64,000 nucleotides of DNA, from contig JAHLWS010000079.1 in assembly GCA_019057795.1 (NCBI GenBank), positions 1 through 64,000 of the forward strand. The letters are read 5' to 3'. Below the pieces are notes generated by a model. The model did not search any database. It was given only the letters and a program-made list of their open reading frames with translations, and was not told where the DNA came from. Source of the DNA: Promethearchaeota archaeon (GTDB lineage Archaea; Asgardarchaeota; Lokiarchaeia; Sigyniarchaeales; SOKP01). Shown here piece by piece: positions 1-64,000 of this stretch. Positions within the stretch are counted from its first letter, which is position 1. The number at the start of each line of letters is the position of its first letter. The translations under genes and the position numbers were made by a program.

Positions 1-34
1 GCATCGTTCTATTGCCATAATTTCTATTAGACAT
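1..34 (-). CDS. 5' end of a gene running off the left edge (hypothetical)
   Basis: Reading leftwards, an ATG at 34 is preceded 5-6 nt upstream by a GGTGA ribosome-binding-like stretch. It opens an uninterrupted frame to the window edge (MSNRNYGNRTM). Eleven codons are too few to identify a family. The next rightward gene starts at 372, so the 337-base gap would serve as a divergent promoter region. Confidence 0.35.
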   Translation of the reverse strand, partial: MSNRNYGNRTM

Positions 35-237
35 ACTTTCACCAAATTTTAATTTTATACTTGAAACCTTGAAATATCTCTGTTCAAGCATGTAAGATAT
101 ATTTTTAAATTTAATAAACCTTGGTATTATGAAAAATACATGAATCAAGGGGCTGAATCATCAATTTCTTATTTGCTTACTAAACTTTCACTTCAAATAT
201 CAAAAGGTTCTATTGCTTTTTAGTATTTATGAACAAT

Positions 238-250
238 AACCGTTTCACGA
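238..250 (+). repeat. Intergenic 13-bp motif copy 1
   Basis: AACCGTTTCACGA. One of five copies sharing the core TTTCACGA, all on the plus strand, one in each of the first five sizeable intergenic gaps. Nothing else is recognised in the 35-371 gap. Confidence 0.5.
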
Positions 251-371
251 TCAAAAATAAAAATGATACCTTACTAAATATTGTGTAACCACTGTTGCAC
301 GTTAAGAAAATATAAGGATAAATTACTAATTAAATTATAGTCATTATTAATCTGATATAAAAGATATAGCC

Positions 372-1355
372 ATGCAAACAATAGTAATTGTATTAATTGT
401 AATAGTAATTTTCATGATTCTTATGATAATTGGTTTTATGAGGTGGAAAAAATCCGCAATTAGAGTAATGGATGATGGAGAGGTAATGGAGACAGCGATG
501 GGGAAAATACATTACAAACTAACTGGAGAGGGACCAGTGTTATTTTTTATGCATGGGGGACCAGGAGGGATTGACCAAGCAATCTTCCTTGATGATATGA
601 TTCAGGAAGGATATTCAATACTCGCTGTTTCAAGGCCTGGATATCTAAGAACACCTTTTGTTCCTCTGTCTTATGAGGAACAAGTTGATCAGTATGTGGA
701 ATTATTAGACAAGTTAAAAATCGGTAAGGTGGTTACCATGGGATACTCAGCTGGGGGTCCTCTTGCACTTAACTTTGCTAACAAATACCCTGAGAGAACT
801 CATGCTCTGATGATGGAGGCTGGTGTTAGTACGGTATACGAGACGCCAAGTGAGGCACCAGATTCATTTTGGATGAAATTGTTTATGAGGGACAGAATAC
901 AAGATTTGGTAAGCTGGATTACTATAATAGCTATTAGAATAGCTTTCAAGATGATATTCAAGAGTATAATCCGCCTGGAAACTTTACTTGACAAGGAAGG
1001 AATTAAGAAATTTGCTGATCTGGTTTCAAATGATAAGGAGAGAAGGAGGTGGTTAATCAAATTTATGGATACAACCGTTCCAATGAGTATACGAAAACTT
1101 GGTTTAAATCATGATATTGAGCTCTTAACATCAATCGAGAAGATTCCAGTTGATAATATTAATGTAAAATCCTTAATAGTCTATAGTAAAGAAGATAATG
1201 ATGTTAAATGGTTAAATGCGGAATATCTCGAAACCAATCTCAAGGATTTTGAGCTATTGGTGACACATGGAGGCCATTTCATGTGGATAGGAGAAGATAT
1301 GGAAAAAATAAAATCAAAAAGAATCGAGTTTTTAAAATCAATAAATTTTGAGTGA
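372..1355 (+). CDS. Membrane-anchored alpha/beta hydrolase
   Basis: A serine hydrolase of the alpha/beta fold. Residues 1-22 form one hydrophobic helix, probably a membrane anchor. The oxyanion motif HGGPGG lies near residue 61, the nucleophile elbow GYSAGG near residue 125, an acidic residue in SKEDND near 273 and the catalytic His in THGGHF near 301, so the triad is complete. The HGGPGG spacing recalls proline iminopeptidase-like hydrolases, but the substrate cannot be deduced. The ATG start sits after an AT-rich stretch without a strong Shine-Dalgarno sequence. It stands alone between two gaps. Confidence 0.85.
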   Translation: MQTIVIVLIVIVIFMILMIIGFMRWKKSAIRVMDDGEVMETAMGKIHYKLTGEGPVLFFMHGGPGGIDQAIFLDDMIQEGYSILAVSRPGYLRTPFVPLSYEEQVDQYVELLDKLKIGKVVTMGYSAGGPLALNFANKYPERTHALMMEAGVSTVYETPSEAPDSFWMKLFMRDRIQDLVSWITIIAIRIAFKMIFKSIIRLETLLDKEGIKKFADLVSNDKERRRWLIKFMDTTVPMSIRKLGLNHDIELLTSIEKIPVDNINVKSLIVYSKEDNDVKWLNAEYLETNLKDFELLVTHGGHFMWIGEDMEKIKSKRIEFLKSINFE

Positions 1356-1521
1356 CTGATTATTTCCAGTATAGGATTGATCTAGCTGAAAAAATAAAAC
1401 AACTCAAACAGCATGTTACTGAACATGCTATGTTTCATATTATTTATAAAATTCATTCTTAAATATATTATATTAAGTTTTAATTGTCAATATCATTAAA
1501 AATATTTATTAATGGAATTCT

Positions 1522-1534
1522 AACCGTTTCACGA
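1522..1534 (+). repeat. Intergenic 13-bp motif copy 2
   Basis: AACCGTTTCACGA, identical over 13 bp to copy 1. It lies in the gap between the hydrolase and the convergent SMP-30 gene. Confidence 0.5.
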
Positions 1535-1593
1535 AATTTCTTCTTTTGCTAATCATCATGATTAATTACCTCCTTAATCTTTTCTTTCTTTTC

Positions 1594-2448
1594 TTAGGGA
1601 ATCTCAACACCTGGGACATCAACATTTAAAAATTCAATTCTCCCACTTGATCTTTTACCCTCTAAATATTGACTGGTGCAAAGAAAAAGAGTTCTCCCCT
1701 CATCTCCCCCCAGAGCGCACGCATAAACATTTGTATCTTTAAGTTTAATAGTAGAAGCGATTTCACCTCCTTCCAAAACACGTAAGACTTCTGCTTTGGA
1801 TGGATTTGCGACCCAGATGGCACCTTCTTCATCAAGACATATACCATCTGGTGTAAAATCTTTAATTTCCGCCCAAATTCTTCGATTTATTAGATTTCCT
1901 GAATTTTCAATATTAAAGGCAGTTAACTTACTTCCAAAAGTTTCTGCTACAATAAAAGTTTTGCAATCGGGAGTTATAATACATCCATTGGGAAAAAGAA
2001 GATTTTCTGCTACTATTCTTGCGGCCCCATCTTTTGTAACCAGGATGAGGCATGTGGGTTCAGCTGGGGATTCAAGGGATTTAGCACCCCAATTTCCTAA
2101 GTAAGTTCGTTCATGGGTATCCGTTACGGAGTCATTGCAGTTATATTCTGTAAATCTACTTAAATCTGCATGAATTTTCAATCCTTCTGGGTCTAAACGC
2201 ATTAGGTAGCGTCTTTGCATTGAAACTATAAGCATCCTACCATCATTCAAAAAACCCAATCCCGACGGAGAATCCTGTAATTCTACAATAATTTCTGATT
2301 TACCATTTTCATCAACAGCAATGACTTTTTTTCCAACAAGATCTGAAAAGAACAACTTTCCGTTTCGCCACCGAGGGCCCTCTGGAAATTCAAGACCGGA
2401 TAATAATACTTTAGTTTCCATTTTCATATTTATTAATTTGATTCTCAT
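1594..2448 (-). CDS. SMP-30/gluconolactonase-like beta-propeller hydrolase
   Basis: A 284-residue protein of the SMP-30/gluconolactonase/LRE family: six-bladed propellers that bind a divalent metal and open lactones or related esters. The N-terminal GLEFPEGPRW signature, LFFSDL, an ND-containing segment (NDSVTDTHERTYLGNW), FPNGCIITPD and FTPDGICLD-GAIWVAN follow the family order, and the conserved Glu (PEGP), Asn and Asp ligands are present. The length is normal. A TATA-like TATATAAAAAG lies roughly 25 bp upstream of the first ATG, so the message may be leaderless; ATGs at codons 8 and 10 are alternative starts. The substrate is unknown. Confidence 0.85.
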   Translation of the reverse strand: MRIKLINMKMETKVLLSGLEFPEGPRWRNGKLFFSDLVGKKVIAVDENGKSEIIVELQDSPSGLGFLNDGRMLIVSMQRRYLMRLDPEGLKIHADLSRFTEYNCNDSVTDTHERTYLGNWGAKSLESPAEPTCLILVTKDGAARIVAENLLFPNGCIITPDCKTFIVAETFGSKLTAFNIENSGNLINRRIWAEIKDFTPDGICLDEEGAIWVANPSKAEVLRVLEGGEIASTIKLKDTNVYACALGGDEGRTLFLCTSQYLEGKRSSGRIEFLNVDVPGVEIP

Positions 2449-2496
2449 ACTAATAAAGTTAGCTTTTTATATATTCACCAAAACACTAATTTTGAT

Positions 2497-2509
2497 GGTT
2501 ATTTCACGA
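2497..2509 (+). repeat. Intergenic 13-bp motif copy 3
   Basis: GGTTATTTCACGA, the second variant of the motif, in the gap between the SMP-30 gene and the methyltransferase fragment. Confidence 0.5.
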
Positions 2510-2598
2510 AAAATGGCTTGAAATTTCAGTCATTTAAACGGGAGCTAGATTAATATATAAGTTCATCCTATCTAACTTTAATTTAATTCAAATAGAGA

Positions 2599-3033
2599 TT
2601 GATAAATTTGGATAATGATGAGGGATTCAAGAATTATTATAACAAAGGGCTGGAAGATACACGTTTGGATCTTGATTCTAATAGATTAGAAAAAATTCGC
2701 GCGCTGGACATATTGGAACGATACCTCCCGAAGCTTCCAGCAGTGATGCTAGATATAGGGGGTGCGACGGGGATTTATTCTTTCAAGCTATCAGAACTCG
2801 GCTATGAAGTCTATTTAGTTGATGTGGTTCCCCTTCATATTACCCAAGCCAAGGAAAAAAATAGTTTAGCTGAATATAAATTAAAAGACGTCATATTAGG
2901 AGATGCGCGTCAATTACAATTTCCAGATCATTTTGCGGATGGCATTCTGCTCTTTGGACCTTTATATCATTTAGTTGATAAGGAAGATAGAGAAAAGACA
3001 TTAAAAGAAGCATACAGAGTGTTAAAACCTTAA
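2599..3033 (+). pseudogene. Class I SAM-dependent methyltransferase, C-terminally truncated
   Basis: The first 144 residues read as a normal Rossmann methyltransferase: motif I LDIGGATGIYS near residue 52, an acidic end of strand 2 (VYLVDVV), motif II/III GDARQLQFPD, then FGPLYHL and the helix ending in AYRVLKP. In intact relatives LKP is followed by GG and about 80-100 more residues. Here a TAA comes directly after LKP, and the next 30 bases lead into the stop of the convergent hydratase. The start is a TTG at 2599, with a second TTG three codons on. A rearrangement at the hydratase boundary probably removed the 3' part, so the product is likely inactive. Confidence 0.7.
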
Positions 3034-3063
3034 ATAATATGGGAAAATGACATTAGCGTAGTC

Positions 3064-3876
3064 TTATTTCAACATGGTATATTTTTTGGTCATTTTTTGC
3101 AGAAATTCATCCAACCCGATTCTAGATTCTCCTTTCAGCCCGGCAAAATAGTACTCTCCATAATCTTTTTCGAGGTTATAAAACTCATTGGCCAACCGCG
3201 TGGACATGGTATTTATGGCATTTTTGGTAAGAGCTAATATTTCAAGAGATTTTCGTGAGAGTTCTTTAACATAACTCTTGACCGCGTTGGGTAGATCTTC
3301 GGGAGGGTCGACTATCTGATTAATTACGCCCCAAGAATTGAATTCTTTTAAGCTCACTCTCCTTCCGGTAAATAACATGTCTTTTGCCCTGGCGTTCCCT
3401 AGGAGCTTTACAGCTCCAACCGTGGGGCCCGTTGCAGGAAAAATTCCTGGACCAATGATCAACTCGGGCAGTTGAAAAAAGATATCTTTCTTGTTTGCCA
3501 CGATCCTCACGTCTGCGAGCAGCGTAATGATGGTGCCTGTGCCAACTGCGGAACCTTGGATTTGCATGATCACGGGCTTCTTCAGGAAATGAATTTTTTT
3601 AGAGATGCGCGCACCATCATTGAGCAATATATCGATATTTTTTTGATCCACGGATTCAAACATTGCTAAGTCCCATCCCGCGCAAAACACGTCATCGCCC
3701 GTGCTTCGAATGACCAGGCATCGGGCTTTAGGATCCGCATCCACCTCATCCAGAAACTCTAAGAACTTATAAATCATTGGAACTTCAATCGCATTTTTCT
3801 TTTTTGGGTTGTTGATGGTGATATATGCAACTTTTCCCTTCCTTTCCAGCATTAATTTCTCTTCTTGTTCACTCAT
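3064..3876 (-). CDS. Enoyl-CoA hydratase/isomerase family protein
   Basis: A 270-residue crotonase-fold protein acting on acyl-CoA thioesters. The N-terminal region ITINNPKKKNAI, the oxyanion loop FCAGWDLAMF near residue 65 and the second oxyanion segment QIQGSAVGTG near residue 106 are typical. In the usual catalytic region (LPELIIGPGIFP) the first Glu is kept and the second is replaced, so isomerase or other crotonase chemistry is as likely as hydration. By eye the gene is richer in G+C than its neighbours and abuts a truncated methyltransferase, both compatible with recent arrival. No other fatty-acid oxidation gene lies next to it. Confidence 0.85.
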   Translation of the reverse strand: MSEQEEKLMLERKGKVAYITINNPKKKNAIEVPMIYKFLEFLDEVDADPKARCLVIRSTGDDVFCAGWDLAMFESVDQKNIDILLNDGARISKKIHFLKKPVIMQIQGSAVGTGTIITLLADVRIVANKKDIFFQLPELIIGPGIFPATGPTVGAVKLLGNARAKDMLFTGRRVSLKEFNSWGVINQIVDPPEDLPNAVKSYVKELSRKSLEILALTKNAINTMSTRLANEFYNLEKDYGEYYFAGLKGESRIGLDEFLQKMTKKYTMLK

Positions 3877-4193
3877 TTTCTATAACACTCAAATTTAATT
3901 TTACTAAATTTCACATTTTAATGTATTATTCTACCTAATCAAATTCATAATGATATATCTAAATAGCTTATTGTTTAATTAATAGTTTTTACAAAAAGTT
4001 ACTCTCAACTTAGACAAGAAAGAGGTGGTGGATGGATTTAAGTTGAGAAGTAAAGTAAAGTTTTATATAAATTATCCTATTAGAACACATACTAAAATTA
4101 CTTAAAATCCATAGGTGTTATAAAGCAGCATTTCAATAACCATATATTCTCTACAATTAGATTATTTTTAATTTACTTTTATCCTGAAATCTC

Positions 4194-4206
4194 GGTTATT
4201 TCACGA
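4194..4206 (+). repeat. Intergenic 13-bp motif copy 4
   Basis: GGTTATTTCACGA. It lies in the 3877-4429 gap, an otherwise AT-rich stretch of 553 bases in which I see no gene. Confidence 0.5.
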
Positions 4207-4402
4207 TTAATTTATTATATTAAATACTCTTTTTCTTTATTCCATAATAAAGTCTTATGGTTTTAACAATTTCACTTGTTTTAAAATAAGGAATTAATTT
4301 AAGAACCTGTTTAATGAATATTATTATTTCAAATTTATTATTAGTTTTCTTAATTTGATCAAATTTAGGATTATTAAGAGTGATGATAGATTTTAGTTTT
4401 TT

Positions 4403-4424
4403 AAAAACAAAAAATAAAAAAAAA
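4403..4424 (-). terminator. Oligo-T terminator after the membrane esterase gene
   Basis: An A-rich run on the plus strand reads as a T-run on the minus strand a few bases past the stop of the leftward esterase gene, as in archaeal intrinsic termination. No stem is needed or seen. Confidence 0.4.
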
Positions 4425-4429
4425 GTAAT

Positions 4430-5710
4430 TTAAGAAATATGCTGGGTTAAGTAAAGGAATCTCTCTAAATAATACATCCAGACTTGTCCTATGTTGGAAC
4501 TCAAGACAAAATCATTCGCGTGAGCTGCGAATGGAAACTTAAGAAGACAGCAATCTACTCCTTTAGATTCGAGATCTGTTTCTAATTTCTCCACCCTCTC
4601 AATCCACACTTGGGCATCACTGGTACCTTGAAAAATCAGTGCTGGAGGGTCTTGAATATCAGCTAAATGAACTAAATCATAGGCGTTATAAAGATCGGGA
4701 TTAACAGTCTTGTTTTCTTTTAGGAGAAAGTCTGGGGCTGCAGAGGGCGGATATAATGGAATTATCCCTTTTACTGTAATATCAGGACTAAAAGTAGTAT
4801 TATGGAAATCATAATTATAACCTAGTCCCGCAACTCCCGCCAAGTGTGCACCAGCTGATCGCCCCATAAAATAAACAGAGTCTAGATTACCTCCATAGGT
4901 TGTTGCAAATTCACTTACACATCTATTAGTAAATATGCCGATATGGCGAACTTGATCTTCGATCGTAAAGTTTCCCATAACATATTCTGGAGTGTCTGGA
5001 GCTTCAGCAGCATACTCGAACCAATCAATTAATCCGTACTCAATATCAAAAACCACATATCCTTGACCCGCCAAATATTTACTGGTAGATATCATATTCC
5101 ACGTCCCCTTTCCTCCAGACATCCAAGCACCTGGATGCAGATTAATGATGATACTACCGTTACCTGGTAATTGGGAAGGGAGTTCTACAGGTCTATAGAC
5201 ATCAAAATAAAGCGTTATATTTTCTCCGGAGTAAAATAATACATCTGTTTCTATTGTTATGGGTTTTTCTGGGATGGAAAGGAAATGAGAAGAGATAAAG
5301 TAAGGTGTTGGTAGAAAATAATTTTGAACATTTGCCGGGATATTGTTTTCCCAATCAAGACCGAAAGCATCATCAAACTCTTGATTAGCATTTATTATGG
5401 TATAGGGAGTTGAAAGTAATGAAACGGCGTTGAACCCCGAAATTATAAATCCAATGATAATTATCACATAATATTGCTTAGGATGGTTAATTCTTCTTGA
5501 TGCTAACAGCCTCATGAGTAAAATTGTGACAGTAATGCATAACCCTAGCATTAAAACTGAACTCTGAGCCACATACTGTTCAATAACAATGGTTATCCCT
5601 CGCAAAACTCTGCCTCCAAAAAATAACATGTACGCCCAAAATGCTCCTCCAATAAGAATTAAAATACATAGGATTCCTATAATTACCTTAATAATTTTGA
5701 GTTTATTCAA
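4430..5710 (-). CDS. Polytopic-anchored alpha/beta hydrolase (esterase/lipase-like)
   Basis: I choose the TTG at 5710, which has GGGAGGT 8 nt upstream and overlaps the upstream stop by 8 bases; this gives 426 residues. An ATG at 5776 in the same frame would force a 74-base overlap. The N-terminal third carries about three hydrophobic helices. The catalytic part follows: oxyanion HPGAWMSGG, nucleophile GRSAGAHLAG, acidic SDAQVW and His in AAHANDF, the pattern of carboxylesterases of the BD-FAE/esterase-lipase type. The catalytic domain would sit outside or at the membrane face. It is translationally coupled to the 4-TM protein upstream. Confidence 0.8.
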   Translation of the reverse strand: MNKLKIIKVIIGILCILILIGGAFWAYMLFFGGRVLRGITIVIEQYVAQSSVLMLGLCITVTILLMRLLASRRINHPKQYYVIIIIGFIISGFNAVSLLSTPYTIINANQEFDDAFGLDWENNIPANVQNYFLPTPYFISSHFLSIPEKPITIETDVLFYSGENITLYFDVYRPVELPSQLPGNGSIIINLHPGAWMSGGKGTWNMISTSKYLAGQGYVVFDIEYGLIDWFEYAAEAPDTPEYVMGNFTIEDQVRHIGIFTNRCVSEFATTYGGNLDSVYFMGRSAGAHLAGVAGLGYNYDFHNTTFSPDITVKGIIPLYPPSAAPDFLLKENKTVNPDLYNAYDLVHLADIQDPPALIFQGTSDAQVWIERVEKLETDLESKGVDCCLLKFPFAAHANDFVLSSNIGQVWMYYLERFLYLTQHIS

Positions 5711-6149
5711 ATTTCCATACCTCCCGATTATCAAGAGCTTGTATATTAAAATATGAGAAAATGGCTCCATAAACAAAGAAACTGAAAAATCCGACGAATA
5801 TTAATAAATATTGAAGTAAGGGTGAAAACCAATTAGCATGTAGAAGAAATAGCCCCCCAACTAAAAACAAAATCGCTATAATCTGAACAACAAGAAAGCC
5901 GTATCCTAATCGGTTGATTCGCTTTCCCACGGGATTACTCTTAACGATTTTATAATCAGTAAAAATAAGTAATGAGATGTCCAAGAACCAAGAAACTACT
6001 ATGAGAATACTAAAGAGAGTTCCAACAACAATGTTGAGACCAATGATATAATGTAAAAATCCCAGTATAATTGAACAAAGATTTGTTGCTAACAAAAAGA
6101 TGCATAGGTATTTAAAATGCTTTTTTCCAATTTTTATCATTTTCCTCAT
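5703..6149 (-). CDS. Four-helix membrane protein, unknown
   Basis: 148 residues with four strongly hydrophobic segments (roughly 14-40, 42-66, 82-104, 110-134), a basic N-terminus and a short polar tail ending in VWKFE. No motif was recognised. Its stop overlaps the TTG start of the membrane esterase, whose Shine-Dalgarno sequence lies inside this gene, so the two are probably co-translated and may form one membrane complex. Confidence 0.65.
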   Translation of the reverse strand: MRKMIKIGKKHFKYLCIFLLATNLCSIILGFLHYIIGLNIVVGTLFSILIVVSWFLDISLLIFTDYKIVKSNPVGKRINRLGYGFLVVQIIAILFLVGGLFLLHANWFSPLLQYLLIFVGFFSFFVYGAIFSYFNIQALDNREVWKFE

Positions 6150-6260
6150 TATTATACATTATTCTAAAATATATAGAACAATAGATATATCGTCTTAATT
6201 CAATATAAAGGTTTTTTATGGATATAAATAATATAATGAAAAATATTTTGGAAGAACATC

Positions 6261-6273
6261 GGTTATTTCACGA
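6261..6273 (+). repeat. Intergenic 13-bp motif copy 5
   Basis: GGTTATTTCACGA, the last copy found; none was seen in intergenic DNA to the right of this point. Confidence 0.5.
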
Positions 6274-6481
6274 ATCTATGTTTAACCGGATTTTAATATC
6301 ATTTTCAGGAATTTTTTCAATATTCAGTTCTCAGAGCTTTCTTTTCAAAAAAAAAAAGAAGTTAAAATTAAGTTAACACATTGATATCTTATTCTGGTTA
6401 GTCAAAAACTCCCATTAAATTATGCCAAAAATGCCCGCTCCAGTTGGTACATTTTCTGCAAAAAAATGCACTATGTGGTAG

Positions 6482-6715
6482 GCTGTTGCATTTCTCGGGT
6501 TTAATTTGTCTAATCTTTTACAAGCGTTAATTTATTCTCTGATGCACTTTGGGGCAACCTATACTTCAGAGAGCCTTGTATTTTTTGTAATAACATTAGC
6601 ACTTGGTATTTTATATGGATATATTATTCTAAAAACAGATTCTCTCTTAGGAGCTATCTTGTTTCATGCAGGTACAGATAATGCTATTATTATAGGAATC
6701 TTTTCAACATTATAA
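6482..6715 (+). pseudogene. CPBP (CAAX/bacteriocin-processing) protease, 3' fragment
   Basis: The reading frame encodes the last part of a CPBP-type membrane protease: the second conserved motif LIYSLMHFG, then GILYGYIILKTDSLLGAILFH with the third motif His followed by D. The first motif (EExxxR), which carries the catalytic Glu pair, should lie upstream. Instead an in-frame TAG at 6479-6481 precedes AVAFLGF, and no EExxxR is found in the other frames. A TTG at 6506 could start translation of a 69-residue remnant, but it could not be an active peptidase. Confidence 0.6.
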
Positions 6716-6949
6716 GGGAAAATATTAAAAAAATATTGGTTAATGGAAATAATAAATCAGAAAAAGTCAAAAAATAAACTAAATATAGTTTAAATCTATC
6801 TTTTGGTATATCAGTAAGGTTAATTATAATAAAAAGAATTTTAGATTAAATTTAGTTCTTGAGGGAGTTGAATAGCTACTTCACAGGTTTCATCTCCTTT
6901 TAAGATTTCAAATCAGTTAGAAAATAAAGCAGAAAAAAAAAACATTCAT

Positions 6950-7090
6950 GTGAAAATCATTGGTAGAAACATACTCGAATCTATAAAAATATGTAAAATT
7001 TGCCGGAAAGCTTATGACTTTAAAGAGCTAAAATGCATTTTTTGTAAATCTGAGGAAGTGCTCGAAATTATAACTTTAAAATACCCATAA
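6950..7090 (+). CDS. Possible 46-residue zinc-ribbon microprotein
   Basis: From a GTG at 6950 the frame encodes VKIIGRNILES, then ICKICRKAY, then KCIFCKS, then a short tail ending TLKYP before TAA. Two CxxC pairs 14 residues apart make a plausible treble-clef or ribbon zinc site. The open frame extends upstream to 6872 without an ATG, so this may instead be the tail of a lost gene. It ends 40 bases before the convergent TFB-like gene. The family is unknown. Confidence 0.35.
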   Translation: MKIIGRNILESIKICKICRKAYDFKELKCIFCKSEEVLEIITLKYP

Positions 7091-7129
7091 ATTGGTATTT
7101 ACTCAATAAGAAGTCGTACTTTTATAAAT

Positions 7130-8179
7130 CTATTTTTCTCTCAATAAATTAAGGCTTAAAAAATTATTTAGTTCTTTAACTCTTGTACGTAATGTAACCT
7201 CGGTTATATCTGCGATTGTTGCTATCATATGTTGATTAATCCGATTTCTTACTGCTTTTGAGCTAATATATATTGCAGCAGCAGCGATTCCTTTAGGATC
7301 TTTTCCTGAAGAATAAAAACCTTCATTCTGTGCTAATTTAATTGTTTTATAAGAAAGTTGCTTTATCTCTTCACTTAAATCGAGATCATTAGAAAATTGA
7401 TTGATGTAATCATTTATTGACAATCTTTTTATTTGATAATTTAACAATGGTAATATATCTCTGTATAATAATTTATACTTCTTATACAGTACTTTCGATG
7501 GTATTCCAGAAACTTTAGCAAACTTTTTTAAACCAACATATATCCCTTTTATTTTTGTCAAGAGATATAATGAAACAATAATCAAAATTCTAATATCCGT
7601 TGTATATCCATTTTCAACTGCTATCCTGCAAATTTCATGAGCATCTTGAAGATCGATATTATAAAGCTTTAGCTTTTCCTTTATATCTTTGAGATCCTGA
7701 CTTGAATTTTTAATTTCTATCCTTTCTATTTGTTTGGGCTTTTGATAGATATACTTCTCGTTTGTAGTAATTTCCAATTTTAACAGATTGCCAAGTTTGG
7801 TACTTCTAATATCGAGTTTATATTTACATACTGGATAATTCATACAACCTATAAATTTTCCGTATCTACTATCTCTTATAGCTAAATTACTCCCACATTC
7901 AGGACATTTTACTTCATATTTTTTAGTATTTAAAAGAAATTTGCATTTTGGATAATTTGAACAACCTAAAAAGAAGAAATTATATTTTTTTGCTTTTCTA
8001 ACTACTAGAATATTACCACATTCAGGGCACTTTATTCTTGTATAATTACTGATATTAAATATAAATTTACATTCTGGATATCCTATACAACCTAAAAATG
8101 GCCCATATTTCCCTAGATTTGATTTTAAAGCTTTACCACATTCGGGACATGCTTTTGGAATTTCCCAAGGGTTTTTCAT
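7130..8179 (-). CDS. TFIIB-like factor with three topoisomerase-type zinc fingers at the N-terminus
   Basis: Residues 1-125 hold three C4 fingers of the type found at the C-terminus of topoisomerase I: CPEC-x16-C-x5-C near 11-37, a second near 51-80 and a third near 91-117, each with a YGPFLGC-like core. Residues 165-349 form two cyclin repeats. The second is clearly TFB-like, with SGKDPKGIAAAAIYISSKA and then VTEVTLRTRVKEL in slightly altered form (ITEVTLRTRVKEL). The first is diverged. Archaeal TFB normally begins with a single CxxC...CxxC ribbon that contacts RNA polymerase, plus a B-reader; neither is evident. It could be a promoter-specific TFB paralogue, a repressor or a damaged-DNA-binding factor. 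It is divergent from the NERD-helicase with 149 bp between them. Confidence 0.8.
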   Translation of the reverse strand: MKNPWEIPKACPECGKALKSNLGKYGPFLGCIGYPECKFIFNISNYTRIKCPECGNILVVRKAKKYNFFFLGCSNYPKCKFLLNTKKYEVKCPECGSNLAIRDSRYGKFIGCMNYPVCKYKLDIRSTKLGNLLKLEITTNEKYIYQKPKQIERIEIKNSSQDLKDIKEKLKLYNIDLQDAHEICRIAVENGYTTDIRILIIVSLYLLTKIKGIYVGLKKFAKVSGIPSKVLYKKYKLLYRDILPLLNYQIKRLSINDYINQFSNDLDLSEEIKQLSYKTIKLAQNEGFYSSGKDPKGIAAAAIYISSKAVRNRINQHMIATIADITEVTLRTRVKELNNFLSLNLLREK

Positions 8180-8328
8180 AATTCATATTTTCTGATTTTT
8201 ATAATAGCAAAAATTTTGAGTTCTTCTCAAATTTTATAAAGAAGATAATCGACTATATAATTATAATTCAAAACTCTTTAACTTTGTTAAGGATACGAAT
8301 CGAATAAAAAAAATCTTTATTTGGAGTT

Positions 8329-10101
8329 ATGGCAAATTTCCTTAGTCAACCCCCTATTACGGCAACGGATGGCGAGAGAGCATTTTATAGTCGGATTAAA
8401 TCTGTTTTTATTGGAGAAGATCACATATTAGGGTATTTTGAGCCAGATATCGGAGGAATTCATCCAGATTTTCTTTTACTTTCTCCTAAGTATGGTATTA
8501 TAATCGTAGAAATCAAGGATTATTCTGAAAAATATCTTAAAACGATTTCGAAATCAGGGAAATGGGAATGGCTGAAACATGAAAAATTAGTGTCAATCAA
8601 TAATCCTTTTGATCAGATATATCAATATTATCGTGCTGTAAAAGGCAAGATTGATAATTGTCATTTTCCAGAAGGAACTGATATACCAATTAGTAGATTA
8701 GTCGTTTTCAGTCAAATCCCGCAAACTGGATATATCGCTGAAAAAATAAGGAAAATCTCTCCAGAGAAAGTTTATTTATGCTTTAAGGAAACGCTTGGCA
8801 GAAATGAGAAATTTAGGGATTTTTATTTTGATATGATACCTTTGAATTGTGAACTTACTAATGATCAATTCAAACATATTCGGGCTAATCTCATACCTAC
8901 TTGCCGATTACCCTCTCTAAAACAATCAAATTTAATGGAATATTTTAAAAGTGAAGACCAGGTCAAACTATTAGATGAAGAACAGGAAAAACTGGCAAGG
9001 GAACTAGGGGAAGGACATCGTTTAATTTTTGGTGTAGCAGGTAGCGGAAAAACAGTTCTTTTAATCGCGAGAGCGAGAATATTAGCTAAAAGACATCCTG
9101 ATTGGAAGATTCTAATCTTATGTTATAATAAATTACTGAGAAAGCAAATTTTCAATATGCTCAATCCTCAAGATTACGATGCTGATATAACCATTAGTAC
9201 ATTTCACGGATGGGCAAGGAATTACATTCTCAATGCTGACGATGAGTTCTCTTCGTTATATCACGAAGCTAATAAAAGGGCAAAGGAGGAAGATAAGAAG
9301 GATGACTTCTTTCAGGAATTTGTACCAAAAATATTGAATCAAATGATAAAATCTCAGGGGGAAAACCAGCTTCCTTACGATGCGATCTTAATTGACGAAG
9401 CTCAAGATTTTGAAAAAGTATGGTTTGAACCTATAATGCAACTATTAAACCCAGATACGAATTCGTTATTGATTACTTGTGATGGGCTTCAAGGAATTTA
9501 CGCTCGTAAGAGATTTACTTGGTCGAGTGTTGGAATACAAGCAAGAGGAAGAGTTAAAAGATTTGATAAATCATATCGAATTCCAATTGAAATAGGAATA
9601 ATAGCTCAAAAAATATTGCCTAAGAATATTACAAACTTAATAGGTCAATTTGATGAGTTTATGTCAACGAAGCATTTTATTGGAAATCATGGAACTGTTG
9701 AAATTTTCGTATCTGACACTCGAGAAGACGAATACATAAAACTTGTGGAAAAAATAGCTCGTTCTTTAAAGAGCCCTCAAGAAATCTTAGTGCTTTTCAA
9801 ATTAAATATGAAGAAGATAAATTATAAACACCCGTTCTTCGATTATCTTAAAAGTCACAATATTAAATGGAAAGATTTACAAGATTACAATTACGAATCA
9901 CCGGGTTTAGTAATAGGGACCCTTTATGGAACTAAAGGTTTAGAGTCTGATACAATAATTATACCTGAATTAGATACATATAATTCAAATCAAGATCGAC
10001 AGTTATTATATGTAGGCATAACTCGCTCTCGTAAGAAGTTAGTTTTGAGCGCTAATAAATCAACAAAATTGATGAAATTATTGGAACCACATTCTAGCTA
10101 A
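8329..10101 (+). CDS. NERD-domain superfamily I helicase
   Basis: Residues 15-110 match the nuclease-related NERD domain: HPDFLLLSPKYGIIIVEIKDY supplies the Asp and the ExK of a PD-(D/E)xK fold. A UvrD/Rep-type helicase core follows, with Walker A GVAGSGKT at about 235-242, motif Ia region FHGWARN, Walker B LIDEAQDF near 350, and the last motifs GTLYGTKGLESD and LLYVGITRSRKKL near the C-terminus. At 590 residues this is a normal length for NERD-helicases, which are frequent in prokaryotic defence islands. GGAG lies only 2 nt before the ATG. Its stop overlaps the convergent DUF4313-like gene by 4 bases. Confidence 0.85.
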   Translation: MANFLSQPPITATDGERAFYSRIKSVFIGEDHILGYFEPDIGGIHPDFLLLSPKYGIIIVEIKDYSEKYLKTISKSGKWEWLKHEKLVSINNPFDQIYQYYRAVKGKIDNCHFPEGTDIPISRLVVFSQIPQTGYIAEKIRKISPEKVYLCFKETLGRNEKFRDFYFDMIPLNCELTNDQFKHIRANLIPTCRLPSLKQSNLMEYFKSEDQVKLLDEEQEKLARELGEGHRLIFGVAGSGKTVLLIARARILAKRHPDWKILILCYNKLLRKQIFNMLNPQDYDADITISTFHGWARNYILNADDEFSSLYHEANKRAKEEDKKDDFFQEFVPKILNQMIKSQGENQLPYDAILIDEAQDFEKVWFEPIMQLLNPDTNSLLITCDGLQGIYARKRFTWSSVGIQARGRVKRFDKSYRIPIEIGIIAQKILPKNITNLIGQFDEFMSTKHFIGNHGTVEIFVSDTREDEYIKLVEKIARSLKSPQEILVLFKLNMKKINYKHPFFDYLKSHNIKWKDLQDYNYESPGLVIGTLYGTKGLESDTIIIPELDTYNSNQDRQLLYVGITRSRKKLVLSANKSTKLMKLLEPHSS

Positions 10102-10388
10102 GAATTAATTTGACAAATAAGGCAAAGGTGTGAACCAATTAAAATAAAACGATCTGTTGGAATAATCAATTCTGATTCAAAAAGCTTTTGAGCAAGATTT
10201 TTATTTTCAGAATAATCCTTAAGAATAAATTCATCTGGAGCAAGTTCTACTGAATTACACATAATAGAAAGCTCAGCTAACGGCTCGTCATTATAATTAT
10301 AAACAAAAATTGCAAGTTGACCATTTGAATAATGCTTTTTTTGTATTTTTCTGTTGAGTGCTATTTGTGTATTTATCATTTCTTTCAT
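10098..10388 (-). CDS. DUF4313-like small protein
   Basis: 96 residues with the pattern of a small bacterial and phage-associated family I recall as DUF4313: a YSNGQLAIFVY opening, DEPLAELS, then LAPDEFILKDYSEN followed by a short helix and a closing beta segment. Its function is unknown; in bacteria such proteins sit on mobile elements. It is convergent with the NERD-helicase (4-bp overlap) and divergent from the SAP-domain gene, with 103 bp between starts. The family assignment is from memory of the motif and is moderate. Confidence 0.5.
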   Translation of the reverse strand: MKEMINTQIALNRKIQKKHYSNGQLAIFVYNYNDEPLAELSIMCNSVELAPDEFILKDYSENKNLAQKLFESELIIPTDRFILIGSHLCLICQINS

Positions 10389-10491
10389 AAATCAAAATAA
10401 TATCATTCTTTATAAATGAAAAAAGGGTTATCAAAAAATGATTTGTTAAAAAAATTTTAATTAAATTAGAGAAGAATTCAAAAGGCATTGA

Positions 10492-11109
10492 ATGAATATA
10501 TTAAATATAAAAGATAAACTCAGTTTTAAGTATGATAAAATGGTTGATTTAAATAAGCTTACTGTTAAATATTTAGAAAAATTAGCTGAAGAGTGTAGAA
10601 TCACATTTAAAAAGTCTATTAATAAACCTGCAAAAATTAAAACAATATTAAACGCAGGAATTCCAAGTAATAAAATTGAAAATTTATTTGAAAAATATTT
10701 AGCTGAAATCAAAGCTAAAAAAAAGCCAAGTAAAGTAGCCAAAAAAAAGCCAGAATCAACAGCAACTACAAAAATTGTAGGACGTGTAAAATTACTTGAA
10801 GATCAGGTAAGATTTTTAATGTCTAAAATAGATAGTGTTGAGATTAAATTAGCAAATTTAAAAACATCTAATTTAATTGGAACAGAGACAGATTCACTTG
10901 AAATTAAAAATATAATAAAATCAAAGATACTACCTGGAAACTCTATTGCTATAGATGATTTACTTGATACTAGAAAATTAAAAAAATATTCTTTCGAGCA
11001 AATTGAAAAAGCAATAATAGATTTAATTGATGATGAGATTTTTGATGTATCAGAAAGTAGTTCTAAAACAAAAATTGAAGGAAATATAGGGCGTTTAATT
11101 AGAAGATAA
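10492..11109 (+). CDS. SAP-like / coiled-coil / winged-helix DNA-binding adaptor
   Basis: 205 residues in three parts. Residues 18-70 resemble a SAP/HeH helix-extension-helix (LTVKYLEKLAEE with K-rich second helix and ILNAGI), a small DNA-binding fold. Residues 75-92 are a lysine-rich linker. Residues 94-120 form a short coiled coil (LLEDQVRFLMSKIDSVEIKL). Residues 130-205 look like a winged helix (IKNIIKSKI, then ID-DLLD-KLKKYSFEQIEKAIIDLIDDEIFDV). Twenty-one bases separate it from the AAA+ ATPase gene downstream, so the two are probably one operon, with this protein as DNA-targeting or oligomerising partner. It has no named family that I recognise. Confidence 0.7.
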   Translation: MNILNIKDKLSFKYDKMVDLNKLTVKYLEKLAEECRITFKKSINKPAKIKTILNAGIPSNKIENLFEKYLAEIKAKKKPSKVAKKKPESTATTKIVGRVKLLEDQVRFLMSKIDSVEIKLANLKTSNLIGTETDSLEIKNIIKSKILPGNSIAIDDLLDTRKLKKYSFEQIEKAIIDLIDDEIFDVSESSSKTKIEGNIGRLIRR

Positions 11110-11130
11110 AAAATTTAAGGAGTTTTTAAT

Positions 11131-13578
11131 TTGATACTTCAAAAAAGATTAACATGGCCTTCTCATAGAGATTGTCAAAGATTAAATGATATCATTTTTG
11201 AAACAAATTTACATCCATTTGGGATAGCAGCATACAATCCTAGTAAGCTTGTTACTGATTTTGTTGGAAGGAGAGAAGAACTTCAAAAAATAAAAGTACA
11301 AATTCAAAATGTTATTAACCATAAAATGAGTAGATCTATACAATTGGATGGTCCAGCTGGTGTTGGTAAATCTACATTATTTAATTTTTTAAAAGAGTCA
11401 ATCCAAAAAGAGAGATCTCCAAAAACTATAAAAACAGAATATCTATTTAAAGATTGTGATATCTTCTCTACCTATTTTGTAATACCCGATAAGATCTCAG
11501 AGTTCTCTAATCTTTGGAGGTCTATGTTAGAAGGTCTAAGCTCTGGGTTCGATATTGAAGTTGGATATGATATAAGTCTTCCGGAGTATATCGCATTTCA
11601 TTTAATATATCGCTTGTTTCAAAATGATAAAGAAAATATCGCTAAAATAATTTGGACAGAGGAGACTCGTCCAAAAAATCTATACCGCGTAGAATTTAAA
11701 GACATAATTGATCCACTTTTTTTGAAAGGATCCTCAGCAGTTAAAGCAATTCAATTCTATTTTACAGAAAATAAAAGAGAGCTTCGTAATATTTTTAGAG
11801 TTAAAATTAAGGATAAGTTATATGAGATTAAAAGAGCGGATAATAAATTCATACTTAATTTATTTAGAGTTATTGATGAGGATGATCCAGAAGATTATTT
11901 AGATTTAATTCTTAATGCAGATAAAAGTTTATTTCAAACTAATGATAATTTGATTGATTATTTTAATGATTTAATGCGATATTACGCATGTAGCGCGAGG
12001 AAACAACCAATATTGCTTATTGGTATTGATGAGTCTGTAAAAGCAGATCCTCAAGATCGTGAAGATTATTTTTTAAGATTAGCAAATTTATTTGTAAAAT
12101 TAAGAAACAAATTAAAGGATATATTATTTGTTTTTATTTCAACAACAGAAGACTGGGCAAGCTTTAATGATGTTTTAAAAAAGAAAACAGATTTACAGAG
12201 CCAATTGAGTGAATTTATGTATAAAATATCTCTTACTCAGTTAAGTGTGGAAGAAATGATTCAAGTTTTCAAAAATCGAATGAATAGATTTTGGCAAAAT
12301 TATTCCTCCAATCGACCATTAGAGGCTCACTATTATCCATTTTCGGAAAATCTATTTGAATATGTGTATCGTTTTAAATTGAGAGATTTACGTGGATCAA
12401 TCCATTTTTTAAATGATATTTGGATGAAATTTAGGTACTCACATGAAATACCTAAATTTGAGAAAATATTTGAATGTATGAGAGAAGTACGGAAATTTGA
12501 TCGTAAACCTTTTGATCCTCATACATTGAAAAGATTTGAGTGGACAATAATTAATAAATCATTTAATGAGCAATCCAGATTTAATAGCAACTCGGCGAGG
12601 TCTTCGTCAGTAGAAAAAGGACTTGAAAATGCATGGAAATGCTTACTAAGTGAAAATCCCCCAACAATAACGAGAATTGAAAATAACTGTGTGATTAAAA
12701 CTTCAAGTGGCAATCGTAGACCCGATGTATATTTAGAGATTCATGGAAATTTAGGAGCAGAATTTCGTCGCAATGTTGAATTTCAAGTTAAAGCCTACAA
12801 TCAAAAAGGTACGGTATCCTTAAAACATATAGAATCATCTTTAGAATTATTTGAAGAAAATTTTACTGATTTTATTTATTTTATTATTACTGGAAGAGGT
12901 TTAGAACCTAGAGCTGAAGCAAGAGTAAAAGAATTGGAAGTAAAATATACAAATCGTATAAGGCGCCCAGTATTAACTGAAGATCAAGAAAATCGTTTAT
13001 ATTTGTTAGCACTCTATAAAGAGATCACAAGTATGAATTTAGGTGATATACATCAAAATGATTTGCAGATAGCTAAAGAAGCTTTAAGTTTTATTATAGG
13101 GCAGCCAGTAGAAAAGTTTTTGGCAGAAATAAAAAATCTAGCTTACAGAAGAACAAAAATTGAAGGTGAAGTTATATCCCCACCAAAACCCCCTGTAATT
13201 ACTCCACCTCCAATAGATATAACTTCTTTTACTGAAGAAACTTCAGAAATTACACCACCAGAACCACCAGAACCACCTTCTCAAGTTAAATGGTTGGTTA
13301 AATACCCCGATTTTAAACCTTACCGTTATGAAGCATGTGCTTTATGTGGATATTTAAAAAACCGAGAAACAGGTAGATATCAATTTAAATTTACAATCCC
13401 TACAGTACAAAAAAATGTTATTATTAGTAATGCGTTATTAAGTAAAGATTTATTTAAAAAATTAGTGAACTTTATGAAAAATTATAGATATATTGTTCCA
13501 GAGAAAACTTCTTTTAAGCTTACTCAATTGGGAGAGGAATTCTATCAAACAGTTAAAGCAGAAAATTATAGATGTTAA
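11131..13578 (+). CDS. AAA+ ATPase with Mrr-like nuclease domain and C-terminal winged helix
   Basis: 815 residues starting at a TTG with AAGGAG 8 nt upstream. FVGRREEL near 44 precedes Walker A GPAGVGKST (74-82). Walker B ILLIGIDES is near 294-302, and a sensor-1-like strand FVFISTTEDW follows near 333, as in ORC/Cdc6- and STAND-type ATPases. Residues about 505-620 look like a restriction-endonuclease fold: RRPDVYLEI supplies the Asp near 532 and VEFQVKAY supplies QxK near 552-554, the Mrr-type variant of PD-(D/E)xK. A proline-rich linker (about 682-718) leads to a CxxC element and a C-terminal winged-helix-like segment (LFKKLVNFM...FKLTQLGEEF). It probably senses something via the ATPase and cuts DNA; this is inference. 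Confidence 0.75.
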   Translation: MILQKRLTWPSHRDCQRLNDIIFETNLHPFGIAAYNPSKLVTDFVGRREELQKIKVQIQNVINHKMSRSIQLDGPAGVGKSTLFNFLKESIQKERSPKTIKTEYLFKDCDIFSTYFVIPDKISEFSNLWRSMLEGLSSGFDIEVGYDISLPEYIAFHLIYRLFQNDKENIAKIIWTEETRPKNLYRVEFKDIIDPLFLKGSSAVKAIQFYFTENKRELRNIFRVKIKDKLYEIKRADNKFILNLFRVIDEDDPEDYLDLILNADKSLFQTNDNLIDYFNDLMRYYACSARKQPILLIGIDESVKADPQDREDYFLRLANLFVKLRNKLKDILFVFISTTEDWASFNDVLKKKTDLQSQLSEFMYKISLTQLSVEEMIQVFKNRMNRFWQNYSSNRPLEAHYYPFSENLFEYVYRFKLRDLRGSIHFLNDIWMKFRYSHEIPKFEKIFECMREVRKFDRKPFDPHTLKRFEWTIINKSFNEQSRFNSNSARSSSVEKGLENAWKCLLSENPPTITRIENNCVIKTSSGNRRPDVYLEIHGNLGAEFRRNVEFQVKAYNQKGTVSLKHIESSLELFEENFTDFIYFIITGRGLEPRAEARVKELEVKYTNRIRRPVLTEDQENRLYLLALYKEITSMNLGDIHQNDLQIAKEALSFIIGQPVEKFLAEIKNLAYRRTKIEGEVISPPKPPVITPPPIDITSFTEETSEITPPEPPEPPSQVKWLVKYPDFKPYRYEACALCGYLKNRETGRYQFKFTIPTVQKNVIISNALLSKDLFKKLVNFMKNYRYIVPEKTSFKLTQLGEEFYQTVKAENYRC

Positions 13579-13581
13579 GGC

Positions 13582-13590
13582 TTTTTTTTT
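13582..13590 (+). terminator. Oligo-T terminator after the AAA+ nuclease gene
   Basis: Nine consecutive T residues begin 4 bases after the stop codon, as expected for archaeal intrinsic termination of the 10492-13578 operon. Confidence 0.5.
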
Positions 13591-13614
13591 GTAGCATTTT
13601 TCGAATAATTAATT

Positions 13615-13695
13615 TTAAATTTGACTATTTAGCCAATCTCTAAGGTCATTTAATACTATTCTTCTATCTTTTTCGATTTCATTATATACTTCATG
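13615..13695 (-). pseudogene. Duplicated C-terminal tail of the monoglyceride-lipase-like gene
   Basis: On the minus strand 81 bases encode the last 26 residues (HEVYNEIEKD...LNSQI) and stop of the hydrolase at 15294-16127, with only a couple of base differences. Homology ends abruptly at 13695. The rest of the gene is absent here, so this is a partial duplication or the scar of a recombination. The surrounding 13591-13878 gap holds no complete gene; it includes a TATA-like alternating run near 13755. Confidence 0.75.
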
Positions 13696-13878
13696 CATAC
13701 ATTTGCACCCAATGTGGTTAGTGATAGGAGCAATTACCAAACATATTTTTAAATACTATTATATATATATTGTAACTAAGTTTAAGACAAAAATTAAAAA
13801 GCGATTGATTGAAAAGGGTGTATTAAAATACCACGAACAGGAAGAGAACATTCACTTTCTTTTATTTGCTTAGGTTTT

Positions 13879-14169
13879 ATGGTGTTATATGGGTTAATTT
13901 TCATTTATTTTTCAAATACAATTGAAATATTAGCAATTCCCGTTATTTTGACATTTTTTTTGTTTATATCATTCTTTACTTGTTGTCACCTTTTTGGATA
14001 TAATCCGCTAATGATAAATGCAATATTAAATAGAGTTGATAAAGGTTCAGCAAAATCTCCGTTAATTTGTCCTAATTGTGGTTTAATGACAATACAGAAT
14101 GATATAACCTGCCCCCGATGTGGTGCATCTTTAAAATCATCATTAGAGAGATGGGGAGATAAAAAATGA
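13879..14169 (+). CDS. Two-TM protein with C-terminal zinc ribbon
   Basis: 96 residues: two hydrophobic helices (about 1-15 and 17-38), a short loop, then a zinc ribbon CPNCG-x13-CPRCG at about 63-82. The ATG at 13879 is the only canonical start, although the open frame extends about 20 codons upstream. The last codons overlap the next gene as ATGA, so the two are translationally coupled. This looks like a membrane protein presenting a cytoplasmic zinc site; the function is unknown. Confidence 0.65.
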   Translation: MVLYGLIFIYFSNTIEILAIPVILTFFLFISFFTCCHLFGYNPLMINAILNRVDKGSAKSPLICPNCGLMTIQNDITCPRCGASLKSSLERWGDKK

Positions 14170-14777
14170 ATATTATAGATATTATAATAAAAAAAAGATT
14201 AAAGTATGAACAAAGATTAGGTTCAATTTTTTATAGACTGCTAGCCCCAATTAAACTATTAATAATTCTTGGAGCAACTGTATTCATACTTCGTACTATA
14301 TTTACAGGAAATTTATTGGAAAATTCAACAGTTATTACTATTTTAACTATCATGATTATTGTGGGTATAATTTATTCCTTTGACTTTTTATATGTGATTG
14401 CATATGTTATAGCTAAAAAATCAATTAAATCCCAAATAATTGAAACGAAATACAAACGCGAAATGGGAAAATCCATACGGAAAATGGGAAAATACAAACA
14501 GGAAATGGAAGAAAGTAAGCAGGAACTAGAACAGATTGAGTTAATACAACAAATTTCGCATGGGATAATTCTCGGAAAAATTAGTAACTTTTTAAGAGAT
14601 AATAAAGGGAAGGCTTTTACATTTAGAGCTTTAGATAACAGAATAGAAAAAATTTTTGAAGATCCAAATGAAAAAGAATATTGCAAAAGAAATCTTCAAA
14701 ATATTCTAAAGGAACTGACATCTAAGGGTTCGATAAAATCAGTTCAACGTGGAGATGTAACCCATTACTTCTTTTAA
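14166..14777 (+). CDS. Two-TM, coiled-coil protein with winged-helix-like C-terminus
   Basis: 203 residues: two hydrophobic helices (about 28-48 and 56-80), a charged heptad-like stretch (about 85-125, IRKMGKYKQEMEES...), and a C-terminal domain (130-203) with helices and a closing beta pair (SIKSVQRGDVTHYFF) that resembles a winged helix. It begins inside the stop of the zinc-ribbon membrane protein (ATGA overlap). Together the pair could form a membrane-tethered regulator. No named family was recognised. Confidence 0.65.
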   Translation: MNIIDIIIKKRLKYEQRLGSIFYRLLAPIKLLIILGATVFILRTIFTGNLLENSTVITILTIMIIVGIIYSFDFLYVIAYVIAKKSIKSQIIETKYKREMGKSIRKMGKYKQEMEESKQELEQIELIQQISHGIILGKISNFLRDNKGKAFTFRALDNRIEKIFEDPNEKEYCKRNLQNILKELTSKGSIKSVQRGDVTHYFF

Positions 14778-14805
14778 AAAGTTAAAAAATCTTAAATAAT
14801 AGAAT

Positions 14806-14922
14806 TCAAACCTTAAACAATCCATAAGAAAGAAATGTTTTACATTCTTCTAAAACGCTTAATACTTCGTCAATAGCGCCCCATAGTTCGTGCCCATATA
14901 CATTTATCTCCAAGAGACTCAC
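14806..14922 (-). pseudogene. Truncated copy of the Smr-domain gene
   Basis: A GTG at 14922 opens a frame whose first 28 residues match the intact Smr protein at 16429-16680 almost exactly (SLLEINVYGHELWGAI...). Homology then stops near 14838 and an unrelated tail leads to a TGA at 14806. The second half of the Smr fold, including the HGxxHG motif, is missing. It is part of the first of three degraded copies of a helicase-Smr locus. Confidence 0.75.
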
Positions 14923-14939
14923 GCAGTTTTCATAAGGAA

Positions 14940-14997
14940 TTTAGGAATTAATTTTTTCCATTTTCCATTATTTATTAATCTTTTATTTTTTTAAATT
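14940..14997. repeat. Junction repeat R, copy 1
   Basis: An AT-rich block of about 58 bases, nearly identical at 16692-16750 and 18870-18932. In each copy it joins the 3' end of helicase-derived sequence (right) to a downstream gene start (left). It is best explained as the original helicase 3' end plus intergenic spacer. Confidence 0.7.
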
Positions 14998-15150
14998 AAA
15001 AGTAAATTTACAACTTGGATAGTATGAGCACCCTAAAAAAGGGCCATACTTTCCACTGCGGGCTACTAAATGTTTTCCACATTTTGGGCAAGGAATAAAT
15101 ATATATTTACTAAGATTAAAATTAAAATTACTAAAGATTGTTATTTTCAG
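14983..15150 (-). pseudogene. Topoisomerase-type zinc-finger tail (3' remnant of a helicase gene)
   Basis: The minus-strand frame encodes CPKCGKHLVARSGKYGPFLGC and then YYPSCKFTFNLKK before TAA, a single complete C4 finger. An in-frame stop precedes it and there is no start codon. Such fingers occur at the C-terminus of some UvrD-like helicases. Because the same downstream block R and Smr start follow it as follow the helicase N-terminal fragment at 16741, I infer this is the 3' end of the same gene family, left by a large deletion. Confidence 0.6.
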
Positions 15151-15293
15151 TTAAGTTAAAGCTCTAACATCAAAAGTCTTGAATTGAAGTTTTCGATACA
15201 AAATACATCAGAGACATTAGAAATGAAATATTGTTAAAAAATTAAATTTGATAAGGTTTTAGAAAAACGATTGTTTCGGTCGAATATTATAAT

Positions 15294-16127
15294 TTAAATT
15301 TGGCTATTTAGCCAATCTCTCAGGTCATTTAATACTATTCTTCTATCTTTTTCGATTTCATTATATACTTCATGGTATAAACCTTCATAAATTTTAATGG
15401 TTTTGTCATGCATTTTAAACAGGTTATCAAGTTCGTCGCTACCTTTAAGTAATTTATCTTCTGAGCCGCACTGAACCAGCAAGTTAATTTTAAAATTGCT
15501 TACAACTGCCTTGAGATTTTTGAAATTTTTTATCATTTCATATCCTAATCTTGCGGTAATTTTATCTGCGTTGACTAAAGGGTCGGTTTTATAATTTTTT
15601 ACTACTTCTGGGTCGTGACTTAAGAATTTTGAATCAATTCTAGGATTAAATTTCATTTTAGGGGCAATTTTTGAGAAAATTTTAGCTATTAATTTAAGGA
15701 ATCCACTAGTTTCTTTACCAGGGCTAGTACCCGTTCCCGAAAGAATAAGCCCATCTAAAAGATGCTCGTATTTTTTAGTGAAATAAATGGCGATAAATGA
15801 ACCGAGTGAGTGACCTAGCATAAAAATTGGTAAATCAGAGTGTTTTTCTTTTATTAAATCGTAAAATAATTTTTCATCTTCTATGAATTGGTCAAAAGAA
15901 TCTACATAATTACGTAATCCCTCGGATTTACCATGACCGAGATGATCGTTAGCATAAATTGCAAAACTTTCCGGAATTAATTCATTCACAACATTTTGAT
16001 ATCTACCAGAATGTTCAAATCCTCCATGTACAAGTTGAATAACTGCTTTAGGGTTATTTGGAATCCATGCTTGATAATAAATGTTTAAATCTTTTACTCC
16101 TTTAAATTTTCCCTCTATATGTTTCAA
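15294..16127 (-). CDS. Monoglyceride lipase / lysophospholipase-like alpha/beta hydrolase
   Basis: 277 residues of the PldB/monoacylglycerol lipase type. The oxyanion HGGFEHSGRY is near residue 34, ANDHLGHGKSEG near 60, nucleophile elbow LGHSLGS near 105, acidic SEDKLLKGS near 222 and catalytic His in YEGLYHEVYNE near 250; the triad is complete and the length normal. The probable role is hydrolysis of lipid esters. Its last 26 codons are duplicated at 13615-13695. There is no operon partner. Confidence 0.88.
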   Translation of the reverse strand: MKHIEGKFKGVKDLNIYYQAWIPNNPKAVIQLVHGGFEHSGRYQNVVNELIPESFAIYANDHLGHGKSEGLRNYVDSFDQFIEDEKLFYDLIKEKHSDLPIFMLGHSLGSFIAIYFTKKYEHLLDGLILSGTGTSPGKETSGFLKLIAKIFSKIAPKMKFNPRIDSKFLSHDPEVVKNYKTDPLVNADKITARLGYEMIKNFKNLKAVVSNFKINLLVQCGSEDKLLKGSDELDNLFKMHDKTIKIYEGLYHEVYNEIEKDRRIVLNDLRDWLNSQI

Positions 16128-16247
16128 ATACTCATCTCACTGTTTTTTATTTTAAATAGAAAGATACAAATTATAAAATTATATCGTCTTATTTAGTTAA
16201 AATTAATAATTAATTAATGATTTTGCATCACAATTTTGGGGATTTAA

Positions 16248-16415
16248 ATTACAAATTTAATAGAGTTTGAGATAATTATTACTTCTAAAAAGCCTCAAAT
16301 GGGATGGATATGTTCATATGCTCCATTAGAATTGGTCTATGCAACAGGATTTCTTCCCTATCGTATAGTTGGTCATTCAAATTCCATAACCGATGCTGAT
16401 TCCTACATACGATGA
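16248..16415 (+). pseudogene. N-terminal fragment of a 2-hydroxyacyl-CoA dehydratase/benzoyl-CoA reductase-like gene
   Basis: The frame reads KPQMGWICSYAPLELVYATG followed by FLPYRIVGHSNSITDADSYI and a TGA. This is the recognisable N-terminal region of the HgdB/BcrC family, where the Cys of CSYxPxE binds an iron-sulfur cluster. There is no canonical start and about 350 residues are missing. It is a gene relic amid other relics. No intact paralogue or activator (HgdC) gene lies in the window. Confidence 0.6.
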
Positions 16416-16428
16416 CATTAATTCGCGA

Positions 16429-16680
16429 TTATAAAATTACAAAGGATGATATGGCAGGATCAGAAATGTCTTTCATTTTTAATCGGAACCCTTCACGAGC
16501 CATTTCCACTAGAAATTTATTCGATCTAAAGAAATTCTTTAGAACTTGCCCGTGCTTATAACCGTGGATGATATTGATTTCCCCATGGCCATTTATTTTA
16601 CATTCTTCTAAAACGCTTAATACTTCGTCAATAGCGCCCCATAGTTCATGCCCATGTACATTTATCTCCAATAGACTCAC
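16429..16680 (-). CDS. Smr-domain protein
   Basis: 83 residues forming a stand-alone Smr (small MutS-related) domain, a nicking or RNA-cleaving endonuclease fold. The opening EINVHGHELWGAIDEVL supplies the LDxHG-like motif at about 6-10, and IIHGYKHGQVLKNF near 38-52 supplies the HGxG-like loop. The start is a GTG at 16680. The 3' end of a helicase N-terminal fragment lies 60 bases upstream, and a truncated second copy of this gene is at 14806-14922. It is the only intact member of the degraded helicase-Smr locus. Confidence 0.7.
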   Translation of the reverse strand: MSLLEINVHGHELWGAIDEVLSVLEECKINGHGEINIIHGYKHGQVLKNFFRSNKFLVEMAREGFRLKMKDISDPAISSFVIL

Positions 16681-16691
16681 GCAGTTATCAT

Positions 16692-16750
16692 TAGGAATTA
16701 ATTTTTTCCATTTTCCATTATTTATTAATCTTTTATTTTCTTAAATTAAG
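16692..16750. repeat. Junction repeat R, copy 2
   Basis: Same block as at 14940-14997 and 18870-18932, here between the helicase N-terminal fragment and the intact Smr gene. Confidence 0.7.
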
Positions 16751-17124
16751 TCTCTAATAATTGCTATTCTTTGATCAATGTCAAGTGGATACTTCAAACC
16801 GTCATCTGTACCTTCGAAGAAGGAATCGTAATCCTTTAAACGCCGAGCAATAAATTCTTCATTATATTCTATTATTTTACGTTTTGTGTAATGCAGCTCT
16901 TTTTTATGTTTTCTTATCTTAAGGAAATCCTTTAAACGGAACCAATATATTCGTGGATACTTGAGTAAATAGTCCAATTCTGTAATAAATTGATCTTTTT
17001 CATGAAAAGTTAAGTAGGTCTCTTTTTTCAAGAAATTGTGCCAGCTGTTTTCCCACTTCTTTTTGAGTTCATTTTTTTCATGAAAAACTTGCTGGATTTT
17101 ACGCTTAGGCATGAATAATTTCAA
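16741..17124 (-). pseudogene. N-terminal fragment of a UvrD/HelD-like helicase (copy A)
   Basis: 127 residues, largely helical and basic. The tail FIARRLKDYDSFFEGTDDG followed by LKYPLDIDQRIAIIRDLI matches the segment that immediately precedes the Walker A motif in HelD/UvrD-type helicases (LDxxQRxAI..). The frame stops exactly where GAGSGKT should follow. The stop lies in block R at a TTAATTT stretch also present at the helicase 3' end, so an internal deletion across a short direct repeat would explain it. Positions 16690-17143 are duplicated at 18868-19321. The peptide could be expressed but cannot be a helicase. Confidence 0.65.
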
Positions 17125-17307
17125 TCAACCACAATTAAAAAATATGATTAATCTATCTAAAATAGTCTAAAACAAGTTAAAAATTATTTGTAAGCATTTT
17201 TTCAACCATAAACATAAATATTTATATAATTTTTAAATACTAAAAATCAAGTTTACTTATTATACAATAGATATTTATAACTTTTTCACTATATTATATC
17301 ATAGAGA

Positions 17308-17496
17308 ATGTCAGATATTATTGAAAGTAATCCCGCGATCCTTGGAGGAAAACCTATTATAAAAGGAACCAGAATTCCAGTTGCTTTAATTTATGAACTA
17401 ATAAGATTGAATTATTCAATAAATGATATTTTAGAAGAATATCCCCATCTTAGTAAAAATATCATTTTAACTCTTCTTAACAATAAGAGTGTTTAA
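17308..17496 (+). CDS. DUF433 antitoxin
   Basis: 62 residues with the DUF433 signature: NPAILGGKPIIKGTRIPV, then LIRLNYSINDILEEYPHLS and a short helix. These are small winged/HTH-like proteins that usually pair with PIN-type toxins and repress their own promoter. The gene ends 38 bases before the PIN gene on the same strand. An AT-rich TATATAATTTTTAAAT stretch about 80 bp upstream is a candidate promoter. The usual length is about 75 residues, so the C-terminus is slightly short. Confidence 0.8.
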   Translation: MSDIIESNPAILGGKPIIKGTRIPVALIYELIRLNYSINDILEEYPHLSKNIILTLLNNKSV

Positions 17497-17534
17497 TATT
17501 TGAGTAAAATAATAATATTTAAGTGTAAAATTCA

Positions 17535-17993
17535 TTGAGATATAAGTTAAAATTATATTTAGACACATCAGTTATCTCAGCGCTTTTTGATGAGAGAAAT
17601 CCTGAAAGAAAAGCTCTTACAGAATCCTTTTTCAATGAGATTGTAAACTTCGAAATATATATCTCTGATATTACTCTTGCTGAGATTGAAAAAACGCCTG
17701 ATAATGAGATTAAAAGAAAAATGGAGGAAAGAACAACAGAATTTTCAGTTCTTAATAGTTTAATAGAAGTTGAAGAATTAGCAAAAAAGATTATTCAAAA
17801 AGGGGCAATTAGTGAATCATATTCTGAAGACGCTTATCATATTGCTATAGCTATAATAAATGAAATGGATTTTCTTTTAAGTTGGAATTTTAGACATATA
17901 GTAAGAAAAAGGACGAAAGATATAGTGAGAATGATTAGTACTTTAAACAATTTAAGACAAATAGAAATAATAACTCCTGCAGAATTATTATGA
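17535..17993 (+). CDS. PIN-domain toxin (VapC-like ribonuclease)
   Basis: 152 residues, TTG start. KLYLDTSVIS supplies the first catalytic Asp (about residue 10), DITLAEIEKTP the Glu near 48, SEDAYHIAIAI the central Asp near 97, and LLSWNFRHI the fourth acidic/W-N position typical of the subfamily paired with DUF433. It is probably an RNase neutralised by the DUF433 protein encoded just upstream. Confidence 0.82.
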   Translation: MRYKLKLYLDTSVISALFDERNPERKALTESFFNEIVNFEIYISDITLAEIEKTPDNEIKRKMEERTTEFSVLNSLIEVEELAKKIIQKGAISESYSEDAYHIAIAIINEMDFLLSWNFRHIVRKRTKDIVRMISTLNNLRQIEIITPAELL

Positions 17994-18008
17994 AATAGGT
18001 GAAGAATC

Positions 18009-18191
18009 ATTTTAGATAAAAAAGAAATTGAAAAAATAGAAAAAGAGATCGAACTAGAATTCCCATATGATATGGCATTGCAGCAAATTCATATAGCCAG
18101 AAAAATCATTGCTAAGGAGGCAGAGAAGAAGGGGTTAAAATATCTTGATTATATTAAACTAATTACTAAAGATATTCGAGCAATTCAATAA
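18009..18191 (+). CDS. Small helical ORF after the PIN gene, start unclear
   Basis: An open frame begins 15 bases after the PIN stop and encodes LDKKEIEKIEKEIELEF, then PYDMALQQIHIARKII and KYLDYIKLITKDIRAIQ. No ATG, GTG or TTG opens it; translation would need ATT/ATC at 18006-18011, or the internal ATG at 18072 (39 residues). It may be a remnant of a third gene of the DUF433-PIN module. The family is unknown. Confidence 0.35.
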   Translation: MLDKKEIEKIEKEIELEFPYDMALQQIHIARKIIAKEAEKKGLKYLDYIKLITKDIRAIQ

Positions 18192-18319
18192 ATTAAAATA
18201 TAAAAAACATACCGCCAAACTCAAGAATAATCCCCCTTGCTCTTAAGTATCCTTTTAAACTTCCTGATTCTTGGAATTAAAATTTCCAACTTTTATTAAT
18301 AATCTCTAATTTAACATTT

Positions 18320-18874
18320 CTAACTTTCTTTAATAAATTCCTTAATGGTTTTTCCCGTTTCCTTAATCGAATTATATTCTGTTTCTAATTCTCCATCTAA
18401 TAAACTTAAAATATTACTTTTTTTGAAGATCTCTTGTTTAATTTTTGAATAAATTGTTGTCTTAGGATACCAGAAATAGGAAAATGACATAATATCATCT
18501 TGACTTTTATCCAGAAATCTATCAATTATCTGGATATAATCTAGCTCTCTAGATAATAAATTTTCATATAATGTTTTAGCAATTTGTTCTCCTTTCCTAG
18601 TAAGCTTAAAAATATTAATTTTCTTGTTCTCATCAAAAGGTAGTTCTTTTTTAGAAATCCATGAATTATCAATAAAGACTTGAACTACATCATTAGTTTG
18701 TTGTGAAAAGTCGCCATAATCATAAGGAGAATAATTTACATCAACTTCTAATTCACTATCTAATCTAATAATATCAACTAATTTCTGTAATGTAGTGCTA
18801 CCTCTTATTTCTCCTTTGAATTTATAAAATAAGATAAAAATTAAATCTCCTAAATTAATTTTTTTAGTTTTCAT
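18320..18874 (-). CDS. Winged-helix protein of unknown family
   Basis: 184 residues. The N-terminal part has the pattern of an archaeal DNA-binding or protein-interaction winged helix: LIFILFYKFKGEIRGSTTLQKLV, then NYSPYDYGDFSQQTNDVV, a turn and IFKLTRKGEQIAKTL. The LQKL...YGxxS signature recalls Panacea-like and other antitoxin regulators. The C-terminal half is helical (IIDRFLDKSQDD...). The ATG lies exactly at the edge of repeat R, so its native promoter may have been replaced by the helicase-derived spacer. Confidence 0.6.
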   Translation of the reverse strand: MKTKKINLGDLIFILFYKFKGEIRGSTTLQKLVDIIRLDSELEVDVNYSPYDYGDFSQQTNDVVQVFIDNSWISKKELPFDENKKINIFKLTRKGEQIAKTLYENLLSRELDYIQIIDRFLDKSQDDIMSFSYFWYPKTTIYSKIKQEIFKKSNILSLLDGELETEYNSIKETGKTIKEFIKES

Positions 18875-18932
18875 TAGGAATTAATTTTTTCCATTTTCCA
18901 TTATTTATTAATCTTTTATTTTCTTAAATTAA
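18870..18932. repeat. Junction repeat R, copy 3
   Basis: Third copy of the block that also occurs at 14940 and 16692, here linking helicase remnant B to the winged-helix gene instead of Smr. Confidence 0.7.
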
Positions 18933-19321
18933 GGCTCTAATAATTGCTATTCTTTGATCAATGTCAAGTGGATACTTCAAACCGTCATCTGTACCTTCGA
19001 AAAAGGAATAATAATCCTTTAAACGCCGAGCAATAAATACTTCATTATATTCTATTGTTTTATGTTTTGTGTAACGCAGCTCTTTTTTCTGTTTTCTTAT
19101 CTTAAGGAAATCCTTTAAACGAAACCAATTTATTCGTGGATACTTGAGTAAATAGTCCAATTCTGTAATAAATTGATCTTTTTCATTAAAAATTAAATAG
19201 GTCTCTTTTTTCAAGAAATTGTGTCAGCTGTTTTCCCACTTTTTTTAAGTTCATTTTTTCCTGAAAAACTTGCTGGATTTTACTCTTAGGCATGAATAAT
19301 TTCAATCAACCACAATTAAAA
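18924..19321 (-). pseudogene. Helicase N-terminal fragment (copy B), doubly disrupted
   Basis: About 90 percent identical to copy A at 16741-17124. The Trp codon in the segment NSWHNF of copy A is a TGA here, and bases are lost in the T-rich stretch around 19235-19262, so the N-terminal 30 codons are out of frame. An ATG after the stop (19214) could still give 96 residues. Homology with copy A continues to the CACAATTAAAAAAT at 19308-19321 upstream of the start and then ends. Confidence 0.7.
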
Positions 19322-19523
19322 AATTAAATAGAAAAGAATGAGACATTTAACTTTTCTGTCAAATTGATTTTTCTTTAGGATAAGAGAATTTTTTCCTAAT
19401 TAATATGATAATCATCCTAAATTTTCTATTAATAAATTATGCTAAATTTGAAGGTATAATTATTATTTAATTATTGTATCTCCTTCTAGTTAGGCTTTAT
19501 ATGGCGTATATGAGCCTATTTCT

Positions 19524-21848
19524 CTAATTAATATCTTTAAAATACTTTCTCTTATTTTTAGATAACTTAATCTTCTTTCTGGGCTTAGAATTAGGCCCTT
19601 TCTTAGTATGATACCATTGATTCCAACTTGAATAATTTGAGCTCCATTCTATAAGTCGCTCTCTCTGATTTTCAGTATCCTTTTTAGATTGTTGATAACT
19701 CTCGAAACATTCTACAAAAAACCCTTGTGAATTTAAGATTTGTCGGATCTCTTTTATCTCTTCCTTTGAAAATACATTAAAATATTCCAGCATGAATGTC
19801 ATAAAATGTTTCACGCTTCGACATAATTTAATTAGAGCAGTCTTGGAGCCAATAACTTTTTGATATATACACCAAAATCCTAAGAAATTTAAGATAATTT
19901 CACCGTCTAACTCTCCTTCATCTAACAATTGTTCAAGATCAGGATATTTACAACGTGAAATTACATAATTTAAAAATTTTATCGCGTGGTTTTTTTTCTC
20001 TTCTCTATTCTGCTTATTTAGATCTTTTTCAGATAAGTAGGACTCATATTCCGAGATAAGGCTATCTCTTAAACGCATTCTTTCTTTTTCATCTTCCAAA
20101 AATTCAATCCTTCTTGAAATCGTTTCTTTTACTGAATCATCGATTTCTAAACCTTTTATATATAATGATTTGGCTTTTTCAAAATTGAAATAATTCTTTC
20201 GAAAATGTGAATATTGGTCGCCCCAGCCAATATATCCCCAAGGATTCTTGGGAAATCTTTCGACTAGGTCTTTAAACTCCTTTTCACCCTCTTCTATTAG
20301 ATCTAAAGCAAATAACGCGTCTGCTATATATCTCAGGACGTTGTGAATGAAGAGATCACTCGAATCGGGAAAATATTCCAGTAATTCTCGGCATATTTTA
20401 ATCAATTCCTGGAGTAAACTGGCGTTCCATAATGCCATCATGAGATCTTGGCTCCAATCCATGATATATTCAAAGAAATGATATATACCATCAGCATCTT
20501 TTATATCTTTTATTTCGAGCTTAAATCTTTCTCTTAAATATTCCCATGCTTCAAGCCAGACCTTGCTTGCCTTCTCATCCTCTTGATTATCGACAAATTC
20601 ATAACCCCTTTCCATCATCTCATCTATTTTCTCGGAATTGATAATATCGGGAGCCAACCTTTCCCATAAGATTGTCGCAGCTAAGAAAAGGAAATCTAAT
20701 TCGATACACTCAGGATCGATCGAGTATGAGGTTTCCCAATTCTTTACCAATTCTTCCACAGAATAAAAACGATGTACATCCAATAAAAATTGCTCCTTTT
20801 TAAATTCAATGCCGTAATCTCTCAATTCTTTAATAATTTCTTCAGTCGTGAAAGATTCAACTCGCTCCATTGTAAAATGGGGAATGATGTTTAAATTATG
20901 TTTTAGCATTTTCCAGCGCACGTATGAGTTTAATTTTTCCTCATCCTCCATGTCTATTCCAGCTTCCATGGCTTCCATCAATGTGGTCTTCATAAAACCC
21001 CAATTTGCTGGAATTAAAGCTACTTCCACTAATAAATCACTCATTTGGTAAATGCTCATCCTAAGTTGCTCCGCAAGTGTATCTGTTATAATCCCCTTAT
21101 TCTTAAGAAATGGTATATAAGCCATTAAAACGGGCACAATGGCTTTAAAATATTCCTGGTCGGTCACGATTTTTTTTGGAAGCACATCGAGACAGATATA
21201 TTCAAGAGCTGATGGTTCCCACTCTTCATGCATCTGAAGAAAGTACATATACATATATTCCGTGACGTTATATATGACCCAGTATGTCTCATTAATTTGA
21301 ATGCTTGAGAGGTTTCTTGATTCACTGCTATTAATAAAAGTATCGATCAAATTTTCGGTTTTTTTCATGAGTTTATCCAATTTTTTTTCCGAATAAGGGA
21401 TCTCAGAAAAAGGGATTTGATCGGTATCTCTTTGAAATATTTCCTTAGCTTCTTTCATTTTATTTGATGATGGCGTTGGATTAATGGTATACGATTTCAG
21501 AATTTCCTTCGCAATGGATTTCTGCAAGATGTCTTGCAAAGATAAATAATTGATAAAATTGGTGATAATAGATTGAGTTTTAAGAAAAGTGACCCCCGAA
21601 AGTTCGGGCCAATGAGTAGGAGCTAATTTTTGCATAAAAGTATTTATGAAATCGACGTTAAATCGAGTGCGGTTGAATTTATTGTTGTTATGTTTGATGT
21701 ATTCCTTTAAAAACAATATAATTACTTTTTTTGTTAGCTTTAATTCTTGATTTGGGATATTATTTTTTTTTAAAGTGGCAATATATCTTGGAAATGTTAT
21801 CTTGCACTCTTCCATGAAAGTCTTTACATTGAAGATTGATTTATCCAT
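19524..21848 (-). CDS. Large TPR-like helical protein
   Basis: 774 residues, almost wholly helical and soluble. Residues about 545-600 contain a clear TPR-like unit (NPWGYIGWGDQYSHF, then FEKAKSLYIKGLEIDDS), and neighbouring segments (LIKICRELLEYFPDS, IADALFALDLIEEGEKEF) look like further degenerate TPRs. An N-terminal module (about 40-115) and a C-terminal module (about 640-720) share a layout with an LNFLGFWCIYQKVIGSKTALIKL-type helix pair. The C-terminus is very basic (KKIKLSKNKRKYF). SEC-C-associated TPR proteins have this shape, but no SEC-C motif is present. It is probably a protein-interaction scaffold; the partner is unknown. Confidence 0.65.
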   Translation of the reverse strand: MDKSIFNVKTFMEECKITFPRYIATLKKNNIPNQELKLTKKVIILFLKEYIKHNNNKFNRTRFNVDFINTFMQKLAPTHWPELSGVTFLKTQSIITNFINYLSLQDILQKSIAKEILKSYTINPTPSSNKMKEAKEIFQRDTDQIPFSEIPYSEKKLDKLMKKTENLIDTFINSSESRNLSSIQINETYWVIYNVTEYMYMYFLQMHEEWEPSALEYICLDVLPKKIVTDQEYFKAIVPVLMAYIPFLKNKGIITDTLAEQLRMSIYQMSDLLVEVALIPANWGFMKTTLMEAMEAGIDMEDEEKLNSYVRWKMLKHNLNIIPHFTMERVESFTTEEIIKELRDYGIEFKKEQFLLDVHRFYSVEELVKNWETSYSIDPECIELDFLFLAATILWERLAPDIINSEKIDEMMERGYEFVDNQEDEKASKVWLEAWEYLRERFKLEIKDIKDADGIYHFFEYIMDWSQDLMMALWNASLLQELIKICRELLEYFPDSSDLFIHNVLRYIADALFALDLIEEGEKEFKDLVERFPKNPWGYIGWGDQYSHFRKNYFNFEKAKSLYIKGLEIDDSVKETISRRIEFLEDEKERMRLRDSLISEYESYLSEKDLNKQNREEKKNHAIKFLNYVISRCKYPDLEQLLDEGELDGEIILNFLGFWCIYQKVIGSKTALIKLCRSVKHFMTFMLEYFNVFSKEEIKEIRQILNSQGFFVECFESYQQSKKDTENQRERLIEWSSNYSSWNQWYHTKKGPNSKPRKKIKLSKNKRKYFKDIN

Positions 21849-21908
21849 GAATGTTAAAGGATCGGTATTAGATTAAAAATCATTTGATATTCCGTTAATA
21901 ATCTTAAG

Positions 21909-21941
21909 GAAATAGTTAAAAATAATTCAAAAGGAGGATAA
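21909..21941 (+). pseudogene. Last eleven codons of a PIN toxin, carrying the antitoxin ribosome-binding site
   Basis: GAA to TAA reads EIVKNNSKGG-stop, identical to the last codons of the PIN toxin at 38705-39217. The codons for KGG form AAAGGAGG, the Shine-Dalgarno sequence of the antitoxin 4 bases further on. Upstream the toxin body is missing. Confidence 0.7.
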
Positions 21942-21945
21942 AAGA

Positions 21946-22233
21946 ATGACAAAACAGATGAATTTAAGGTTAGATGAGGAATTAATCAAGGAATTTGAAG
22001 AACTTGCCGAAAACGAAAATCTTGACCACTCAGCACTAATAAAGAAAGTATTAATAGAAGGAATTCAACAGGAACGATTCAGTTTTGCTATAAAAAAATA
22101 CGTGCTGCAAGAAATTTCACTTGAGAGAGCAGCAGAAATCGCAAAAATATCTATTCATGAGTTAATTGCCAAAATCAGCCAATTAGGAATTCCATCTAAT
22201 TTGACTATAGAGGATTTCAGAAAATTAATATAA
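21946..22233 (+). CDS. Orphan RHH-UPF0175 antitoxin
   Basis: 95 residues. The N-terminal 45 form a ribbon-helix-helix (MNLRLDEELIKEFEELAE...SALIKKVL); the rest matches UPF0175, with AIKKYVLQEISLERAAEIAKIS and a closing LGIPSNLTIEDF. It differs from the antitoxin at 39222-39509 at only about six residues. Its toxin has been lost except for the last codons, so it may act in trans on the paralogous toxin or be selectively neutral. Confidence 0.85.
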   Translation: MTKQMNLRLDEELIKEFEELAENENLDHSALIKKVLIEGIQQERFSFAIKKYVLQEISLERAAEIAKISIHELIAKISQLGIPSNLTIEDFRKLI

Positions 22234-22261
22234 AGCAATTGATAGATTGGTGAGAAAAAAG

Positions 22262-22434
22262 CTATAAATTTAGCACAAATTCTTAAGATTGAGCATCAAA
22301 CGACCTTAACAACCATGTTGGAACTACTAATTGCAGGAATTATTAATTCTTCAGAATATATTTCAAATGTAAAAAAGTATGCTGAAGATAGTTGGGTTTC
22401 AGAAGTTGGAAATTGCATTAAAAGAATATCTTAA
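22262..22434 (+). pseudogene. Mosaic remnant of toxin-antitoxin genes
   Basis: The frame reads KAINLAQILKIEHQTTLTTMLELL, then EYISNVKKYAEDSW, then VGNCIKRIS-stop. The middle part is nearly identical to the PIN tail at 39600-39650, and GTTGGAAATTGCATTAAAA matches bases inside the antitoxin at 39683-40009. An internal deletion has thus fused two genes of the 39.5-40 kb module. Confidence 0.55.
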
Positions 22435-22447
22435 CTACTTTTTTTCT

Positions 22448-22936
22448 TTACCACTTAATTTCTTCACCTAAACGTTTCTGTGGCCAGATCCAATACATTT
22501 TCCTTTTTTTAACACCTTTTTCTTCCAATTCTTTAAATAATTTTGTTCTAGAATCTCGTAAATAGTTGTTTTGATCGTATAAAATAATCCCCTCATCAAG
22601 AATGCTTAAGATTAAATCTCTTTTATTCTCAATTGATTTTTTAAATTCAGATTTTCTCATCCAAATGGAGTCGATACCTGATAAGGAGAGTCCCATTAAT
22701 GTTAATTTAAGATTAGTTCGTTCTCTATGATCGATTGGCAATTGGTTATCCGCGAAAATAACAAGCAGATCAATATCACTTATCTTATCAGCGGAAAATT
22801 CTGCATTTTCAGTAGCCAAAGATCCAAACAATACGATTCCTACTATTTCTTTTTCACTCTTAAATAAGCTTTCCAAATATTCTGTTAAAGATGAAGCAAA
22901 ATAATCAATTTTTATGAAAGAAAGGTCTATATCCAT
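22448..22936 (-). CDS. MNT-type nucleotidyltransferase (antitoxin)
   Basis: 162 residues. IVLFGSLATENA followed by SDIDLLVIF gives the GS-x(n)-DxD motif of minimal nucleotidyltransferases at about 38-60. The C-terminal half carries an Asp-poor extension with LSLSGIDSIW and a basic tail (KKRKMYWIWPQKR). In HEPN-MNT modules this protein inactivates the HEPN RNase, in studied cases by AMPylation. The start overlaps the end of the HEPN gene by 10 bases. Confidence 0.8.
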   Translation of the reverse strand: MDIDLSFIKIDYFASSLTEYLESLFKSEKEIVGIVLFGSLATENAEFSADKISDIDLLVIFADNQLPIDHRERTNLKLTLMGLSLSGIDSIWMRKSEFKKSIENKRDLILSILDEGIILYDQNNYLRDSRTKLFKELEEKGVKKRKMYWIWPQKRLGEEIKW

Positions 22937-23448
22937 TTAATAATATCCTCCTTTATATCTTTCAGAATCTTTAAATCTTTAAATTCAGTTTTAGGAATTT
23001 GGAAAACATCTTGAATTATAACAATATAAAGTGAAATAATCTTTTCCAAATTAATAATAAAAGGTTTTATATCTTCTAAAGAAGTATAAATTTCTTCTGC
23101 TACTAAAAACTCATCTTCTTTATAAAACCCGTATCTTGTTTTTGTACCTTCTTCTTCAAATATTAATGAGTATGTAATGATCTCTTTAATCAATTCCTCA
23201 GATTTCTCATCAAATGTCCTATAATCTTTATCTTTAAGGACATCTTTTAAAATTTTTGTGGGTTCATGAGTTTTTTGAATCTTTACACCTAATAAAACTA
23301 AAATTGACTTATTTAGCTTTTCTACAGCGAACTGACTCCGAAATGCTACATCAGCAAAATCTTCAACTTCTAGAGCTTTTAAAAATCTTTTAATGTCTGC
23401 TATTGCTGAAATAATCCATTTTTCTGCTAATGATATATTTGTTTTCAT
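22927..23448 (-). CDS. HEPN-domain protein (toxin partner of MNT)
   Basis: 173 residues, all helical. AEKWIISAIADIKRFLKAL, then DVAFRSQFAVEKLNKSILVLLG and IQKTHEPTKIL, is the archaeal HEPN pattern. A later TRYGFYKEDEF segment follows the usual layout, but the canonical Rx4-6H RNase motif is not obvious, so its activity is uncertain. It is encoded upstream of, and overlapping, the MNT gene, the classic HEPN-MNT order. Confidence 0.75.
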   Translation of the reverse strand: MKTNISLAEKWIISAIADIKRFLKALEVEDFADVAFRSQFAVEKLNKSILVLLGVKIQKTHEPTKILKDVLKDKDYRTFDEKSEELIKEIITYSLIFEEEGTKTRYGFYKEDEFLVAEEIYTSLEDIKPFIINLEKIISLYIVIIQDVFQIPKTEFKDLKILKDIKEDIIKWI

Positions 23449-23726
23449 TTTCTCTAAACTTTAATATCAATTAATACCTTATAAAACCTCTCAAATTTAA
23501 ACCTTGAAAAGATTATTCATAAAGTTAACTTTAAAAGTCTCATATTTATGAAAATGTCCAATTAATTTAATATTAAATAAATATATCTCTTTAAAAAAAT
23601 CTTATTTCAAATTTTATATATAAATCATTATTGTTGTTTGGGTTTTTTTCAATAAACCTAATATATAAGGCTTTACTATTTTGTAACTTAGTTTTTTAAA
23701 GCAAAAAAATTACATAGTGAAATAAC

Positions 23727-24650
23727 ATGGAACAAAAAAGAGAGAAAGTGAAATGTCCGGTTTGCGATTTTAAATTTATTCCAGAATCTTTTCATTTTGA
23801 AAAAACAAGTTATGATCAGGTAGAAAGTAAAGGGGAACTTATAGAATTTCCAAATGGAAAACATCAGCTTGAGCTGAAGCCATTCACTTCGATTCGGGGG
23901 TCATTTGTAACTTATTGTCCTCAATGTAAATATCTGATAAAATTTGCTGCGGAAATAGGCAGAAAAGAAGTAGTAGAAGACCCCTCTCTTATAAAAAAAT
24001 TGGGTGCGATTAAGGAATTTGGGAATGTATATAAATATAAGTATGATCCAAGTGAGAAACCCTACATGGATTATTCAGATTATTTTTTAGAAAAAGCAGA
24101 TAATATTAAAAAAAGCATTAAAAATGCTTTAGATGAAGTTAATTTGGTTCAATGGGGTACCTCCTATAACCAATGGAAAGAGAATAAATCTATTGACTCG
24201 TTCAAATTCTTGATACACTTCTTTTCTACTTTAATAGATTATTTAGATTCTCAAGTTGATGATTCTGATAACAAGACAGTTATACAAAAAATAGAAGAAA
24301 TAAATCTATCGAAGAACCTTGAGATATTAATTAAAAAAGTAAGAGAATTACGGAATAAAATAACGCATAGAGTTTATGAATTAAGTGAGGAGGAGGAAGA
24401 ATTAGTTGAGAACTCCTTTACTCAATTCATGAAATATTTAATACTGAAACAATTAACTCCTTTAAATCTAAACAAGATTAACATTGAGCAAGATTATAAC
24501 TTCATTGATATAAATAAAATCAATTACGAAATCTTAAGATTTCTCCATTTATATTTAGGAAATTTGTTGCATATAAAAAATTTTTATCATGAATTTCTAA
24601 CCCCGTTATTTAAAGATCTTAAAATACAATACTCTGATTATAACCCCTAA
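23727..24650 (+). CDS. Zinc-ribbon protein with HEPN-like RNase motif
   Basis: 307 residues. An N-terminal CPVC (about 10-13) and a distant CPQC (about 66-69) form a DUF2225-like zinc ribbon. A helical middle follows. Near residue 215 the segment RELRNKITHRVYEL contains R-N-x3-H, the Rx4H catalytic motif of HEPN ribonucleases, in a long helical context (LIHFFSTLIDYLDS before, ENSFTQFMKYLI after). The C-terminal 70 residues are helical and unassigned. A TATA-like TAATATATAAGG lies about 70 bp upstream. A zinc-sensing HEPN nuclease is possible; this is inference. Confidence 0.6.
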   Translation: MEQKREKVKCPVCDFKFIPESFHFEKTSYDQVESKGELIEFPNGKHQLELKPFTSIRGSFVTYCPQCKYLIKFAAEIGRKEVVEDPSLIKKLGAIKEFGNVYKYKYDPSEKPYMDYSDYFLEKADNIKKSIKNALDEVNLVQWGTSYNQWKENKSIDSFKFLIHFFSTLIDYLDSQVDDSDNKTVIQKIEEINLSKNLEILIKKVRELRNKITHRVYELSEEEEELVENSFTQFMKYLILKQLTPLNLNKINIEQDYNFIDINKINYEILRFLHLYLGNLLHIKNFYHEFLTPLFKDLKIQYSDYNP

Positions 24651-24652
24651 AG

Positions 24653-24668
24653 TTTTTTTTTCTTTTTA
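24653..24668 (+). terminator. Oligo-T terminator after the zinc-HEPN gene
   Basis: Two nearly contiguous T-runs start 3 bases after the stop codon. The following gap to 24890 holds only a roughly 30-base scrap matching the helicase 3' end (see 24711). Confidence 0.45.
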
Positions 24669-24710
24669 CTTATTTCAGGTAAGTTCAAGAAAGATATATG
24701 ATTTTTCTGA

Positions 24711-24741
24711 AATTTTATTTTCTTAAATTAAAAGTAAATTT
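24711..24741. repeat. Scrap of the helicase zinc-finger 3' end
   Basis: This stretch matches 14979-15011 almost base for base (minus-strand reading CKFTFNL-K-stop) and then diverges on both sides. It is a fourth trace of the helicase-Smr locus, 5 kb from the nearest other copy. Confidence 0.5.
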
Positions 24742-24890
24742 ACAAACCTTTTTAAAAAATCTCCTATAATAATTAAACCTGATTATATAACTACACAATA
24801 GCTAGAATTTAGCTTGAAAATATGTTAGGACACGCCGAAGACATTTATTGGCGCTGGTAAAAGAAGTAGAAAAACTAATTTATTTTTATT

Positions 24891-25799
24891 TTAATGATTT
24901 ATAATAACCTCATAGGAATGTTGTTCAAACAGCTTAGTGATTTCATTTAAATTTTCATCTGTTAAATCTCCCATATCCTTATATAAGTCTCCCATTCCAA
25001 CTTTCTCATACTTTGTTTTTGTTAGTTTGTTATACGGCATTAAATGTATTTGACCATTGTAATTAATTTCAAGTAAAAAGGTTATTATATGTTGAATTGT
25101 ACTTACATCTGTATTAACTCCCGGGATTAAAGGGATGCGGGGTATGATTCTTTCACTCCCTACTTTAGAGAGAATTTTAGAGAAATTTGTGAGAATCTTT
25201 TCGTTAGATACATCAGTAAATTCCTTATGCTTTTCATTATCAATCAATTTGATATCAAATAGGAATAAATCTACGTATTTAACTAATTCGCCGATTAAAT
25301 CTTCATTAAAGTACCCACATGTTTCTATTGCAGCGTGTATCCCTTGTTTTTTTAATGCTTTAAGTAGTTCTAAAAGAAAATTGATTTGCATGGTAGGTTC
25401 TCCCCCGGAAATAGTTGCGCCTCCACCAGAATTATCGTAAAAGGGTTTATCCCTTACTACAATTTCTACTAGTTCTTCGAGGGAGATATTCCTACCGACA
25501 ATTTCCATCACTTGGTTCGGGCACTTTTCAGAGCAAATTCCACACATAGTACAGAGGGCTTTATCTCTCTTAATTTCGTCAATTAATAACTGAAGAGCAT
25601 TATTAGGGCACGCATTAACGCAAATTTCACATAGTTGACATTTCTCTTTAAAATAAGATATTAGAGGATTAAGTTTTTGTGATTCTGGATTTTGGCACCA
25701 ATCACACTTTAGAGGGCATCCTTTCAAAAAAATTATAGTTCTAATACCAGGACCATCATATATTGCATAATTTTGAACGTCAAATATTATACCTTTCAT
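24891..25799 (-). CDS. Glycyl radical enzyme activating enzyme (radical SAM)
   Basis: 302 residues. GCPLKCDWCQNPES supplies the CxxxCxxC radical-SAM cluster (Cys 28, 32, 35), followed by an inserted bacterial-type ferredoxin with CQLCEICVNACPNNA and CTMCGICSEKCPNQ, then SGGEPTMQ and the SAM-binding core ending in RIPLIPGVN and HLMPYN. This is the PflA/HpaD-activase type with two auxiliary 4Fe-4S clusters. It abstracts hydrogen from the C-terminal glycine of the enzyme encoded 8 bases upstream, so the two form an operon. Confidence 0.92.
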   Translation of the reverse strand: MKGIIFDVQNYAIYDGPGIRTIIFLKGCPLKCDWCQNPESQKLNPLISYFKEKCQLCEICVNACPNNALQLLIDEIKRDKALCTMCGICSEKCPNQVMEIVGRNISLEELVEIVVRDKPFYDNSGGGATISGGEPTMQINFLLELLKALKKQGIHAAIETCGYFNEDLIGELVKYVDLFLFDIKLIDNEKHKEFTDVSNEKILTNFSKILSKVGSERIIPRIPLIPGVNTDVSTIQHIITFLLEINYNGQIHLMPYNKLTKTKYEKVGMGDLYKDMGDLTDENLNEITKLFEQHSYEVIINH

Positions 25800-25807
25800 T
25801 TAAATGT

Positions 25808-28228
25808 TTAAACCCTAGTATGTTCTGTTCTAGAAATGATCTCCTCTTGAATTTCAATTCCTAAGTCAGTGAAATAAGCGGAGTACCCTCCAACTTTAAC
25901 GATTATATTCCTATACGGTTCTGGGTTTTGCTGAGCTGCTTTTAGCATTTCTGTAGATACAACAGTAGGTTGAAGCTGTTGACCTCCTAAATTAAAGTAA
26001 GTTTTTATAAGAGAAATCCACTTTTTTCTAGTTTCTCTTGTTTTTCCAATCCCAGATGGATGCATTCTTATGTTAACTGCACAGCCGCAAACATGCTGAA
26101 AATCAAGAGCAGCTACTGATCGAATGACGCCTGTTGGTCCATTCTTCTCAACATTGTATGGATTACAGCTTGCTGCAAATGGTTTTCCTGCAAGTCTACC
26201 ATCTGGCGTTGCGATACCTATTCGCCCATCGTATGTGTGAGAAGTCATTGATATAATAAAGGGAGCATAAACTCCACCTCTATAAGTTTTATAATTATAA
26301 GTTTCTTCAAATATCCGTGTGGTAACTTCTCGAGCAAGTTCATCACATTCTGGGTTTCCATTCCCCCATTTTCCATCAAGGTCCATAATCATTTTATGGA
26401 TTGTTTGATAATTATCAGTGAAATTATTATCAATTGCTTGTATTAGTTCTTTAAAATCGAATTTTTTTTGCTCAAAGATTAGTTTTTTAATTACATATAA
26501 TGAATCAACCATATTTGCAATACTATTCATTATAAGAATTCCTTCCGCATCGTAAAAAGCACCTCCTTGAGTTACATCTTTTTTCCTTTTAAAGCATCCT
26601 CGCATGAATGCAGATATGAAAGGTGCTGGAAAATAATTGGCAAATAGTTTATCACGTATAGTAGTGGCTTCTACAATTTTCTGAATAACAAAATTTAATT
26701 GTTGGTAAAAAGCATCGAGAAATTCGTCGAATGTATCAAAGTTATCTGGATTTCCTGTCTTCAATCCTACATTATTTACTAAGCCCCCGATTGTTAAGCA
26801 GTTGCCATTCCGAAGAGTCATATCAAGAGTTCTACACAATAAAAGAGCAGAAAAACCAATTCCTCCTGTTTTCCCTGGGCTACACATATCTACACATCCA
26901 GTGATTGAATAAGCATTTGCATCTTTTTCTGTAATACCTCGATTCTTTAATGCTTCAATACATACATTATCATTTAATATAGATATACTTGAATATCCAT
27001 TGTATTGGATTTCAGCAACCTTCATATATAGTTCTTCAGGACTTTTATCATGAAAACGAACAGCAAAATTAAGAGAGGCTTTTGATCTGTCTGCTGCTTC
27101 TAATATTAAATAAGTAAGTTCGTTTGTGGTATCCTTTCCCTCTTCATTTAAACCTCCTACTGTTACCGGTTCTGAACCTTCAAATCGTTGGCTAAAATCA
27201 CTCACAGCGTTAGAATAAGGACGGATATTATGACTCATTATATTCAGAACTAACTCTTCAAGTAATTCTCGCGCTTCTTCTCGAGTGATAAGACCTTTTT
27301 TAATATCTGAATGGTAAAAAGGATAAAAAAGTTGATCTAAACGACCTGGTCCATGCACATTAAAGGGTATGGCTAAATCCACAGTTGTTTTAACAATCCA
27401 AAATGTTTGTAATGCTTCACGAAATGTAGTTGGAGGAAAAGTTGAGATTCGTTTACATGTTTCATACATATCTGAAAGTACTTTTTTTCTATCAACATTG
27501 TTAGTCTTACTTAATTCTTCTTTTACCTTTTCTGCCAATCTACGCGAATAAATCAATACAGCCTCAATTGTTATTTCAATAGACCGTAAGAAATCTTTTT
27601 GTTCATCAGTTAAATCCTTATTTTTTTCTATCTCATCCTGGACTTCCTTCTGCATAGTTAAGAGTCCTTTTTTCAAGACCGTTTCAAAATCAAGAACTAA
27701 ATGACCTTGCCATGTGCCAATTACCGCACAGGGGGATATAACTATATCATTTTGAGCTGTTTTTAAAGGTAGGTGAGATAAAAATTCATACGATTCACCT
27801 GTATATACATCAGAATTAGCATATTCTTTCTCTAGAATATCAGCGAGTGTTTTATTTTTCCAATAAGGAATAAGTTCTTCCAATAGAATTTTTTTATCTT
27901 CTTCTCGAATTTTATACGGATTGATTTTTCTCTTATCAAGAGTATCAGTTCCAAGAGTTGTAATAGGAGCCCCTATTTTTTTAGTTTTTTCAAGTAATTC
28001 AAGAAGACCATCAGGTCCAATTTTATTTATCATATATAACATGTAGTTTTTATTACTTTCTTTCATATACTTGTTCATTGTTTTTGTATCAAGTTCAACT
28101 TCAAAAACTTTGTTCCATATTCCACGTTCTATGTCAATAGGTATTCCGATAAAATTTTCTGTCCATTTTCCTGCGATTCGATCATCAGGATCTAAATAGA
28201 TCGTCACATTTTTAAGAACATTCTTCAT
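25808..28228 (-). CDS. Glycyl radical enzyme (pyruvate formate-lyase family), substrate unknown
   Basis: 806 residues from the ATG at 28228. The active-site cysteine loop is ITGCVDMCSPGK near residue 445, and the C-terminal glycyl radical loop is VKVGGYSAYF near 780, the counterpart of RVSGYS/A. In most glycyl radical eliminases and decarboxylases the Cys is followed by V-E (GCVE, the Glu being the base); here it is V-D. Pyruvate formate-lyase itself has adjacent cysteines, which are absent, so this is not a classical PFL. The reading frame continues upstream with a conserved-looking N-terminus but no standard start codon. Strictly anaerobic use is implied by the radical chemistry. Confidence 0.9.
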   Translation of the reverse strand: MKNVLKNVTIYLDPDDRIAGKWTENFIGIPIDIERGIWNKVFEVELDTKTMNKYMKESNKNYMLYMINKIGPDGLLELLEKTKKIGAPITTLGTDTLDKRKINPYKIREEDKKILLEELIPYWKNKTLADILEKEYANSDVYTGESYEFLSHLPLKTAQNDIVISPCAVIGTWQGHLVLDFETVLKKGLLTMQKEVQDEIEKNKDLTDEQKDFLRSIEITIEAVLIYSRRLAEKVKEELSKTNNVDRKKVLSDMYETCKRISTFPPTTFREALQTFWIVKTTVDLAIPFNVHGPGRLDQLFYPFYHSDIKKGLITREEARELLEELVLNIMSHNIRPYSNAVSDFSQRFEGSEPVTVGGLNEEGKDTTNELTYLILEAADRSKASLNFAVRFHDKSPEELYMKVAEIQYNGYSSISILNDNVCIEALKNRGITEKDANAYSITGCVDMCSPGKTGGIGFSALLLCRTLDMTLRNGNCLTIGGLVNNVGLKTGNPDNFDTFDEFLDAFYQQLNFVIQKIVEATTIRDKLFANYFPAPFISAFMRGCFKRKKDVTQGGAFYDAEGILIMNSIANMVDSLYVIKKLIFEQKKFDFKELIQAIDNNFTDNYQTIHKMIMDLDGKWGNGNPECDELAREVTTRIFEETYNYKTYRGGVYAPFIISMTSHTYDGRIGIATPDGRLAGKPFAASCNPYNVEKNGPTGVIRSVAALDFQHVCGCAVNIRMHPSGIGKTRETRKKWISLIKTYFNLGGQQLQPTVVSTEMLKAAQQNPEPYRNIIVKVGGYSAYFTDLGIEIQEEIISRTEHTRV

Positions 28229-28405
28229 TGAAAGAGCAACTCTTACACCAAGAGATAACTCCTTATTTTCAGTTTCCTTCCATTTCTCTGTATAAAGTTG
28301 TGCTCTCTCTATAGAAATTAAAGGAATCTCATCAAGGAATCTTCTTCTTATTCTTTTTATTCTCTCACTCGCATTATCAATTAATTCAATAATTTTTATC
28401 CCACC
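28229..28405 (-). other. In-frame 5' extension of the glycyl radical enzyme gene without a standard start codon
   Basis: Upstream of the ATG at 28228 the same frame stays open to a TAA at 28406-28408. It encodes RRRFLDEIPLISIERAQLY, then TEKWKETENKELSLGVRVAL, the pattern of the N-terminus of glycyl radical enzymes (p-x-IsxERAxLxTExw). No ATG, GTG or TTG occurs in it. GGTGGG at 28400-28405 sits 6 nt before an ATT at 28391-28393, which could serve as a non-canonical start and give about 861 residues. Otherwise the start codon has been lost. Confidence 0.6.
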
Positions 28406-28548
28406 TTAAAATAAACTGTTAGAGAATCGAAATTCTATGAAATTGCTAAATATAACATAAATTTTCTTAAAATTAATTAAAAGCTATTAAGTAGAAATAT
28501 TTATAATTTTCTATTTTGGAAGAAAGTAAGAGTTTTTTTCTCCACTTG

Positions 28549-28605
28549 TTATAAATCAATGTTTTTTACAAAATGGTAGAAGCAGTAACTAGCGGATGGA
28601 ATTGT
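28549..28605 (-). pseudogene. Remnant of a DUF5678 gene tail
   Basis: The minus-strand reading TIPSASYCFYHF matches the C-terminus of the DUF5678 gene at 38321-38479 (KIPSATYCFY). Upstream sequence is unrelated. The rest of the 28406-28962 gap shows no gene. Confidence 0.35.
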
Positions 28606-28962
28606 CTTAAATTTTGAAAAACTGTAATTACCGTAATTTGCAACTCTAGAGGAATATTTATTAATTATTTCTTTTCTAATTAAAGAATTTATTTAATCTC
28701 TTTTATCTAAAAAAGACTTTTGTAAAAAACTTATTAGCACGATAGAAAGATCTATATATTAAATCATTAAATAATTTTACTGCTGTTTCATAACATCATG
28801 TAATTGAGGAAATATTAGAAGTTATAATATAAAAAAAAGATGCATCTAGAAAAACCTAAAACCTTAAATATTTAGAATTCCTAAATACTTTAAGCGAAGT
28901 AATACATGTAGTTTCGAAATAAATATAATTGATATCTAATAAATTAACAATGGAGTAAAAAA

Positions 28963-29523
28963 ATGGAGTTTTTTCCCCAATTAGAATTTGGATTATTAAA
29001 TGGATTAGTGTTTATAATAATATTTGGATTAATTGAATTAATTATTATAATAACTTGTCCAAAAGATGTTAAATTAAGGCTTTTTGATAGAAAAAATTGG
29101 ACTAAGACACAAATCATATTGACGGGAATTGGTAAAGTATTCAGTATAATTAATCTCATTTTAATTGTCCTTATGCCATTAAAAATTGGAACTGTTGAAT
29201 TTTTAATAGGTTTAATATTTTTTCTAATAGGATTAACTGGATTTGCTATAGCATTATTCAATTTTAAAAACGCACCATTAAATCAACCAATCACATCAGG
29301 TTTATATAAAATATCTCGGAATCCTCAAATGGTAATGATGTATTTGATCTTTTTTGGAATGATATTAATGATTGGATCATGGTTTAATTTAATTCTCTTA
29401 GTAGCTTCAATTTCTTGTGTACATTTCAGCATTTTAGCAGAGGAAAAAAGACTTACAGACCAATACAAGGAACAGTATTTAGAATATAAGAAAAAGGTAT
29501 CAAGATATTTTTTATTCTTTTAA
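28963..29523 (+). CDS. ICMT/PEMT-like membrane methyltransferase
   Basis: 186 residues with four or five hydrophobic helices. The C-terminal third carries the isoprenylcysteine carboxyl/phospholipid methyltransferase signature: GLYKISRNPQM near 112, then a hydrophobic hairpin and the closing LAEEKRLTDQYKEQYLEYKKK, where the paired Glu and the Tyr bind SAM and substrate. The family methylates prenyl-cysteine, phospholipid or quinone-type substrates at the membrane; which applies here is unknown. The gene is monocistronic. Confidence 0.75.
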   Translation: MEFFPQLEFGLLNGLVFIIIFGLIELIIIITCPKDVKLRLFDRKNWTKTQIILTGIGKVFSIINLILIVLMPLKIGTVEFLIGLIFFLIGLTGFAIALFNFKNAPLNQPITSGLYKISRNPQMVMMYLIFFGMILMIGSWFNLILLVASISCVHFSILAEEKRLTDQYKEQYLEYKKKVSRYFLFF

Positions 29524-29623
29524 AATAATTTGTTTTAACAACTTCAAAATGCTCTAAAATCATGATAAATTAACTAATACTTATAAATAATATAACGATT
29601 CAACGTTTCAAATGGGTGATGTA

Positions 29624-30073
29624 CTACTTTTCATTATTTTTTCTTAGCTTGATGATACAATAAACCAAAGCGCCGATTAGAGTCCAAAAAAAGAACGAAA
29701 TTATCCAGCCTATAGTCAAATCAAGAGTGAGAGTGCCAAACACGAAAGAAAAGCACGCAGCATATTCTAAGATGATATAAGGAACATGTCTACTCGTTTT
29801 TGATCGAAAATCGATTTTGAAAACGATATCAAGTAAGAGTTCTGCCATTAGATAACTGAGGATTAAAATGAGGTAAATGGTAAATTTCAGTTCTTTACCA
29901 GTAGCAATATAATTTATCAAAATAGCGATGATTGGAAGCATCAGAAATGCAAGGATCACACCAAATAATTTAATAGTCTTCCATTTCTTATTGGCCATCA
30001 ATAGTACTGCACTAATCATTGAAATGAAAAAAATAAAGCCTGAAACTATAAACATCCAATCGAATAAATCCAT
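29624..30073 (-). CDS. Five-helix membrane protein, tandem paralogue 1
   Basis: 149 residues, about five hydrophobic helices. A conserved-looking segment RHVPYIILEYAACFS near residue 95 corresponds to LHIPYIIVFYAADFS in the next gene, and the preceding MAELLLDIVFKIDF matches FLEILLDYILIIPF. The two are tandem duplicates, 84 bases apart. No family was recognised. Its first 18 codons are repeated as a fragment at 33187-33243. Confidence 0.6.
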   Translation of the reverse strand: MDLFDWMFIVSGFIFFISMISAVLLMANKKWKTIKLFGVILAFLMLPIIAILINYIATGKELKFTIYLILILSYLMAELLLDIVFKIDFRSKTSRHVPYIILEYAACFSFVFGTLTLDLTIGWIISFFFWTLIGALVYCIIKLRKNNEK

Positions 30074-30157
30074 ATTAATTTCCCTACTAATATAAAGTTA
30101 AATTCTTACATTTGCCAATATTACATCGTTTTTAAATATTAAAATCATTGACACCTT

Positions 30158-30607
30158 TTATCCCACAAACCTGTAAATCAAGCATCCCAGCAATATAAAG
30201 AATGTTACCAGTACCACAAATCCCATTTTCTTGTTTTTATCGAAAGTCACACCTATCATGCTGAAGTCAGCGGCATAAAATACTATAATGTAGGGGATAT
30301 GAAGTGCTAGTATATCTCTGAATGGAATTATGAGGATATAGTCTAATAATATTTCCAAAAAGAAATAGAATAGAATAACTACTAAAGATATGATAATCTT
30401 TTTTTCCTCCTTTTCTTTAATATATCCTATCAATGTGAGAGTGAAAGGGATTATCAGAAAAAGGATACTAATACCAATGACCTGCACGAATTCCATGTTG
30501 CCAAATTTTGTTGCAATGTACAAAATACTCACTAGAATGTTGAAAATAATAGAGGAAATAATGAAGATAATATCCATTGATTTACCTAAAGTTATTGGCT
30601 TATTCAT
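30158..30607 (-). CDS. Five-helix membrane protein, tandem paralogue 2
   Basis: 149 residues, same size and topology as the gene downstream, with LHIPYIIVFYAADFS as the shared core. Upstream of the start the bases 30605-30725 are clearly related to 33055-33165, upstream of the MntA gene, so a common promoter region has been copied. Function unknown. Confidence 0.6.
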   Translation of the reverse strand: MNKPITLGKSMDIIFIISSIIFNILVSILYIATKFGNMEFVQVIGISILFLIIPFTLTLIGYIKEKEEKKIIISLVVILFYFFLEILLDYILIIPFRDILALHIPYIIVFYAADFSMIGVTFDKNKKMGFVVLVTFFILLGCLIYRFVG

Positions 30608-30725
30608 TTTACTGACTCCTTTTATATAATATTCTGATCTTGAGATAAACTATCAGGTCTATAATTCTAACTCTTTATGGAATTATTATCAAAAAGTATT
30701 AATAAATGAAATGGGAGCCAATATT
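30605..30725. repeat. Upstream region shared with the mntA promoter (copy 1)
   Basis: About 120 bases, roughly 70 percent identical to 33055-33170, including TTTTACTGACYCYTTTTWTATA next to the start and an AATAAATGARATGG element distal to it. It probably includes promoter elements. Confidence 0.5.
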
Positions 30726-30882
30726 ATTCTTTAATTTTACTTACTAGTTCGTTCTTTCAAGAATTTACTGCATTCTGGACATATAAGGGGTTTTTCAAAT
30801 TTCTTTTCAACTAAAAAGTATATTAATATATTAAATATATTAATTTTTTAACGTTTAGTATTTAAATATCGAAGCCAATAGA

Positions 30883-31143
30883 ATGTATATTGATAAGAAA
30901 AGAGAGATAAAATTGAATAAAAAAGAGTTAGAAAAGTTTTTCAAGAGATTAGCAGAGTTATTGGAAGTTAACGGCTGTAATGCCCGAGACCTATCCAATG
31001 CTCAGATAATCTTAGACGAGATGGGCGTTCCAGAAGACGAGCAAGATGAATTCTTAGAGGGATGCAGGTATGCTGGTGGATTCTGTGATTGCGAAATTTT
31101 TCTAAATGCTGAAGAATATCTAAGGGAGAAATACTCTGATTAG
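30883..31143 (+). CDS. DUF2695 protein
   Basis: 86 residues. The C-terminal GCRYAGGFCDCEIFLNAEEYL is the hallmark of DUF2695, with the CDCE motif, preceded by an NGCNARDLSNAQIIL segment (the usual Cys and small-residue region) and a V-PEDEQDEFL helix. The conserved Cys residues may bind metal; the function is unknown. A TATA-like TATTTAAATA centred about 22 bp upstream of the ATG suggests a nearly leaderless transcript. The gene ends TAG directly followed by TGA. Confidence 0.75.
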   Translation: MYIDKKREIKLNKKELEKFFKRLAELLEVNGCNARDLSNAQIILDEMGVPEDEQDEFLEGCRYAGGFCDCEIFLNAEEYLREKYSD

Positions 31144-31192
31144 TGATTTTTATTTATCTGTATTTGTAAATATTAATAAAATTTTTGTAGAT

Positions 31193-32266
31193 CTAGATTT
31201 TGAATAGTTGGTTAGTGAAATCAGCTATCTTACTAATGGCATCTTTAACTTCCGGAATAAGTTCGTATCTAAATCCTTGAAATACATGTGGCATATCATC
31301 CCATGATTGTAATATTGCGTTTGTTCCTGCCTTCTTAGCTTTTTCAACAAAGCGAGTAGCATCGCTATAAAGCATTTCACATGTGCTAGCTTGTACTAAT
31401 ATTGGAGGTAGTCCCTTTAAATCCGCGAACAAAGGCGAGATATATGGATTGCGAGGGTCTTCTTCAGCAAAATAGGCGACATACCACCAAAATGCTCCGA
31501 GATCAGCCATCATGGAATCGGTTTCTGCATTTTTGAAATAGGATTCATCAGCTATAGTAAAGTCTGTCGCAGGTGATAGGCAAATCGCTCCAGCAGGTAA
31601 ATCAATTCCCTGATCTCTTAATTTTAGAAGAGTGGTTAAGGTTAGATTTCCTCCGGCAGAATCTCCCGCGATGATTATATGGTCATTTTTAAAACCATTT
31701 GCTAATAACCATTTGTAAGCATCAATGCAATCTTCTAATGGTTCGGGGAATGGATGTTTTGGGGCAAGGCTATAATCTATACTGAGAATTCTTATTTTTG
31801 TAGCTTCAGTTATAGCAGCATTTAATCTCCGGCAAGTTAAAGGAGAACCCATTATCCATCCGCCCCCGTGAAGATATAGAATTACATGATCTTTTATTGG
31901 ATCTGAGGGAATAACCCACTCAGCAGGAGTTTTATCAAGCTTTATAGATTTGATTTCAATCTCCGCCGGAATGGGATAATTTTCTAATTCTAGAATTGTT
32001 GAATGTTCAAACGCATAACGATATAATCTTGTTATATAATTCCTTTCCTCGTCAGTTAATTTATCATGGAGCTCAACCATTCCAGCTTTTTTTTTAAAGA
32101 AAAGTTCATTTAAATCCAGAAGTTTTTTATAGGTTTCTTGAAAATTAAATCGCTTGTTTTCTTCGAGTTCCATAAATTGAAGCACAAATTTCATTTGTTC
32201 TTTAAACGCATCATCTTGAATTTTGAGAATATCAGGTCGAATTTTTTTTCGGTTTACAATTGGCAT
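31193..32266 (-). CDS. HSL-type alpha/beta hydrolase (acetyl-esterase-like)
   Basis: 357 residues of the hormone-sensitive-lipase family. The oxyanion HGGGWIMG is near residue 133, nucleophile GDSAGGN near 201, acidic segment with DPRNPYISPL and VQASTCEMLYSDA near 290-310, and catalytic His in PHVFQGF near 325. An N-terminal cap of about 100 residues is normal for the family. It hydrolyses short-chain esters; the natural substrate is unknown. Confidence 0.88.
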   Translation of the reverse strand: MPIVNRKKIRPDILKIQDDAFKEQMKFVLQFMELEENKRFNFQETYKKLLDLNELFFKKKAGMVELHDKLTDEERNYITRLYRYAFEHSTILELENYPIPAEIEIKSIKLDKTPAEWVIPSDPIKDHVILYLHGGGWIMGSPLTCRRLNAAITEATKIRILSIDYSLAPKHPFPEPLEDCIDAYKWLLANGFKNDHIIIAGDSAGGNLTLTTLLKLRDQGIDLPAGAICLSPATDFTIADESYFKNAETDSMMADLGAFWWYVAYFAEEDPRNPYISPLFADLKGLPPILVQASTCEMLYSDATRFVEKAKKAGTNAILQSWDDMPHVFQGFRYELIPEVKDAISKIADFTNQLFKI

Positions 32267-32331
32267 TTTTTTTCCTTCCTCTCTTTTCTTAGATTTTTCA
32301 TTAGTTAGTATATAAAATAACTTTTTTGTAT

Positions 32332-32391
32332 AAAAAGATTTACAGTTGAATCGACTAAGAATTCTTGAAGTTTAAAGATTAAATTTTGAAT
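32332..32391. repeat. 60-bp dispersed repeat, copy 1
   Basis: The first 35 bases are identical to 40103-40137, and similarity continues for about 25 more. It contains the 10-bp palindrome AAGAATTCTT. It lies in the gap between the esterase start and the HepT stop. Confidence 0.65.
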
Positions 32392-32435
32392 ATTTTGATT
32401 AGTGATTTTTATTATTATTTACTAATTATTTAGAT

Positions 32436-32768
32436 TTATTCTAATATATCATCTATAAAAGATTTAAGTTCGGGCAGCCTTTGATGGATGGTTTTCCAAA
32501 CTAGATTTAAATCAACTTCAGAATAAGCATGAATTAATTTATCTCTCATTCCTGCAATATCTTTCCATGGAATTTTAGGATATTTCTCTTTAATCACATC
32601 AGGAACATTTTTAGTTGCTTCTCCAATAATTTCAAACTTACGAATTACAGCACTCGATGTTTTATCATCGTTTATAAATTGTTCGAAGTTCATTCCCTGA
32701 ATAAATTTCTTGATACTATCAATAGCGTTGTTTATATCCTTTAAATAAATCAAAAATTTTTCACTCAT
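32436..32768 (-). CDS. hepT: HepT-type HEPN ribonuclease toxin
   Basis: 110 residues of the DUF86/HepT family. The catalytic Rx4HxY motif is RDKLIHAYSEVD near residue 75, preceded by IIGEATKNVPDVI and IPWKDIAGM as in characterised HepT toxins. HepT cleaves RNA and is silenced by its MntA partner, in studied cases through AMPylation of the Tyr in the motif. Its start overlaps the mntA stop by 8 bases. Confidence 0.88.
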   Translation of the reverse strand: MSEKFLIYLKDINNAIDSIKKFIQGMNFEQFINDDKTSSAVIRKFEIIGEATKNVPDVIKEKYPKIPWKDIAGMRDKLIHAYSEVDLNLVWKTIHQRLPELKSFIDDILE

Positions 32769-33057
32769 ATATAACCTCTTCGAGGATTTGTTGCTTCAAT
32801 TCTTCTTTTAAACTTGGTTTTGATATTACATCTACTTTTGTATTGAAAATTTCTTCTAAATAGCGTGAAAGCCCAACAAAATGAAATAAATCGGCATCAT
32901 TATCGAACTCTACTAAAAAATCGATATCACTAGTAGCTGTTTGATTATTACTTACATAGGACCCAAAAAGACCAATCGATTTTACTTTGTATTTTATTTT
33001 GAGTTTTTTTTTTACATTTTTAAGCTTATCGAGAATTTCTTCCTTACTTTTTACCAT
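32761..33057 (-). CDS. mntA: MntA-type nucleotidyltransferase antitoxin
   Basis: 98 residues. SIGLFGSYVSNNQTATSDID supplies the GSx10DxD motif, with the third acidic position in TKVDVISKPSL. This is the minimal nucleotidyltransferase of HepT-MntA modules and is the first gene of the pair. Its upstream region resembles that of the membrane-protein pair at 30158-30607. Confidence 0.88.
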   Translation of the reverse strand: MVKSKEEILDKLKNVKKKLKIKYKVKSIGLFGSYVSNNQTATSDIDFLVEFDNDADLFHFVGLSRYLEEIFNTKVDVISKPSLKEELKQQILEEVIYE

Positions 33058-33170
33058 TTTACTGACCCTTTTTATATAAAACTATGATTAAGAGATTAAT
33101 TATTAAGCATATAAATTCGAACTCTTTAAAGAATTATTATTAATTAAAATTAATAAATGAGATGGAGATT
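33055..33170. repeat. Upstream region shared with 30605-30725 (copy 2)
   Basis: Promoter-proximal sequence of mntA, related to that of the five-helix membrane gene. A scrap of the other five-helix gene lies just beyond at 33187-33243. Confidence 0.5.
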
Positions 33171-33186
33171 AATATAAATTTTTTAA

Positions 33187-33243
33187 TCATGAAATGAAAA
33201 AAATAAAGCTGGAAGCGATAAACATCCAATCGAATAAATCCAT
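33187..33243 (-). pseudogene. 18-codon fragment of the five-helix membrane gene
   Basis: ATG at 33243 and the next 17 codons (MDLFDWMFIASSFIFFIS) match the start of the gene at 29624-30073; a TGA follows. It is a clear partial duplication. Confidence 0.7.
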
Positions 33244-33261
33244 ATTATTTTCACTCCTAAT

Positions 33262-33876
33262 CTATTTTTTTTGAAGATATTTTATTGTAAAACCTAATAA
33301 ATTAGACACATAGTCAACCAAGTCCTCATCATTTTGAAATAAATCCATAAATACGATGTGGTGATAAATAATGGCATTAATAATATTATATATGAATATA
33401 AAACTCCTAATTAGCCGTTTTTTTTCTCTAGATTTAAAGAATTCGCTTGTTTCTTGTAATTCATTTACAAATCCAGTAGAAATTTCAACCACTCTTTCGT
33501 TATGAGCTTGAGCTAAACTTTCATCAGATAATATGGCAGATCTAAATGCGATATAATAAGCCTTATTCTCTTTATGGTTTCTCAATATATTTGAGACAAA
33601 CGCTCTAAATACGGTTGAAATATTTGACATATTTAATTTTTTAAATTCTTCAAGATCAAACGATGTTTCTACAGAATTTTCAAAATATCTTCTTATTATT
33701 TCTTTCTTACCCTCAGGAAAATGATGATATAGTGTTCCAATACTTATTTTAGCTTCTTTAGCTATTTTATTTGTGCTCGCTTTGTGAAAACCTTCTTCTA
33801 AAACTAATTTGAAAAAAACATCATATATTTTTTTAATGGTAGCTTCTTTATTTCTTGCTTTTTTTTTGTTTGACAT
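33262..33876 (-). CDS. TetR-family transcriptional repressor
   Basis: 204 residues. The N-terminal helix-turn-helix reads TIKKIYDVFFKLVLEEGF, then ASTNKIAKEAKISIGTLYHHF, the standard TetR DNA-binding domain. The C-terminal helical part (ligand and dimer domain) is family-specific. It is divergent from the DUF998 gene; two TCGA-bounded imperfect palindromes lie between the two starts. Autoregulation and control of the DUF998 gene are the simplest reading. Confidence 0.88.
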   Translation of the reverse strand: MSNKKKARNKEATIKKIYDVFFKLVLEEGFHKASTNKIAKEAKISIGTLYHHFPEGKKEIIRRYFENSVETSFDLEEFKKLNMSNISTVFRAFVSNILRNHKENKAYYIAFRSAILSDESLAQAHNERVVEISTGFVNELQETSEFFKSREKKRLIRSFIFIYNIINAIIYHHIVFMDLFQNDEDLVDYVSNLLGFTIKYLQKK

Positions 33877-33902
33877 GATATTTTATTTCATTTCATTTTT
33901 AA

Positions 33903-33918
33903 TCGAATAGTTACTCGA
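33903..33918. promoter_or_regulatory. Candidate TetR operator 1
   Basis: TCGAATAGTTACTCGA, an imperfect palindrome (12 of 16 positions symmetrical), 27 bp upstream of the tetR start. It shares ACTCGATwA with operator 2. Confidence 0.4.
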
Positions 33919-33952
33919 TAATTTTATATGTAATGGGTGATATTAATAATTA

Positions 33953-33972
33953 TCGACCGAGCACTCACTCGA
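33953..33972. promoter_or_regulatory. Candidate TetR operator 2
   Basis: TCGACCGAGCACTCACTCGA, bounded by TCGA on both sides with an internal CGAG/CTCG pair. It lies 45 bp upstream of the chosen DUF998 start and is strikingly GC-rich for this window. Confidence 0.45.
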
Positions 33973-34016
33973 TTAAAATCATAAACATTAAAAAATATCA
34001 ATTAGAGGTAAAAAAA

Positions 34017-34652
34017 ATGGAAAAATTAAACAGTTTTTATGAGAAATTCCCTGGAAGTTATATAGCTTATATAGGCTTTATATTTTCAGTAGTTTTCATG
34101 TCGATTGCTATAATCTTGTATAACGATCCTAGTTTTACAATATTTACTCATTACATAAGTGATCTTGGGGCTTCTACAAGGGATTCAGCGCTATTTTGGA
34201 ATATTAGCATGATATTTACGGTTCCTATTCGACTTTTATTTGGGTTTTATATACTTAAATTCTTAGAAAAAAGGGGTGCAAATAAAAAAACTATTAAGAT
34301 TACGGCTTATTTTATGGTGATTTCTGCTATTGGTACAACTTTTATAGCATTGAATCCTCACGATATCTCACGGCTTTTCCACCTGCTTGGAGCTTTTACA
34401 TATTTTATTGGAGTTGTAGTCATTCAAATAAATATTTCTAGAATGGAGTTAAAAGTCGAAAATATACCTAAATACTTACCCTTAGTAGGATTTATCGTTG
34501 TTGCGTGTTATTTATTGTTTCTCGGTTTTGAAATTTCAGAATTAATTTCAGAATCCTTCAAACTCTTAGCCTGCTTTTTTGAATGGATGGCTTTTTTTTC
34601 ATTAATGGCTTGGTTAGTACTTCATGGGTATTATACTCAGGTAGCAAAATAA
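34017..34652 (+). CDS. DUF998 membrane protein
   Basis: 211 residues from the ATG at 34017, which has AGAGGT about 8 nt upstream; an upstream ATG at 33933 would run through the operator. There are six hydrophobic helices. THYISDLGASTRDSALFWN near residue 40 is the DUF998 hallmark, with RLFHLLGAFTYFIG later. The family is of unknown function, often next to regulators. Here it is probably the TetR target. Confidence 0.78.
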   Translation: MEKLNSFYEKFPGSYIAYIGFIFSVVFMSIAIILYNDPSFTIFTHYISDLGASTRDSALFWNISMIFTVPIRLLFGFYILKFLEKRGANKKTIKITAYFMVISAIGTTFIALNPHDISRLFHLLGAFTYFIGVVVIQINISRMELKVENIPKYLPLVGFIVVACYLLFLGFEISELISESFKLLACFFEWMAFFSLMAWLVLHGYYTQVAK

Positions 34653-34767
34653 TTATAAAATAACTTTTTTGCTTTAAAAAAATTTGCTTGTAGTAGATGT
34701 CTGCTTTAATTGCAAAATAATAAAAGTTTACGAGCATAAGCCTAAAGTAATAAGATCATTTTAGAAA

Positions 34768-34896
34768 TTGTTGGCTTCAATTTTTATTGTTTCAATCTTC
34801 GTTTGCGCGATCGTAGCATTTTTATACTTCCGCATTCGAAAAAAGACTTTAATTCGAAAATTGAAGGAAAAGTACCTAAATGATGATGAAGTTTAA
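34768..34896 (+). CDS. Possible 42-residue single-TM microprotein
   Basis: From TTG-TTG at 34768 the frame encodes one hydrophobic helix (LLASIFIVSIFVCAIVAFLY) and a basic tail (FRIRKKTLIRKLKEKYLNDD) before TAA. There is no ribosome-binding site. It occupies most of the 34653-34958 gap. The composition is typical of a membrane-anchored microprotein, but the evidence is weak. Confidence 0.35.
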   Translation: MLASIFIVSIFVCAIVAFLYFRIRKKTLIRKLKEKYLNDDEV

Positions 34897-34958
34897 TATT
34901 TTAATATTAAAAAAAAAAGAAAAATGGTATGATTAACTACGGTTCTACCTTTTTCTTA

Positions 34959-35765
34959 TTAAAAAAAGACTAAAACAATTATTATAATCCCAAGACCGGA
35001 TCCAAGAGCGATCTTAATTACAGACCAGCTTATCGGAGAGGTTTCCGAATGGGATAATCGATCTAAAAAGGGAAAAATGGGCTTATATATTGCTGTAAGC
35101 AGAAGGTTGAATACAATTGAGGAAAAAAGGGCAATTAATCTATTATCACACACAGATAAATCAAATATTGAGGTATAAATGACTGATAATAGGAAATAAA
35201 ACGATATAGCTGTTGTTATTAGATACCTTTTCCAGAATAAATCACGATGAGAAACGTTTTCCAAAGGCAATAGGAGGAGCATAAATATACTCCCAATAAT
35301 TATAAAGACAAAACCCATAATTCCTATAATTAAGGGAGATACACCTCCGATAATGATTACTTTTCCCCAATCGGTTAAAATGGGTAATCCTGCTATATCA
35401 ATAAACATAGCCACACCTTCAGCAATGTATGCTGTTCCAGCCCACATTAATAGAGGTAAGAGTTTAGGATTCCGTATACGCCATAATGAGAGATAGACAA
35501 TCGTCGCACAGAATACATTAAAAAATGGCCCCATACACCCCGTAAATGGCTGTACTTCTGTAGGGCGATAGCCATGGGAACAATGGGATAATGAAAATGG
35601 ATGAACATGAATTTCTATATCAGTAACTCCTACTATGGTGTAAGCGAGAGCATGTCCAGTTTCGTGAAATATGAGCCCCAAACAATAACTAAACGTATAA
35701 GCTCCAAACACTAGGAGAATTGATTTAAAGGTGGATAAATTAAATATTTTTGATGATTGACTCAT
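34959..35765 (-). CDS. M50-like membrane metallopeptidase
   Basis: 268 residues, about seven hydrophobic helices. LIFHETGHALAY near residue 30 is the HExxH zinc motif of site-2-protease-like M50 peptidases. A second conserved region, GCMGPFFNVFCA near 85, recalls the N/G-rich loop in that family, but the usual distal Asp ligand (LDG/NxxPxxxxDG) is not obvious. It could cleave a membrane-bound regulator or be a non-classical relative. Confidence 0.65.
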   Translation of the reverse strand: MSQSSKIFNLSTFKSILLVFGAYTFSYCLGLIFHETGHALAYTIVGVTDIEIHVHPFSLSHCSHGYRPTEVQPFTGCMGPFFNVFCATIVYLSLWRIRNPKLLPLLMWAGTAYIAEGVAMFIDIAGLPILTDWGKVIIIGGVSPLIIGIMGFVFIIIGSIFMLLLLPLENVSHRDLFWKRYLITTAISFYFLLSVIYTSIFDLSVCDNRLIALFSSIVFNLLLTAIYKPIFPFLDRLSHSETSPISWSVIKIALGSGLGIIIIVLVFF

Positions 35766-36060
35766 TTTTTCTACTTTTTTATTTTTATTCTAATATGTAA
35801 TTTTTAACATCTATCTTTAAAAAAAATTAGGAGTCCAATACTTAATTATCACGATTAGCTCATTTTAATTTTCTATGAATTTCTTCTGTAAAATATTCCT
35901 AAACTTGTTCCCCATCTATTCCGATTTTGGAAGTAATGCATTTTGTCAAAAACTTTAAAGATTTTAAATCTTAGGAAGATATTTAACTATTGAGAAAGAA
36001 AACTATAAATACAATAAGAAAAAATTTTAATCATATACTAAAGATTTGAGGTATTTTCAA

Positions 36061-37164
36061 ATGTCGGAAAAGGTATGGTATAAAGCCGCTAAATTGATTG
36101 TGAGGGCAAGTGGGAATCCACTTTTCCAAGCTAATGAAACATTAGTCGAGCTCCTCCAAACGCTTTTAAATGAAGAGCAAGTGAATTTCTTGCTGAATTT
36201 TAGAAAGCCTAACTTAACATTTCAGGAGTTAAAAGAAAAAACAGGGATGAATGACACTAATCTAATGGAAATGTTAAATTCCTTAATGGATAATGGAATT
36301 CTGATGGATGTGCCGATTGAAAACACGAATATAATGGAATATCGTCTATTGGCACCAGTTGCAGATACATTTGAATATTCTCTCATTAAATTTGATCGTC
36401 CAATTGAACAAAAAAAGAAATTAGCACTGATTTACGAGAAAATGTTTAAAGAAGCAACTGAGTTGACTCAAACTAATTATGAGGGATTATTACCGATATT
36501 TAAAGATAAAATTCCTATTTTTGCCAGGATTATTCCAATCGAAAAAGAATTGATCGTACCTCAAGAAAAAGTATTACCTTTACTTGAAGCCTCTAAAATT
36601 ATAGATGAGCAAGATATAATATCGATCTCCGAATGTCCTTGTAAGCTGGAAAGAGCTCTCTTAGGCGATCCTTGTAAAACAGCAAGTGATATATATAGGT
36701 GCCTTCATTTTGGAAATTTTGGTCGTTATTTTATTGAACATAATCTTGGTAAGCCGATCTCAAAAGACGAAGCAAAGCTAATTTTAAAGGAAGCAGAAGA
36801 AGAGGGACTTGTTCATAAGATTTTTCATGATGATTTCAGTCTCGATAAGAAAGAAAATGCGATATGCAATTGCTGCAAGTGTTGTTGTATTCTTTTTCAG
36901 AGCTATTATCGTGGAGTTTTTGCCTACCATACTTTAACTTCCTACATCGCGAAAATAGATGAGAGTAAATGCGTAGGGTGTGGAATATGTGTCAAAAAAT
37001 GTCCAATCGAGGCAATTACTTTGATAGATGGGATAGCCCATGATGATGAAAACAAATGTATAGGTTGTGGAGTCTGTGTTCACCATTGTCCCGAAAATGC
37101 TAGGACCCTAGAACGAACAGAACAAAGAGAAATCTATCTTCCACCGTTAATCAAAGATCAATAA
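36061..37164 (+). CDS. Winged-helix protein with Cys-rich centre and two 4Fe-4S clusters
   Basis: I prefer the ATG at 36061 (GAGGT 8 nt upstream) to the TTG at 36046; this gives 367 residues. The N-terminal 100 look like a winged helix (FQELKEKTGMNDTNLMEMLN, then LMDNGILMDV). The centre has CPCKLERALLGDPC and NCCKCCC, matching a domain seen in archaeal and clostridial iron-sulfur proteins. The end is a 2x4Fe-4S ferredoxin with CVGCGICVKKCP and CIGCGVCVHHCP. It is probably a redox-sensing or electron-transfer protein; the partner is unknown. Confidence 0.75.
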   Translation: MSEKVWYKAAKLIVRASGNPLFQANETLVELLQTLLNEEQVNFLLNFRKPNLTFQELKEKTGMNDTNLMEMLNSLMDNGILMDVPIENTNIMEYRLLAPVADTFEYSLIKFDRPIEQKKKLALIYEKMFKEATELTQTNYEGLLPIFKDKIPIFARIIPIEKELIVPQEKVLPLLEASKIIDEQDIISISECPCKLERALLGDPCKTASDIYRCLHFGNFGRYFIEHNLGKPISKDEAKLILKEAEEEGLVHKIFHDDFSLDKKENAICNCCKCCCILFQSYYRGVFAYHTLTSYIAKIDESKCVGCGICVKKCPIEAITLIDGIAHDDENKCIGCGVCVHHCPENARTLERTEQREIYLPPLIKDQ

Positions 37165-37193
37165 TTTTTCCCTCGATAGTCCATTCAAGATTG

Positions 37194-37221
37194 AGTCCAT
37201 TAGAATGAAATCCAATGGAAT
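37194..37221. repeat. Hairpin repeat copy 1
   Basis: GAGTCCATTAGAATGAAATC then CAATGGAAT. TCCATT pairs with AATGGA. A sibling is at 40037-40064. Both lie in gaps of the toxin-antitoxin region. Confidence 0.45.
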
Positions 37222-37273
37222 TTTATTAAAAATAATCTAAAAGGAGGATAATGAGATGTTTCTTCTTTAAAAT

Positions 37274-37798
37274 CTAACGAGCCTCTACGATATCTTTAAG
37301 CGCGTCTTCAACAAAACAGTATATATCTGATGACAAATACATGACTTCATTGATTTTTTTCAGGTATTGTAGGGCTTCAGGTAGTCCAAATAAGTTACGC
37401 TTGAATAACTCTATAAGAATCCCTAACGTCCCAGAGACTTTAATGCCTAATTTACGAGCGAAGATTCTAGCTTCTTCGTCATCTAATAAAATAATTTTTA
37501 CTTTTGGTTGTAATGATATAATAATTGCATTAATTTCTCCTTCATGTAATTTTGAACTAGTTATTTCTGTATTGCTCTTTTTAATTGCTTCTACTTTAAT
37601 TTTTTCATTAATAATGGTACGTTCAAGAACAAAAGCGTCGGAGTGTCCTTGTTCTTTACCTTTTACAATTATTTCATTATACACCGATGGGGGAATTAAG
37701 ATTAAATCATAAAGCTCAAAAACTAAATCAAGTAATCCCGCTAGTGTAAGATGAATTAATGGACCTGAATTACTTACCGCTACTCTCATTGATTTCAC
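37274..37798 (-). CDS. PIN-domain toxin (DUF3368 type)
   Basis: 174 residues. VAVSNSGPLIHLTLAG supplies the subfamily's S/N-SGPLI opening in place of the usual first Asp; then PPSVYNEIIVKG, KLHEGEINAIIIS and ILLDDEEARIFARKLG (the DDxxAR motif) and SGTLGIL follow in order. These are the DUF3368 signatures of VapC-like toxins paired with UPF0175. The start lies within the 3' end of the antitoxin gene (29-base overlap). Confidence 0.85.
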   Translation of the reverse strand: MKSMRVAVSNSGPLIHLTLAGLLDLVFELYDLILIPPSVYNEIIVKGKEQGHSDAFVLERTIINEKIKVEAIKKSNTEITSSKLHEGEINAIIISLQPKVKIILLDDEEARIFARKLGIKVSGTLGILIELFKRNLFGLPEALQYLKKINEVMYLSSDIYCFVEDALKDIVEAR

Positions 37799-38072
37799 GT
37801 TCTAATTCTTGAGTGGAAATTGGAAAGGGGACGTTTGCTTCACGTAAAATGTGTAAAAAGGAACGATAAGATTCATCACAATATTCAGCAGCTTTCCAAA
37901 CAGTCCATTCTTTCGTTCTCACCTTTTCTAAAGCTTCTTTTCTCTTTAACTCCTTGATTCCTAATTCAAGAGCTTGACGTGCAACATTAGATTTATCTGT
38001 TTTGAGTTTTTTTGCGATATTCTCAAGCTCTTCATCTTCTTTCTCATCAATGCGAACCGATAGAGTCTTCAT
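37770..38072 (-). CDS. RHH-UPF0175 antitoxin
   Basis: 100 residues. The N-terminal ribbon-helix-helix (LSVRIDEKEDEELENIAKKL, then KSNVARQALELGI) is followed by the UPF0175 part with TVWKAAEYCDESYRSFLHIL and a proline-rich tail. It is upstream of and overlaps the DUF3368 toxin. Confidence 0.82.
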   Translation of the reverse strand: MKTLSVRIDEKEDEELENIAKKLKTDKSNVARQALELGIKELKRKEALEKVRTKEWTVWKAAEYCDESYRSFLHILREANVPFPISTQELEREINESSGK

Positions 38073-38320
38073 GACTATGTATACAATATCTTAATTTGTA
38101 TATAAATATGATTAAAAATTAAAAGATAATTTGAGAAGATAATTAATGATTCATACTATTTGGGCATAATCTAATCAAATCAGAACTTTTCTATATAGGT
38201 TATAAAATCTAACTGGAAGGAGGGTATAGCTGGGAAGTTTATTTCTTACGTTTTTTGGAGCCTTTCTCGCACCAGGTCTAACACTGTATTTAAAAGCAAA
38301 ACTGATTTTTTCATAATAAA

Positions 38321-38479
38321 TCAGTAAAAGCAGTAAGTGGCAGATGGAATTTTAGAAATAACTATATCCTGATCTTCATATTTTTTTGCCAGTTCTAGAA
38401 TGACTTTCATTTCTAAATTTCTCTCAATGATTTCATCATCCTTCATTATAACCCATTCTCCACTTAATTCTTCTGTCAT
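38321..38479 (-). CDS. DUF5678 small protein
   Basis: 52 residues. LSGEWVIMKDDEIIERNLEM and then IVISKIPSATYCFY match the archaeal DUF5678 pattern (geWV.l.d.e.i and kvP). These small proteins often accompany retropepsin-like or toxin genes; the role is unknown. The last 25 bases reappear at 28575-28600. The rest of the 38073-38704 gap shows no further gene. Confidence 0.6.
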   Translation of the reverse strand: MTEELSGEWVIMKDDEIIERNLEMKVILELAKKYEDQDIVISKIPSATYCFY

Positions 38480-38704
38480 ATTCACTCAACTTGGTTTTAT
38501 TTTATTATTGAAAAGAAGTTCCCAATATATTATTATAACAGAATTATTTAACTGATAAATATTTATATCTGAAGGCTTATAATATTTTCTGAATACTTAA
38601 AAATTCAAACCAACCATGATATTGGAGAGCTTCAACGCTCTATACACTATTGATATGAAATGATATCATTAAGTATTTATGCTAGCATTGCTATATTAAT
38701 CTTA

Positions 38705-39217
38705 ATGAAAATTTTCATATATGATGCTTGCTCTCTAATTTATTTAACGAAAATTAATGTTAAAGAAAAATTAGTACAATTAGGGTCAGTAAACGTTAGT
38801 CCGATAGTAAAGAGTGAATTAATTTCAGAAAAAGAAAAATATTCTGATGCTAAAGTGCTAAAAGAAAACTTAGATAAGAAAATAATTGAAGAAATGAAAC
38901 TTGAACGAGGAATGAGTATTTTTTCAAAAGATGTAGGTAAAGGAGAAAATGAATCTATACAATTATGCTTACAAATCGATGCAACTTTAGTAACAGATGA
39001 TCACCACGCAGTAAATATAGCCTCAAATGCAGGATTAAAACCCAAAACATCAGAAATAATCTTAATTGATTTACTGAAGGAAGGGATAATAAGCTATGAA
39101 GATTTCAAAAATTATTTTAGAGAACTAGCACAAATTAAGGTATTAAAACCCGAAATTGTGCTATTTTTTACTGATACAGCTATGGAAATAGTTAAAAATA
39201 ATTCAAAAGGAGGATAA
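38705..39217 (+). CDS. PIN-like toxin
   Basis: 170 residues from the ATG at 38705 (a TTG/ATG further upstream at 38660 would add a non-homologous tail). MKIFIYDACSLIYLTKINV carries the first Asp, VSPIVKSELI the Glu, GKGENESIQLCLQ the acidic centre and LVTDDHHAVNIA the DD pair. These are the positions of a VapC-like RNase. The last codons (NSKGG) double as the AAAGGAGG ribosome-binding site of the antitoxin that starts 4 bases later. Confidence 0.75.
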   Translation: MKIFIYDACSLIYLTKINVKEKLVQLGSVNVSPIVKSELISEKEKYSDAKVLKENLDKKIIEEMKLERGMSIFSKDVGKGENESIQLCLQIDATLVTDDHHAVNIASNAGLKPKTSEIILIDLLKEGIISYEDFKNYFRELAQIKVLKPEIVLFFTDTAMEIVKNNSKGG

Positions 39218-39221
39218 AAAA

Positions 39222-39509
39222 ATGACAAAACAGATGAATTTAAGGTTAGATGAGGAATTAATCAAGGAATTTGAAGAACTCGCCGAAAACGAAAACCTTG
39301 ACCGCTCAGCACTAATAAAGAAAGTATTAATAGAAGGAATTCAACAAGAACGATTCAATTTTGCTATAAAAAAATATGTGCTGAAAGAAATTTCACTTGA
39401 GAGAGCAGCAGAAATCGCAAAAATATCTATTCATGAGTTAATTGCCAAAATTACCCAATTAGGAATTCCATCCAATTTGACTATAGAGGATTTCAAAAAA
39501 TTAATATAA
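39222..39509 (+). CDS. RHH-UPF0175 antitoxin
   Basis: 95 residues, about 94 percent identical to the orphan at 21946-22233. RHH (MNLRLDEELIKEFEELAE...) plus UPF0175 (KEISLERAAEIAKISIHELI). It is the partner of the PIN protein just upstream; gene order is toxin then antitoxin. Confidence 0.85.
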   Translation: MTKQMNLRLDEELIKEFEELAENENLDRSALIKKVLIEGIQQERFNFAIKKYVLKEISLERAAEIAKISIHELIAKITQLGIPSNLTIEDFKKLI

Positions 39510-39573
39510 TTAAAGTAGTTGACTAAATACCAAGCTTTTCCAACCAATCATTCGAATCAATACTTGAGTGTAT

Positions 39574-39702
39574 ATGGTTGAGTTTGCTGGTATAATCGGA
39601 TGTGAATATATTTCAAATGTAAAAAAGTATGCTGAAGACAGTTGGATTTCAGCAGATGTTATCCAAGAATATATAGAAAAGGGTGAAAAATTTGGGAGAT
39701 AA
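39574..39702 (+). pseudogene. C-terminal remnant of a PIN toxin
   Basis: A 42-codon frame reads EYISNVKKYAEDSW, then ISADVIQEYIEKGEKFGR and TAA. This is the kind of tail seen at the end of DUF3368 toxins (Is..li..yle..gE), and it overlaps the start of the following antitoxin as in intact modules. No catalytic PIN residues remain. A copy of part of it is fused into 22262-22434. Confidence 0.55.
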
Positions 39703-40009
39703 AATTTCAATTATATTACCAGATGATTTAAAAGAAGAGATTGACAAATTAAGAGATTTGATTCACGAAGATCAATCCTCATTCATAAGAAAATTATTAT
39801 GGAAAAGTGTTACCCATGAAAAGTTGGAAATTGCATTAAAACAATATCTTAGTAATAAGATATCTCTGGGGAGGGCAGCTGAAAATGCTGGAATATCCAT
39901 ATGGGAAATGCTAGATGAATTAAAAAGCAGAAATATAATGTTGAATTATAAGATTTCGGAAACAGAATTAGAAATTGAAAAAATATTAAAGAAATATAAA
40001 AAAATTTAG
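39683..40009 (+). CDS. UPF0175 antitoxin
   Basis: 108 residues from the GTG at 39683 (TTG at 39692 also possible). A beta strand and helices form an RHH-like opening (ISIILPDDLKEEIDKLRDLI, then SSFIRKLL), and UPF0175 follows with ALKQYLSNKISLGRAAENAGIS. Its toxin is reduced to the tail encoded just upstream, so this antitoxin is effectively orphaned. Confidence 0.78.
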   Translation: MKNLGDKISIILPDDLKEEIDKLRDLIHEDQSSFIRKLLWKSVTHEKLEIALKQYLSNKISLGRAAENAGISIWEMLDELKSRNIMLNYKISETELEIEKILKKYKKI

Positions 40010-40036
40010 ATTAAAAAATAGTACAACTCCATCTCG

Positions 40037-40064
40037 AGTCCATTATACTGAAACCTAATGGAAT
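40037..40064. repeat. Hairpin repeat copy 2
   Basis: GAGTCCATTATACTGAAACC then TAATGGAAT, with TCCATTA pairing with TAATGGA. About 85 percent identical to 37194-37221, with compensating loop differences. Confidence 0.45.
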
Positions 40065-40102
40065 GCACATTCAAAAAAAATAGGGATTTATTAATTAAAT
40101 AG

Positions 40103-40162
40103 AAAAAGATTTACAGTTGAATCGACTAAGAATTCTTAAAGCGTAAGGCTTAAATCTTGATT
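40103..40162. repeat. 60-bp dispersed repeat, copy 2
   Basis: The first 35 bases are identical to 32332-32366. The 40010-40311 gap otherwise holds only a 32-codon ORF at 40185-40283 (MAQQSAKLFNKALET...) that I cannot support as a gene. Confidence 0.65.
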
Positions 40163-40311
40163 TTTAAACGTTAATTGCACATTAATGGCACAGCAATCAG
40201 CCAAGCTTTTCAACAAGGCGCTCGAAACCTTATGGAGTCGATACAACTGCTCACCTAAAATAATGACAAATGAAATCGATTAATTAGATGAGTGTGATTA
40301 TATATTTGGGG

Positions 40312-40845
40312 TTATTCTATGAGTTGAGTGTTTGCATTGTGAATTTCTAAAATATTTTCGAGCTTCATTTTTCTCTCTTCTAACTTTTTTATAAGAAATT
40401 CTAATTGCAAATCTGTTAATTGCGCAACTTCTTTTTCCTCTTCTTCGGTGGTCGCAATTCGTCTACGTCTGAAACCAAATGAATCTCTTTCGTTAATAGT
40501 ATCGAGTTGTGCTAGTTCACTTCTAATATCATCAATTACTAGTTTTAATCTTGATAATGTCATAGTTCTATCGTCTACATCAATTTCAGTATGAATATTA
40601 GTTCTCATTATTCTTTCTCGTAAATTGCTAATTTTTTCGGCAATTACATTTATTTCTTCTGAAATATTCTCAAAGTTTACAAATTTGGATACTTCTTCGA
40701 CATTCTCTTTGAGATCCTCTAAAGTGCTATCTTTAGGAATAACTACAAAGAAGTTTTCTCTTCTCATTTTGATTTTTCTCTTAAGCTCGTTTTTCAATTG
40801 TTTAACTTGTTTTAACGCTCCTGAAATATTCAATATCTTTTTCAC
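40312..40845 (-). CDS. DIP1984-like coiled-coil protein
   Basis: 177 residues, helical throughout. RERIMRTNIHTEI in the first half and a C-terminal LQLEFLIKKLEERKMKLENI ending EIHNANTQL match the paired-N-T/x-L layout of the DIP1984/septicolysin-like family (irrTN.t... and ..iq..Nw.t.L). The function of that family is unknown. It ends the interval next to the tRNA gene, 33 bases from it, and may be integrated cargo. Confidence 0.5.
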   Translation of the reverse strand: MKKILNISGALKQVKQLKNELKRKIKMRRENFFVVIPKDSTLEDLKENVEEVSKFVNFENISEEINVIAEKISNLRERIMRTNIHTEIDVDDRTMTLSRLKLVIDDIRSELAQLDTINERDSFGFRRRRIATTEEEEKEVAQLTDLQLEFLIKKLEERKMKLENILEIHNANTQLIE

Positions 40846-40877
40846 CTCCTTTTTTGATTTTTTATATATTTCATTTT

Positions 40878-40950
40878 TACTCCCGACATGATTCGAACAT
40901 GTGTTTCCGAGTCCAAGGCTCGGTGTAATTGGCCCCTATACTACGGGAGT
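40878..40950 (-). tRNA. tRNA-Gln (anticodon UUG) with C33
   Basis: A 73-nt cloverleaf. The acceptor ACTCCCG pairs with CGGGAGT (discriminator A, CCA not encoded), the D arm is short (GTA/TAC), the anticodon stem CCGAG pairs with CTCGG around loop CCTTGGA, and the T arm ACATG-TTCGAAT-CATGT is perfect. The loop reads C32 C33 U34 U35 G36, so the anticodon is UUG (Gln). The normally universal U33 is C. No intron is seen. Confidence 0.85.
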
Positions 40951-41133
40951 TTGTTTTCTAAATATAACTATCATATTAATTTTCGTAGGAACATATCCTA
41001 AATTCAAATATCCTATTGTTGGTTCATCTGATCCCTTTGAAAGCTAAATCCATATGAATGTATCTATTAAAAAGCTCTAATATTCTCGTTTAATACTTAC
41101 ATAGATGGTGATAACAAGTATTATATTAAACTC

Positions 41134-41340
41134 GTGGAATCTAAAAATGCAGAAAGCAAGATAAGAAAGATCATTGTTAAAAACGAGACGAGCTTATTGT
41201 ATTTAATGGATAGAGCATTCGCTAAAGTTAAACCCTCTCTGCAGGGTGGGGGGTTGCAAATACCATGTATCTCGGCTCATAATATTAATAAGATCAATTC
41301 GTTCGCATATAAATTTTTCGATCATAATTTCAATTTATGA
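41134..41340 (+). CDS. Hypothetical 68-residue ORF
   Basis: GTG start; the open frame actually extends upstream to about 41102 (DGDNKYYIKL...). The composition is basic, with no motif I recognise. It may be a remnant. It occupies most of the gap between the tRNA and the last PIN module. Confidence 0.25.
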   Translation: MESKNAESKIRKIIVKNETSLLYLMDRAFAKVKPSLQGGGLQIPCISAHNINKINSFAYKFFDHNFNL

Positions 41341-41414
41341 TCTAAATATTAATTTTTTTTGATAGTTGTATACAATCGTAACTTATTTAAGTATATTGTT
41401 GTATATATTAATTA

Positions 41415-41921
41415 ATGAGATGGATTTTAGATGCATGTACTCTCATCTATTTAATTAAAGCGAAAATTTTTACAAAATTTATGGAAATCATAAATTATCC
41501 CGTAGTAATAGATTCCAGTGTTTATCAAGAAGTTGTAATTGATGGTAAAGCAAACAATTATCCAGATGCAATTGAAGCTGAAAGGCTTTTGAATAATTAT
41601 AGAATTCCCATTATCTCTATTGATGTGTCAAAAGAATTATTCCTTTTCGTTGATCCTGGGGAAACGAGTTGTTATCTTTTAGCGATGGAAGATGGTATTT
41701 GTTTGACATCAGATGATAGAGCATATCGAAAATTTATGAAAGAGAATTTAAAAGCAATGAAAATTGATTCTTTTTATTTTGAAAAATTCAATGGAAATCA
41801 CATAAAAGAAGCTGAATTTCTAAAAATCCTAAATAAATTAGAATCAGTGAATGCAACAAAGCCAAAATCCATATTATTTTTTATGAAAAAACTTCAAGAG
41901 AAAAAAGATGATAAAAATTGA
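41415..41921 (+). CDS. PIN-domain toxin
   Basis: 168 residues. MRWILDACTLIYLIKAKIF carries the first Asp, VIDSSVYQEVVIDG the Glu, DPGETSCYLLAM the acidic centre and LTSDDRAYRKFM the DD pair. It overlaps the following antitoxin by 4 bases (TTGA). Confidence 0.82.
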   Translation: MRWILDACTLIYLIKAKIFTKFMEIINYPVVIDSSVYQEVVIDGKANNYPDAIEAERLLNNYRIPIISIDVSKELFLFVDPGETSCYLLAMEDGICLTSDDRAYRKFMKENLKAMKIDSFYFEKFNGNHIKEAEFLKILNKLESVNATKPKSILFFMKKLQEKKDDKN

Positions 41922-42244
41922 CTGATGTAGTTTCAACCAGATTAGATGAAAAAGAAATTGAAGAATTAAACAAGATCTGTAAAAAAGAACGAATGGACCG
42001 TTCTTCTTTAATTCGAAAATTTTTACTTGCTCAAATTGAAGAATATAGATTGAAAGACGCAGGTGAAAAATATAGAAAAGGATTAGTAAGCTTAGCAGAA
42101 GCAGCCATCTTGGCAAAAGTATCGATTTATGTAATGATGGATTATGTGGATCGCGAGAAAATCCAACCTCCCTCTTTAACTGATGTTGAAATGGAGGAGG
42201 AATTGAAGTGGGCTAAAAAATTATTTGAAGAAATGAATCAATAA
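41918..42244 (+). CDS. RHH-UPF0175 antitoxin
   Basis: 108 residues from a TTG that overlaps the toxin stop. The RHH is VSTRLDEKEIEELNKIC then RSSLIRKFLL; UPF0175 follows as GEKYRKGLVSLAEAAILAKVS. Toxin-first order, as in the 38.7 kb module. Confidence 0.82.
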   Translation: MTDVVSTRLDEKEIEELNKICKKERMDRSSLIRKFLLAQIEEYRLKDAGEKYRKGLVSLAEAAILAKVSIYVMMDYVDREKIQPPSLTDVEMEEELKWAKKLFEEMNQ

Positions 42245-42415
42245 AACACTGAGAATAATTTCTTTTTTTATTTCTTTAGATTGTAGATTGTATTTGTGAA
42301 AGTCTAGAGAGGTTGGATTGGGAAATAGCTAAATTATTCAATTTTATTCAATAATGAATCGAAAAATTTGTGGGAATCTAATTAGGAGTAGAAAATATTG
42401 AATGAAGGACCCCAT

Positions 42416-44623
42416 CTAATTATCGAAATATAATAACATTCCTTTTGATTGAAGTGAAAGTCTAGCATTCAAGTAAGAAATTGATGATTCTGCCCCTTGA
42501 TTCATGTTTAGAGAAAACTCTCCAATACCATCGTGGCAACCACCCGTTAATTCGTTATAAACTTCTTGATTCAGAGAATTTTTTCCAAGGAACCAATTAA
42601 ATGCTTCAATTGCGAGTTTCATATACCTATTCTCTTTAGTGGTATCATATGCAACAATTAATGTTTGTACCATTGAAGCAGCATCAACTGGTTGTTGGTC
42701 ATAACGAGCATTATGCCCATTTTTATGATACCATCCGTTCTGACCAACAGTAGCAAATTTTCCGTCTTTAAACGAAATAGAAATGAGAAAGTCTAAAGAT
42801 TCTTTGGCAATTATTAAATATTTGTCATCTTTAGTTGTTTTATAGCAAAAAAAAAGAGCCTCAGGCAATTTACTATTTGAATAAGTAAGGTAATTTTCGA
42901 ACCAGTGCCATTTCTCACTATTACAATCCTTATAGAGCTGGGATAGATAATCGGCTAATTTTTTAATTCTAATCACTTCAGAATTTTTTATTACATTATA
43001 GAAATAGAGTCCTATCAAAATAAAAGAAATTGCTCTTGGAGATCTAATCTTGTCTACAGCTTTTTTCGCATCTTCAAAAATCAGTTCTGCTTCTACTCTT
43101 AATTCCATTGGGATAATTTTTGTAGCAATTAAATAACCAAGAGCCATCATTGCTCTTCCATGGGCGTCCTCGCTCCAATGCTCGAGATTTACAATCTTAT
43201 TGTAATTAACAAAATTATACAACTTATTTTCATTTTTGTGGACATACTTTATAAAATTCAGATAAATTTTCATCAATTTCAATTTAGTATTATCTTTAAA
43301 TAACTTATAATATAGCGTACAAGCTAATAAGGCTCGAGCATTGTCATCTAGAGTATATCCCGATAATTTATCTGGTTTTGCATAATTTGCAAATTGTATT
43401 ATTCCAAAATCATCCGTAAGATTCATAATATGATCAAACTTGATTTCTGGATATGACATTTCACATTTTTCTAAATCATGATTAACTCGCTTGAAAACAT
43501 TACAATAAGATATTGCTACATTTGGCCATATCATGCACCTAGAAAATGAATAATTGTTTCTTTCCATTTCTTCTTTTAAGAGGGGATTTGATAATATTTT
43601 TATTAGAGCATTAGTATATGAATTAGGATCTCTGAATTTTACTAAAAGACCTCTTTCAGGTGTAATAATATCTTTAGCATAAATGAAAGGTGTAGAGATA
43701 ATCGCTCTACCGCAGGCTATTGCGTACGCCAAAGTGCCACTAACAATCTGATTAGGATTCAGATTTGAAGAAATATAGATATCCGTTGCTAGTAGAAATT
43801 TTACTATTTCTTCTAGCGTCAAGTATCTATCATAGAATTTTACATTTTTTTCGAGATCAAACTCCTTCACTTTTTCCTTGAGAAAATTTCTATACTTTTC
43901 TCCTTCTTTTTTCCTTACTACGGGATGTGTTTCGCCAATTATTAAATATAAAATATTAGGATATTTTTTAACAACCTCAGTTAACGACTCAATTACATAT
44001 TCACAACCTTTTCCGGAGTTAATAAGGCCAAAAGACGATAATACAATTTTATCATCGATACCCATTACTGTTTTTTCTTTTATACTCTCATCAAATGACA
44101 CTGTTGGCGTTCCATGATGTATTACAATTATCTCTCTTTTAATATCATAATCTTTTCTTAAAATATCGATCCCCTTGTTAGTCATAACAACTAAATAAGA
44201 AGATTTTTTTGCTAGTTCACGAACGATTTTTTTTAATTTATCCTCTGGATTTGGGATAACTGTATGGAATGATATAACGACTGGTTTTTTTACAATTTCT
44301 AGAAATTTTATTAAATAATTTCCATATTCTCCACCAAAAATACCAAATTCGTGTTGTATATTTATCAGCTTTATAGCATCTATCTCATTTACTCTTTTCG
44401 CAGCCTTTTTATATGCTGAAATATCATTATCAGTAATATCAAATAAAACATCTTCAATATTTTCATAATTACAATCGCTATTATTATTAATAACGATTAT
44501 TTTTGATTTTATAGAAGGAGAAAATTTCTTATCCATTGCTGTCATTAAATCTTTTGTAAAAGTAGCAATACCGCACATTCTGGGAGGATATGTGGCCATA
44601 TAAAGGATCCAATTAGATTCCAT
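42416..44623 (-). CDS. GT4 glycosyltransferase fused to an alpha/alpha six-hairpin domain
   Basis: 735 residues. The N-terminal 390 are a GT-B glycosyltransferase: MATYPPRMCGIATFTKDL at the start, QHEFGIFGGEYG near 95, VLSSFGLINSGKGCEYVIE near 197, and NPNQIVSGTLAYAIACGRAI near 298, the variant of the EAMA motif typical of a subfamily predicted to use GDP- or UDP-sugar. The C-terminal half (about 400-735) is an all-helical barrel with DDNARALLACTLYY and EDAHGRAMMALGYL, repeated hairpins typical of six-hairpin glycosidases. It is followed on the same strand by the GH130 gene's neighbourhood; mannan or mannoside synthesis is plausible. Confidence 0.82.
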   Translation of the reverse strand: MESNWILYMATYPPRMCGIATFTKDLMTAMDKKFSPSIKSKIIVINNNSDCNYENIEDVLFDITDNDISAYKKAAKRVNEIDAIKLINIQHEFGIFGGEYGNYLIKFLEIVKKPVVISFHTVIPNPEDKLKKIVRELAKKSSYLVVMTNKGIDILRKDYDIKREIIVIHHGTPTVSFDESIKEKTVMGIDDKIVLSSFGLINSGKGCEYVIESLTEVVKKYPNILYLIIGETHPVVRKKEGEKYRNFLKEKVKEFDLEKNVKFYDRYLTLEEIVKFLLATDIYISSNLNPNQIVSGTLAYAIACGRAIISTPFIYAKDIITPERGLLVKFRDPNSYTNALIKILSNPLLKEEMERNNYSFSRCMIWPNVAISYCNVFKRVNHDLEKCEMSYPEIKFDHIMNLTDDFGIIQFANYAKPDKLSGYTLDDNARALLACTLYYKLFKDNTKLKLMKIYLNFIKYVHKNENKLYNFVNYNKIVNLEHWSEDAHGRAMMALGYLIATKIIPMELRVEAELIFEDAKKAVDKIRSPRAISFILIGLYFYNVIKNSEVIRIKKLADYLSQLYKDCNSEKWHWFENYLTYSNSKLPEALFFCYKTTKDDKYLIIAKESLDFLISISFKDGKFATVGQNGWYHKNGHNARYDQQPVDAASMVQTLIVAYDTTKENRYMKLAIEAFNWFLGKNSLNQEVYNELTGGCHDGIGEFSLNMNQGAESSISYLNARLSLQSKGMLLYFDN

Positions 44624-44919
44624 TCTAAATCACAATTAAAAAATGAATACAACTAGCAAAAAAAATGGGATTTACTTTTTTCATTAGAAATAAGACAATT
44701 ATCTTATAATCTTGACACTTTTAAATTTTTAGATAGTATCGTTCCTAATCTTATTTGATAAGGTTCAATTTCTTTGAATACAATGACATTAAACTTCTGA
44801 TCTTTAATAATACAGAAAAACAGCTCCATAATATGAAATTCGATAAATTAATTTAAGAAAAGACTAAAATATTAAAAAATTTAAGATCTTAGATAATAGA
44901 AATAATTTTTTGTTAATAG

Positions 44920-46134
44920 TTACCTTATAGATCTAATGAATAAATCATCTGAATCAAATCTACACAGAACTTTATTTTCCCTTGTTAGCCAACCAATTGC
45001 CATCAGTAAAACTTTTTCGTTTTGATGCAATAAATTCTGAAGGTGAGTTAAACTTTGTTCTTCTTTAATTGTAAGATTATAAATCTGTCCTGCTAAAAAA
45101 CCAATCCCAACTTCTACTTCAGACGCCAAGAGTTCGTGAAGAAGTTTATGTAGATTTACCGATGCTACGGCTATTCTCTTATCAGCGGCACCATAATAAA
45201 TATATAGTCTCTCTCCAAATATTGCGGTGCCTGTGGGGAAAACAACATTATTTACATCTCCAACTTTTTCAAAATCTTCGATTGGCGAAAAAAGAGGTTT
45301 TTTAAGTCGTCCTATTACCTTAAACGGATCGTTTTTATCAAGGAGGGCGGCACTTGCGTGATACACCTTACCTTTATTAGAATCCTCTACAGAATGATAT
45401 AACATGAGCCAACCTCTATCAGTTTCTATCAATGGTGCTCCAGCACCGATATTTCTTGATTCGTATCCAAATTTTGGCTCTATTACAACATGTTCACCTA
45501 ATGTTTTTAGATAATCCTTCCAGAAATCGGTTGTCAAATCTTTAAAATCATCGAAATAAACAATTTGAATATCAGGTAATACTCTATGGAACAGTGCGAA
45601 CTTATTATTAAATTTTTTTGGTATAATGAATGAATCTTTTTCCCATAAGAGTACATCTTCGCCAACGACATCCTTATAATATGATATAAAGAAATAATAC
45701 CTTTCTTTAAGTTTTGATAAGCGGAAAAAATCCCCTGCTTCATCATATCTCATTTTAGGCGAAATTATTCCATGCTTTTCCCAATTTTTTAAATCTTTAC
45801 TAGTTGCGTATGCTATTAATGCATTTCTTCCATCATAGGCCGTGTAAAACATGTAATATGTACCATCAAGAAAAACAATTCTAGGATCTTCTGTACCATG
45901 GATTTCATAATCATGTTCAGGAAACAAAATAGGGCTATTTCTCCTTTCTACGATATTCAAGGGCCCTTCCAATTTACAATAACCAATACTTGAATAATTT
46001 CCTTCTTTTACAGCGCGATAGAACATATGTAATGTATCTCCTTGCTGAACCACCGTAGGGTTTAATACAGCTTGATTTTCAAACTCGTTCCCAGTTGCTT
46101 CCAAAAGAACTCTTTCTCTTCGTACTATTACCAT
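44920..46134 (-). CDS. GH130 family beta-mannoside phosphorylase/hydrolase
   Basis: 404 residues forming a five-bladed propeller. HGTEDPRIVFLDGTYYMFYT near 80-100 is the GH130 hallmark with the catalytic Asp; NPTVVQQGDTLHMFYR, GAPLIETDRGWLMLYHS and VFPTGTAIFGERLYIYYGAAD are the repeated blade motifs. GH130 enzymes phosphorolyse or hydrolyse beta-1,2- or beta-1,4-mannosides. The C-terminal 60 residues are helical and extra. It lies upstream of the GT4 gene on the same strand with a 296-base gap in which I see no gene. Confidence 0.88.
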   Translation of the reverse strand: MVIVRRERVLLEATGNEFENQAVLNPTVVQQGDTLHMFYRAVKEGNYSSIGYCKLEGPLNIVERRNSPILFPEHDYEIHGTEDPRIVFLDGTYYMFYTAYDGRNALIAYATSKDLKNWEKHGIISPKMRYDEAGDFFRLSKLKERYYFFISYYKDVVGEDVLLWEKDSFIIPKKFNNKFALFHRVLPDIQIVYFDDFKDLTTDFWKDYLKTLGEHVVIEPKFGYESRNIGAGAPLIETDRGWLMLYHSVEDSNKGKVYHASAALLDKNDPFKVIGRLKKPLFSPIEDFEKVGDVNNVVFPTGTAIFGERLYIYYGAADKRIAVASVNLHKLLHELLASEVEVGIGFLAGQIYNLTIKEEQSLTHLQNLLHQNEKVLLMAIGWLTRENKVLCRFDSDDLFIRSIR

Positions 46135-46259
46135 AATTTGGTATAACGATCTCTTTCTTATTAATTCATGGATATTCCTTTATTATCCCTTTATTATCCA
46201 AAATTCTTGATTATTAGTAATTTTTGGTTAAAACACTCATAAAAGCTTTATAAATTAGT

Positions 46260-46895
46260 TTGAATATTTTAATACAGATGAATTATAGATTCGTAAAACT
46301 AATATATCCTTATAAATCTAAAGATGGAAATTTAACGCGTATTTCATCGTTAAAAGTTTATTTAAGAAATAAAAGCAATACCATTTATGATATTGTAGAT
46401 CAGTATGAAAAAGTATTAGGTCCAAAAATAAAAGAGACAATCAAAGAAGTTAAAAAACTAGTTTTATTGAGAGAAATTATTAACCTCCATAATATTAATG
46501 GCATTAAAAGCGTGAACCAGATAAGAACAATGGTTAAACAAATAAAATCTGGAAAAGAAATCCTATCTCCACATGGATTACCAAATATTAAATTAGTAAA
46601 GACATAGCAATCGGAATGGATTCTATTTGATGGACACCATTCTTTACTTTCTTACATGATTGCTGGAAAGACATATTTACATGAGGTCCCTCATTTTGTT
46701 ATTGAAGACGAGAATGGTCATGTAAATGATAAAGAAATTCTTATATTTTTTGGAATTCATTCCAAAATCTTAAATGATTCTAATTGGAGAAAATTTGTAA
46801 TAAATTGGCAAGCACCGAAAGAAAGACAATTGTGTAAACGAGAGCAAAAAAATATGGGTGAGCTCTTAGATTCAATTAGTGTTTTTTACAATTAA
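46260..46895 (+). pseudogene. ParB-like nuclease-domain protein split by an in-frame TAG
   Basis: One frame runs from a TTG at 46260 to TAA at 46895, broken only by TAG at 46605-46607. Before the stop it reads LSPHGLPNIKLVKT; after it QSEWILFDGHHSLLSYMIAG and EVPHFVIEDENG. Together these form a ParB-like domain (DGHHxxxA/SY). The second part has an ATG at 46656 but would lack half the fold. TAG ends other genes in the window (31143, 59811), so ordinary pseudogenisation is likelier than recoding. Confidence 0.65.
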
Positions 46896-47063
46896 ATTTT
46901 CAGCCTTATTTATTTAAGGAATATTGAAAAAATAGCAGAAGAATTAATTGAAACATGGGTTGAAGATTTAGTAATAAATAAAACTTATTTAGGCTTAAAT
47001 TTCCAAATATCATCATTTATAAACGAAAAAAGTGTAATATTAGACAGAGATCAAAAGAATTAA
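46896..47063 (+). pseudogene. Fragment after the ParB-like gene
   Basis: The frame continues past the TAA with IEKIAEELIETWVEDLVINK, then TYLGLNFQISS and a stop at 47061-47063, without a start codon. The helix followed by NKTYxGLxxQ recalls the N-terminus of MjaI-type restriction endonucleases, a weak memory-based match. It is a remnant in any case. Confidence 0.35.
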
Positions 47064-47148
47064 TGATTGAAAGAAAAAATCCTTGAAGTTATCCAATTTC
47101 CGAACCAAAGGAATATTTTTTAAAATAATAACCATTTCTTTTTATTGA

Positions 47149-48444
47149 ATGAACCTACCCGCAATCATATTGATTTTGGTTTTATTTTCGATTTTGATGG
47201 CTTTTTTTTCTCAGAACAAGATAGATTATTTCCCTATTGCATTAATCGTAGGAACCATCGCAGTAGTTTCAATGACCACGCTTGGTAATGTTGAAGAGAT
47301 AGAAATTCTTGGATTTATCAATTTTAACACGTTAATCTTTATATTTGCAATGCAGATAATCATCTATTTTGCAACTTATAATCGAGTTTTAGAATATACC
47401 GCGATCAAATTGATTCATATCACGAAAGGGGATAACCGATTATTTTTCATTATGATTTGCGTGTTTACAGGTACCATGGTAGGCTTTATCGAGGATGTAA
47501 CTCTCTCGTTGATAATGGTTCCTTTGATATACAGAACATGCCGAATTTTAGAGATACCTGCTGGTACATACATGATGGGGATGACCATTACTATAAACAT
47601 CGGCGCAATACTCACGCCTGTCTCGAGCTTAAAAAACTTGATAATTGGCCAGGAATTTGGGTGGGGTTTTGGTGAGTATCTTGCCAATATGGGTATTCTG
47701 TTTTTAATCGCGTTAATATCCACCATTTTCTTGATGGATAAGTTCATATTAAAAAAAGAAGAAAAACCAACTGAAAAAAACAAGGAGATACTATTATCAA
47801 TGCTCGACCCGGGAATTGTAATTCGGGATAAAAGATACTTTTTAATGACAATTATAATTATTCTAGCCACTTTCGGCTTCATGTTCTTAGGATTTGAACC
47901 TGCCCTTGTCACGATCATATCTGCCGCTATACTTCTTCTTATTCACTCTAAGAAATCTAAGTTTTCGGATATTAAGAACGATATCGATTGGAAAATCATC
48001 ATTACATTTGCGATCTTGTTCATTCTTTCGAATTCTTTATCATATTTTGGCTTTTCAGAGTTGATCTCCACAGGTTTGGTAAGTTTGTTAAATAATAACA
48101 TTTATCTGGCCGTGTTGATAACATTGGGTGCCACTACTCTCTTGTCCGCATTTCTTGCGGGTACACCCGTTACCATCATCCTTCTCCCGATTTTTTCGGC
48201 AATCATAGGAGAAGGTTTCTTTCCTAACCCGATTATTATTGCTTTCATCGGCGGCGTTAATATGGCAGGTAATTTCCTACCGCAAGGTTCTGCATGCGAT
48301 CTTCTCACCCTGAATTTGGCAAAAAAATACAAAGTGGTGAATTTGGATTACAGACGCTTACTAAAAAATGGCGCACTTTTCGCAACGCTTCACTTTGTCA
48401 TCATTTTGGGATATACAATGGTGTACACTTTAATATTAAGTTAA
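47149..48444 (+). CDS. ArsB/NhaD-superfamily ion transporter
   Basis: 431 residues, about 11-12 hydrophobic helices. FIFAMQIIIYFATYNRVLEY, the re-entrant signature TPVSSLKNLIIGQEF near 162, and the second inverted half with LLSAFLAGTPVTIILLPIF and GNFLPQGSACD near 375 match the IT superfamily (ArsB, NhaD, P-protein, SLC13). It could move arsenite, sodium/protons or a carboxylate; the sequence alone does not decide. There is no arsenic gene nearby. Confidence 0.82.
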   Translation: MNLPAIILILVLFSILMAFFSQNKIDYFPIALIVGTIAVVSMTTLGNVEEIEILGFINFNTLIFIFAMQIIIYFATYNRVLEYTAIKLIHITKGDNRLFFIMICVFTGTMVGFIEDVTLSLIMVPLIYRTCRILEIPAGTYMMGMTITINIGAILTPVSSLKNLIIGQEFGWGFGEYLANMGILFLIALISTIFLMDKFILKKEEKPTEKNKEILLSMLDPGIVIRDKRYFLMTIIIILATFGFMFLGFEPALVTIISAAILLLIHSKKSKFSDIKNDIDWKIIITFAILFILSNSLSYFGFSELISTGLVSLLNNNIYLAVLITLGATTLLSAFLAGTPVTIILLPIFSAIIGEGFFPNPIIIAFIGGVNMAGNFLPQGSACDLLTLNLAKKYKVVNLDYRRLLKNGALFATLHFVIILGYTMVYTLILS

Positions 48445-48488
48445 GAGACTTTTAGTTTTATAAATAAATTCCCTACTAACAAGACAGA

Positions 48489-49367
48489 TTATTGTGCTAA
48501 CTTCTCTTTTATTTGAGCAACCAATTTTTCGCTTTCTTCAGAATCAGTTAAAAATTCAATATCTAAGGGTGATGTAATCCCTAATTCTAATTCAACGGCT
48601 CTTTTAATTTGATCTTGTTCAAAAATCGATCCGTCTGTAACCTCTGGTGTTGTTCCAAGAATTCGCAATATTGCGACTCCCACGGCGTCAATAGCTATTT
48701 TATCTGTGCTAGAAACAAATACATTTGCTTCTACGCGCGTACCTTCAATAGGTCCACGATCGACAAATGTAATAACCCCATCCATAACGATCAGGTCAGG
48801 TTTATAAACGCAGTTAATCTCTGCTATCATTTCCCTTTGATACTTTGAGGAGTGTAACTCTGACATGTTTTTTTTATTGACTAATCCTACTGCGTTTTTT
48901 AGCGAGATAGTAAATTGCCCACCATACATGTGAGTTTTTAAGCAGCATGTTTCAATAATACATTCTGCTTCGTCGTAAATTTTGGCAAAAAGGAATCCTT
49001 CTTTCCAATGATTACCATCAGGGTTTTTATGGGCATACTCATCCTTGCTTACATCTGTTAAATCAACTATTTTAAATCCTAATTCTTTTGCTAAAGCGTT
49101 TAAACCTTTTTTCTCGAAAACCTCTGAAGTTTTCGCTGGACCAGCTCGCTCCGCAAGTGTTATCGATTCTGCACCCATTTCCTTTAGCTTTAAAACGAGT
49201 TGCTTCACAGTTTCCATTGAGCTTGAGGCAGGAGGAGGATCGGCAGTATTAAAATTTGGTTTAAGAATTACGTTTTTGCCCTTAACGGGATTAATATCTA
49301 ATAATTCGATGGACTTAGTTACGCCATATACGCGATCTTTAGTCGAAACAACTGCTACTTTAGTCAT
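48489..49367 (-). CDS. DUF362 protein
   Basis: 292 residues from the ATG at 49367, which has GGTGG 5 nt upstream (an ATG four codons earlier overlaps that site). VILKPNFNTADPPPASSSME near 33, then AERAGPAKTSEVFEKKGL, ETCCLKTHMYGGQFTISLKN and NCVYKPDLIVMDGVITFVDRG follow the DUF362 order. The family is of unknown function, often iron-sulfur associated; no extra ferredoxin domain is present here. Confidence 0.85.
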   Translation of the reverse strand: MTKVAVVSTKDRVYGVTKSIELLDINPVKGKNVILKPNFNTADPPPASSSMETVKQLVLKLKEMGAESITLAERAGPAKTSEVFEKKGLNALAKELGFKIVDLTDVSKDEYAHKNPDGNHWKEGFLFAKIYDEAECIIETCCLKTHMYGGQFTISLKNAVGLVNKKNMSELHSSKYQREMIAEINCVYKPDLIVMDGVITFVDRGPIEGTRVEANVFVSSTDKIAIDAVGVAILRILGTTPEVTDGSIFEQDQIKRAVELELGITSPLDIEFLTDSEESEKLVAQIKEKLAQ

Positions 49368-49759
49368 TATATCCACCATATATTAAGTAGCTAATTGGAT
49401 GAATACATTAAAATTTGACTGTTTTAAAAATAATATATATTGAAAAAGCAATTATTTCTGCGATGAATTTTTTGCTGGCTCTGGTTATACCAAAGTAATA
49501 TTTCTGAAAATGACGACACATCGGAATTTACATCTTCAATTCATTGATAACGGCGGAGTTTCTTTACCAGATGATCCTAGATCTCTTTGGAATGAGACTC
49601 AGTCGATATTATATGTTCGGTAAATTTTTATCTCTCTAAAATACAACTATAGTTTATAAATAATAAGTAAAACCTTGATATATTTTAAAATATAATCGTA
49701 ATTAGAATGAAAATTGAACTATTAAGGTAACCACTAAGAATGAGTTGATAACATAAATT

Positions 49760-50596
49760 ATGAGTATGGAAGGAAAGATTTGTATAATAACCGGCGCAAA
49801 CTCTGGCATTGGTAAAGCTACAGCTATTGATTTAGCAAAAATGAATGCTACAATAGTAATGATGTGTCGTAGCAAAGAGCGTGGAGAAGAAGCGCAAAAA
49901 GAGATAATTGAACTCACCGGTAATAAAAAAGTGGATTTGCTTTTATGCGATTTATCTTCTCAGGAATCCATACGCAAATTCGTTTCCGAATTCAAGAGTA
50001 AATATCAGAAATTACACATATTAATAAATAATGCTGGAATTATGCTCTCAAAGCGAGTAATATCCGTGGATGGATTTGAAATGAATTTTGTCGTGAATTA
50101 CCTTGCGTCCTTTTTATTGACGAATTTATTGCTTGATGTGTTAAAAAAGAGTGCTCCAAGTCGTATTATAAATGTAAGTTCTGCAGCGCATAGAATGGCA
50201 AAAATGGATTTTGACGATCTTCAGAGCGAAAAAAGGAAATACCGCTTATTTAAAATATATGGAACCTCAAAATTAGCATTGATGCTATTTTCTTATGAAT
50301 TAAGCAGAAGATTAGAAGGAACCAGTGTAACTGTTAATACCCTCCATCCTGGTGTTGTTAATACTAATTTAGGTCAAGATCAATCCTCATTTAGCAGGGG
50401 ATTCGCCAAGCTCTTCTTTAAAAAACCGGAAAAAGGTGCAGAAACATCCATTTATTTAGCATCGTCGCAAGAAGTAGAAGGGATAACAGGAAAATATTTC
50501 ATAAAAAAGCAACAAAAACAATCTTCTGAAGAATCTTACAACGAGGATTATGCTAAGAGGTTGTGGGAACTTAGCACAGAAATGACACGCCTCTAA
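49760..50596 (+). CDS. Short-chain dehydrogenase (retinol dehydrogenase-like)
   Basis: 278 residues. TGANSGIG at about 11-18 binds the cofactor, with CRSKERG after strand 2 favouring NADP(H). NNAGIM is near 93, the catalytic Ser in NVSSAAH near 137 and YGTSKLAL supplies Tyr and Lys near 170; LHPGVVNTNLG follows. This is the layout of the RDH11-14/WWOX-like classical SDRs. The ATG at 49760 is followed by an alternative ATG two codons on. Substrate unknown. Confidence 0.9.
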   Translation: MSMEGKICIITGANSGIGKATAIDLAKMNATIVMMCRSKERGEEAQKEIIELTGNKKVDLLLCDLSSQESIRKFVSEFKSKYQKLHILINNAGIMLSKRVISVDGFEMNFVVNYLASFLLTNLLLDVLKKSAPSRIINVSSAAHRMAKMDFDDLQSEKRKYRLFKIYGTSKLALMLFSYELSRRLEGTSVTVNTLHPGVVNTNLGQDQSSFSRGFAKLFFKKPEKGAETSIYLASSQEVEGITGKYFIKKQQKQSSEESYNEDYAKRLWELSTEMTRL

Positions 50597-50753
50597 AATG
50601 AATAATGTAGGAAAACCTATTTTATTTTTCTTTTCATTCTTTTGAAATTAACTATAAGTTAGTTTGGAACTCTTCAATAATATTAACAAAATAAAAATTT
50701 AAGAACAAATTGAGATCAAATCTTTTTTATATTGGAGTGTTTTATCTTATTTT

Positions 50754-51911
50754 ATGAGTATCCTAAACTTGTTCATTGAAATTGAGCTTAAACTTAAGCA
50801 ATACAAGTTACAGTTTGTATTTCTATTTTTATTTTGGTTTGGCGGTTTCATTTCTTTCATTATTATCGAACCCAATCATAGTTTGTATGAATACATCCTA
50901 TACTCCTTGACTGTACGCCGTCCAGTAAGTGCTGTGGATTTCACTAATTTTTACGCATTATTGTGGCCGATTTTATTAGAGGTGATTGTTTTTGGATTTA
51001 TCATGGGGGAATTAATGGAAAAATATAACCCTGTTATTACCAGTAGAATTCTTGCTAAATACAAGCGCAAACATACTGTAATCATTGGATTTAACCATAT
51101 ATCTGAGAGGATAATTGAATATTGTGTTGATAATAAAGAATCATTTTGTATCATAGAGGATAATTTAGAATTAGTCGAAGATTTAATCAGTACGGGGTAT
51201 CCAGTAGTCGTTGGTGACCCTACTGAGACATCTAACCTTGCATATGCGAGCATAAAGCGAGCTAGGGAAATTTTTATAAATTCAGATGATGTTAGAATAG
51301 TAATAATTTGCACAGAAAAGATCCGCAAGGTCAACCAAATATGCCCAATTTACGTACGCGCATTTGAAGACCACGTGCAAGAATATCTTAAACAGCCGCC
51401 TTTAAACGCAATTCCATTTTCCACTTCAAAATGGGCAATGGATGGCATCCATAAATGGACCAAAAACAAAACAGGAAAGGCAATTGTAATTGGACACGAT
51501 AGTTTAACCCATCGAATTGCACATCACATTTCTTTGAATCCAGAGAGAGAAATATTCCTTTTTGACGATATACACGATGGCATTGAGTTTGTGGTAAATC
51601 CGAACTTACATATCATAAATGAATTCGCTTGTTTTTTAAGTGATTTACTACAACATGTAAATTTAGACTATGTGACCCAGGTATTTATTTGTTGGAAAGC
51701 TGATTCAGAATTTGATGAATCGTTGTATTTAACTTCAAAACTTAATCTACGATATCCACATATTAAGATATTTGTGCGAATATTTGACGAAGAATTCATA
51801 GATTTAGTTGAAAAATATAATGCAAAAACCTTTTCAACTTCTAACAACGCGTTTAAAATGCTCCAAAAAGTAGTTGCTTCTAATTCCGCAATTGCTCATA
51901 AAAATTTTTGA
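50754..51911 (+). CDS. RCK/TrkA-N protein with a two-TM domain lacking a potassium filter
   Basis: 385 residues. There are two hydrophobic helices (about 20-40 and 66-85) with the intervening loop SLTVRRPVSAVDFTNFYALL; the potassium-channel selectivity filter T-V-G-Y-G is absent. Residues about 105-225 and 240-375 are two RCK-like Rossmann domains: HTVIIGFNHISERIIEY, then IIEDN and GDPTETSNLAYASIKRA; and KAIVIGHDSLTHRIAHHI, then LFDDI. This layout matches prokaryotic RCK channels and CASTOR/POLLUX-type proteins. Ion selectivity is unknown; it could be a non-selective channel or a ligand sensor. Confidence 0.75.
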   Translation: MSILNLFIEIELKLKQYKLQFVFLFLFWFGGFISFIIIEPNHSLYEYILYSLTVRRPVSAVDFTNFYALLWPILLEVIVFGFIMGELMEKYNPVITSRILAKYKRKHTVIIGFNHISERIIEYCVDNKESFCIIEDNLELVEDLISTGYPVVVGDPTETSNLAYASIKRAREIFINSDDVRIVIICTEKIRKVNQICPIYVRAFEDHVQEYLKQPPLNAIPFSTSKWAMDGIHKWTKNKTGKAIVIGHDSLTHRIAHHISLNPEREIFLFDDIHDGIEFVVNPNLHIINEFACFLSDLLQHVNLDYVTQVFICWKADSEFDESLYLTSKLNLRYPHIKIFVRIFDEEFIDLVEKYNAKTFSTSNNAFKMLQKVVASNSAIAHKNF

Positions 51912-51936
51912 TAGATGTAACTAAAATAGGTATTTC

Positions 51937-53001
51937 TTAAAGTTTTGAACCACAAACCTCACAATATACAGATAAACCCTTCATTTTTTTCTTAATAAGC
52001 TCTGGGGGTAATTGTTCCTTGCAGTCAGGACAAGCTTGGGGATATTCGGCGTTTTCAAATTCGGATTTTATAGACGCGCTTTGTTTAGTAGTCGATGAGT
52101 CTATTTTTGGTTCCTCTTTGTCGATTGGGATTTGCTGTGGTTGAGCGTCGATTTTACTTAGTGTTTGAGTTAGATCTGTCGTTTTTCCCTTGCTTAACTT
52201 GAAGAGAGTCATATTTTCTTTTGAAGCTGCAACCAAAAACACATCTTCATTCGGTACAGTAGAGATGTTAGAGTTAGCAAGACAAGAAATTTTAGTATCG
52301 AGCTCATATTCTCCAATAATTTCTTTATCGGAATTAATTAGTTTTATAACCCCGCTATTATACCCCACGATCATAGTAGGTTGGTTGTAAAAATTACAAA
52401 ATGTTAGACAGGTAGGTTGATTATCTAATTGAACAAATAATTTCGAATTCCCTTTATTATCGACATTAACGATCTTCCCGGATTTTAATAGGACAAAGAT
52501 TTTCCCTACATAATCGTCAGATAGGTAACCAATGGTGCAATCTACGATTAATTCCTTGGCTTTAAACTCGAGAAAGCTTTTCCCTTCATTGTCTAATCCA
52601 ACTAATCGTTGATCTTCCAAGCCAACTAAAATCTCACTTCTATTATCCTCCCTTAAATCCCCCGTTTCCATACATATTACAGGAGACTTTAAATTTGTTG
52701 TCCAAATTGGATTTCCTTTTATATCCATTACGTATACTGTTCCATCTAACGAGCCTGATATTAATTCTATGTTTTTCTCTTTACTGACTGAAGCTATGTC
52801 GAAACAAGTTATGTTCGAAGAGAATTCAGTGAGGAATACTTGCTTACCGTATAAATCAAAAGCCTTCATTTCAGCACTAAATGAACATCCTATTACTTCC
52901 GGCTCAGAATCTCCTATTAAATTTGCTATTATGCAAGAATAGACTGCTCTTTTAAAACGGTGGCTCCATATTGGTCGTACATTAATTAATTGCGTTGACA
53001 T
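51937..53001 (-). CDS. Beta-propeller (WD40/PQQ-like) protein with C-terminal zinc ribbon
   Basis: 354 residues. Residues 1-270 contain repeated blades of the pattern ...GDSEPEVIGCSFSAEMKAFD..., SKEKNIELISGSLDGTVYVMD, DNRSEILVGLEDQRLVGLD and PTMIVGYNSGVIKLIN, about seven in all. A low-complexity linker (QPQQIPIDKEEPKID...) leads to a zinc ribbon with CPDCKEQLPPEL and YCEVCGSKL at the end. It is probably a scaffold. It is the last gene of the leftward cluster containing the HAMP and HAMP-TPR-vWA proteins, 165 bases from the HAMP gene. Confidence 0.72.
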   Translation of the reverse strand: MSTQLINVRPIWSHRFKRAVYSCIIANLIGDSEPEVIGCSFSAEMKAFDLYGKQVFLTEFSSNITCFDIASVSKEKNIELISGSLDGTVYVMDIKGNPIWTTNLKSPVICMETGDLREDNRSEILVGLEDQRLVGLDNEGKSFLEFKAKELIVDCTIGYLSDDYVGKIFVLLKSGKIVNVDNKGNSKLFVQLDNQPTCLTFCNFYNQPTMIVGYNSGVIKLINSDKEIIGEYELDTKISCLANSNISTVPNEDVFLVAASKENMTLFKLSKGKTTDLTQTLSKIDAQPQQIPIDKEEPKIDSSTTKQSASIKSEFENAEYPQACPDCKEQLPPELIKKKMKGLSVYCEVCGSKL

Positions 53002-53165
53002 TTGTTATCTCCATATAAGAAAATAAATTTTATTATTCCATAATTCTAGTAGATTTAATCACTTAAATAAATATTAGAGAGTTATATTGGAATTTTACAA
53101 CTCTAATCGAAGTAATAAAGTTGAGTAATTCAAAGGAACAATTGCTTTAATCGCAAGTACAGGCT

Positions 53166-53618
53166 CTATTCTATATCCTCTTTAACTTTTTTCACTAACT
53201 TTTTAAAAGCCTCTGTTAAGTTACCTATTTCTGTATTCTGCACATCCACCTCTTCATCAAAATCTGTGTCAATCTCTTCAAAAGAAACCGTTTTTAGATC
53301 GTGTGTGCATAACTTTAAAGCTATGTTAGTTAACTTATGGATTGGTTTTACTACCGAGTCAGCTAGTTTTAAACCTACAAAAAGAGTTATTACGATAATT
53401 TCCCATAGTGAGACAAATATTATAGCCAGCTGTATCTCTAAGTTCTCAACTATTTTCGCTTGTTCTGCAGGTGTAGCACTAATTATGCTAGTACCGATCA
53501 AATTATTAAATATTGCTGCGGTGATAGCAATACTTCCTAAGGAAATTAAGCACAAAATAATGAAACTCATAAGAATTTGTTGTCTAATTCCAAATTTGCG
53601 TTGTTTTTGTGTAGCCAA
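53166..53618 (-). CDS. Two-TM HAMP protein without output domain
   Basis: 150 residues: helix 1 at about 15-38, a 30-residue external loop, helix 2 at about 62-85 and a HAMP domain ([20 protein letters not shown], then [16 protein letters not shown]), ending right there. No kinase, methyl-accepting or cyclase module follows. The stop is 3 bases from the start of the neighbouring vWA gene's end, so the HAMP-TPR-vWA gene is directly upstream in the same transcript. It may hetero-oligomerise with that protein. Confidence 0.78.
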
Positions 53619-53620
53619 TT

Positions 53621-55348
53621 TTATCCCTCCTCCGGCATGAAACCTTCTATTTCAGATGACGCCATTATTTCCTTAACTGTTTTAAAAGCAATTTCTATTC
53701 GCTTTTGAACGTTTTTAGCAGAATAAATGGTGATATATTTACCAAATGGGGTGGCACTAACCATTTCTGTCATTTTATTATGATGTTTTTTAAGTTCGGG
53801 ACCAATTCCTATTAAAATAAAATTCAGGGGTGGTTTGATAGTTTTAATTAAACTTGCAATCTTTTTTGGATTATATTTTCTACTTTCGTTGTCTTCTCCA
53901 TCTGTTAAAGTTACGACCCATTTCTGGCGTTCTTGAGTTTCTTGACCATGAATAACTGGTGCCTCTCTCAACATTTCTATCGCACGTGCTATTGAATCGT
54001 ATAAGCGTGTATTAAATGGTAAGGCTTTCAAATTATTAAAAATTTGGGCAATATCAGAAATACCACTTTTTTTCTCAGTCAATTTTAGATGTATTAATGT
54101 GTTCGAATGGAAACCTATAATTGCTATTCGATCTCCAATATTAATAGTTTCATCAAAAACTCCTAAAGCTCCCCTTCGAGCTGCTGACATTTTATCCCAT
54201 TCATGCATGCTCCCAGATTGATCTATTACGAATATTACATCTTTTTTACGAACGAGTACGACATTTATCTTTGAAAGCTCGTTCTCAGCTTTATGATGGA
54301 GTGTTGTATTTCCTTTACTTTCATACAATTTAACCAATGCTTCAAGAATATTTTTCATTAATGGAAAGTTTCTAAGACTTTCAGCAAATTTCAAAGAATC
54401 TTTAAAATGCTCTTCTGCTAATTCCGGATTGTTCTTTAATAAGGTAAGTCTTCCTAGTTGAAACTCATCTTCCGCTAATCCAATATTATATTCCCATTTA
54501 CTGTCTAGCTGAATCGCCTTATCGAGGTACTCTTGAGCTAGATCTAACTCATTCTTAAGCATGTGAAGTATCCCTATATTTCTGTTTCTTGAAGCTATTC
54601 CTTCCTCATCTCCCATTTCCTTATCAATCTCGAGGGCCTTGTTAAAATCATTCATTGCATTTGTCCAGTTTTCTTCTGAAAGGAAAAGAAGACCCCGATT
54701 ATTGTAGCGAGGACCTAAACCCGCCATATCATCGTGTTCTACACCAATCTCAATGGCTTTATCGTAGGATTCCTTAGCTTTAGTAAAATCGCCCCAATTT
54801 CTATATATATTTCCAAGGTTATTCAAACACATTCCTTGTCCATGGTGTTCTTTTGTCGATTTAAATAATTCTAAGGCTGAATTGTAGTTTTTGAAAGCGA
54901 GAGCCATATCTCCTTGATAATAACTTATATTCCCCAAACGCATTACTACTAATAAATTTTGAAAGGATTGGGCGAGAATACCAAGCTCGTTTCCTCTGAT
55001 CTTGCCATCAATAAGAATTTCTTGAGTTAAATCTCCTTCAGTAATATTTTCTATTGAATGGGTTAAATCGATAATAGGTAACGTAATGCTTCTGGCGATT
55101 ATAGTTACCGCGAAAAGCACTATGATAATAATTCCTGCCGCAACAAGAGAGAAAGTTATAATCATCGGCACCTTAAGTACTTCAAGTTGAGTATAACCCA
55201 AACCAACAAATTCGTCAATATTCGTAATTAACATTAACAATAATACTAATGTTAAAATTATAAACGGAATTAAAATACAAACGACCATAGTCTTCATGAT
55301 ACGTTTTTTTAACGACTTGCTTTTAACTAATCTTTGCTCAATCTCCAT
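53621..55348 (-). CDS. TM-HAMP-TPR-vWA fusion protein
   Basis: 575 residues. There are two hydrophobic helices (about 18-42 and 60-90), then HAMP with [20 protein letters not shown] and [13 protein letters not shown] at about 92-135. Six TPR-like repeats follow (about 137-345): [63 protein letters not shown] and others. The end is a von Willebrand A domain with a full [14 protein letters not shown] near 376, the Thr in FNTRLYDS near 450 and [10 protein letters not shown] near 490. This architecture is unfamiliar to me. It is the centre of the leftward cluster. Confidence 0.82.
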
Positions 55349-55383
55349 TAAAATCGTCTCTTTTTATTTGTGATATTTTAAAA

Positions 55384-56121
55384 TTATGTTCCTTTATCTA
55401 TTCCTTCATAAATTAGAAATATGGATGTAAAAATACCGGCTTTAACAATAGCTAAACCGATCAAGGGAAGACCTGAAACAGCCGCATCAATAATTCCAAA
55501 AAAAGATCCCATTGTTAGCCCTATACCCAAAAAAAATCTCCTCCATTTAACACTTTTGTCATCCAGTTTTAACCCAGTCATAATAACAATAGGTCCTAGA
55601 AATACCATCATAATAACCAACATCACTCCCAGTGTTAACATTGCTGCACCTCTAATTCCTGTTTCAGGTAAACCACCACCCTCAGATGGATTCCAGGAAG
55701 TAGAAACTGAAGGGTTGGAATAGACCAAAAAAGCAAAAATAACACCCAGTATTACAAATATACCCGTAATAGGGATTTTGTACCGACCATCTTTGTATAA
55801 ATCCGAAGAGATATACGCCCAAATAGGTATTCCTAAAGCTGGTCCCCATGCATATGCAAGAACTCCAATATTTGGGTCACCAGCTGGGTACCCTAATGGA
55901 GGAAATCCTAATATCATTAATAAAAAACTTGCTGAGACGCCAAACCACGCTTGAAAAAGTGAGATCAAACCAATTCCGCTTAATATAATATTTTTTTTAA
56001 CTTTTTTGTTTGGTGCTTTTCTTGCATGCTTGAAAATGAGGATAAACCCTAATATATAACCACTAAGAATAATTTCTAGACCAGTAATTCCATTCAATAT
56101 ATCAATATTCGGAAGAGCCAT
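55384..56121 (-). CDS. Seven-TM membrane protein
   Basis: 245 residues with seven hydrophobic helices (about 15-30, 45-70, 88-108, 115-133, 155-180, 192-212, 216-238) and a proline/glycine-rich loop (SEGGGLPETG) before helix 5. No retinal lysine motif or other family signature was found. It is the first gene of the cluster, 35 bases ahead of the vWA gene, and may be the receptor or channel partner. Confidence 0.65.
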   Translation of the reverse strand: MALPNIDILNGITGLEIILSGYILGFILIFKHARKAPNKKVKKNIILSGIGLISLFQAWFGVSASFLLMILGFPPLGYPAGDPNIGVLAYAWGPALGIPIWAYISSDLYKDGRYKIPITGIFVILGVIFAFLVYSNPSVSTSWNPSEGGGLPETGIRGAAMLTLGVMLVIMMVFLGPIVIMTGLKLDDKSVKWRRFFLGIGLTMGSFFGIIDAAVSGLPLIGLAIVKAGIFTSIFLIYEGIDKGT

Positions 56122-56399
56122 TTAATTTAACGCCTTTTATGTATTAAGATTTTAAATATAATTTTAGTATTTAAATCTTCTACCATCTTTGTTAATAAAA
56201 CTATCTCTTTTACCACCAAAAATACCACTTTTTGTTAAATTTGCAGGTAAAATGATCATTCTACCTTAAATAAACCTATTAAATATGCTAGTAATTGTTA
56301 TATAGGTATTTTAATTACTAAAATCTGCAAAAAATGAAATAAGACTATTAAGTGATAGTGACTAGCTTTATTTAATTAATATTACATAGAATAGATAAG

Positions 56400-57332
56400 A
56401 TGGATAAAAATAAAATAGTCCAAGATTTTTACGAAAAATTAGAAGCTAAGGGTTATAAAGGAAAAATTGTCTCTGCCAAACACATTCCAGAGTTGCAAAG
56501 GTCTATCAAGAATTTTCACGAACAAAAGTTATTGGATCCAGAATTCTACGAAGAGTACAAGAGCTATTTCGAATTTCAACCAGAAGCGGAATTCGGCGAG
56601 ATTAAGTCTCTCTTTATTATAACTGTACCACAACCTCAATACAAAGTTATTTTTCATTGGAATAACAAAGAAGTTCCTCTGATCGTTCCCCCTACCTATT
56701 TACACGGTATGGCTATAATAAAAAGAATTAAAGCATTTCTAACGGAAATTTTAAAACCTCCGGGTTATAATGTAGAATTTGCTCGAGTTCCTCAAAAAAC
56801 TCTTGCAGTGCGTGTTGGATTAGCAGAATACGGTAGAAATAACATTACTTATGTGCCCGGTATGGGTAGTTTTCATCGACCTTCTACATTTTATTCGGAC
56901 TTCCCTATTGAGCAAGATGACTGGCAGGAACTACAAATGATGGATTTATGTAAGGAATGCTCCGCTTGCGTTCGAAATTGCCCAACTGGAGCCATCCCTA
57001 CCGATCGGTTCCTCTTACGCGTCGAACGATGTTTGACTTTTCACAATGAACATCCCGCAGACGTTCCTTTTCCGGATTGGATCGATCCATCTTGGCACAA
57101 CTGTTTAGTTGGATGCATACATTGCCAAAAAGTATGTCCTGCAAACAAAAAAGTCATAAATTGGGTAGAACCAGGACCCACATTCAACGAAGAAGAGACA
57201 AAATTGCTCTTGAGCGGAAAGAGCGTAGAACAGCTTCCTGAAGAAACTAGAAAAAAAGTTGAAAAGCACGACTTAGCTAACTATTTAAATGTTTATCCTC
57301 GGAATTTAGGTGCTATTCTTAATCGAGAATAA
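56400..57332 (+). CDS. QueG-like 4Fe-4S double-cluster protein
   Basis: 310 residues. The N-terminal half has the epoxyqueuosine-reductase-like cobalamin-binding fold signatures (KTLAVRVGLAEYGRNNITYV). The C-terminal ferredoxin part has CKECSACVRNCPTGAI near 185 and NCLVGCIHCQKVCPANKKV near 236. True QueG uses an Asp (SDTGP) in the N-domain that I do not see, so this belongs to the wider reductive-dehalogenase/QueG-like group rather than certain queuosine synthesis. It stands alone. Confidence 0.75.
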   Translation: MDKNKIVQDFYEKLEAKGYKGKIVSAKHIPELQRSIKNFHEQKLLDPEFYEEYKSYFEFQPEAEFGEIKSLFIITVPQPQYKVIFHWNNKEVPLIVPPTYLHGMAIIKRIKAFLTEILKPPGYNVEFARVPQKTLAVRVGLAEYGRNNITYVPGMGSFHRPSTFYSDFPIEQDDWQELQMMDLCKECSACVRNCPTGAIPTDRFLLRVERCLTFHNEHPADVPFPDWIDPSWHNCLVGCIHCQKVCPANKKVINWVEPGPTFNEEETKLLLSGKSVEQLPEETRKKVEKHDLANYLNVYPRNLGAILNRE

Positions 57333-57439
57333 TTTAGAGATATATTTTAAAACAAGAATGCCCGATAATAATTTAGATGTAAAATTTTCGAATAAAATAA
57401 GTTTAAATATTATTTTATCATTTATTCTAAAAGAAAACG

Positions 57440-57826
57440 ATGATTACACGCTCGAAAAGAATTACTAAATCGCATAAGTTTTACGTTTTAATAATAATTC
57501 TGGTAATTATTGTAAGTATTGGGAGTATACCTATAGTAATTCTCGCGTTTAGCATTTTTGAAACAATTAAAGGTAGTTCAGGGCTACCCTGTGAGGAGCT
57601 TCCTGATATCGAAACTGTTAGGCAAATTATAGAAGATCATCAGGATTCTATTGAAGAGATTGAAAATACAAGTCCTGGAAATGTGTGGGTTGAAATAAAT
57701 GAGAGATGTGATGGAAAGGGAGAACTTTTCATTTATTACGATACAATTTCTACAAAGAATAAAATAAAAGAAATAATTGGTGGAGATACTTTTTTCGGAG
57801 TACCATATAGAATGTTTAATGTTTAG
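57440..57826 (+). CDS. Single-TM anchored small protein, unknown
   Basis: 128 residues. A basic N-terminus and one long hydrophobic helix (about 14-42) are followed by a polar domain with GLPCEELPDIETVRQIIED, GNVWVEINERCDGKGELFIYY and KIKEIIGGDTFFGVPYRMF. The helix plus IGGDTFFGVPYR recalls small archaeal extracytoplasmic domains, but no family was recognised. Confidence 0.55.
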   Translation: MITRSKRITKSHKFYVLIIILVIIVSIGSIPIVILAFSIFETIKGSSGLPCEELPDIETVRQIIEDHQDSIEEIENTSPGNVWVEINERCDGKGELFIYYDTISTKNKIKEIIGGDTFFGVPYRMFNV

Positions 57827-57902
57827 GCGTAGAATTTCATTATTCTTTTTGAATCTTGAAAATTATTTTCCTAAAACAAATTTTTCCTAGTATTTTAAGC
57901 GT

Positions 57903-58313
57903 TTATGAATTATTTTTAATTTTAAATATTGAAAATGTTCCTATTGCTTTAGCGACTAATTGTTCATCATTTATAATTTCTGATTCCATTGTAGCAATTT
58001 TTTTACCTTTATGGATTACTTTTGTATCGCAAATGAGAGCGCCTGATTTAACGGCTTTAAAGTAGATAATTTTAATTTCTATAGTTGCGCAAAGTTCATT
58101 TTTATCTAAATTGGAATAAAGCGCAGCCCCCATACCAGTATCTGCCATCGAATATAGCACACCACCATGGACGACCTTGTGAGGATTTAACAACTTGTCA
58201 ACAACATCTAAAGTGCATTGAGAGTATCCATTCTCGAATTTTGTAAAACTCAAGCCAAGTAAATCCCCAAATGGGTGGAATCCTTTTAAATTCATAGGAA
58301 AATTTTTCGGCAT
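57903..58313 (-). CDS. PaaI-type hotdog thioesterase
   Basis: 136 residues. VVHGGVLYSMADTGMGAAL near 47-65 is the PaaI/YdiI thioesterase motif, with the Asp/Glu in SMADTG and the HGG turn; TIEIKIIYFKAVKSGAL and VIHKGKKIATMESEI are the following strands. It hydrolyses acyl-CoA (possibly aromatic) thioesters. It is an isolated leftward gene. Confidence 0.88.
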   Translation of the reverse strand: MPKNFPMNLKGFHPFGDLLGLSFTKFENGYSQCTLDVVDKLLNPHKVVHGGVLYSMADTGMGAALYSNLDKNELCATIEIKIIYFKAVKSGALICDTKVIHKGKKIATMESEIINDEQLVAKAIGTFSIFKIKNNS

Positions 58314-58506
58314 ATTAAGGTTTAATAAAATAATGTTTAAGAATGTTCTGTTTAAAGCTGCTTTTTACTTTGGTTTTAACCTTCTCTCCTATTGGTAACA
58401 AACTTTCTAGATTTCAAAATATTTAAATACGATATAGGATAGTACTATATCAAACAATATAATTAAAATTAGTATACAAGATTGAAAGTATATCTAGGTG
58501 AATGTA

Positions 58507-58845
58507 ATGGGAAAAATGTTATCGTTTTGTGGCATAAATTGTGCCGAGTGTCAAGCATATTTAGCAACCCAAAAAAACGACGAAGAAGAAATAAAAAAGA
58601 TTGCAAACGAATGGTCAAGTGATGCGATGAAGTTCACACCCGAGGAAATTTATTGCGACGGGTGCAGTAAGGAGGGACGACATTTTAGCTGGGTTCCAAA
58701 CTGCGATATTAGAATTTGTTGCATAGAGAAAAAATTAAACAATTGCGCTTACTGTGAAGATTATATTTGCGATATTCTGAAAAATAGTCTTGATAAATCT
58801 CCGAGTGCTAAACAAAATATAGAAGAAATTCGACAAAAATTATAA
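58507..58845 (+). CDS. DUF3795 protein
   Basis: 112 residues from the ATG at 58507 (AGGTG 6 nt upstream); a GTG at 58498 is an alternative. SFCGINCAECQAYLAT, then IYCDGCSKEGRHF, then CDIRICCIEKKLNNCAYCED carry the eight or so Cys of DUF3795, presumably binding zinc. It is 22 bases before the PNPOx-like gene and is likely co-transcribed. Confidence 0.85.
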   Translation: MGKMLSFCGINCAECQAYLATQKNDEEEIKKIANEWSSDAMKFTPEEIYCDGCSKEGRHFSWVPNCDIRICCIEKKLNNCAYCEDYICDILKNSLDKSPSAKQNIEEIRQKL

Positions 58846-58867
58846 CTAAAATTTAAAGGACAAAGAA

Positions 58868-59347
58868 GTGAAAGAAGTGATAAAAACAGATTTGGAAGAA
58901 GCTAAAAAATCGGGATTAAAATTAATGGAAGAATCAAAAGCTGCAATTCTAACAACAATTGATCCAGATGGTTTTCCAATAACGCGAGCAATGTTTAATC
59001 TAAGAAATAAGGAGCAATTCCCTGAATTTTCAGAATTTTTTGAAAATCAACAAAACCAATTTACAATCTACATTTCAACTAATACTTCTTCAAGTAAGGT
59101 TGCTCATCTAAGCAAAAATCCTAAGATGTGTGTATATTTCTGCGATGCAGAAGATTTTAAGGGTTTTATGTTAGGAGGTTCAGTAGAAATTGTTGATGAT
59201 ATGGAGTTAAAGAAGACTATCTGGTTAGATTGGTGGACACGATATTATCCAGAAGGAGTAGAAGATCCAGATTATACACTACTTCGATTGGAGCCAAAAA
59301 ACGCAAAGTATTATTATAAATTAAATCAGGTAAATTTTGAGTTATGA
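58868..59347 (+). CDS. Pyridoxamine 5'-phosphate oxidase-fold flavin protein
   Basis: 159 residues, GTG start. AAILTTIDPDGFPITRAMFN and FTIYISTNTSSSKVAHLSKN, then VCVYFCDAEDFKGFMLGGSVEIVDD, are the split-barrel signature of general-stress-protein-26-type PNPOx proteins (FMN or F420 binders). It overlaps the MarR gene as ATGA, so a redox or stress operon with DUF3795 is likely. Confidence 0.85.
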   Translation: MKEVIKTDLEEAKKSGLKLMEESKAAILTTIDPDGFPITRAMFNLRNKEQFPEFSEFFENQQNQFTIYISTNTSSSKVAHLSKNPKMCVYFCDAEDFKGFMLGGSVEIVDDMELKKTIWLDWWTRYYPEGVEDPDYTLLRLEPKNAKYYYKLNQVNFEL

Positions 59348-59811
59348 GTGAGAACATGAAAGATCAGCGTGAGGGTGGATTCCTCATAGCAAAAATACAC
59401 CAAATCACAAATAGAATCTTTAAACAGATGTTAAAAGAATATGGAATTAAAGAGTTAAACCCAGGACAAGGGCGGATATTATTTGCTCTTTGGCAGAATG
59501 ATAATATATCGATACGTGAACTGTCACTAAAAACTCAATTAACTAAATCTACGTTAACAACAATGCTAGATAGGCTTGAAAACGCAGGTTTTCTGAAGCG
59601 AAAGAAAGGTAAAGATAGAAGAATCGTCAAAGTCAAACTTTCTGAAAAGAGTATAAATCTTCAAAAAAAATATGTAGAAGTTTCAAAAAAAATGACTGAA
59701 GTGTTTTACGGAACGCTAACCGAAGAAGAAATAGATGAATTTGAAGATTATTTAAGAAGAATATTAGATAACCTAATAAAAGCTAAAGATTTTCGAAAGG
59801 ATTCAAAATAG
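59344..59811 (+). CDS. MarR-family regulator
   Basis: 155 residues. ELNPGQGRILFALWQNDNIS, then LSLKTQLTKSTLTTMLDRLENAGFL and RIVKVKLSEKSINL make the winged helix-turn-helix with the wing. It is coupled to the PNPOx gene, so it probably represses its own operon in response to a small molecule or oxidant. Confidence 0.9.
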   Translation: MSENMKDQREGGFLIAKIHQITNRIFKQMLKEYGIKELNPGQGRILFALWQNDNISIRELSLKTQLTKSTLTTMLDRLENAGFLKRKKGKDRRIVKVKLSEKSINLQKKYVEVSKKMTEVFYGTLTEEEIDEFEDYLRRILDNLIKAKDFRKDSK

Positions 59812-59820
59812 AAGAATTAT

Positions 59821-59856
59821 ATTTTCTTTTTTTTTCTTTATTATTATTTATTTTTT
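59821..59856 (+). terminator. T-rich terminator after the MarR operon
   Basis: A run of T-rich sequence (TTTTCTTTTTTTTTCTTTA and following) starts about 10 bases after the MarR stop. Confidence 0.45.
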
Positions 59857-60012
59857 ATATTTAGAAGTTAAAAAAGTTATTGAACTACCATAAATTAAGA
59901 AATAATTGATAAATATTGGTCTATACTTTTTTTAAATTAATTAAGGAATTATAGACTTTAATTATCAAATAAGAATTAAAATAATATAAAAATAGAATTT
60001 GTTGAAATCAAA

Positions 60013-60588
60013 ATGAAAGCGTTAATTTTAATTGGAAGTAAAACGGACGACAATGAATCAGCGAAGATTCACGAAATAATGCTGGAAGAGCTTAAAAAGT
60101 TAAATTGGGATGCGACTTCAATAGGTCTTGAAGATAAAAATATTGCGTATTGTACTGGTTGTTTTGGATGTTGGGTTCAAACGCCCGGTGAATGCATAAT
60201 TAAAGATTATGAAGAAATCATTGTAAAGAAGATGGTTCACAGCGATCTTATCATATACCTTACTCCAATAATTTTTGGGGGGTACTCGTCAATTCTAAAG
60301 AAAGCATTAGATCGCCAAATCTCTCGGGTTTTACCTTATTTTACGAAAATTGATGGGGAAGTTCACCACAAAAAGAGGTACGAAAAGGAACAATCGTTAT
60401 TAAGTGTAGGAATTTTAGATAATCCTGATGCTGAAAAAGAGGAAGTTTTTAAAACTTTAGTTGCTCGCAATTCAATTAATATGTGGAGCCCATATCACAA
60501 AGCGATGATATACACAAGAGGTCAAGGTTCGCTAGAGTTTGTTAATAATTTTAATAAAGCATTAAGAGAGGTAGAGGCGATTTTATGA
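60013..60588 (+). CDS. NADPH-dependent FMN reductase-like flavodoxin
   Basis: 191 residues. LILIGSKTDDNESAKIHEI, CTGCFGCWVQTPGECIIKD near 50-68, then DLIIYLTPIIFGGYSSILKK are the signature of iron-sulfur-flavoprotein-like FMN reductases (the CxxCxxC of true Isf is reduced here to CTGCFGC). It overlaps the next gene as ATGA, so the two flavin proteins form one transcript. Confidence 0.82.
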   Translation: MKALILIGSKTDDNESAKIHEIMLEELKKLNWDATSIGLEDKNIAYCTGCFGCWVQTPGECIIKDYEEIIVKKMVHSDLIIYLTPIIFGGYSSILKKALDRQISRVLPYFTKIDGEVHHKKRYEKEQSLLSVGILDNPDAEKEEVFKTLVARNSINMWSPYHKAMIYTRGQGSLEFVNNFNKALREVEAIL

Positions 60589-61262
60589 AAAAATATGAAA
60601 ATGCTTTATTACTTGTTGGTAGTCCTAAGGGCTCATTAAGCAGTTCTGTTTCTCTTGGAAATTCCTTAACCTTAAGTTTAGAAGAATTAGGGTTATCTAT
60701 AGATACGGAATATCTTTATAAACTCGTTAAAAAAGAAGATGGACAGAAAAAATTAATTTCTAAGGTGGAAGATGCTGATCTCATAATTTTAGCGTTCCCT
60801 CTTTATATTGATTGTTTGCCTGCTGGGGTTATTAAAGCGCTAGAACTCATTGCTATTTACAGACAATCAATGAGCAATCCGAAAAAACAAGGATTTGTCG
60901 TGATAATCAACTGTGGTTTTCCAGAAACACAGCATAATAATGTTGCGGTGTCAATCTGTAAAATTTTTGCTCGTGAAGTAGGATATGAGTGGAAAGGTGC
61001 TTTAGCGCTTGGAATGGGTGGAGCATTTGGTGGTAAATCCTTAGAAGAACGCGGAGGAATGGTGAGAAATGTAATAAAAGGATTTGATATTGCAGCGCAA
61101 GCTTTATCCGAAGGAGAAAAGATTCCAGAAGAAGCTATAGAGCTTGTAGGAAAAAAGTTCATGCCCATTACCCTATATACAAAAATGGGAAATCTAGGTT
61201 GGAACATCCAGGCAAAAAAATTCGGAGCTCGCAAAAAAATTCGAGATCAACCTTATTTGTAA
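60585..61262 (+). CDS. Flavodoxin-like NAD(P)H dehydrogenase
   Basis: 225 residues. ALLLVGSPKGSLSSSVSLGN, then DLIILAFPLYIDCLPAGVIK and NCGFPETQHNNVAVSICKIF match a flavodoxin-fold quinone-reductase-like family. The C-terminus (LGWNIQAKKFGARKKIRDQ) is reproduced as a frameshifted scrap at 62868. It is the downstream partner of the FMN reductase. Confidence 0.8.
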   Translation: MKKYENALLLVGSPKGSLSSSVSLGNSLTLSLEELGLSIDTEYLYKLVKKEDGQKKLISKVEDADLIILAFPLYIDCLPAGVIKALELIAIYRQSMSNPKKQGFVVIINCGFPETQHNNVAVSICKIFAREVGYEWKGALALGMGGAFGGKSLEERGGMVRNVIKGFDIAAQALSEGEKIPEEAIELVGKKFMPITLYTKMGNLGWNIQAKKFGARKKIRDQPYL

Positions 61263-61476
61263 TTCTTTTTATTTAAAATTTTTAAATTTAGTTTTTCGGG
61301 AGAACCATGATGTGGTTATTCATTATTCCCTTTTTTGTGGCTCTTATTATGAACTAATTCAAAGTTATTCTTTATAAAAAAATCAATTTCTAAACGTTTA
61401 ATTGTTTAAATGTTTTATTTTGGAGTAATATTGGATAAAAAAGTATATAATTAAAATATAAGAGTGATGATTAAAG

Positions 61477-62853
61477 ATGTCAAAATATGATGTTGTTATA
61501 ATTGGTGGTGGAGTTGGAGGTACAGCTTCTGGAGCTATTCTGGCTTCTAATGGATTAAATACTCTCCTTATCGAGAAAAATCAATTTATTGGTGGTCGTT
61601 GTAGTACATATGAAAAAGAGGGTTTCAAAATAGATATAGGTGTGCATTCCTTTGGAAGAACGAGTAATGGTCCCCTTGGAACAGTATTAAAAATGATTGG
61701 TATGGAAGATGCTATTGATTGGGTTCTAGCGCGAAATCCAGGACCGGTACAGTATTATCAGGGGAAATTTTGGAAATTTCCTAAAGAACTTGAAAAATTA
61801 ATTCCTCCCTCCGATTTTTCCAGCCTTATAAAAATACTTAGAGACATAATGCGAATAAAGGATACAAAAGATCTTGATAATATTAGCATTAAAACATGGT
61901 TATCAAAATATTCCGATAATAAACTTGTCCACTCGTTTATTAATATTCTCTGCGGTTTATATTTTGTAGTTTCTTACAACGAGGCTTCTGCTGGTGAATT
62001 TGTGAGATGTTTATCTTCACTTGTGCAAAATAGGAGTACTGGGTATCCTAAAGGCGGATGTATAGCAATACCTCTTGCTTATGCTAAAGCCATTGAAAAA
62101 TTTGGGGGTACTGTGGAAACAGGGGTCACGGCCAAAAAAATTATCATCGAGGATGGAAAAATCCAAGGCGTTGAACTCGATAACAATAAATTTATTTCAT
62201 CTCAATTGGTCATTAGCAATGCAGGGATAAAAGAAACAATAAATAATATGGTTGGTAGAAACTATTTCGATAAAATATATCTTGAAAAAATTGACAAACT
62301 AAAGTATTCGATGAGCGCTTTTTCTCTTAAATTGGCATTAAAAAAACCAATAACTCATTTTAAAGTAATTAATTCAATGTCTCTAGACTACGAGGAAAAA
62401 GTTAGGTCAGTTTTGGAAGGAGAAGTCCCTGACAAAGTAGATTTATTCGTTCCTATCCCTTCGAATTATGACCCAGAACTAGCACCAAAAGAAAAGCAAC
62501 TAATTATCGCGGGAACGGCAGTACCTCGGGAAAATTTTGAAAGAAATAGAGAAAAATGGATAAGTAGTACAATGGAAACTCTTGAAGAAATGTTCCCAAA
62601 ATTCCAAAATAACTTAATGTGGATGGAAGTCACGACACCAAAAGATATCGAATCAATAGGCGGAAAAGAAGCATCCGTTGTTGGGATATCACAAACTGTA
62701 GATCAGACAGGAGTAAATAGACCCGCCACATCTCTACCAATAAAAGGGTTATATATAGTTGGCGGAGACGCAGGTGGTTGGGGAATTGGAACTGAACTAG
62801 CAGCAAAAAGCGCTATCGATTGTTCAAAAATCATATTAAAACAAAAAAAGTAA
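61477..62853 (+). CDS. FAD-dependent oxidoreductase (CrtI/phytoene-desaturase-like)
   Basis: 458 residues. VVIIGGGVGGTASGAILASN at the start binds ADP-FAD, followed by GGRCSTYEKEGFKIDIGVHS as in phytoene desaturases; FVRCLSS and GYPKGGCIAIPLAYAKAIEK are mid-chain, and GLYIVGGDAGGWGIGTELAA near the end closes the FAD site. The family includes carotenoid and archaeal isoprenoid-modifying enzymes; the substrate here is unknown. Confidence 0.85.
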   Translation: MSKYDVVIIGGGVGGTASGAILASNGLNTLLIEKNQFIGGRCSTYEKEGFKIDIGVHSFGRTSNGPLGTVLKMIGMEDAIDWVLARNPGPVQYYQGKFWKFPKELEKLIPPSDFSSLIKILRDIMRIKDTKDLDNISIKTWLSKYSDNKLVHSFINILCGLYFVVSYNEASAGEFVRCLSSLVQNRSTGYPKGGCIAIPLAYAKAIEKFGGTVETGVTAKKIIIEDGKIQGVELDNNKFISSQLVISNAGIKETINNMVGRNYFDKIYLEKIDKLKYSMSAFSLKLALKKPITHFKVINSMSLDYEEKVRSVLEGEVPDKVDLFVPIPSNYDPELAPKEKQLIIAGTAVPRENFERNREKWISSTMETLEEMFPKFQNNLMWMEVTTPKDIESIGGKEASVVGISQTVDQTGVNRPATSLPIKGLYIVGGDAGGWGIGTELAAKSAIDCSKIILKQKK

Positions 62854-62867
62854 TTAAACGCATATCG

Positions 62868-62950
62868 ATAGGTTGGAATATCCAAGCAAAAAATTCGAAG
62901 CACGTAAAAAAATAAAAGACCAAAACAGAAACTCTCAAATAAGGTTTTGA
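62868..62950 (+). pseudogene. Frameshifted tail of a flavodoxin-like gene
   Basis: GGTTGGAATATCCAAGC and following bases match the last codons of the 60585-61262 gene (GWNIQAK...). One A is lost in the A-run, shifting the frame, after which KKFEARKKIKDQ is still readable. It is a partial duplicate directly after the CrtI-like gene. Confidence 0.6.
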
Positions 62951-63097
62951 AACAGATAAGTATATAACATTCACAAATACTAAATAGATATTAGGGAAGT
63001 GCGTCACTTTTTTAATCTTTTGGTATAAGAATAGTGCTTAACAAGTTTTTTATCAACTAACAGCGTTAATTCAGACCTTATGTGGAGAATTTGACTT

Positions 63098-63637
63098 ATG
63101 GAAAAACTTAATTTGGCGTTCAAAATGTGTATATTTGGAGATTCAGGTGTTGGTAAATCAACATTGATCAACCGATATATTACAGCCAAATTTGATCATG
63201 ACCTAAAGCCGACTTTAGGAGCAGCAATTTTGATGAAATTCATAGAAACGGAAACTATGAGAATAACACTTCAAATTTGGGATTTTGCCGGAGAGGAAAG
63301 GTTCAGATCTCTTTTACCTAGCTATGCTCAAGGATCTTCTGCAGCTATTTTTATGTGCGACATTTCTAATCGCGATAGTATTACGAATATAGATAAATGG
63401 CTTTTGACATTTAACGAAGGAATGAACGTTCGGAACCCAAAATTCCCCTTAATAGTAGTTGGTGGAAAATTAGACTTAGAAGAAAAACGATCTTTTAGTA
63501 AGAAGGATATTGAAGATATACTTACAGTACGAAAAGAATTTGATTACATCGAATGTTCTTCAAAAACCGGAGAAAATGTGGATTTGCTATTTCAAACTAT
63601 AGTCGATAAAATGTTGATTTATGGAAACCATCTATAA
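63098..63637 (+). CDS. Rab/Arf-like small GTPase
   Basis: 179 residues. G1 is GDSGVGKST (14-22), G2 Thr 39 in KPTLGA, G3 WDFAGEERF (61-69), G4 GGKLDL near 123-127 and G5 ECSSKTG near 152-158. The G3 Glu replaces the usual Gln (DTAGQ in Rab), and G4 reads GKLD instead of NKxD; both would alter hydrolysis and guanine specificity. No C-terminal Cys for prenylation is present. Ras-superfamily GTPases of this kind are a marker of Asgard archaea. Confidence 0.9.
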   Translation: MEKLNLAFKMCIFGDSGVGKSTLINRYITAKFDHDLKPTLGAAILMKFIETETMRITLQIWDFAGEERFRSLLPSYAQGSSAAIFMCDISNRDSITNIDKWLLTFNEGMNVRNPKFPLIVVGGKLDLEEKRSFSKKDIEDILTVRKEFDYIECSSKTGENVDLLFQTIVDKMLIYGNHL

Positions 63638-63713
63638 GATAGAATCTAATCTCAATTTTCCTTTTCGGCATAAATTAACTTTTTTAGTAGTGGATCTTTT
63701 AATTTTATAAGAA

Positions 63714-63870
63714 GGAAGGGGAAAACATTTGGGAAAATGCCGAATGGACCGTACAGGCACGAAAGATAATTAAAGCTCTTAAGCATTTCCCAGAAAGCTC
63801 TAAAATAATTCTAATAGTAGTTAGATTAACTAATAAAATTTTATTAATCCAATTTTCTACCATATTTTAA
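63714..63870 (+). other. Open frame without start codon, possible remnant
   Basis: The frame reads ENIWENAEWTVQARKIIKAL, then KHFPESSKIILIVVRLTNK and TAA. No start codon is found; the frame opens after a TAA near 63675. It may be the relic of a gene. The rest of the 63638-63938 gap is AT-rich with a TATA-like CATATAAAATAACATATG before the last gene. Confidence 0.25.
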
Positions 63871-63938
63871 TAAATTAACATATAAAATAACATATGACTA
63901 AATTTTAAATTTCAAAAAAATAAAATATTAATTGAACG

Positions 63939-64000
63939 ATGAAAGAACTAGAACAAGATTTCGAGCCCTCGCCTGAATTTCACTTATCAAAAAAGAAATT
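63939..64000 (+). CDS. 5' end of a gene running off the right edge
   Basis: ATG at 63939 opens MKELEQDFEPSPEFHLSKKK to the window end. A TATA-like stretch lies 40-60 bp upstream. The family cannot be determined from 20 codons. Confidence 0.5.
   Translation, partial: MKELEQDFEPSPEFHLSKKK

Follow-up and report, generated by a model that had tools for sequence, protein, structure and literature searches.

No known organisms are more closely related to eukaryotes than the Asgard archaea, whose immune systems are poorly catalogued. The described systems nearest to the locus reported here combine NTPases and nucleases in different ways. In McrBC/Mrr, an NTPase drives a PD-(D/E)XK nuclease; McrB and McrC are separate, and a modular recognition domain is fused to the NTPase. 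Avs4 consists of an N-terminal Mrr-like nuclease, a STAND NTPase and a C-terminal repeat sensor. ATPase and nuclease of DUF4297-HerA are separate proteins, while BrxC of BREX and RdrA of RADAR are not known to have a fused PD-(D/E)XK nuclease or a SAP or zinc finger (ZnF) adaptor. By word search, the terms ATPase, Mrr, HerA and SAP do not occur in the main text of a 2024 Asgard survey (PMC11291487), and a word search of a 2026 archaeal survey (PMC12988326) gave no Mrr, HerA or SAP. We analysed a window of 64,000 nucleotides, part of a Lokiarchaeal metagenome-assembled genome (contig G000:C79 in the genome set), with a two-gene pair of a partner and an ATPase-nuclease. In the literature searched we met no account of this pair, probably a hitherto undescribed module for genome defence in the archaea nearest to eukaryotes. 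The features of the locus are:

8329..10101, + strand: NERD-UvrD helicase, a neighbour outside the core pair (PADLOC C3a187 NERD+UvrD, 4e-70; adjoins the pair only in the window and in locus L035)
10492..11109, + strand: partner (adaptor) gene, 205 aa, ATG start (open reading frame with homologues)
10540..10719, + strand: variable N-terminal DNA-binding module of the partner, here SAP-like, residues 17-76 (AlphaFold2 helices 25-34, 45-54 and 59-76; SAP, Rho_N and HeH Pfam matches in homologues)
10762..10872, + strand: coiled-coil helix, residues 91-127 (AlphaFold2; pLDDT lower at its end)
10882..11106, + strand: conserved C-terminal winged helix of the partner, residues 131-205 (AlphaFold2 pLDDT >90 over most of it; co-divergent with the ATPase)
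11117..11122, + strand: Shine-Dalgarno sequence AAGGAG ahead of the TTG of the ATPase gene
11131..13578, + strand: ATPase-nuclease gene (AAA+ ATPase, PD-(D/E)XK nuclease, winged helix), 815 aa, TTG start (open reading frame; 30 homologous loci)
11209..12438, + strand: ORC/Cdc6-like AAA+ module, residues 27-436 (AAA_16 in 31 of 31; Foldseek and hmmsearch matches)
11350..11376, + strand: Walker A GPAGVGKST, residues 74-82 (G79 and K80 invariant in 31 homologues)
12010..12036, + strand: Walker B ILLIGIDES, residues 294-302 (D300 invariant in 31 homologues)
12583..12960, + strand: predicted PD-(D/E)XK (Mrr-like) nuclease domain, about residues 485-610 (AlphaFold2 topology; Mrr_cat_2 and Mrr_cat matches in members)
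12613..12615, + strand: E495 of helix A (E in 29 of 31 homologues)
12721..12726, + strand: P531-D532 motif (P in 29, D in 26 of 31)
12784..12792, + strand: Q552-V-K554 motif (Q in 19 and E in 10 of 31, together 29; K in 28)
13177..13278, + strand: proline-rich disordered linker, residues 683-716 (pLDDT <50)
13288..13560, + strand: C-terminal winged helix of the ATPase-nuclease, residues 720-810 (AlphaFold2; HTH_45 9e-4, under the Pfam cut-off)
13579..13590, + strand: GGC and a run of nine T, terminator-like

The two genes are separated by 21 bases (11110-11130), and the stop codon TAA of the ATPase gene (13576-13578) is directly followed by the GGC and the oligo-T run. A sequence-only reading of this DNA had noted the gap with its Shine-Dalgarno sequence, the oligo-T run and the reading frames with their motifs; all were recovered in place. 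The partner may really start at M17 (10540), the start point of its homologues. The flanks are mosaic and repeat-rich, too mosaic for reading an empty site from the flanking DNA. Just past the ATPase gene lies a fragment (13601-13695) of the 3' end of an alpha/beta-hydrolase gene (15294-16127), which forms a direct repeat of 95 bases, 94 % identical, with 15280-15374; the two small genes between the copies thus arrived with the duplication or caused it. Two further direct repeats, one of 300 bases (96 %; 16683-16982 and 18866-19165) and one of 84 bases (90 %; 17060-17143 and 19241-19324), are both spaced by about 2.18 kb and mark a duplicated segment in a mosaic region (16683-19324), pieces of which match scattered contigs of same-genus genomes.

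The NERD-UvrD helicase upstream is possibly an associated defence gene. As an obligate third gene it was rejected, since it adjoins the pair in two loci only and is absent from several pair-bearing genomes; its apparent presence at seven loci was a clustering artefact, chained via topoisomerase-type zinc ribbons and a UvrD-like protein. A small conserved gene of 96-99 aa (10098-10388; L035:12969-13268) is convergent with the helicase, and in L035 both are jointly inverted relative to the pair. The gene at 7130-8179, further upstream, encodes a protein of 349 aa that, by eye, has topoisomerase-type zinc ribbons and ends in a cyclin/TFIIB-like domain, and zinc-ribbon genes resembling it lie near the pair in L035, L036, L037 and L055.

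The AlphaFold2 model of the 815-aa protein, built on the 31-member alignment, had a mean pLDDT of 87.6 and presents in this order an AAA+ ATPase, an alpha/beta nuclease-like domain, the disordered proline-rich linker and a C-terminal winged helix. Foldseek matched the ATPase to ORC/Cdc6 (1fnn, 2qby, 7jk6), archaeal SSO1545, BrxC and RdrA. In a profile search of the PDB sequences (hmmsearch), Cdc6 and ORC4 were among the best matches, all weak. The Walker A and B motifs read earlier from the letters carry invariant residues; position 301 is E, N or H in most of the 31 homologues, with N or H replacing E301 in two branches. With both Walker motifs and a Cdc6-type fold, the ATPase is an ORC/Cdc6-like AAA+ protein. 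Neither window protein reached a curated Pfam cut-off, and PADLOC 2.0 returned no strong match for either gene, the best being PDC-S20 (8e-6, P-loop region only) and PtuA (9e-4).

A nuclease-like RPD...EFQVK motif and a PD-(D/E)xK fold at residues 505-620 had been proposed for the same protein. Residues 487-605 of the model form an alpha-beta-beta-beta-alpha-beta core with D532 and Q552-V-K554 where expected, and E495, PD532 and (Q/E)VK554 are conserved in most of the 31 members, both in agreement with the proposal. Residue 552 is Q in branches 1 and 2 and E in branch 3; a Q/E swap at this motif position is a known kind of exchange in the PD-(D/E)XK fold. The full set of nuclease residues is retained by most members, over three branches, and was lost in four (L056, L059, L060, L062). 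The affiliation to Mrr was strengthened by a Pfam scan of single nuclease regions, in which Mrr_cat_2 was matched by 12 of 25 (best 1.3e-4) and Mrr_cat by 5 of 25. The window member's own nuclease region did not match the Mrr Pfam profiles, and the nuclease profile found no relative in the PDB. From the modelled fold, the ATPase-nuclease is a predicted DNA-cutting enzyme. The proline-rich linker and the C-terminal winged helix were likewise found as anticipated. The CxxC (about 735-738) was abandoned as a zinc ribbon: a single, poorly conserved pair lies in a helix of the winged helix and forms no zinc site.

The partner model (pLDDT 86.5) comprises a helix-extension-helix (25-54), a long helix (91-127) and a winged helix (131-204), so that the coiled coil and the winged helix expected for this protein hold. 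Foldseek matches of the latter were winged-helix proteins, none significant. The SAP assignment stood in part: it is supported by the predicted fold and by Pfam SAP matches of relatives (1e-5 to 0.004), while the window protein itself stays under the Pfam threshold. Among the homologues the head of the partner is of at least five kinds: SAP-like, C2H2 finger, helix-hairpin-helix (HhH; HHH_5 match of 4.5e-12 in L054), winged helix and an unnamed ETGK motif (F-x-x-E-T-G-K...W). Mapped on the maximum-likelihood ATPase tree, with SAP in L044 assigned by eye, the head states changed at least seven times; two ZnF heads sit among the SAP heads of the window's branch, and HhH, SAP and ETGK heads occur together in one branch. 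Contig C44 of the window's own genome bears another, distant pair, in which the partner carries a C2H2 finger and not a SAP-like head. Distances between the partner winged helices followed those between the AAA domains closely (Mantel r 0.94, 0 of 5000 permutations), those between the first 60 residues of the partner much less so (r 0.60), as would be expected if the docking module stays constant and the recognition module is exchanged. As far as sequences tell, the partner N-terminus is repeatedly swapped between relatives.

Across 228 Asgard genomes, searches with single sequences and then with a profile yielded 31 near-complete ATPase-nuclease loci, the window and 30 relatives. The partner was directly upstream in 30 of the 31, mostly with gaps of 4-94 bases, and the adjacency of homologues on which the earlier proposal depended is thus general among these Asgard loci. 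In L048 the C-terminus of the partner and the ATPase are joined, with an assembly gap of 20 N between them, and the sole locus with no partner directly upstream, L062, has also lost the nuclease residues. Full copies were present in 2 of 24 same-genus genomes, with a fragment at a contig end in one more. Locus L036 from the window's genus nests with L037 and L035 from another genus, and the family-f1 locus L043 has L045 of family f3 as its sister, each with strong (starred) tree support. The distribution of the module is patchy, and by its phylogeny it is horizontally moved. Viral contigs, phages and plasmids contained no relative of the ATPase-nuclease beyond weak orc1/cdc6 matches, and a viral origin was rejected. 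A scan of bacterial and archaeal genomes covered the close branch of the ATPase, the 31-member alignment being too divergent as a query; among the matches listed, the patterns of this branch occurred in Asgard genomes alone (Lokiarchaeota and others), and at best the close branch can be called 'Asgard only' among these matches.

Immune-type genes lie within about 6.5 kb of the pair at about a third of the loci, the remaining loci being ordinary or on short contigs. Type I-B Cas8b and Cas6 (L052), a type III-D Cas7 (L041), an AriA/OLD-like ATPase 22 bases downstream of the pair (L043) and a UvrD-like helicase (L045) were observed. HerA is found near the pair in L038, L051 and L055, in the latter two with a gene upstream on the same strand that was named NurA-like by eye and had no Pfam, PADLOC or PDB match. 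In L042, Argonaute and Cas4-like genes are directly upstream on the same strand; the Argonaute had a PADLOC match of 1.8e-29 and none in the PDB (phmmer). The Argonaute-like gene, the Cas4-like gene and the pair all run in one direction (L042:1819-5730), and a four-gene operon is possible. The neighbours, 96 ORFs, matched 214 PADLOC families, and a control of as many random ORFs matched 61; both sets are small, the family counts are redundant and the control was drawn partly from the same genomes; the best 25 of the 61 were all E1-E2. Two hallmarks of defence systems, a neighbourhood of defence genes and a patchy spread, were thus found.

A search with the partner profile revealed two further groups, solo partner genes and nuclease-less pairs. 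Most genomes of the genus to which the window belongs have a solo gene for a SAP-coiled coil-winged helix protein, syntenic where examined closely; the adaptor may descend from it, or it may act in self-recognition. One example is L087:2661-3206 (G000:C79:78661-79206); the gene is often beside alpha/beta-hydrolase and MoeB/ThiF genes. The pair of family f15 consists of a winged-helix partner and, 6 bases on, a 455-aa AAA+ protein without nuclease, with the same neighbours in six genomes. Profile comparison with the nuclease-bearing pair showed both genes to be homologous (98.0 %, 3e-13; 96.3 %, 1.8e-9). Genes named by eye as HypD-like and geranylgeranyl-reductase-like lie near the f15 pair (L138-L144). 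AAA+ relatives of the f15 type occur with at least one copy in 132 of 228 Asgard genomes, without a partner in the loci read. Nuclease-less pairs in family f15 and solo partner genes in the window's genus belong to the chromosomal core, so that the ancestral role was probably a cellular one and the nuclease-bearing module is probably an accessory offshoot of such a cellular, Cdc6-like pair. The sequence-only reading had foreseen neither these relatives nor the swapping of the heads. At L136:4361-6489, a partner with a C2H2 finger is followed after 11 bases by a 535-aa AAA+ protein whose nuclease-like end is of another, ExK type; it may be a further kind of effector served by the same adaptor.

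Because the pair adjoins CRISPR and other immune genes, we read it as a module for DNA-targeted genome defence of Asgard archaea, the partner acting in recognition and loading and the ATPase-nuclease as effector, with a probability of about 0.6. The neighbours, the patchiness and the domain swapping, from which we infer this role, support the same proposal of the sequence-only reading. The exchangeable head, SAP-like in the window, would contact DNA, the coiled coil would probably dimerise the partner and its conserved winged helix would dock on the AAA+ protein. The ORC/Cdc6-like domain might then assemble or move on the marked DNA, driven by ATP, and bring into play the fused Mrr-like PD-(D/E)XK domain, which would cut the DNA of the invader or, if the mode is abortive, DNA of any kind. 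Counting against defence are the core nuclease-less pairs, the core solo partner genes and the four degraded nucleases; moreover, several neighbours (HerA, UvrD, HRDC) serve repair too. The core nuclease-less relatives and the repair-type neighbours favour the main rival, DNA repair or replication control, which we consider unlikely. The adaptor would sense a DNA structure or lesion and load the Cdc6-like AAA+ protein, and the nuclease would trim or resect host DNA. The ORC/Cdc6-like fold agrees with such a role, and SAP and HhH heads are frequent in repair proteins. Archaeal OLD ATPases reported to act in the cell cycle and not in defence provide a precedent (PMC12796447). A function of this kind is, however, difficult to reconcile with a module that is absent from most same-genus genomes and horizontally moved, that swaps its heads and that has CRISPR, Argonaute and AriA genes as neighbours.

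The Tn7-like TnsA-type fusion and the TnsC- and TniQ-like genes beside L039 suggest a cargo function in mobile elements, as target choice, partition or element-element competition. TniB Pfam matches in four ATPases of the family, a TnpB-like gene (by eye) in the vicinity of L046 and the mosaic, repeat-rich flanks of the window point in the same direction, but a transposition module adjoins only 1 of the 31 loci and no phage, viral or plasmid record searched encodes a relative, which renders this explanation quite improbable. Hardly to be expected is a role in regulating transcription, with the ATPase as partner of the regulator and a nuclease-like domain that only binds DNA: winged helices, solo partner genes and the loss of nuclease residues in four members would suit it, yet most members in three branches have kept all these residues, with a natural Q/E exchange at one position. 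Genome defence is thus our preferred reading. Tentatively, the pair may even represent an Asgard immune system of a new class, which arose when a Cdc6-like ATPase and its adaptor, both of the host, gained an Mrr-like nuclease and an exchangeable head, whose target is changed by a swap of the partner's N-terminus, and which forms one operon with Argonaute or HerA-containing modules in some genomes; we regard this as possible, though doubtful. If true, the pairing of a nuclease effector with interchangeable heads that bind DNA would plainly exemplify the exchange of recognition modules, and with the core nuclease-less pairs one could test a route by which a replication-type ATPase turned into an immune effector.

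The ATPase resembles the archaeal and eukaryal ORC-Cdc6 initiators (1fnn, 2qby, 7jk6, ORC4) in sequence and fold, as an AAA+ protein with a winged helix; unlike these, the Asgard pair has a fused nuclease, a separate adaptor, a patchy distribution and no apparent tie to origins. The ORC-like AAA+ fold is shared with BrxC and RdrA, the Foldseek matches (TM about 0.2-0.36) concerning the ATPase only. PADLOC gave one weak BrxD and one weak BrxF match in the 31 members, and no BREX family was among the best 25 of the 214 PADLOC families of the neighbours. Like the Avs4-type STAND NTPase, the Asgard protein is a P-loop NTPase fused to an Mrr-like nuclease, but the nuclease is C-terminal of the ATPase, repeats are absent from the AlphaFold2 model and recognition would reside in a separate, swappable protein; Avs models were not among the PADLOC matches. 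With the two-component DUF4297-HerA anti-phage complex (PMC11291478), the pair, as a probable defence module, has in common the two genes and the combination of ATPase and nuclease, whereas here ATPase and nuclease are fused, the second gene encodes a putative DNA-binding adaptor and the ATPase is Cdc6-like instead of HerA. The Asgard pair differs from McrBC in having no McrB-type GTPase; as in McrBC/Mrr, an NTPase would drive a PD-(D/E)XK nuclease, and the recognition domain is modular.
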